Below are positions 1 to 21,938 of a stretch of 21,938 bases of DNA, piece after piece. Below the pieces are notes generated by a model. It worked only from the letters and a program-made list of their open reading frames with translations, was not told where the DNA came from and did no database searches. The stretch is from a virus: IMG/VR virus record IMGVR_UViG_3300031659_000115, positions 1-21,938 of that record. One strand, 5' to 3'. The position numbers and the translations under genes are program-made. Numbering within the stretch: the stretch's first letter is position 1; each line of letters starts with the position of its first letter.

Positions 1-205
1 TTGCTCTTACCGTATCTCTTACTTTAGTTGCTACAATCTTAGAGCGTCCTTCCTCTTCACCAATGTCAACTTGACCATCAAAATAACGCTGTGCTTTAAT
101 ACGGTCTTCTGTAATTTCACTCTCTACAAAGTCAACAGCTTCACTAACAGCATCACTTACAATGCCTTGGATGTCGTCTTCGCTCATTTGTTTCAATTCT
201 GCCAT
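1..205 (-). CDS. Portal protein, N-terminal part (gene runs off the left edge)
   Basis: Only the first 68 residues are in the window. The start MAELKQMSEDDI is followed by a helical acidic stretch and the segment RYFDGQVDIGEEEGRSKIV, then VATKVRDTV. The pairing of a YF/YY-x-G element with an EGRS(K/Q)(I/V)V element near residue 60 is typical of the N-terminus of podovirus portal proteins, which form the dodecameric ring at the head vertex through which DNA is packaged and ejected. The start at 205 has an AGGATAG ribosome site just upstream; a second Met (MSEDDI) seven codons in is an alternative. It lies 8 bp downstream of the preceding virion gene, in the same transcript. The identification rests on a short segment but the motif is specific. 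Confidence 0.72.
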   Translation of the reverse strand, partial: MAELKQMSEDDIQGIVSDAVSEAVDFVESEITEDRIKAQRYFDGQVDIGEEEGRSKIVATKVRDTVRA

Positions 206-213
206 GTTCTATC

Positions 214-2178
214 CTATTTTGCTATGCCAAATTGGTCTAGTATTCCTTCTTGTGGCTGTGTTGCTACAGCTCCAGGAGTTACATACCCCATAGATGTAAT
301 AATATCATTTATTAATTGTTGAATTTCAACTCCTTTTTCACTTTCACCTGTTAAAGCTCTCTTTACAGCGTCAGGGTTTTTAGAGTATAGAACCTTTGCA
401 ACTTCCATTCTACCTTTATCATCCATCTTAGGGGCTATTTTATCAATAGCAAAATCAATTATTTTAGTGATTGCAAGCCTAGTTGGTGAATCACCTTGTG
501 CGATACCTTTACCCTCTTTTCTAGCTTGGGAGGCTATTCTACCAAAAGTATCTGCACCACCACCTGTGCCACCTGCTGTAATCTTGTTCTTCATGGTTTG
601 AGCGGTCTCAGCAAGGTCTGCTTTTTGGATGATTGTATTTATGTCTTGGTCGGGGAATACAGTTCTAATAATTAAAGGAATTTTCATATCTGCATCGCCT
701 GCCACTTGACTTGAGCCACCTGCACCTCTTAACTTGTTACTTAGACCGTTCATAATACCTGCTCTAAATGCTTTAAGTTTTTCTTGGGCAATTTGTGCGA
801 TTTCACTATTTGGGCTAGAAGTCTCGTCTAATATTTTATTAAAATGATAGATAGTTTCATCAGCCTTTGTTAAACCACTTGAGCCTGCCTTAAACGCATC
901 TTCATTAGTCTTTAATATTCTAAACCCAACCCTAGCTTCTTGCAATTGTGGAGAAATCTTATTTAATTTTGCTTTCAATTCTAGTGCAGATTTTTTCAAT
1001 GCGTTGTCCGCTTTTTGGACACCTGTTCTTGTATCTCGTAAAGTTTTGTATATTTCTTCAGCATCGTTTAATGTTGGTTTTTTAACAAATACTAACCTAC
1101 CCGTATCATCAAACTTATAAAAAGGAACTATGTTCTTTTCTGCTGTATTTATAGTGTTTAAAACTGTTTTTGCATCAGGTATGCTTAAAATATCGTCATA
1201 CAAGGAATCTATTATTTCAGGTGGAAGTTCATCAGCTTCTTTCCACGCTTTTTGATATGCTTTTGATGTTCCTTCTTGTACACCTTCTTGACCTTGCCTA
1301 AATGTAGCATAAGCACTATCAACAGCGTCATCTCCCTCAATACCAAGAGCAGAACGAGACATAACATCTCTTAAATCACCCCTAGTATTTTCCGCTCTTT
1401 GAGTTGTTTGGTTTGTTAAGAATTTTTTAACCTCTCCACCTTCTCCAAATATAGAGCTAATAGCGTGCGCTAAAGTTTTGTTTTCAGCAAACAATCTACC
1501 TGTTTGAATATCTGTAATAATCTCACCTACCGACTTGCCTGTTTCTTTAACTAAGTCGTCTAATTGCTTAATAACAACACCTGACGCTCTGTCACCAAAC
1601 TTACTTCTAACAGCATTAGCTATTTTATCAAAACCTACTTGTCCACCGTGTATCAGAGGGGTTACCACTGCTGTTCCACCAAGACCCCATGCTGCGCCTT
1701 CAGGAAACTCTTTAATATCTTCTGATATACCTTGCTCGCCTTTTCCAACCGCATACGTTCCACTTTCTGCCATAGCAATAGGAGCTGCTGATTTAAATTT
1801 CTGCCCCATAGACATCATCTTAGAGCCTACTCTAGCTGTGTTTGCTACTGCTCCGCCTGTACCTATACCTGACATTAACATCAAAGCAGTTGGTGCAATA
1901 GAGCCTAGTATTTCAGACGTAATTGCAGTGCCAGGGTTTCTTTCTTCAAAGCCTTTTAATTCTGTTCTAATTCTTGTAACAATTTCTTCATAAGGGGTAT
2001 CACTAAACCAACTCTCCATCTTTGCTTCCAACTCATCGCCAAAGCCTAGTAATGCGCCTTGTCCTACAAGAGTTCTACCAAAATCAATTGCCTCATCACC
2101 GAAAGAAGGTGGTGGTGGTGTTGGTTGTGTACCTAATTGATTGTCATCGATAAAACTATTTAATGCGTCTAATCCCAT
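214..2178 (-). CDS. Large virion protein, probable internal/ejection protein
   Basis: A 654-residue protein. The N-terminus is proline-rich (residues 18-24), followed by a segment ending GQGALLGFGDELEA (about 39-52) and a helical stretch with FEERNPGTAITSEILGS (about 77-93). This N-terminal signature recurs in phage proteins annotated as hypothetical or internal virion proteins. Two glycine-rich hydrophobic stretches (about 91-111 and 167-185) could act at membranes during DNA ejection; this is inference. The remainder (about 190-640) looks helical and charged with no enzymatic motif I recognise. It lies between another candidate internal protein and the portal gene, and a GGGAA ribosome site precedes the ATG. 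A structural role is likely from context; the exact role is unknown. Confidence 0.6.
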   Translation of the reverse strand: MGLDALNSFIDDNQLGTQPTPPPPSFGDEAIDFGRTLVGQGALLGFGDELEAKMESWFSDTPYEEIVTRIRTELKGFEERNPGTAITSEILGSIAPTALMLMSGIGTGGAVANTARVGSKMMSMGQKFKSAAPIAMAESGTYAVGKGEQGISEDIKEFPEGAAWGLGGTAVVTPLIHGGQVGFDKIANAVRSKFGDRASGVVIKQLDDLVKETGKSVGEIITDIQTGRLFAENKTLAHAISSIFGEGGEVKKFLTNQTTQRAENTRGDLRDVMSRSALGIEGDDAVDSAYATFRQGQEGVQEGTSKAYQKAWKEADELPPEIIDSLYDDILSIPDAKTVLNTINTAEKNIVPFYKFDDTGRLVFVKKPTLNDAEEIYKTLRDTRTGVQKADNALKKSALELKAKLNKISPQLQEARVGFRILKTNEDAFKAGSSGLTKADETIYHFNKILDETSSPNSEIAQIAQEKLKAFRAGIMNGLSNKLRGAGGSSQVAGDADMKIPLIIRTVFPDQDINTIIQKADLAETAQTMKNKITAGGTGGGADTFGRIASQARKEGKGIAQGDSPTRLAITKIIDFAIDKIAPKMDDKGRMEVAKVLYSKNPDAVKRALTGESEKGVEIQQLINDIITSMGYVTPGAVATQPQEGILDQFGIAK

Positions 2179-2184
2179 AATTCC

Positions 2185-3453
2185 CTACTTGTTATATTGA
2201 TTAAGCATTTCTTTACGCTTCATCAAATTGAAATTTTGCCATTTGCTGTAATCAATTCCTTTTGAGTCCAATGCTTGTTGCATCTCATCAGGCATATTAA
2301 AGTAACTATGCTTAGAATGTTCTATTTGTCGCTTAGACTCGTCTTGAACCCAAGAACTATAGCCTGATGAACGTGACATCTCTTGTGCTTTGATGTATAA
2401 CTCGTTTCTTATCTTTTCTTGTAACTCAAGTTTCTTTAATACTTGCGCCTTTAACTGAATAGGAGGTAAATTAACATCAATAGGTGTTGCCATTGCTAAC
2501 TTCATTTCTGCTTCACTTAACGCACCAAACGTAACAGAGCCAATTACATCAAGACCTAACTGTCTCGCAAAAGACTCTAGGTTTGCAGTATTCGCATTAA
2601 GTGTAGGAAGTTGATTAGCAACCCAACCTGTAACTGCGCCCTCATCCAATGAGGTTAGAATGCCTTGGTAGTTTCTAAGTCGAGATGATATTCCCTCTGC
2701 CTTTTGGAACAAATTGGCAGACTCAGTATCTCTGCGCTCTTCATCTTTAAATCTTCTCTTTTCATCAGTCTCAAATGTAATCTTCTGCTTAGGAGACATA
2801 CCCTGTGTTCCTGTGTAAACCTTATCAACAGTATTTGAACTAGGATTGTAAACAGGGATGTACTCTTTGCCTTCGCTATCGAATCTAGGCGAATAAGGTT
2901 TGTTGTCAGGAGCGCCAATACCATGTGCTGCTTCCATGCCTTTCTCAACAATACTTTTTGACATGGTAGGGTTTTGCTCTGCCATAACAGCCATTTCAAG
3001 GAACTTTTGTTTTTTTGCAGGGTCTGTTTGTTTCATTGCATACTGTCTAAGCCACTTAACTCCACTTGTTAAGCCTTTTTTCTTTTGCAGTCCATCTATC
3101 TTTGTTTGCATTGCTTTAGCAAGGTTTGCATCAGGATTAAGTCTCATTGAGTTAAGACCGATGGCTAGGTTTGCCATCTTAGCTTCATCATTCCAAAAGT
3201 CACTTATGCCATCACCCATCTTACTCATAAAGCCTTGTTCTTCTACAGGTGGAGGCGTTTGTTGTTGTACAGTCTGTTGTGGAATATTTACATGTGGCTG
3301 TCCACCTATTTGAACACCAGGGTCTGTCATTTGTTCAGGTGGTTGTGCGTTAGCACCACTAAAACCTAACTTATCCCAAACAGTGCCTTCTTTATCATCT
3401 GACAAGTAGTTTCCTGCCATGTTTCCTAGTAATCCGCTAAGTAATGGGTTCAT
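2185..3453 (-). CDS. Candidate internal virion protein with FGALSEAE motif
   Basis: A 422-residue protein. The first 90 residues are Gly/Pro/Gln-rich, with a run of PPEQ, PQQTVQQQTPPP type sequence, followed by a helical region with many Lys, Gln and Met. Around residues 298-330 it carries GSVTFGALSEAEMKLAM followed by a proline-containing loop and a long amphipathic helix. An FGALS-x-x-E element of this kind recurs in phage virion proteins found near portal and ejection genes. No catalytic residues are apparent. AGGA lies about 7 nt upstream of the ATG. It is separated by 6 bp from the next gene and 13 bp from the previous one, so it is part of the same late operon. The function is inferred from context. 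Confidence 0.55.
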   Translation of the reverse strand: MNPLLSGLLGNMAGNYLSDDKEGTVWDKLGFSGANAQPPEQMTDPGVQIGGQPHVNIPQQTVQQQTPPPVEEQGFMSKMGDGISDFWNDEAKMANLAIGLNSMRLNPDANLAKAMQTKIDGLQKKKGLTSGVKWLRQYAMKQTDPAKKQKFLEMAVMAEQNPTMSKSIVEKGMEAAHGIGAPDNKPYSPRFDSEGKEYIPVYNPSSNTVDKVYTGTQGMSPKQKITFETDEKRRFKDEERRDTESANLFQKAEGISSRLRNYQGILTSLDEGAVTGWVANQLPTLNANTANLESFARQLGLDVIGSVTFGALSEAEMKLAMATPIDVNLPPIQLKAQVLKKLELQEKIRNELYIKAQEMSRSSGYSSWVQDESKRQIEHSKHSYFNMPDEMQQALDSKGIDYSKWQNFNLMKRKEMLNQYNK

Positions 3454-3466
3454 AATATATTCCTAT

Positions 3467-3871
3467 TTATTGTCCGAAGAAACGGCTAAACATTTTCATC
3501 TTATCATCATCTTCGTTTAGTTCTCTGTTTTGTTGAGCTAACATCTCAGTTTGGTCAGACATTAAATTAGTATCATACTCATTAGACGTTATAGCTCTAT
3601 CTAATAGTCCAACACTATCATCACTCTGTACACCGTTAGGCTTTCCTTTAGAAAACTGAGTTGTGTTTAAACCTGTTCCCCATTGCATAGGCATTTGGGT
3701 TTGTTGAATGCCTTGAGGTCTTTGAACTTGTTGAGGCTGTTGTTGAGGTAACCCCATATTAGCTTGAGGCTGTTGTTGAGGCATGAACTGCTGAAAGATA
3801 GAGTTAAACTCATCATCCGTTAGTCCACCACGTTCTTGAGCGCTACCTAATATCTGCTGTAGGTAACTCAT
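3467..3871 (-). CDS. Small Gln-rich virion-region protein, unknown function
   Basis: A 134-residue protein. It begins MSYLQQILGSAQERGGLTDD, a short helix, then a low-complexity middle (about 28-65) made almost entirely of Gln, Pro, Met and Gly, and ends in an acidic helix with DDDKMKMFSRFFGQ. The ATG overlaps the stop of the upstream S74-domain gene by one base (TAATG), indicating translational coupling. I do not recognise a family. The glutamine-rich middle resembles the low-complexity parts of the two neighbouring proteins, so these genes may encode components of one virion substructure; that is inference. Confidence 0.55.
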   Translation of the reverse strand: MSYLQQILGSAQERGGLTDDEFNSIFQQFMPQQQPQANMGLPQQQPQQVQRPQGIQQTQMPMQWGTGLNTTQFSKGKPNGVQSDDSVGLLDRAITSNEYDTNLMSDQTEMLAQQNRELNEDDDKMKMFSRFFGQ

Positions 3872-4812
3872 TAGCTTAGCTCATTGTATTTAACAGCGTA
3901 GTAGCCGTTATCCATCTTAACAACCGCATTAGGGAATAATTCCTTAGCTTCTTGAGCAATAACACCAAGTGTGTGGTTCATGTCGGCGCCTAATTCTTTA
4001 GCGCCTTCTCTCCATTCCCACTTATAGATGTTTAGACCTGATTTAAGCTGACCCATCTTAGTGATGTTTTTCTTTAATCTTTTATCTGAAGACTTCATCT
4101 GCGCACCAAGAGTCAAGTAATCGAACAGACCCGGTTGCTTAGATGTAGTTTGAGTTTGTGGAACAGGTGTAGCACCAAGAGCCTGAGTAACATAACCGAT
4201 AGACTGACCCGGTTGGTTAGTGTAGCCTTGGAAGTTCTGCTTACCTGCGTCAATAAGAGCTTGTTGCATAGCTTGTTGCTGTGCGCCCTGTGTTGCTAGG
4301 TTGCCTGTAAGAGTCTGACCCATGCCGAAGCCTAGGTTAGATATATCAGCCATTTGACCTGCTCCACCCATTAACTGCTGATTGCCTTGTAATCCTGCTT
4401 GTTGATTAGCTAGATTTGCTTGCATATTGTTTCCAATATCTTGCTGTGCCATTTGTTGAGCGTTTTGATAACCTTGCTGTCTTAGGTTTGCAGATGATTG
4501 AGCTAGTTGAGATACTGTATCTCTACCTAATTCACCCATAGCAACACCATGACGTGAGCCACCGAATGCTTGACCTGCTTGTGCTTGAGCGCCTAACATA
4601 TTCATTCCTTGAGTAGCACCTCGCATAATATCAGCTTCATTAGCTTTAACTACGTTGGTTTCATAAGGATTCATGTAAGGTGTCATGTTAGTGTTTGCTA
4701 ACTGACCTGCTTGAACTTGTTGAGGTTGATACCCCATTGCGTTAGCTGTACCAAGACCTGATGCTTGCATACCTTGAGCTGCTGCTGTATTTACGTTTCC
4801 TGCACCTGCCAT
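3871..4812 (-). CDS. Low-complexity virion protein with C-terminal S74 intramolecular chaperone domain
   Basis: A 313-residue protein. Residues 1-235 are Ala/Gln/Gly/Asn-rich with coiled-coil character and contain TNMTPYMNPYETNVV (about 41-55) and AFGGSRHGVAMGE (about 82-94), both recurring motifs in phage virion proteins of this type. Residues 242-313 form a peptidase S74-type domain: SDKRLKKNI (Ser242 with Lys247, matching the Ser-Lys dyad described for self-cleaving tailspike chaperones), then YKWEW and HTLGVIAQEAKELFP. In characterised relatives this domain trimerises the upstream region and cuts itself off before the serine. The domain here is short, about 72 residues. The start has a strong AGGAG site. 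The gene lies directly downstream of a protein that looks like its missing N-terminal part. It could be a fibre or an internal protein. Confidence 0.7.
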   Translation of the reverse strand: MAGAGNVNTAAAQGMQASGLGTANAMGYQPQQVQAGQLANTNMTPYMNPYETNVVKANEADIMRGATQGMNMLGAQAQAGQAFGGSRHGVAMGELGRDTVSQLAQSSANLRQQGYQNAQQMAQQDIGNNMQANLANQQAGLQGNQQLMGGAGQMADISNLGFGMGQTLTGNLATQGAQQQAMQQALIDAGKQNFQGYTNQPGQSIGYVTQALGATPVPQTQTTSKQPGLFDYLTLGAQMKSSDKRLKKNITKMGQLKSGLNIYKWEWREGAKELGADMNHTLGVIAQEAKELFPNAVVKMDNGYYAVKYNELS

Positions 4813-4821
4813 AATATTCTC

Positions 4822-5196
4822 CTAAACGAACAGTTTGTTGTATTGATTAACATCATTGCCTTGCTTGGCTTTAGTCTCTGCTAATGCTTGCTCATAAAGA
4901 GGCATAGAACTGTAACCTTGTACACCACCTGCAAATGTTTGTGCTTGAGGAACACCTGCCATAGCGTTTGAGTTTTGAGGAGCGAGTCCAAAAGCAGAAG
5001 CTGCATCCATGTTTTGTTGCATCGCCATCTGTTGAGTTGGGTTGAAAGCTGCAATATCAGGACCTTGCCAAGGCATATATCCTATCTTTTGCGCAGTCTC
5101 TGCTCGTGCTAAATTTCTTATTGACGGCTCTTCAATCCACTTAGGGATTTCCGTCTGTTGTGTTTGGCTTCCGCCTTTTCCACCGCCACCACTCAT
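4822..5196 (-). CDS. Gly-rich virion protein resembling the N-terminal part of S74-type proteins
   Basis: A 124-residue protein starting with SGGGGKGGSQTQQTEIPKW followed by FNPTQQMAMQQNMDAA (about 51-66). In related phages a single longer protein often begins with a Gly-rich stretch, a T-E-(P/I)-P-K-W element and an F-(N/S)-x-x-Q element, and continues into MNPY and GGSRHGV motifs. Here those motifs are split between this gene and the next one, which starts 9 bp downstream with its own AGGAG site. The protein ends cleanly in YNKLFV. It starts after a strong AAAGGAG site 7 nt from the ATG. Unknown function; probably a virion component acting together with its neighbour. Confidence 0.55.
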   Translation of the reverse strand: MSGGGGKGGSQTQQTEIPKWIEEPSIRNLARAETAQKIGYMPWQGPDIAAFNPTQQMAMQQNMDAASAFGLAPQNSNAMAGVPQAQTFAGGVQGYSSMPLYEQALAETKAKQGNDVNQYNKLFV

Positions 5197-5197
5197 A

Positions 5198-5563
5198 TCA
5201 AAACTCCTTTACCATTACGACCTGTTGTTCTTTCCAACCGTCTTTATTTAATATTTTTAACCAACCCTTACGTCCTGAAAGAGTCATTCCTTCGCACCCT
5301 TGGGTTTTAGCCCATTTTACCGCATCTTGGTGCATATCTGTAATCTGTTCAAGTTTCCCACCTGCTAAAAACACATGTAGAACTTTCTTGTTAGGATACA
5401 CTACTATTTCAGTTACCGCACAGCCTTTTGCGCCTGACCATAACTGCATGTGTCCACTCATTACACCGTCAACTACATCAACAAACCCGTGAGTGTCTCC
5501 ACCTTTATCTAAGGCTGATTGAATCCACTCTCTACATCTTAGTAAGTCGTCTTTAATGTTCAT
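5198..5563 (-). CDS. Small conserved phage protein, possibly GNAT-like fold
   Basis: A 121-residue protein. After an N-terminal helix (DLLRCREWIQSALDKG) it has strands in the pattern LWSGAKGCAVTEIVVYP and KKVLHVFLAGG, a helix with WAKTQGCEGMTLSGRKGW and a C-terminal strand. This beta-beta-helix layout and the L-x-G-R-x-G-W element recur in small phage virion-region proteins that resemble acetyltransferase folds (compare T7 gp13). I see no clear acetyl-CoA loop, so enzymatic activity is doubtful. Its ATG overlaps the stop of the 69-residue gene by 4 bp (ATGA), so the two are probably translated together. Placement among tail and ejection genes suggests a virion or assembly role. Confidence 0.5.
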   Translation of the reverse strand: MNIKDDLLRCREWIQSALDKGGDTHGFVDVVDGVMSGHMQLWSGAKGCAVTEIVVYPNKKVLHVFLAGGKLEQITDMHQDAVKWAKTQGCEGMTLSGRKGWLKILNKDGWKEQQVVMVKEF

Positions 5564-5769
5564 GGGTCTAGTTTAACCTTTACCCATGCTCCATTCTTAG
5601 AAACAACTAAAGTGCCTTGGCTTCTATCCCACATAAGTATTCCATCTTCTGATGCTGATTCACCTGATGTGATGTATCTTAGCTTGTCTTTATTAGTTGA
5701 TAAAAACGAAACAAGACGCTCACCCCAAACCTTCCAATCAGCTCCTAATGGAGGAGGTGGTTGCATCAC
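5560..5769 (-). CDS. Small conserved virion-region protein, unknown function
   Basis: A 69-residue protein. It starts MMQPPPPLGADWKVWGERLVSFL, continues KLRYITSGESASEDGILMWD and ends with a strand pair around VVSKNGAWVKVKL. The D-G-I-x-x-W-D then V-V-S-x-x-G-x-W pattern recurs in short phage proteins near tail genes and looks like a small beta module. The ATG overlaps the stop of the nozzle-like gene and the stop overlaps the start of the next gene, both by 4 bp. Function unknown. Confidence 0.5.
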   Translation of the reverse strand: MMQPPPPLGADWKVWGERLVSFLSTNKDKLRYITSGESASEDGILMWDRSQGTLVVSKNGAWVKVKLDP

Positions 5770-7244
5770 CTCTTACCTCCGGGTCTAACTTCCATGCGCA
5801 TAACACCTGAACGCCAATTATCATTACCTGTGCCTTCTACTCTTAGCCTAACTTGTCTGCCTGTTAAGCGAACGTCTGTAGGATTAGTCAACGTGAAAGG
5901 TCCATGTGATGTCTCACTAGCATTCGGATAGAATCGTGTCTTAAATGTGACATCTACTTCACCTTGAGTTTCTTCATCAGGAATAACACTTGATACTTTC
6001 ATTACTGTATCACCGTTGCCTAAACTAATAGGTCCTGACTCTGCAAAAGGTTTAACTGCTCCGTGTGTGTATCCTGTCTCATGATTGTATAAATTACCAC
6101 TAGCATCAGCATAAATAGGGTTTTGGAATATACCTCTATCAATACCTGCTGTTCTGTCTAATACTCCTACAGACCAATTAGCATCTTTGTAATCTAGCAT
6201 CACATATCTGTCATTTTCTGTAGATGTGCCTGACGGATAAAACCACCAAACTTCACCGTGTTGTGAATTATGTATTGCGTATGCCTTAGTTATTTGACTG
6301 TCATTAATATGATTAAACACATAGTCTAATACATCACACTTAATCTCTGTAGCTACTGAACCGTTAAAGCTAAAGAAGCCTCTGTGACCCATCCAATATG
6401 CGCCTTCATCTACTGCAACAAGTGCCTTACGTGATGCAATACCACATGCTGTACCAACTCTTTCAAAACCATATACAAAAGGTGGACCTGAATAAGTAGC
6501 AATGTGAGCATCTTGGTCGGTAACGATAAGAGTTCTACCTCTCATACGAACGCCACACATAATCTGACCCTGAGTTTGTAATTCAAAGTCACCTGCCTCA
6601 TTTGTAGCTAAAGGAGACCATGCTGTATTATCTTCTCTATCACACCATTGTACCTTTCTAGGATTACCACCTGCGCCTAGTGCAAATACAAACCTTTCTT
6701 CTGTTACAAGCGTTGAAGCGTTTGATACAGGTGCGTTGGTTAATGCTGTTGGTAATACTGATGTATTTAACGCCCACTCGTATATCTTACCGTCTTTAGA
6801 TGAACAAGCAATCAAATACTCGCCCCATGTGTCTAAAGCCCATGTAGTTGCCTCTTCATAAATACCTGAAGATGTTGGCGCTCGACCATAGTTAGTTGCA
6901 CCATAGAAACCACCACCATAACCTAAGTTTAAAGAAGCATTTAATGTACCTGATGTTAATCCCGTAGGTGTAATGTCGGACACCGTATGGGAAACATTAA
7001 CATAGTACAAGTGGTCAAATGTAGCACCCACTAAGTTACTTCCACTTGAGTTATCTACCCAAGAAATCATTGCTCTAGGAGCTGATGCAAAGGCTGATGT
7101 TTTACGTGAAGTCCAACCGCCCACAGGACGAAGTGAATTATCGTGCCAACGTACTAAGCTAGCATCTCTCCATCTATTAGACGATTCAAAATCAGTACCA
7201 TTGTTATAGACACCTGACTGTAATTGTAGTGGTATTAAACTCAT
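5766..7244 (-). CDS. Tail nozzle/tubular-like beta-rich structural protein
   Basis: A 492-residue beta-rich protein starting MSLIPLQLQSGVYNNGTDFE. I place the start at 7244 because this ATG overlaps the stop of the upstream gene (ATGA), as elsewhere in this operon; the reading frame is open a further 16 codons upstream. The segment RWRDASLVRWHDNSLRPVGGW (about 26-46) plus repeated W- and G-containing strands, such as WGEYLIACSSKDGKIYEW and GAYWMGHRGFFSFNG, indicate a propeller-like architecture. This suits the tail nozzle or tubular B proteins of podoviruses (P22 gp10, T7 gp12). The position just after the adaptor genes agrees. The protein contains no catalytic motif I recognise. The assignment is by pattern and context, not by a search. 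Confidence 0.55.
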   Translation of the reverse strand: MSLIPLQLQSGVYNNGTDFESSNRWRDASLVRWHDNSLRPVGGWTSRKTSAFASAPRAMISWVDNSSGSNLVGATFDHLYYVNVSHTVSDITPTGLTSGTLNASLNLGYGGGFYGATNYGRAPTSSGIYEEATTWALDTWGEYLIACSSKDGKIYEWALNTSVLPTALTNAPVSNASTLVTEERFVFALGAGGNPRKVQWCDREDNTAWSPLATNEAGDFELQTQGQIMCGVRMRGRTLIVTDQDAHIATYSGPPFVYGFERVGTACGIASRKALVAVDEGAYWMGHRGFFSFNGSVATEIKCDVLDYVFNHINDSQITKAYAIHNSQHGEVWWFYPSGTSTENDRYVMLDYKDANWSVGVLDRTAGIDRGIFQNPIYADASGNLYNHETGYTHGAVKPFAESGPISLGNGDTVMKVSSVIPDEETQGEVDVTFKTRFYPNASETSHGPFTLTNPTDVRLTGRQVRLRVEGTGNDNWRSGVMRMEVRPGGKR

Positions 7245-8158
7245 GCTGCTATTATTGTCCAAGTTGTGGATGTAGGAGGTATAACTTCCCACTTCTCTCT
7301 ACCAACGGCAAGAGTTCCTGATGTGGATGATACTGCTCCGCCTGTTCGCTGAACTCTATTACAAGTTGCTGTAATTGTAGCTTCAGGTTGTGATGTTGCG
7401 CTTCCTTGGAATATCTTTTCAGAGTCTGACGTAGATGCTGATGTTCCGATGAGCGTAGCATTTCCACCCCTAGTAGCAAAGCCTAATACGGTAATAGAGG
7501 CAGAGGCTGTAGGAGTTCCTGAGCCAAACCTTACTCTATTGCATATTGAGGCTGTAGTACAAGCAGACGTTACAGTAGCACTAGCACTAATAATGAATAC
7601 ACCACTTGCACTTATAGTTGCAGTTGCTGATGGTGTAGCATCACCTTCTCTAACTCTAGTAGAGCTTATTGAATTAGAAGCTGTTGTGCTTGATATAGCA
7701 CTTGACTCTCTAACTCTAGTTCCATTACCTGTAGTATCTACAGTAGTGGCGGATGCTCCGTTTACAAGGGCAGAACCTTCAGGTACTCTCCTAGCATTAG
7801 CACTAACGGCAGAGGTCGCACCAACTGCTACAACACCAAGGTTAATTTTCTCACCTGATACTGTAGAAGAAGATGTTGCTGATATTACGGTTTGTAAGTT
7901 AGCATCATCATAAACGTGAAGACCATATAAGCCTGAGCCGAATCCATACTTATCAGTCTCTTCGAGAATAACAACCTCACCTGAACATGTAGAAGAAGAC
8001 GTTGCTGTGAGAGTGAACGGACCACTACCCATAGTAACAATCCAACCTACATTAGCAAGAGTCGCAGAAGCATTGACCGTAGCCGATGCGTCATGAACTA
8101 CACCATCAGTATCTGAGAAAGCTAATAAACTGTAATAAGAACCACCGTAAAGTGACAT
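7241..8158 (-). CDS. Ser/Thr/Ala-rich structural protein with 20-residue repeats, possible fibre
   Basis: A 305-residue protein. An N-terminal segment (1-120) contains a duplicated element, TATSSSTCSGE near 51-61 and SATSSSTVSGE near 93-103. From residue about 124 to 287 there is a tandem array whose units carry an N-R-V-R-x-G-(S/D)-A core followed by alternating small residues (SATATISASG). Cores fall near residues 124, 148, 168, 188 (degenerate), 208, 228, 248 and 268, a period of exactly 20 after the first. This suggests a stacked beta structure in a tail fibre or decoration protein. The C-terminus (REKWEVIPPTSTTW) breaks the pattern. Its stop overlaps the start of the nozzle-like gene. 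Confidence 0.6.
   Translation of the reverse strand: MSLYGGSYYSLLAFSDTDGVVHDASATVNASATLANVGWIVTMGSGPFTLTATSSSTCSGEVVILEETDKYGFGSGLYGLHVYDDANLQTVISATSSSTVSGEKINLGVVAVGATSAVSANARRVPEGSALVNGASATTVDTTGNGTRVRESSAISSTTASNSISSTRVREGDATPSATATISASGVFIISASATVTSACTTASICNRVRFGSGTPTASASITVLGFATRGGNATLIGTSASTSDSEKIFQGSATSQPEATITATCNRVQRTGGAVSSTSGTLAVGREKWEVIPPTSTTWTIIAA
7298..7789 (-). repeat. Coding tandem repeat, 60-bp period
   Basis: This DNA encodes the 20-residue repeat array of the structural protein. Unit cores read RVPEGSA, RVRESSA, RVREGDA, a degenerate unit, RVRFGSG, ATRGGNA, KIFQGSA and RVQRTGG. The spacing is 60 bp except for the first interval (72 bp). Units have diverged in sequence but kept their length, which points to selection on the protein fold rather than recent slippage. 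Confidence 0.6.
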
Positions 8159-8162
8159 CTAT

Positions 8163-8543
8163 TTAGTCTAGTGTAATATCTAAGTCTGCTGCGGGAACAC
8201 GGAATACATCGCCTGTTTCAATCGTCTTAGACGAAGATAAAGCAGCGTATGCCATTAAGTTACCTGATGTAGATGCGTCAAATACGCCTACTGAAGTTAC
8301 CGTACCAAAGTTGCCTGTTGCTGTTGGATATTCAACTGCTGAGGTGTTTGATGTAGTGTTTCCTGAAGTAGTAAATGCTACTGCTTTACGAACATAGCCA
8401 TTACCTGACACTTCAGTACCGCCACCTGTTTCACCCGGAGTTGCTGTGAACAATGCTAGGTATAAAGTTGTAGGTGCTGTGTAAGCTGCTGCGCCAAATA
8501 CATGGTCTAAGATTTCTGTTTCTAAAAAGTTTGAAAATGACAT
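8163..8543 (-). CDS. Small phage structural protein
   Basis: A 126-residue protein beginning MSFSNFLETEILDHVFGAAAYTAPTTLY in its first third, then LALFTATPGETGGGTEVSGNGYVRKAV and a beta-rich C-terminal half. The combination of a short N-terminal helix ending LDHVFG, a T-x-P-x-x-x-Y-x-A-L strand and a G-x-G-Y-x-R element is a common phage protein pattern usually annotated as a tail or minor structural protein. It lies next to the head-tail adaptor and just upstream of the repeat protein. A strong AGGAG site lies upstream of the ATG. The exact role is unknown. Confidence 0.55.
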   Translation of the reverse strand: MSFSNFLETEILDHVFGAAAYTAPTTLYLALFTATPGETGGGTEVSGNGYVRKAVAFTTSGNTTSNTSAVEYPTATGNFGTVTSVGVFDASTSGNLMAYAALSSSKTIETGDVFRVPAADLDITLD

Positions 8544-8562
8544 TTATTTCTCCTATTGAGGA

Positions 8563-9192
8563 CTAACCTTGTCCTCTGATTTTAAGTTTTAAGCCTGAGC
8601 CACTAAATCTAGCGTTCTCAGATACTTCGTTTAGTCTAGCAACAGAGGCTGAATACATCTGCGCCCAAACTGCTATTCTCTCGTCTTCGCCTAGATACGG
8701 TGCTGAATGTAGTAGTGCGCCATAAAGGTACACATCAGGTGCTTCTAGTAAAAGCCAATTATCGCTATTACTTGAACTAAGAGCTGTTGTCTTAGCATAG
8801 TAAAGTAATTCTGTATTCACAGTAGATGATGGTGTTGGGTAGAACTGAAATTGACTATCTGCGTGTGTGTAATGTGTTGGTGTGCCAATAGCATCATTAT
8901 TAGATGCTCTCTTGTCTGCCATTGCTGCTCTTGAGATTAAATCAAGTGGTGATGTTCCGTTGTCTGTGACGTGAAATCTTATAGTCTCCATCCAATCAGC
9001 AGGAATCTGTGAATATTCATCACCACCACTCTGTTGACCACTTGCTCTAGTCTCCATCTTCCAATGTCGAATATCTCTGTTAATCTGTGCTTCTGACAAT
9101 GCGATGAAGTTCTCGATAGCCGATGTTAAATCGTCTCTGTTTAAGAAGTCCGCTATTGCAGTCTTTAATGTAGTAAACGTATTTATAGCCAT
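8563..9192 (-). CDS. Head-tail adaptor protein
   Basis: A 209-residue protein. The N-terminal helical region has LKTAIADFLNRDDL and IENFIALSEAQINRDIRHWKMETRA (about 24-49); the motif of an A-E-x-x-(I/L)-N-R-x-(I/L)-R helix followed by METR is typical of podovirus adaptors of the SU10/P22 gp4 type, which form the ring beneath the portal. The middle has IPADWMETIRFHV, then QFQFYP. A C-terminal helix pair (YLYGALLHSAPYLGEDERIAVW) completes the usual layout, and the length is normal for the family. It sits between the 1341-residue protein and a small structural gene. Confidence 0.68.
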   Translation of the reverse strand: MAINTFTTLKTAIADFLNRDDLTSAIENFIALSEAQINRDIRHWKMETRASGQQSGGDEYSQIPADWMETIRFHVTDNGTSPLDLISRAAMADKRASNNDAIGTPTHYTHADSQFQFYPTPSSTVNTELLYYAKTTALSSSNSDNWLLLEAPDVYLYGALLHSAPYLGEDERIAVWAQMYSASVARLNEVSENARFSGSGLKLKIRGQG

Positions 9193-9210
9193 AGTTTCAT
9201 TATATCCCTA

Positions 9211-12200
9211 TTACTTGAACTTTTGGTACTTATTTTTGTATGCTGATTTCATACCTTTCTTGATAATAGAATCACTGAAATGCTTTAAAGATTTTTTACC
9301 ACCTTCATGCTTAGTGATAGCTTTAATCATCTTGTACATGTTCTTATCTGATAGTTTATCAGTAGCGCCTATACCAACATCTCTAGCAACATCCTTAATG
9401 TAAGACTTAGTGTCGTTCTCTTTGCCGTTTGGAGCGTACTTATTAAGAATCTTAGTGATTGTGTCAAGTCCACGCTTACGCTTGTTAGTTAGGTCTCTAG
9501 TCAATGCTCTGATGCCGTTCTCAGGCTTATCAAACACTACGAACTCACCCTCTGCTACAGTACCACCTGATTCAGTGCCTGTCATGCCGTTCCACTTAAT
9601 GCCGAAGTCTTTAATGTTGCCAGGATTGTTGCTACGAACATTTCGTACAACTTTAGGTTTTTTAACACCGTCAAGTACACCGTTCATAGGCTTTTCTACT
9701 TTCTTCTTAACACTTAATAGACCTTCACCTTCTTCTGCTTGAGATTGCTCAATAGCCAATAATCCACCACTTACGCCCACAGTTTTCTTAGCTACTGATG
9801 TTGAGCCATACATTGACTGACCACCTTTAATGCTTGTTTTTAACTCAGGAGTAATGTCTATGTAGTTTACTTCTGCTTTCTTGTAGCCACTATCTGACTC
9901 TTCAACACCTATATTAGTCTTGCCTGTTTGTGAGCCATGTTTCTTAGCTAGTTTATTAGCAATGCCAGGAATCTTCTTATCATAAGTGTTTTCATATAAC
10001 TCTCTGTATCTTTCAGAGTATAAGTCAACCTGTTGTTGTGAATTAGTCCATGCAACTCTATCGTAACCTTCATCTGATGCTATCTTCATAGCACGTTTAA
10101 ACGCCATCTCTTGCCACTTGTCATTTTTCAGAGGAGCGTTAGGCACTCCACCCTGTAGTTTGTTGCTTTCTGTTCTAAGTGCTGTGCCTCTGTTTACGTA
10201 TTCTTTGACCTCACCCATAAGTGTGTCAAACACCTTGAAATCATTAACAGGTAGCGACATAGCCAACTCAGTCCATCGAACAACAGGATTATCGTCTCTA
10301 GTCTTTATAGAGCCAATAAGCTCATCGTTCTTAAATATACTAGCATCATCCGAACCTTCTCTAAAGTTAAGTCCAACCTCTTTAGCCTTCTTCTCATAGA
10401 CTATATATTCATCATCGTGTAGCTTAATCTTCTCTGCAACAGCTTGTTGCTCAAGTTTAGTTTCCTTGGTGTCATAACCATCCTTACGACCTTTTTGATG
10501 CCAATCTGACTGTAACTCTTCAATAAACAGAACCTTGTTACCATCTACATCTGTTTTATCAGATACACGTAAATGACCTACTACGTTATCCTCTTCAAAA
10601 TGACCGCCTCTGTAATCATCACCACCTAAAGGTTTAGATGTAATAGGAATCTCTCTGTATGTTCCAACATCTAGTCCTGGTTGGGTGTAATCAGAATACT
10701 TTGTGGTTGATGAAGCACTATAGCCAATATCATTATCATAGGCATACTCCCTTATCTGAATGTTAGCTTCGTTAATACTGTAAACACCACCACCATTAAT
10801 ATGTTGACCATCAGGTCCTGTAATCATTATGCCTACATCTTCATTACCTACTGCGGTAAAGTCCTTTCCATCAATGCCTACGTTCCACTCGTAATAAGGG
10901 TTTTCTAGGTACTCCTCGTTTTTCATTTCGTAAACAGCATCTCTAAAATCATTATCTAAGTTGTTTGGTATTAAATCAACATCTTTCTCTTTTATAGCAT
11001 TATCAATTGGTTTATACCAACTAGGAATATTCTCATCAACAATATTTCCATCCACATCAAATACACCTGCTTTTACAGGATATCTTTCTGTGTTTAACTT
11101 ATTCATATTTAAAATAATAGATTTCTGATTTTCGTGATACACATCACCTTGTGGAATTTTATAATCAAAAAACTCATCAACCTCATATTCTAGGTTTTCG
11201 CTTTCCATAACTTCAAAATTAGCATTATCGAAGGCATCGTCAGTGTAGTTATCTGAGGGGTCCTCTAATTGAAGTTGCTCAAGTTGTTCTCCCGCCTCAT
11301 CTGAACTACCAACATGCTGTGTCTCATCTAGATTAGTCTTGTTGCTGTCCATGTGAGCTAGTAAGCCTGTCTTAGTAACACGCTCATCATTTGCTTTAGC
11401 AGTCTGTAGATAACCAAGTAATCCTGTATCTTGCATCTCATCTGCGGTTACACCATTCTTCTTCATAAACCTTTGAACGTCATTAGGAAGGTTTGTCTCT
11501 TGCTTTAATTTGTTTAATACGTTCTCTGCTTCTGAGTAAAAGCCTAGTTGGTCAACACCTGTGCTTGCGTCAACACCAGGAGCAACCATACTTTTTTCTA
11601 CAGGCGCTTCTAAGCCAGGGAACTTATCCATAAACCTAGACATTGCTTGTGGGTCAGTTAATGCACTCTTAGTTGCTTTAGCCAAACTATACAAAGCAGG
11701 AACAGACATACCAAGTGTTAATTCCTCGCCCATATTCTTTAATCGAGCAACGAATCTTTCCTCAGCACTAGCATCATCGCCAACCTTAGAACCCATTAGT
11801 TCAGTAACAGCATTCTTGTATTCTGTAGTGTTGATTAAGTCAGAGATATTACCTTCAGTTACATCAAGTGTTCCACCAGGCATACTGACTGCAATAGACT
11901 CTTTTAAGAACCTAGTGAACTTACTAGCACTATTAGCATTACCCATTACCTTAGCAAGACCTGCGTAACCACCAACTAACTGAGAACCAAACTTGGTTAG
12001 GTTGTAAGCTGTGCTGTCTTCAAATTCTTTCTGTTGCTCTTCTGAATATCCGCCACCGATAATCTGTGCGTCTTTCGGGTCAATCACATTGTCATAACCT
12101 AACTTATTAGAGCCATAGTTAAGGGCATCAACACCTAGGTCGATAGTTCCTTGTGGTAAATCGTGTAGTAATCCTTGTGTAGCGCCTCTAGTAAGATTCA

Positions 12201-13236
12201 AGAACAAGTCTTTAGCCTCTTGATTTCTAGGATGGCTCTCGTTCATTAGAATAGCGGGTGTAGTGTTACCAAGCATAGGTAACACCTTATCTACTATATC
12301 TTCACCAACACCCATAATCTTAGCAATAGTTTGCTTAGTGTTGAATGTACTCTCAGCACCTTCATTCCAAAAGTCAGTAGCAGTTGGGTCAGGTTTGAAT
12401 GTAGGCTCTTGAGGAATCACATTAGGTGTAGTTCCGTTTAGAGCGTACATTTGCTCCATAGAGTTGTCTGCTCTCTCACCTACTGAGTCTTGCATCATTA
12501 GTCCGTCTAATGTGTCTTGGCGTTGCTGATTCAAGTCATAGTCTGATTGACCAAAGCTATCTGCTGATACTTGCTCACCAAAGTCATTAGTATTGTCGTT
12601 CATCAGTTTGTTTACTGACTCATTAACATTGTTTATCTGAGAGCGATTCTCTGCTAATACATCACTCATACCTAAACTACCCATAGCCTTTTCAAACTGT
12701 AGGTCGGTCAATGCTTTGCCTTCTTTCTTAAACATTGCTAACATTTCCATCGCTTGAGATGGGTCTGCGTTAGGTGTTAAGTCTTGGAATGTGCCTGAAT
12801 CTCTTTGTGCAAGTCTCTCGCCACCTTTGTATCCACTCATAACATTACGAGCATCAGTGTAGTCTGTCTGTTCAGGAGACCATGGTGAAATAGTTGATTG
12901 TTGGTTCTGAGCCATTGACTCTTGACTGCCTGGCATGAATGATGATTGTGGTACAGGTTGCATCATTTGTGGTGAAGGCTGTACAACTTGTTGTCTTCCT
13001 AAGTCAATAGACTCTGTTGGCATCTCAGGTTGTAACAATCCTTGAGCATTGTCAGGGATATTAAATGAATTTGCTTTAGTGTGTCCTTGATGTAGAGGCA
13101 TTCTTACGTCTACTTGATAGGCATTACCCATATCATCGAATCTTGTCTCCATCAACTTGTCATCAGGTGCGCCTACAAAGCCACCACCTGTTAAATTAAC
13201 ACCCTCTTGACTTAGTAAAGCATCGAATAAACCCAT
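9211..13236 (-). CDS. Giant polyvalent ejection protein with C-terminal transglycosylase-like domain
   Basis: A 1341-residue protein, the largest here. The N-terminal 300 residues are low-complexity, rich in Gln, Met, Asp and Asn. A central helical part contains VQRFMKKNGVTADEMQDTGL and VTKTGLL (about 590-625), a recurring linker in phage polyvalent proteins. About 860-1060 holds HFEEDNVVGHLRVSDKTD, VLFIEELQSDWHQKGRK and VPNAPLKNDKWQEMAFKRA, with YDRVAWTNSQQQ, another recurring domain of such proteins whose activity I cannot state. The C-terminus (about 1195-1300) has RSNNPGNIK, IKWNGMTG, GIRAL and LNKYAPNGKENDTKSYI, the pattern of phage structural lytic-transglycosylase (P5-like) domains that locally open peptidoglycan during DNA entry. 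The gene starts 44 bp after terL with only a modest AGGT site. Confidence 0.68.
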   Translation of the reverse strand: MGLFDALLSQEGVNLTGGGFVGAPDDKLMETRFDDMGNAYQVDVRMPLHQGHTKANSFNIPDNAQGLLQPEMPTESIDLGRQQVVQPSPQMMQPVPQSSFMPGSQESMAQNQQSTISPWSPEQTDYTDARNVMSGYKGGERLAQRDSGTFQDLTPNADPSQAMEMLAMFKKEGKALTDLQFEKAMGSLGMSDVLAENRSQINNVNESVNKLMNDNTNDFGEQVSADSFGQSDYDLNQQRQDTLDGLMMQDSVGERADNSMEQMYALNGTTPNVIPQEPTFKPDPTATDFWNEGAESTFNTKQTIAKIMGVGEDIVDKVLPMLGNTTPAILMNESHPRNQEAKDLFLNLTRGATQGLLHDLPQGTIDLGVDALNYGSNKLGYDNVIDPKDAQIIGGGYSEEQQKEFEDSTAYNLTKFGSQLVGGYAGLAKVMGNANSASKFTRFLKESIAVSMPGGTLDVTEGNISDLINTTEYKNAVTELMGSKVGDDASAEERFVARLKNMGEELTLGMSVPALYSLAKATKSALTDPQAMSRFMDKFPGLEAPVEKSMVAPGVDASTGVDQLGFYSEAENVLNKLKQETNLPNDVQRFMKKNGVTADEMQDTGLLGYLQTAKANDERVTKTGLLAHMDSNKTNLDETQHVGSSDEAGEQLEQLQLEDPSDNYTDDAFDNANFEVMESENLEYEVDEFFDYKIPQGDVYHENQKSIILNMNKLNTERYPVKAGVFDVDGNIVDENIPSWYKPIDNAIKEKDVDLIPNNLDNDFRDAVYEMKNEEYLENPYYEWNVGIDGKDFTAVGNEDVGIMITGPDGQHINGGGVYSINEANIQIREYAYDNDIGYSASSTTKYSDYTQPGLDVGTYREIPITSKPLGGDDYRGGHFEEDNVVGHLRVSDKTDVDGNKVLFIEELQSDWHQKGRKDGYDTKETKLEQQAVAEKIKLHDDEYIVYEKKAKEVGLNFREGSDDASIFKNDELIGSIKTRDDNPVVRWTELAMSLPVNDFKVFDTLMGEVKEYVNRGTALRTESNKLQGGVPNAPLKNDKWQEMAFKRAMKIASDEGYDRVAWTNSQQQVDLYSERYRELYENTYDKKIPGIANKLAKKHGSQTGKTNIGVEESDSGYKKAEVNYIDITPELKTSIKGGQSMYGSTSVAKKTVGVSGGLLAIEQSQAEEGEGLLSVKKKVEKPMNGVLDGVKKPKVVRNVRSNNPGNIKDFGIKWNGMTGTESGGTVAEGEFVVFDKPENGIRALTRDLTNKRKRGLDTITKILNKYAPNGKENDTKSYIKDVARDVGIGATDKLSDKNMYKMIKAITKHEGGKKSLKHFSDSIIKKGMKSAYKNKYQKFK

Positions 13237-13280
13237 GAATAAGACCTAAATATGACAAATATAGGCGCTATCTTACCATA

Positions 13281-14573
13281 TCACACAATGCCCTTTACGT
13301 TTCTTTTAATTGACTTACCCCATGACTCTGCCATAGGTCTGTAGCCGATTGCTAGGTATCTGAAAGCGTCTGCTGCATGTGATGACCAATCATGTCTCGG
13401 TCTTGAGCGCCAAGTCTTACCGTTCTCATCATAATCTCTTGAATAGTTAATCAGACAGTCAACACCCTTCTCACACTTAACCTCATCGAACCAACATTTG
13501 TCTAGCATTGAACGCACTGCCTGAATACCATCATCAACCATAAGCATAGGAGCAATCTCTACGTTCCTAATGCCTAGGTTATCTAATACCTCTAGCCTTG
13601 ACTTACCTGAGCCTAGTTCTCTCACTCTAACGTCATGTGGCAAGATGTGCTGTTCATAGATATAGCCTTTCTCTTGTAGTATGCGAGCGTAGTGGTCTAA
13701 TCCTACACCTGATGCTTCGTAATAATCAATGATGTGTATCTCTGCGCCTATGTATTGAGCAAACCATATAGCAGTTGAATCACCTACACCTAAATCCCAT
13801 GCTGTAATGACAGGCTTATCTCTACTGTATCTAACCTTACCGATTCTGTCTTCATCTCTAGCCCTACGCATCTCTGTCGTATAGTAAGAGCCTTCACTAA
13901 ATATTAAGAACCCACCTTCCCAAATATGGTCATACATATCAGGACGCTTCTTCTTGTCTTCTAGTCTTTGCTCTTCCAACACACTAGGAAACCAAGGATT
14001 GTCTGAGTAGTTTATTTCACATATATGCGCATTATCAGGAGTATTCACTCTAAAGCGTTCATGGGTTGCGCTGTACTTGGATTCAGGGTTATAACTAATC
14101 CACACTTCTGAGCCTTCTTCACGCACAGTTGGGATAAGCTTCATGTATGCCATATCACTTACTCCCTCTGCTTCATCCACCCACGCCAACAATATACGAG
14201 CCTTAGACTTAATAGCATCAAGTGAGCGTCTTAGTCCTACAAATGTATATGAGATGCGACCATCTTTAGACCTGATGTACTTTTCGCCCACTTCATAGTA
14301 AGCCTCTAACCAAGGAACTGACCTAATTGCTGTTTTAATCTCTTCTAGTGATGAATCTTCTAATGAGTTCATAAACTCACGACCACATAGTATCTGTCCT
14401 GACCTACCTTCTCTGCCCCACTCATAACCACGTATAGCTGTCATCAATGCAAAGGTTCTTGTCTTACCTGAGCCACGTCCACCGTAAGCAATGCGATATC
14501 TAGCATCACCTACAAATAAAGGTTTTAGTTTAGGCGGTACTTTAATTTGTGCTTTTAGCTTTTCTGTAGTCAT
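13281..14573 (-). CDS. terL: Terminase large subunit
   Basis: A 430-residue packaging motor. The ATPase part has Walker A GGRGSGKT at residues 31-38 and Walker B ILLAWVDEAE at about 127-136 with the catalytic Glu134. The nuclease part has AWDLGVGDST (Asp260), LPHDVR (Asp314) and HAADAFRY (Asp402), the usual acidic cluster that cuts concatemeric DNA. The layout and length match the PBSX-type (Terminase_3-like) family. It docks on the portal and drives DNA into the prohead. The ATG overlaps the stop of the preceding gene by one base (TAATG) without a clear ribosome site, suggesting coupled translation. GC content near 48% in the lines counted contrasts with the AT-rich gene upstream. Confidence 0.95.
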   Translation of the reverse strand: MTTEKLKAQIKVPPKLKPLFVGDARYRIAYGGRGSGKTRTFALMTAIRGYEWGREGRSGQILCGREFMNSLEDSSLEEIKTAIRSVPWLEAYYEVGEKYIRSKDGRISYTFVGLRRSLDAIKSKARILLAWVDEAEGVSDMAYMKLIPTVREEGSEVWISYNPESKYSATHERFRVNTPDNAHICEINYSDNPWFPSVLEEQRLEDKKKRPDMYDHIWEGGFLIFSEGSYYTTEMRRARDEDRIGKVRYSRDKPVITAWDLGVGDSTAIWFAQYIGAEIHIIDYYEASGVGLDHYARILQEKGYIYEQHILPHDVRVRELGSGKSRLEVLDNLGIRNVEIAPMLMVDDGIQAVRSMLDKCWFDEVKCEKGVDCLINYSRDYDENGKTWRSRPRHDWSSHAADAFRYLAIGYRPMAESWGKSIKRNVKGIV

Positions 14574-15331
14574 TAGTACATGTGTTTAAGTTGAAACCTC
14601 GTTGTTAGCTTTTTAAAAACAAAGTTTTTCTCTGTAAATTCAATGTCGCAATCTTTAAAAGGTATAAGGTATGCCAAAACATCACCTGCCTTTATAACTA
14701 TTGTTGTTTCTTTATCTTTAGGAATATCTATAAAAGAGATTAAATTTAACTCTTGTTGTTTTCCATATTTTTCATTTATTATTCCCATAGGAATAAAACA
14801 CCCTGAATTGTTGTGATAAGTTGGGTCTGTCAACATATACCCAAAATCCGATGTTTTTAATCTAACATGAATTTCAAATTTTAGCGATATTTTATCTTTA
14901 AAAAAAATGTTATCTTCTTGGTAAAACTGACTCTTCTCGTGTCCTGATATTGTTATTATTGAAGGGTCAGCTATATTGTAATAATACTCACCACTTTTGT
15001 TAATGGTAATAATAATTTCTGTTGGTGACTTTACTAATATAGTTTGCTTAAAAAGACCAAGTATTCCAGGACAAGTCTTTGCTGTTGCGCCATCACCATT
15101 ACTAGGAACAATATTAAAACCACTTAAATTTTGTATCTGCTGATGTTTAATTGATTCAATATTATCTTTATATTCATCAACTCTAGCTTTCATCTTACTC
15201 CACCAACAAGAAGAAGTTGGTTTTGCTTTGACTAATATAGTTTTTATTAACTCTTCTGCTATATCTTTTGTATTTCGACTTTCATCAATAAATCTATAGT
15301 TTAATTTACTTTTCTTCTTCAGCATCTTCAT
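14573..15331 (-). CDS. AT-rich unknown gene between terminase subunits (DUF6065-like, tentative)
   Basis: About 252 residues. Several in-frame ATGs occur at 15346, 15337, 15331 and 15325; 15331 (MKMLKKKSKLNYRF) is preferred because GAGG lies 6 nt upstream. Visible features are SCWWSKMK (about residues 40-50), ATAKTCPGILGLFKQTI (near 85), paired beta strands, a Pro/His/Asn segment (TDPTYHNNSGCFIPMGI) and a C-terminal GDVLAYLIPFKD. The K-x-C-P-G-I element with a late G-D-x-x-A-Y-(L/I)-I-P-F element resembles a family of uncharacterised proteins I know from marine phages and bacteria, which I believe is DUF6065. No catalytic role is established. At about 28% GC, it looks like transferred cargo. 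It overlaps terS and terL at its two ends. Confidence 0.6.
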   Translation of the reverse strand: MKMLKKKSKLNYRFIDESRNTKDIAEELIKTILVKAKPTSSCWWSKMKARVDEYKDNIESIKHQQIQNLSGFNIVPSNGDGATAKTCPGILGLFKQTILVKSPTEIIITINKSGEYYYNIADPSIITISGHEKSQFYQEDNIFFKDKISLKFEIHVRLKTSDFGYMLTDPTYHNNSGCFIPMGIINEKYGKQQELNLISFIDIPKDKETTIVIKAGDVLAYLIPFKDCDIEFTEKNFVFKKLTTRFQLKHMY

Positions 15332-15740
15332 AATCATCCTCACCATAAGCTACAATTTCAATAACTGTTGGCATCATTGAGCCATCGCTTGACATTATGT
15401 CTGTTGCACTCTTAGGAATCATCCCATGATTAACACCTAATAATAGTCCTGCTGTCTTCTCTTTAAGCGTTCCATTTAACGCACCATTGATAAGACTTCT
15501 GCCTTGTGATGTCATTAATCCCCTGACGGTGTGGGAAAAATCAGGATAATGCTTCTCCCATTCATAGATAGTAGACTTGTCTACACCTAGTTCCATAGCC
15601 AATCCTTCCACCATAGGTATTGCATCGTGATACTTAGTAAAGTGATTGTCAATATAGTCCTGAGCCTTCTCTATCATCTCTTCATTGTATTTAGATGGTC
15701 TTCCTAGTGGTAGGAAGTTATCTGTTTTCTTTGCTGTCAT
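15306..15740 (-). CDS. terS: Terminase small subunit
   Basis: A 144-residue DNA-recognition subunit of the packaging terminase. After LPLGRPSKYNEEMIEKAQDYI comes IPMVEGLAMELGVDKSTIYEWEKHYPDF, a helix-turn-helix at about residues 40-65, then a helix pair with RSLINGALNGTLKEKTAGLLLGVNHGM that probably forms the oligomerisation core, and an acidic tail. The GRPSKY start followed by an HTH of this kind is typical of phage small terminases. I choose 15740 because GAGGA lies 8 nt upstream; an ATG at 15749 is also possible. It precedes terL, with one AT-rich gene inserted between them. The 3' end overlaps that gene. Confidence 0.85.
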   Translation of the reverse strand: MTAKKTDNFLPLGRPSKYNEEMIEKAQDYIDNHFTKYHDAIPMVEGLAMELGVDKSTIYEWEKHYPDFSHTVRGLMTSQGRSLINGALNGTLKEKTAGLLLGVNHGMIPKSATDIMSSDGSMMPTVIEIVAYGEDDYEDAEEEK

Positions 15741-15891
15741 GTGTGACATCCTCTATTCTTTTAATTCTTTCAAGTCGTTTGACTACCTCTTCAAATGTTG
15801 CGTATATTTCCTCTTGTCTATAATTCACTTCTAAATCTTCAAACTCTAGTACAAATCCGTTAGAAACTTCTTTAATGATTATCTTAGCCAT
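15718..15891 (-). CDS. Small hypothetical protein, 57 residues
   Basis: The reading frame encodes MAKIIIKEVSNGFVLEFEDL, then a charged helix (about 28-50) rich in Glu, Arg and Lys, ending SKENR. The ATG overlaps the TAA of the upstream gene by one base (TAATG), the coupling pattern used along this operon, and the 3' end overlaps the start of terS by about 20 bp. A beta-strand start followed by an amphipathic helix suggests a small folded protein. I do not recognise a family. Without this gene there would be a 140-bp gap in an otherwise gapless operon. Confidence 0.55.
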   Translation of the reverse strand: MAKIIIKEVSNGFVLEFEDLEVNYRQEEIYATFEEVVKRLERIKRIEDVTHDSKENR

Positions 15892-16100
15892 TAGTGTAAC
15901 TCCGCTGTAGCATCTTGTGCCTCATTTAATGAATCAATAATATTGTTATGAACATCAAATAAGTCAATTTCATCTTTTTCTGACATTGTATGTAATGCTG
16001 TGTAGTACATAGCTACCAATGCTTCTTTAGATGTATCGTTCAATAGCACTTGTGTAAATCTAAAATCATCAGTGTCCATGTAATCTTCTATCTCAGTCAT
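15891..16100 (-). CDS. Small acidic hypothetical protein, 69 residues
   Basis: MTEIEDYMDTDDFRFTQVLL is followed by two predicted helices (SKEALVAMYYTALHTMSEKDE and LFDVHNNIIDSLNEAQDATAE). It is strongly acidic with no Cys or motif. The ATG overlaps the stop of the NinB-like gene by 4 bp (ATGA). Compact acidic helical proteins in such positions can be accessory or inhibitor proteins, but nothing in the sequence shows which. No family recognised. Confidence 0.55.
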   Translation of the reverse strand: MTEIEDYMDTDDFRFTQVLLNDTSKEALVAMYYTALHTMSEKDEIDLFDVHNNIIDSLNEAQDATAELH

Positions 16101-16510
16101 CTCTTTATTCCCATTGATTCTAAATATAAATCTTCAGGTCTAGGTAGCATGATTCCCCACTCAGCAACGAACATATCTATCTGCTCTAGGTAGTCTTTAA
16201 ACTCACCGACCTTTAGTTTGGTTGTACTTCTTAGCTCTCTAATAGCTTCGCCTTTCTTAGTCGTTAATTCATTGTAACCCAAAAACTTATCTCTTAGCAA
16301 CATGTGAGTCTCGTCCTTGGTATAGCCTAATTCTCCCGAGATACATGAAACCCACTCCCAATATAACGAGTTCTGACTTTGACTTCTTGTTAGCTTTGAC
16401 TCTTTTATCTCAATGATAGCTTGCTCCACGTCATGTTCACTATAGAATGCTTTGACCATAGCCTCTATTATCTGTTGCTTAGGTTTGGTTCTTTCAAGTA
16501 TTCGTTTCAT
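16097..16510 (-). CDS. ninB: NinB/Orf-like recombination protein
   Basis: A 137-residue protein beginning MKRILERTKPKQQIIEAMVKAF. Residues about 37-60 read LTRSQSQNSLYWEWVSCISGELG, the R-S-x-x-Q-N-x-x-x-W pattern of lambda NinB (Orf), followed by RSTTKLKVGEFKDYLEQIDMF and WGIMLPRP, also matching NinB order (S-T-x-x-x-x-V-G-E-F). Lambda Orf binds single-stranded DNA and SSB and helps load recombinase. The frame is open further upstream, but that extension covers the zinc-finger peptide gene in another frame, so 16510 is preferred. Neighbouring YbcO-like and VRR-NUC genes also fit a recombination module. Confidence 0.65.
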   Translation of the reverse strand: MKRILERTKPKQQIIEAMVKAFYSEHDVEQAIIEIKESKLTRSQSQNSLYWEWVSCISGELGYTKDETHMLLRDKFLGYNELTTKKGEAIRELRSTTKLKVGEFKDYLEQIDMFVAEWGIMLPRPEDLYLESMGIKR

Positions 16511-16589
16511 GTTTTTCAACTCTAAAGCATTTAGGACACATCCAATAATGTGTGTACTTAGCACATATTCCACCGCAGTTACAGCTCAC
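16494..16589 (-). CDS. Tiny zinc-finger peptide, 31 residues, GTG start
   Basis: The frame reads (V/M)SCNCGGICAKYTHYWMCP then KCFRVEKHETNT. It has C3-x-C5-x3-C9 and a C18-P-K-C21 knuckle, plus His14 and His27, so a small zinc-binding fold is plausible. The GTG start lies inside the ATGTGA end of the YbcO-like gene (4-bp overlap), and its 3' end overlaps the NinB-like start by 17 bp. Both features match the coupled organisation of the operon and make chance unlikely. Function unknown; small zinc proteins of this size occur in lambdoid nin regions. Confidence 0.55.
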   Translation of the reverse strand: MSCNCGGICAKYTHYWMCPKCFRVEKHETNT

Positions 16590-16867
16590 ATCAATCCCTT
16601 ACTAACTAAAATCTCTTGTGTTCGTTTCATTCCCATTAGGTGAGATAACAATAAGAACTCTTTGGTATATTCACTAGGCTTGCGTCCATCAAGAACATCA
16701 TGGCAGCTCGCACAGCAATAAGCACCATGAATATCCATAGCCTTCATTCCCATGCCTCCACCGTTTAAATGAGCAAAGACAACTGTTTCATTATTAGGTC
16801 CACTATAGCAAAGGTCGAGACGCACAGTACACGCTTGACCCCTTGCAGATTTTGTAATTTTACTCAT
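16586..16867 (-). CDS. YbcO-like (DUF1364) putative HNH-type nuclease
   Basis: A 93-residue protein with Cys13, Cys20 (RGQACTVRLDLC), His33 in VVFAHLN, GMGMKAMDIHGAYCCASCHDVLDG (about 38-61) and a C-terminal helix. The order R-G-x-x-C, A-H-L, G-x-G-x-K-x-x-D and C-C-x-x-C-H-D-x-(I/L/V)-D-G is that of the DUF1364 family, whose E. coli prophage member YbcO has a zinc-containing HNH-like nuclease fold. It probably acts on recombination or replication intermediates. It lies next to a NinB-like gene, as in lambdoid nin regions. Its ATG overlaps the stop of the upstream oxygenase gene (ATGA). GC content is about 42%, unlike that AT-rich neighbour. Confidence 0.78.
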   Translation of the reverse strand: MSKITKSARGQACTVRLDLCYSGPNNETVVFAHLNGGGMGMKAMDIHGAYCCASCHDVLDGRKPSEYTKEFLLLSHLMGMKRTQEILVSKGLM

Positions 16868-17424
16868 CTGAAGTTAGGTCCTTTTATCCACGCAACAAGT
16901 GAATGTCTTACACCTTTTGTAACAGGAGTAACTCTATGCCTAATAAATGATGGAAACACAATTACACTACCCTTGTTCTCAAACGAATCAAAAGTAAGTA
17001 TCTCACCATCTATTTCAAATTCCAATTTACCGCCACTATATTCTGATTTATCAGATAGTTGTATAACTATTGATAACTTTCTATCTAATAATTTATCGGT
17101 AATCATACTTTGGTCAATGTGCCAATCATAGAAGCCTTTATCTTTTCCTTTATACTCACCAAACTGTACAGCAAAATCTTTTACAATATCAAAACCAAAT
17201 GCTTGTGCGTTAGCATCTAGTATATATCTCCATATTTTCTCTTCTATATCTTTGTCTTTAATAAAACAAACTTTTGAAATTCTATAGTTTTTGTCTTGAA
17301 CTATAGAGCCATCTTCCATACCTATTTGACTATTTTCTAATCCGTTTTTAAGCGCAAGTTTTTTTGCTTTTACAATTAACTTGTTGGGTAAATCTGCTTC
17401 CCAAATCCACGTATTAAATTTCAT
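16864..17424 (-). CDS. 2OG-Fe(II) oxygenase, PKHD/PiuC-like (oxygenase 3)
   Basis: A 186-residue protein with a complete double-stranded beta-helix signature: iron ligands His102 and Asp104 (YDWHIDQS), distal His163 (SFIRHRVTPV) and 2-oxoglutarate-binding Arg173 (KGVRHSLVAW), ten residues after the distal His as expected. SGGKLEF (about 130-136) and GSVIVFPS match the PKHD-type hydroxylases (PiuC, YbiX). Known relatives hydroxylate proteins or small molecules; the substrate here is unknown. Two lines I counted average about 22% GC, far below the adjacent YbcO-like gene. It overlaps both neighbours by 4 bp. Confidence 0.85.
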   Translation of the reverse strand: MKFNTWIWEADLPNKLIVKAKKLALKNGLENSQIGMEDGSIVQDKNYRISKVCFIKDKDIEEKIWRYILDANAQAFGFDIVKDFAVQFGEYKGKDKGFYDWHIDQSMITDKLLDRKLSIVIQLSDKSEYSGGKLEFEIDGEILTFDSFENKGSVIVFPSFIRHRVTPVTKGVRHSLVAWIKGPNFR

Positions 17425-18041
17425 ATTTTTTCATTTAACCCACAAAGTAAAAATTGAGTCATGCAAAACCTTCCCTTTTGCTTTCCTTGATATTTTTTAT
17501 CTAAATTTATCATTGACACTTCATGCTTAATATTTGAAGGAAATATAATAGTTAATCCGTTACGAACTTTAAATGTTAAATTAAAATCAGTAAATGTAAT
17601 ATCTCCACCTTTAAACGTTTGTGGTTCTTTAAAAAAATAACTTAAAACAGTTACAACAGCTTTGTCTCTATGTGGTTCATAGTAATCACTATTCTCATAA
17701 TACGAAACTAATGTTGTATCTTCATCATATACGGCAGCATCAAAAAACCATGATTCCTTCATTTTTTTATCATCTAAAACATCAAACAATTTTCTATTTT
17801 TTGTTAAGATACTAGAAAAGTCTCTATTGTTAAATATTGAATCTATAAAGATAGCTTTATTTTTCTTTAAATCCTTTCCATCATCGTCTTTAGCTGATTG
17901 ACTTTCAGACGGGTCTAAAAAAAGACCTTTTGATTCAAAATTTAACATTTCATTTAAAATATCTTTATGTTCCACATCATTCCATAAGTCTTCTACAACG
18001 ATATAATGAAAAGGATGTGTATGTACGGTAATCTTACTCAT
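17421..18041 (-). CDS. 2OG-Fe(II) oxygenase, prolyl-hydroxylase-like (oxygenase 2)
   Basis: A 206-residue protein starting MSKITVHTHPFHYIVVEDLW. I set the start at 18041, where ATGA overlaps the VRR-NUC stop; the frame opens six codons earlier. Iron ligands are His124 and Asp126 (YYEPHRDKA) and His173 (SNIKHEV), and Arg191 (KGRFCMTQF) is the likely 2-oxoglutarate contact, displaced by a loop. FKGGDITF (about 143-150) is the strand that usually follows in prolyl-4-hydroxylase-like proteins. Four counted lines average about 23% GC. Sequence similarity to oxygenase 3 appears low, so this is not a recent duplicate. Substrate unknown. Confidence 0.8.
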   Translation of the reverse strand: MSKITVHTHPFHYIVVEDLWNDVEHKDILNEMLNFESKGLFLDPSESQSAKDDDGKDLKKNKAIFIDSIFNNRDFSSILTKNRKLFDVLDDKKMKESWFFDAAVYDEDTTLVSYYENSDYYEPHRDKAVVTVLSYFFKEPQTFKGGDITFTDFNLTFKVRNGLTIIFPSNIKHEVSMINLDKKYQGKQKGRFCMTQFLLCGLNEKI

Positions 18042-18391
18042 AATACGTTTATCTGCCAATCAATACAAGCCTCAATAACATCAGCTACTGAGTACACTAC
18101 TTTAACTTCAGCACATGCTTCTTCAAGTCTTCCTATCATCTCTATCTGAGCAGGGCTTAGTCTGCCTTTGCCACCTGCTGTTGAAGCGGGTCTTTTAATC
18201 TCCAAAAAAAACGCTTGACCCTCATGAATAATACACAAATCCGGCACTCCTGATTTAACGCCCTCTTTTTTTAGTTTCACAGCTGTTACTACATTACGTT
18301 TGCCACCGTTTGGTATTGCAAAGTAACACACACCACGTAAATCTAGGTACTGACAAATAGCTACTTGGACTTGATGTTCTAGGTCAATCAT
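18038..18391 (-). CDS. VRR-NUC domain nuclease
   Basis: A 117-residue single-domain nuclease. Visible in order are Glu5 in MIDLEHQVQ, NGGKR (about 28-32), KSGVPDL with Asp51, LEIKRP with Glu64 and Lys66, and LSPAQ with Gln82: the complete VRR-NUC signature of the PD-(D/E)xK superfamily. Stand-alone phage VRR-NUC proteins of this size are structure-specific nucleases able to act on branched or Holliday-type DNA, and would suit resolving concatemers before packaging. A GGGAGA site precedes the ATG. It is about 44% GC in two counted lines although both adjoining oxygenase genes are about 23-24%, so it belongs with the phage backbone rather than the cargo. Confidence 0.88.
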   Translation of the reverse strand: MIDLEHQVQVAICQYLDLRGVCYFAIPNGGKRNVVTAVKLKKEGVKSGVPDLCIIHEGQAFFLEIKRPASTAGGKGRLSPAQIEMIGRLEEACAEVKVVYSVADVIEACIDWQINVL

Positions 18392-18966
18392 AAATCAGGT
18401 CTCCCACCTATTGATTTTCTTTTATCGTTTTCAAAGTCTGAGTATTGTCCGTTTTTATCTACATAATGTAAAAATGCTTGAGCGTGCCAATCATCATTTG
18501 AACAAACAAGTTTATCTCTCCAATGTACTAATTCACATCCTTTATATATAACCATATCGCCAGGCTCTAAAAATACTTCGTTGCCATTTATAAATATAGG
18601 GTATTTAAAATGTTTATCTTTAAATTCGTAGTCTAAACAAATAGAACAGGAAATTTCACAAGATGGTCTATCTTTGTGTTTTAATAATTCAGTACCGTTT
18701 GTATAAATACGAAAAAATGAATATGTAGGTAATAATTCTAGTCCTGTGTTTTTTTCCATAGTATCTTTTAACTTTAAAAGTAAAGTTTCAAATGCAGGGT
18801 CAATATACTTTTCATACGCACCCATTACTTGTACTTCTGAGTTTATATCAAAATTCTGCATTCTATCAAACAAAGCATATTGAGTAATAAACTTTCTTAA
18901 TTCTTTGGAAATTACATTTTTAACGATACAAAATCCATTTTTTTCAAAGGTTAAATTATCAATCAT
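18388..18966 (-). CDS. 2OG-Fe(II) oxygenase-like protein (oxygenase 1)
   Basis: A 192-residue protein. It begins with a small N-terminal strand-helix unit, then has LLPTYSFFRIYTNGTELLKH (about 78-97), iron ligands His97 and Asp99 (HKDRPSCEIS) and distal His148 (CELVHWRDKL). LEPGDMVIYKGCELVHW is the typical closing strand pair. There is no Arg or Lys about ten residues after the distal His; that place reads HAQAFLHY. Arg100 or Arg150 may bind 2-oxoglutarate, or the activity may be altered. Unlike oxygenases 2 and 3 it has an R-P-S-C-E segment, so it is a different subfamily. About 24% GC in two counted lines. The ATG overlaps the upstream stop (ATGA). Confidence 0.75.
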   Translation of the reverse strand: MIDNLTFEKNGFCIVKNVISKELRKFITQYALFDRMQNFDINSEVQVMGAYEKYIDPAFETLLLKLKDTMEKNTGLELLPTYSFFRIYTNGTELLKHKDRPSCEISCSICLDYEFKDKHFKYPIFINGNEVFLEPGDMVIYKGCELVHWRDKLVCSNDDWHAQAFLHYVDKNGQYSDFENDKRKSIGGRPDL

Positions 18967-19124
18967 TTAGACTCTCTTAATAAATTATTAATAATCTCTT
19001 TTGCTGAATCACAAGTGTGTTTCCTTACTTGCTCATCATTCATGTGTGCAATCCTATCTAACAACTCTTTAACACCTACAAGCGCTGTAACACATTGTCT
19101 TTTATTATGTCCGAACCATTTCAT
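18963..19124 (-). CDS. Small helical hypothetical protein, 53 residues
   Basis: The frame encodes MKWFGHNKRQCVTALVGVKE followed by LLDRIAHMNDEQVRK and a C-terminal helix ending NLLRESK. The start overlaps the stop of the zinc-ribbon gene by one base (TAATG) and has AAAAGG 7 nt upstream. The stop overlaps the start of oxygenase 1 by 4 bp (ATGA). Mostly helical, two Cys, no recognised family. The tight coupling at both ends is the main evidence that it is real. Confidence 0.6.
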   Translation of the reverse strand: MKWFGHNKRQCVTALVGVKELLDRIAHMNDEQVRKHTCDSAKEIINNLLRESK

Positions 19125-19249
19125 TAATCAGCCTTTTTAGTATTTTTACTAGTGCAATAAGGGCATCTACCACTTCTGTTGCGATGCTCTATTGGGTTTG
19201 TTCGTGTATATCTTTGTAAGCATTTATTACATGAATAGTCATATAGCAT
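19124..19249 (-). CDS. FmdB-like zinc ribbon protein, 41 residues
   Basis: The frame encodes MLYDYSCNKCLQRYTRTNPI, then HRNRSGRCPYCTSKNTKKAD. Two knuckles, C7-x2-C10 and C29-P-Y-C32, about 19 residues apart, together with the (I/L)Y-(D/E)-Y start, form a zinc ribbon like that of FmdB-type regulatory proteins, trimmed to the ribbon alone. Zinc binding is a safe inference; whether it touches DNA, RNA or protein is unknown. The ATG overlaps the stop of the HTH gene by one base (TAATG), and the TAA overlaps the next ATG in the same way. Confidence 0.65.
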   Translation of the reverse strand: MLYDYSCNKCLQRYTRTNPIEHRNRSGRCPYCTSKNTKKAD

Positions 19250-19485
19250 TAGAGGTCTCGTTCTCCAAGGTTTTCGTCTTCACCTAAGTAATTAGCAAGA
19301 CCATATACCGCCCAATGTAGTTGTGCTTTGTCTGCTTTGATTCTGTGCATTAATCCACTACGAGTACATCCTAATAGTTCAGCACATTTAGCTTGAGTAA
19401 TTCCTAATCTTTTAATTTCTACAGGTATTGAGTTAAAGTAGATAGTTCTACTGACATCTTTAAAAGCCTTCTGTTGCTTAGCCAT
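19249..19485 (-). CDS. Small HTH DNA-binding protein, probable regulator
   Basis: A 78-residue protein. Residues about 22-50 (VEIKRLGITQAKCAELLGCT then RSGLMHRIK) form a helix-turn-helix of the lambda Cro/XRE kind, with T-Q-x-x-x-A-E-L-L-G-C-T as helix 2 and turn, followed by a helix with HWAVYGLANYLGED. It is the first gene of the long leftward operon and stands next to the bidirectional regulatory region, a usual place for a phage switch protein. The start lacks a clear Shine-Dalgarno site in its short AT-rich leader. It may control its own promoter or the two rightward promoters that contain palindromic sites; that is inference. Confidence 0.72.
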   Translation of the reverse strand: MAKQQKAFKDVSRTIYFNSIPVEIKRLGITQAKCAELLGCTRSGLMHRIKADKAQLHWAVYGLANYLGEDENLGERDL

Positions 19486-19514
19486 GATTATTTATATTGT
19501 TGAATTAAGTTACT

Positions 19515-19523
19515 ATTATATCA
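19515..19523 (-). promoter_or_regulatory. Extended -10 promoter for the leftward operon
   Basis: On the minus strand the sequence reads TGATATAAT, a perfect -10 box with the TGn extension, placed so that RNA would start near 19508, about 23 nt before the HTH gene start. No good -35 box lies 16-18 bp upstream, which is usual for extended -10 promoters. It is the only strong promoter I see before the accessory and packaging genes. The same TGATATAAT occurs in both rightward promoters. Confidence 0.6.
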
Positions 19524-19562
19524 CTATGGCTACATTAGAACAGGTAAATTAACATTATTCCA

Positions 19563-20100
19563 CTCTAACTCCCGCACTATCGTTTGTGGGGCATCTACGT
19601 TTGAGCAAGCTCAAGCCTCGTTACCATGAGCTATGGTACAGCTCGTCACTTCGTTCCTCTGAGGGATAAATCCCCTTGGTAAGTCAAGAGCTAGAGCAGT
19701 TTAGTAATATTCGGTAATGAGAGGAGTTGGGGAAATCGGGGCGAAGAAAACCCAAGGCTAAATTAATAACCTTGAGGATTAACATTCGTATAAAGAGCCG
19801 AAGCAGTCTTCATCGTAAGGTCATATCTATAACAATATATGACTCATCCTTTTCACCACCCTGTTCGGGTTCGCTACCTCTGAAAAGATGCGCTAGATTT
19901 AAAACACTATACAGGTATTATCCTAATAAGTTCGTAACAAGGGTTGTAGGCTTTCCTTCTACATGTCCGAGTCTTGCCTCAGAAACCAATGACTTAATCT
20001 AACATCAACCAACAGCTTTACACATTTGTAGCTATCTCTGTTATTTTATTCAGGTGTGAGTGAATCCATTTGGATGACATATCACCTGTCGTGTAGGTGA
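19563..20100 (+). ncRNA. Large structured non-coding RNA region
   Basis: No credible gene lies here, but helices fill it. A closed domain is formed by 19563-19570 pairing with 19725-19732. Inside it are a bulged hairpin (19571-19577 with 19586-19591), a hairpin (19601-19605 with 19610-19614), and a helix 19616-19625 with 19713-19724 (2-nt bulge) enclosing a further hairpin (19628-19632 with 19640-19644). Further helices: 19753-19757 with 19770-19774; 19800-19803 with 19808-19811; 19820-19826 with 19837-19843; 19845-19855 with 19881-19890 (one bulged C) around 19858-19861 with 19867-19870; 19945-19949 with 19959-19963; 19970-19976 with 19987-19994; 20014-20022 with 20027-20033; 20051-20056 with 20083-20088 around an inner hairpin. 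Several pairs are G.U, which become A-C mismatches on the other strand, so plus is favoured. The 5' end and promoter are not defined. It may continue to the terminator at 20207. Family unknown. Confidence 0.5.
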
Positions 20101-20134
20101 AGTACCATATAGACCCATAAGAACCCAAGAAGGG

Positions 20135-20140
20135 TATAAT
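20135..20140 (+). promoter_or_regulatory. -10 box before a short RNA
   Basis: A perfect TATAAT with a poor -35 region (the best match, TAGACC, lies 19 bp upstream). The predicted start, 7-8 nt downstream, falls exactly at the first base of the hairpin at 20148, the same geometry as in the two rightward gene promoters. It may instead be an internal sequence of a longer RNA. Confidence 0.4.
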
Positions 20141-20146
20141 ACGTAT

Positions 20147-20207
20147 CTAGGTGGCGCAACACCTAATTCAAACCCTCGATTGATTTGTAGTCTTTCGGGG
20201 GTTTTTT
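20147..20207 (+). ncRNA. Short terminator-ended RNA, about 60 nt
   Basis: Downstream of the TATAAT box, a hairpin TAGGTG-GCGCAA-CACCTA (20148-20165) is followed by four bases and then a terminator hairpin. There is no reading frame of any size. The arrangement of 5' hairpin plus intrinsic terminator is that of a small phage RNA. It could alternatively be the 3' end of the larger structured RNA upstream. Nothing in the sequence shows a target. Confidence 0.42.
20170..20207 (+). terminator. Rho-independent terminator, rightward
   Basis: A ten-pair stem, AAACCCTCGA (20170-20179) with TCGGGGGTTT (20195-20204), contains one T.G pair and runs into TTTTTT (20202-20207). On the opposite strand the wobble becomes a mismatch and no U-run follows, so it works rightward only. 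It insulates the downstream early promoter from RNA made across the non-coding region. Confidence 0.78.
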
Positions 20208-20283
20208 CGTTCTAGGTGAAATTATAAACTAAGATTTGAAATAGATGTTGGGTATTTAATTTAATTATTTTTGTAACTTTCTA

Positions 20284-20311
20284 TTGACATGTGTATCGAA
20301 CATGATATAAT
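20284..20311 (+). promoter_or_regulatory. Consensus sigma70 promoter P1 for the rightward early genes
   Basis: TTGACA (20284-20289), a 16-bp spacer and TGATATAAT (20303-20311): perfect -35 and perfect extended -10. The spacer holds CATGT and ACATG half-sites as an inverted repeat centred near 20296, a possible operator. Bases 20297-20311 are identical to 21074-21088 of the second promoter. RNA should start at about 20318, 49 nt before the first gene. Confidence 0.88.
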
Positions 20312-20317
20312 ATCTCC

Positions 20318-20339
20318 ATCAACCACACTTTAGGTTGGT
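20318..20339 (+). promoter_or_regulatory. 5'-end leader hairpin of P1 transcript
   Basis: ATCAACC (20318-20324) pairs with GGTTGGT (20333-20339), 7 pairs including one T.G, with an 8-nt loop. It begins at the predicted +1. Such 5'-terminal stems protect mRNA from 5'-end-dependent decay in characterised bacterial messages. The equivalent position after P2 also forms a hairpin but with a different stem sequence. Confidence 0.55.
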
Positions 20340-20340
20340 A

Positions 20341-20369
20341 CTTTAAAACACAAACGGAGATTCAAAATG
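20341..20369 (+). repeat. Ribosome-binding leader repeat, copy 1
   Basis: A 29-base unit beginning CTTTAAAACACAAACGGAGA and ending at the ATG of the next gene. GGAG lies about 9 nt before the ATG. It differs from copy 2 at one base, and copy 3 is a near match. It serves as the translation start cassette of the 103-residue gene. Confidence 0.75.
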
Positions 20370-20678
20370 ACAAACTTAGAACTACACAACCTAGCAAGAG
20401 AAAACGCTAACAAAGCAGTTGATGCTTATATTAAAGAAAACGGTGAAACTCAATATTGTGGTTACACTTATGTAAAGATTAAAGGTACTACATCTTTCTA
20501 CCGAGACCTTAAAAAACAAGGACTAACATCAAGAGATTGTGCAAGAGGAATGATGGTTGATGATATTTTAGACACCAACACTCAATCACTAGATGTTAAA
20601 GAAGCGGGTGTTGAGGCTTACGCTAACACATTATTAGAAAACAATATTTATGCCTTTGCAGGCTCTGTAGCACTTTAA
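20367..20678 (+). CDS. Early protein of unknown function, 103 residues
   Basis: First gene of the rightward unit. It encodes an N-terminal helix (TNLELHNLARENANKAVDAY), a beta segment (QYCGYTYVKIKG), a middle helix with DLKKQGLTSRDCARG and a C-terminal helix ending AFAGSVAL. G-Y-T-Y-V-K-I followed by a small helical domain suggests a compact alpha/beta fold. No motif that I recognise. The gene is preceded by the strongest promoter in the window, a leader hairpin and a GGAG site, so it should be abundantly made early in infection, like phage proteins that act on host machinery. That role is inference. Its stop codon lies inside the next leader repeat. Confidence 0.68.
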   Translation: MTNLELHNLARENANKAVDAYIKENGETQYCGYTYVKIKGTTSFYRDLKKQGLTSRDCARGMMVDDILDTNTQSLDVKEAGVEAYANTLLENNIYAFAGSVAL

Positions 20679-20701
20679 AACACAAACGGAGATACAAAAT
20701 G
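20673..20701 (+). repeat. Ribosome-binding leader repeat, copy 2
   Basis: The same 29-base unit as copy 1 with one T-to-A change, ending at the ATG of the 99-residue gene. It starts inside the previous gene: its CTTTAA supplies the last codon (CTT) and TAA stop. There is no promoter in front of it. Confidence 0.75.
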
Positions 20702-20998
20702 AACACATACAAATTAACAGGAATGGAAAAACTATTTATTAATGCTCAACTTAAAGAAAATGATTGTGGCGCTAAGACAGCATCGGATTTATTAGAAGAC
20801 AACTTCTCATGTAAGTCTATGGAAGACTATCTTGAGTTAGCTCCTAATTTTACTGCTGCAACAATCGGTGGCTTTCTATCATCACTAGAAAAGAAAGATG
20901 TTATCTATAGAGATGAAGACGAAGGTCGTCCTGTAGTTTGGTGGGTAACTGAGGCTTACCTTGAGTCTTTAGAGCCATCTGCTGAATTTACATACTAA
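20699..20998 (+). CDS. Winged-helix-like early protein, 99 residues
   Basis: MNTYKLTGMEKLFINAQLKE, then a helix (CGAAKTASDLLEDN-like segment near 23-35), then FTAATIGGFLSSLEKKDVIY (about 50-69) and a wing-like strand pair DEGRPVVWWVTEAYL. The pattern T-x-x-x-I-G-G-x-L-x-S-L-x-K-K-x-(V/I)-I followed by two short strands is that of a winged helix DNA-binding domain, as in MarR-like and phage regulatory proteins. It follows the 103-residue gene by 20 bp and shares its leader repeat, so the two are cotranscribed from P1. It is a candidate early transcription regulator, alongside the HTH gene on the other side of the region. Confidence 0.62.
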   Translation: MNTYKLTGMEKLFINAQLKENDCGAKTASDLLEDNFSCKSMEDYLELAPNFTAATIGGFLSSLEKKDVIYRDEDEGRPVVWWVTEAYLESLEPSAEFTY

Positions 20999-21005
20999 TA
21001 TAACT

Positions 21006-21031
21006 AATAGCCATTAGAGATAGTGGTTATT
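21006..21031 (+). terminator. Hairpin after early gene pair, possible weak terminator
   Basis: AATAGCCA (21006-21013) pairs with TGGTTATT (21024-21031), 8 pairs including one G.T, with a 10-nt loop. The stem is AT-rich and a T-rich stretch (TTCTTTT) comes only some 15 nt later, so termination would be inefficient. It lies between the 99-residue gene and promoter P2. Confidence 0.35.
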
Positions 21032-21067
21032 GATGATATTAAATTCTTTTCAAAACTAACTACATTA

Positions 21068-21080
21068 ATGTTCCGAACAT
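21068..21080. promoter_or_regulatory. Operator-like palindrome upstream of P2 -10
   Basis: ATGTTC-C-GAACAT is a perfect 6-bp inverted repeat around one base, overlapping the extended -10 by its last base. Its right arm is conserved in P1 while the left arm is degenerate there (3 of 6 bases). A protein bound here would block RNA polymerase. The small HTH protein or the winged-helix protein are the local candidates. Confidence 0.5.
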
Positions 21081-21088
21081 GATATAAT
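21074..21088 (+). promoter_or_regulatory. Extended -10 promoter P2
   Basis: The 15-base core CGAACATGATATAAT is identical to P1, including TGATATAAT. Unlike P1, there is no recognisable -35 at 16-18 bp, so P2 should be weaker or depend on an activator. RNA should start at about 21095, 48 nt before the 52-residue gene. Confidence 0.75.
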
Positions 21089-21094
21089 TACCCC

Positions 21095-21116
21095 ATCAAC
21101 GAAACATTTCGCTGAT
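21095..21116 (+). promoter_or_regulatory. 5'-end leader hairpin of P2 transcript
   Basis: ATCA (21095-21098) pairs with TGAT (21113-21116) and CGAA (21100-21103) with TTCG (21108-21111), with one A/C mismatch between and an ACAT loop. It starts at the predicted +1, as in P1, but the stem bases differ, so the fold is kept while the sequence has changed. Confidence 0.55.
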
Positions 21117-21117
21117 A

Positions 21118-21145
21118 CTTTAAACTAAAAACGGAGATTCAAATG
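21118..21145 (+). repeat. Ribosome-binding leader repeat, copy 3
   Basis: A 28-base relative of copies 1 and 2: CTTTAAAC, then AAAACGGAGATTCAAATG. It is one base shorter with a few changes before the GGAG. It ends at the ATG of the 52-residue gene. Confidence 0.7.
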
Positions 21146-21301
21146 AACGCAAAACAAGTACACAGCATCCTTAAAAATGACGAAGCATACCAATGGTCAA
21201 GAGAGTTCAATAGCTATAGCAATATGGTTATGGTTCTTGAAGCTCATGGATACCCACACACTAGAGCGCACGTAACTGCCATGCTTACGGTTTGGAGATA
21301 G
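21143..21301 (+). CDS. Small early protein, 52 residues
   Basis: The frame encodes MNAKQVHSILKNDEAYQWSR, then EFNSYSNMVMVLEAHGYPHT and RAHVTAMLTVWR. It is predicted to be mainly helical with a short turn around HGYPHT. The start follows leader copy 3 with a good GGAG site, directly downstream of P2, which argues strongly that it is real. It ends 4 bp before the next gene. No recognised family; small basic-to-neutral helical proteins in this position may bind nucleic acid or a host protein, but this is not shown. Confidence 0.65.
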   Translation: MNAKQVHSILKNDEAYQWSREFNSYSNMVMVLEAHGYPHTRAHVTAMLTVWR

Positions 21302-21305
21302 AATC

Positions 21306-21617
21306 ATGGATAACATGACTACTACCGATTACCAAATCGAAGAAGATTATCAGACACGTTATGAAGCGTGTTACGACACAGCGCTTGATGAGTTCAAAAC
21401 TTCACTCGAACCTATAAAGCAATCATTCGAGCATTACCTTAACGAAACACCTATCTGCGATGTTCCTTTATATGTGATTATGCAGATGGCACATAGTGTT
21501 GATGAAATGACAAAAAAGGCTAACTTCCATTACGAAGATGAGCATGACGATGTTTGGTACAATTTTGAAAGTGAGTTATCAGATATCCTTTTAGACGACT
21601 ACGGATGGGAGTATTAA
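21306..21617 (+). CDS. Acidic early protein of unknown function, 103 residues
   Basis: MDNMTTTDYQIEEDYQTRYE leads into a helical region (ALDEFKTSLEPIKQSFEHYL), a short PICDVPLY segment, and an acidic C-terminal half with HYEDEHDDVW and LSDILLDDYGWEY. Strongly acidic throughout, with several Tyr and Trp in acidic context, a property shared with phage DNA-mimic proteins, though that is only a possibility. GGAGA lies about 8 nt before the ATG, within the end of the preceding gene. Cotranscribed from P2. Confidence 0.6.
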   Translation: MDNMTTTDYQIEEDYQTRYEACYDTALDEFKTSLEPIKQSFEHYLNETPICDVPLYVIMQMAHSVDEMTKKANFHYEDEHDDVWYNFESELSDILLDDYGWEY

Positions 21618-21618
21618 C

Positions 21619-21822
21619 ATGGGATATTTCAGCGATTTAGATATTGACAATCAAGAGATGGAGGCTATTGGTGGTGTTGTGCCAAAGCACGACCAAGAGC
21701 CTGACTTCATGTCATACGCCCACAAGGTGATGGCTTCAAAAGAGTTTGAACAAGACATGATAGATGTTGACCAAGACCAAGGTTATGACGAATATAAAGA
21801 AACTAAAGCGAGGTTATTATGA
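21619..21822 (+). CDS. Acidic small early protein, 67 residues
   Basis: MGYFSDLDIDNQEMEAIGGV, then a Pro/Asp segment, then a helix with MSYAHKVMASKEFEQDMIDV and a charged tail (YDEYKETKARLL). It starts 1 bp after the previous stop with GGGAG upstream, and its TGA overlaps the next ATG by 4 bp. Acidic like the preceding protein. No recognised motif; function unknown. Confidence 0.6.
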   Translation: MGYFSDLDIDNQEMEAIGGVVPKHDQEPDFMSYAHKVMASKEFEQDMIDVDQDQGYDEYKETKARLL

Positions 21823-21938
21823 GCCAAGACCAAAGACTATTAGATTATCTTAGAGATAATAAACAGATTGACCCACTTACATCATGGAAGAAGTTAGGCA
21901 TCTACAGACTATCTTCTTGCATCCACAGACTGCGTAAG
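21819..21938 (+). CDS. HTH-domain protein, N-terminal part (runs off the right edge)
   Basis: Forty residues are visible: MSQDQRLLDYLRDNKQIDPL, then TSWKKLGIYRLSSCIHRLRK. The pattern L-x-x-L-x-x-x-x-x-I-(T/D)-P-x-x-(A/S)-x-x-x-(F/L)-G-I-x-R-L-(A/S)-x-x-I-x-x-L-R is that of a short helix-turn-helix found in many phage early proteins (I believe the HTH_55 family), of about 70-90 residues in full. It is coupled to the preceding gene by an ATGA overlap. A role in transcription control or DNA binding is likely. Confidence 0.68.
   Translation, partial: MSQDQRLLDYLRDNKQIDPLTSWKKLGIYRLSSCIHRLRK

Follow-up and report, generated by a model that had tools for sequence, protein, structure and literature searches.

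The locus raises the question of what lies in the gap between two diverging gene blocks of a virus, and on which strand. The window, i.e., the whole stretch of DNA that was analysed, is a virus record of 21,938 bp from an uncultured marine phage. Its leftward gene block includes the terminase and virion genes, and its rightward block consists of small genes. Between the two opposed blocks are 880 bp (19486-20366) in which, as an earlier reading of the sequence had stated for about 540-650 bp, there is no credible open reading frame (ORF). A 91-aa frame at 19727-20002 lacks a counterpart at that position in most relatives. No tRNA or tmRNA was detected in a scan of the 21.9-kb window, and the Rfam covariance models (4,227 families) gave no match at the gathering score in the window or in eight loci. 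Seven sub-threshold Rfam matches in 19486-20366 (E 1.5 to 9.8) were taken as chance. To the right, similar promoter/leader segments recur ahead of successive rightward genes (20297-20366, 20672-20698 and 21074-21143).

Relatives were fetched by two routes: the terminase gave at least 595, of which the best 80 were taken, and the small left-hand gene gave three loci. Local blastn with the intergenic region detected a nearly full-length copy, about 70% identical, in L009, near-identical copies in L084 and L085, and weaker copies in L023, L024, L025, L026 and L030, all in the same orientation; the match in L014 was partial and inverted. The best-conserved stretch, GGTGTGAGTG...GACATATCACC, served as the motif for one exact scan of IMG/VR, which returned 71 stretches. 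Counting all sequences, with the window and the earlier loci, there were 76 motif matches. Removal of 26 with identical cores left 50, and removal of one with a short upstream part and nine more at 95% identity or higher left 40, the window included, with a mean pairwise identity of 0.62. An enlarged set of 112 sequences was reduced to 59. The sets from the motif scan and from the scan with the left-hand protein overlap, with many contigs common to both.

The sequence-only reading had proposed a large structured RNA at this divergence point, perhaps of a new class, and had named covariation among homologous regions as a check. Such covariation was found. In the RNA-sense alignment of the 40 core sequences, RNAalifold gave 26 pairs, 20 of them with compensatory double changes, including all six pairs of H4 and all five of H4b. 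After identical rows had been merged for pair counting (40 to 36), 95.4% of the pairing cells could pair as opposed to 77.1% in shuffles, and the covariation score was 0.524 as opposed to 0.185, in both cases with shuffles that ignore the kinship of the sequences. When the partners were slid by 1-3 columns, the score was 0.117 or lower. Few pairs survive a strict phylogenetic null: against tree-simulated alignments (20 alignments), eight column pairs reached E 0.2 or better, seven of them canonical, and with the 59 sequences five passed, four of them canonical. The non-canonical covarying pair in the run with 59 sequences lies at window positions 19787/19712, and there was likewise one in the smaller run. 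H5 is cleanly reduced to a small hairpin in four members (L030, L094, L102 and L135), as expected of a structural RNA. With this covariation, and with no Rfam match at gathering or better than E 1.5, the proposal of a large structured RNA is supported.

The helices that had been drawn from the single sequence fared unequally. Compensatory changes back part of the helix 19845-19855/19881-19890, namely its outer six pairs and the inner hairpin (H4 and H4b). On the RNA-sense strand, the 5′-domain helix 19563-19570/19725-19732 would contain two A.C mismatches. In the window, a duplex in a shifted register could form (-13.2 kcal/mol); six other sequences gave -3.9 to -10.5 kcal/mol in differing registers, so the helix scheme for this domain is unsupported and was not kept. 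The first arm of another proposed helix, 19616-19625/19713-19724, lies within a variable stretch.

The RNA had been assigned to the plus strand on the ground that G.U pairs favoured it, and we arrived at the opposite strand. The plus-strand fold of 19545-20210 is barely better than shuffled sequence (z -1.52; one shuffle in 20 equalled or beat it). Over the 40 relatives, in the columns from about H0 to H7, the mean z was -0.74 for the plus strand and -1.98 for the minus strand, and the minus strand was more stable than the plus in 39 of 40 sequences. When 12 helix segments were read as plus, there were 112 A.C cells among 2,143 and 45 G.U cells, totals in which misaligned pairs, a double count of some H5 pairs and one non-paired H5 position (30 of the A.C cells) are included. 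The best helices, H3 and H4, have no G.U cell when read as plus, and 9 and 6 A.C cells, respectively. In the minus sense, helices 1-3 of the pair count (1, 2 and 3 are H4, H4b and H3; 4 and 5 are H1) have 23 G.U cells and no A.C cell. One position that is a C.A mismatch when read as plus becomes U.G in the minus sense in 39 of 40 sequences. Therefore, the large RNA is read from right to left: the G.U argument is reversed, as the exceptions in the conserved helices on the plus strand are A.C and not G.U, and the plus-strand working model was overturned by this A.C excess. The intergenic region thus carries a conserved structured RNA on the minus strand.

The sequence-only reading had missed a promoter-terminator unit on the opposite strand, over the 5′ end of this RNA. 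For its promoter and terminator, 47 sequences were counted (3 of the 50 were too short). The -10 box was exactly TATAAT in 46 of 47, a -35 box matching at 4 of 6 positions or more (spacing 15-19) was present in 43, and the -10 box was TG-extended in 30. The window itself offers no better -35 than TAGACC (spacing 19), which is weak. A hairpin with a T-run follows the promoter in 45 of 47 sequences as compared with 3 of 47 segments shuffled by mononucleotide, again regardless of kinship; L104 lacks the terminator and L141 lacks both promoter and terminator. Of the 59 sequences, 13 without the exact motif plus TATAAT were excluded from the hairpin count. By a permissive criterion that asks for 4 bp or more, all 46 usable sequences have the first antisense hairpin; its stems vary, and there are 16 distinct loops of 6-8 nt. 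These features predict a separate plus-strand RNA with its own promoter and terminator, antisense to the 5′ end of the large RNA. The transcript would be about 60 nt, end at 20207 and be complementary to roughly 65 nt at the predicted 5′ end of the large RNA. Two members differ at this place. L141 (5838-6100) keeps the RNA body without the antisense unit and has the right-operon promoter near the RNA 5′ hairpin. In L104 (1-180), an ORF stands after the antisense TATAAT in place of the hairpin and terminator, by recombination or an assembly join.

The 5′ end of the large RNA was placed near 20213 because of a minus-strand -10 box. The box is TATAAT in the same context in 12 of the 59 sequences, the window included, and TATNAT before a conserved box in 34; thus it accompanies the antisense unit in 46. 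Neither form was found in the other 13, at least two of them, L138 and L153, being truncated. Under a permissive spacing, 23 of the 34 TATNAT members have a -35 that matches at 4 of 6 positions or more. The only TATAAT member with a -35 that is good by eye is L133 (TTGACA, spacing 16); the window is among those without one. The 3′ end probably lies near 19741, at the terminator-like H1, or near 19560, which would give a length of about 470-650 nt. A consensus scan of the window listed none of the antisense promoter, its terminator and the minus-strand promoter, so these three calls rest on conservation. The features are collected in Table 1.

Table 1. Features of the intergenic region and its borders in the window.
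Feature	Position	Strand	Basis
Small HTH-like protein gene, family A2	19249-19485	-	HTH by eye
-10 box of the left gene's own promoter	19515-19523	-	sequence
Large structured RNA	19560-20213	-	covariation and strand tests; ends predicted
Conserved core H1-H4 (model R1)	19743-19898	-	core alignment A1 and model R1
H1 (19748-19754/19775-19780), then U-rich stretch on minus; terminator-like	19748-19780	-	
H3 (19820-19825/19838-19843)	19820-19843	-	double changes in 6/6 pairs
H4 (19845-19850/19885-19890) with inner hairpin H4b (19858-19861/19867-19870)	19845-19890	-	covariation
H5 arm, closing helix 19894-19899/19996-20001	19894-20001	-	alignment, length variants
H7 hairpin (20051-20056/20083-20088), holds the motif of the collection scan	20051-20088	-	
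Antisense -10 box TATAAT	20135-20140	+	conservation
Predicted antisense RNA: hairpin 20148-20165, terminator 20170-20207	20147-20207	+	conservation
Predicted -10 box of the large RNA, TATAAT	20221-20226	-	conservation; predicted
Right-operon promoter TTGACA-16-TATAAT	20284-20311	+	consensus scan

The covariance model R1 found 8 matches in the 83 loci L004-L086, all known before; a weak reverse match in L023 (E 0.044) was disregarded. Among 77 loci fetched by the left-hand protein alone, the RNA core was just upstream on the same strand in 73 (six of these matches are cut by the locus end, one of them at E 0.027 only). The other four had no forward match and only 59-174 nt upstream. Two weak reverse matches in these loci (E 0.51 and 0.65) were disregarded. 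In another set, R1 was present in 3 of 9 loci; four of the six misses had 36-266 nt upstream, and the remaining two, L242 and L245, carry an inverted unit. By inspection, L014/L242 and L245 have the same kind of left gene, with the promoter-hairpin-terminator unit inverted relative to the flanking operons; therefore, the unit need not serve the left operon as its leader. In these loci (L014:3000-3870, L242:2330-2760 and L245:2330-2760), the inverted unit and an RNA body unmatched by R1 lie between flanking genes of the same kind.

The left-hand 78-aa HTH-like protein had no match in Pfam or PHROGs and none to a Rep family. In L024, L025 and L090, related near-palindromes containing AATATTAGTA lie over the left and right promoters that flank the RNA, and these are possible operators for the left-hand protein. 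On the right, 15 loci have a flank of 4.6 kb or more; all 15 encode a family A3 protein, and 11 encode a single-strand binding protein (SSB). The window-like A3 members share 13-19% identity with the L105 member, so their inclusion in the family is less certain. For the L105 member, the predicted fold (pLDDT 82, pTM 0.46) was closest in Foldseek to the Mgm101 and Rad52 annealases (E 4.3e-4 and 1.9e-3; TM 0.28-0.33 on the query), and the protein is predicted to be Rad52/Mgm101-like. Elsewhere in the window, upstream of the terminase, two further genes lie on the minus strand: 16864-17424 is 2OG-Fe(II) oxygenase-like, and 18388-18966 matches a PHROG with the annotation ferrochelatase. Similar genes are present in G001.

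Outside the uncultured viral contigs, the searches were fruitless. In genome_contigs, which covers 84,980 species genomes, the motif occurred once, in L154 from a bacterial genome; this match was taken as chance as R1 finds no RNA core there. The GenBank phage records searched held no relative of the RNA, a single 36-nt match at E 0.9 being taken as chance, and two queries against 72,556 plasmid records revealed no similarity. The element is therefore known here from uncultured viral contigs only. No description of the RNA family was found in the open-licence literature searched; the family is new to Rfam and to that literature, and its plan of organisation is already known.

That plan, a long folded RNA opposed by a short RNA with diversifying loops, has the parts and the order of RNA II and RNA I of ColE1, and its best-known examples are plasmids whose DNA copying is started by RNA alone. 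As in ColE1, there is a long structured RNA, here with a structure drawn from covariation and a predicted length. As there, a short RNA on the opposite strand would begin inside the long one and terminate at its 5′ end, which here is read from sequence, and the hairpin loops of the antisense RNA are of 6-8 nt and variable between relatives. ColE1 replicates without an encoded initiator, through a persistent RNA-DNA hybrid that RNase H cuts and from which Pol I primes. ColE1 also has a G-rich stretch; by eye, none like it was recognised near the 3′ end here. There was no match to plasmid records either. The ColE1 antisense RNA is described as longer than 100 nt with three hairpins, and its loops determine compatibility (PMC9458437). 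The predicted antisense RNA here is, in contrast, about 60 nt with two hairpins and belongs to phages, for which priming is a hypothesis. A phage precedent is provided by cluster A mycobacteriophages, where prophages of phages without repA are described as having RNA-based origins (PMC7157519). There too, a non-coding RNA region of a phage is implicated in replication, but no antisense partner is described in that part of the source (PMC7157519).

On the ColE1-like parts and order and the mycobacteriophage precedent, we therefore favour, tentatively and at somewhat less than even confidence, an RNA-based start of replication metered by an antisense RNA. The large minus-strand RNA would be made by the host RNA polymerase. 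Its fold would allow leftward DNA synthesis to start, or an R-loop to form, at the divergent region with host enzymes. The short RNA would pair loop to loop with the nascent 5′ end, refold the large RNA and so limit initiation, and replication might later be amplified by the phage SSB and the Rad52-like annealase.

The gene content of RNA-bearing phages bears on this replication reading. The 39,232-bp record G001 appears near-complete because its terminase-adjacent ORF is divided over its two ends, with 535 aa at one and 540 aa at the other. It has 54 ORFs of 60 aa or longer; 40 of them were searched against Pfam and/or PHROGs (17 against both, 23 against one library). Among the proteins found were an SSB, a C5 methylase, NinB-like and YbcO proteins, a 2OG-oxygenase-like protein and virion proteins, and many others were of unknown function. 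No polymerase, primase, helicase, initiator or integrase was recognised in these 40 of 54 ORFs, and ParA had no match in them or in 10 window proteins. DNA_pol_A was found in 0 of 18 records (8 RNA-bearing and 10 RNA-less). DnaB_C gave no match above the cut-off in the 18 records, hence in none of the 8 RNA-bearing ones, and one sub-threshold match in an RNA-less record. Since the RNA-less relatives also lack both above the cut-off, the absence of polymerase and helicase was rejected as a sign specific to the RNA and is only permissive evidence. GC skew tracks gene direction and was therefore discarded as evidence of an origin.

Besides the covariation, the strand and the antisense unit, we counted in favour of an RNA-based origin the inverted unit, the left gene's own promoter, the A3 protein and SSB on the right, and the lack of a recognised initiator among the 40 ORFs compared in G001. 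Against it we counted the leader-like position of the RNA, which runs in the direction of the HTH-like gene and lies beside it in the 73 of 77 loci, the terminator-like H1 in many members, and the RNA body kept in L141 without the antisense unit. The 13 of 59 sequences in which no minus -10 box was found, the small number of pairs that pass the strict phylogenetic null and the many G001 ORFs of unknown function also weigh against it. The absence of the antisense and minus-strand promoters from the consensus scan and of a ColE1-like G-rich stretch was also counted against it. So was the role of the mycobacteriophage RNAs, which lie next to parABS and act in maintaining the prophage, lytic growth being normal when they are absent (PMC7157519).

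The strongest rival, which we hold to be somewhat less likely, makes the large RNA a 5′ leader that belongs to the left operon. The antisense RNA would toggle this leader between two forms, one antiterminated and one ended by the H1 terminator, and so set expression of the HTH-like and later genes. In control of the pT181/pIP501 type, an antisense RNA switches a leader between these two forms, and an antisense RNA against a leader and a terminator-like hairpin are the points of likeness here. The direction of the RNA and its place next to the HTH-like gene fit such an attenuator, the four exceptional loci being too short, as does the U-rich stretch after H1 on the minus strand in many members. 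By eye, AAUCUCU, which is the 5′ strand of H1, could also pair with an AGAGAUU that is conserved upstream; the window itself disrupts this pairing. H1 in the window is listed by the consensus scan, where one such site is no more than in shuffles (mean 0.5, sd 0.7). H1 passes a strict terminator scan in 18 of 59 sequences, and its U stretch is weak, by eye, in the L103/L105 subgroup. Further against an attenuator, a TATAAT belonging to the HTH-like gene itself lies downstream of the RNA in 41 of the 59 segments searched (several of the misses start beyond it), and the unit is inverted in L014/L242 and L245. The locus also differs from the pT181/pIP501 systems: no rep gene was recognised downstream here, the downstream gene has its own promoter, and the fold is larger and more elaborate.

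An ornate RNA acting in trans, as the scaffold, cage or sponge proposed for GOLLD and ROOL, with its level set by the antisense RNA, is unlikely. The size, the elaborate fold and the phage origin agree with it. GOLLD and ROOL form homo-oligomeric cages, and GOLLD is often close to tRNA islands (PMC12286853). Identity with either, which had been suggested for an Rfam check, was not borne out: neither model matched up to E 10 in 19486-20366 or at gathering in the window or the eight loci, and the window has no tRNA. Such an RNA, moreover, needs neither a fixed site between two promoters nor a dedicated antisense RNA. That the element acts as DNA with a folding single strand, e.g., a hairpin origin, is very improbable. 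It does sit at the divergence point of two operons, but the G.U-type exceptions are on one strand only (the 23 G.U and 0 A.C cells of helices 1-3), as expected of a transcribed strand, and promoter-like boxes stand on either side. A large RNA on the plus strand can be set aside almost entirely: that strand is foldable and carries the terminator 20170-20207, but it has A.C in place of G.U in the conserved helices and the worse energies, and its promoter and terminator bound only about 60 nt.

A second, unrelated structured-looking RNA family was observed in terminase relatives (L041:1490-1840, L044, L047, L050 and L252-L331), in which R1 finds nothing. The RNA lies about 5.4 kb upstream of the terminase in L041, L044 and L047, and a pattern scan returned 85 stretches, 80 of them new loci. 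With 34 of 76 sequences, RNAalifold gave -132 kcal/mol for the motif sense as compared with -116 kcal/mol for the opposite one; the G.U/A.C counts (18/20 in the motif sense, 28/23 in the opposite) do not decide the strand. By eye, a terminator on the opposite strand and a TATACT-like box stand near the 5′ end. No Rfam match was obtained for L041, L044, L047 and L050, and L252 had no match in phage records or plasmids. A broader proposal, which we put forward with more reserve than the RNA-based origin itself, is that a class of marine phages without a recognisable initiator may start replication by an antisense-controlled structured RNA, and that relatives may swap in the unrelated L041-type RNA, of similar layout, at the same place.

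The phage RNA family appears to be undescribed. Its strong covariation and its predicted built-in antisense partner make it a ready test of whether RNA control of the plasmid kind is used by phages to start or meter their replication. If the RNA-based origin is true, it would help to explain how copying starts in small phages without recognisable polymerase or initiator genes. Even as a leader, the element would be an unusually large antisense-controlled RNA switch for phages.
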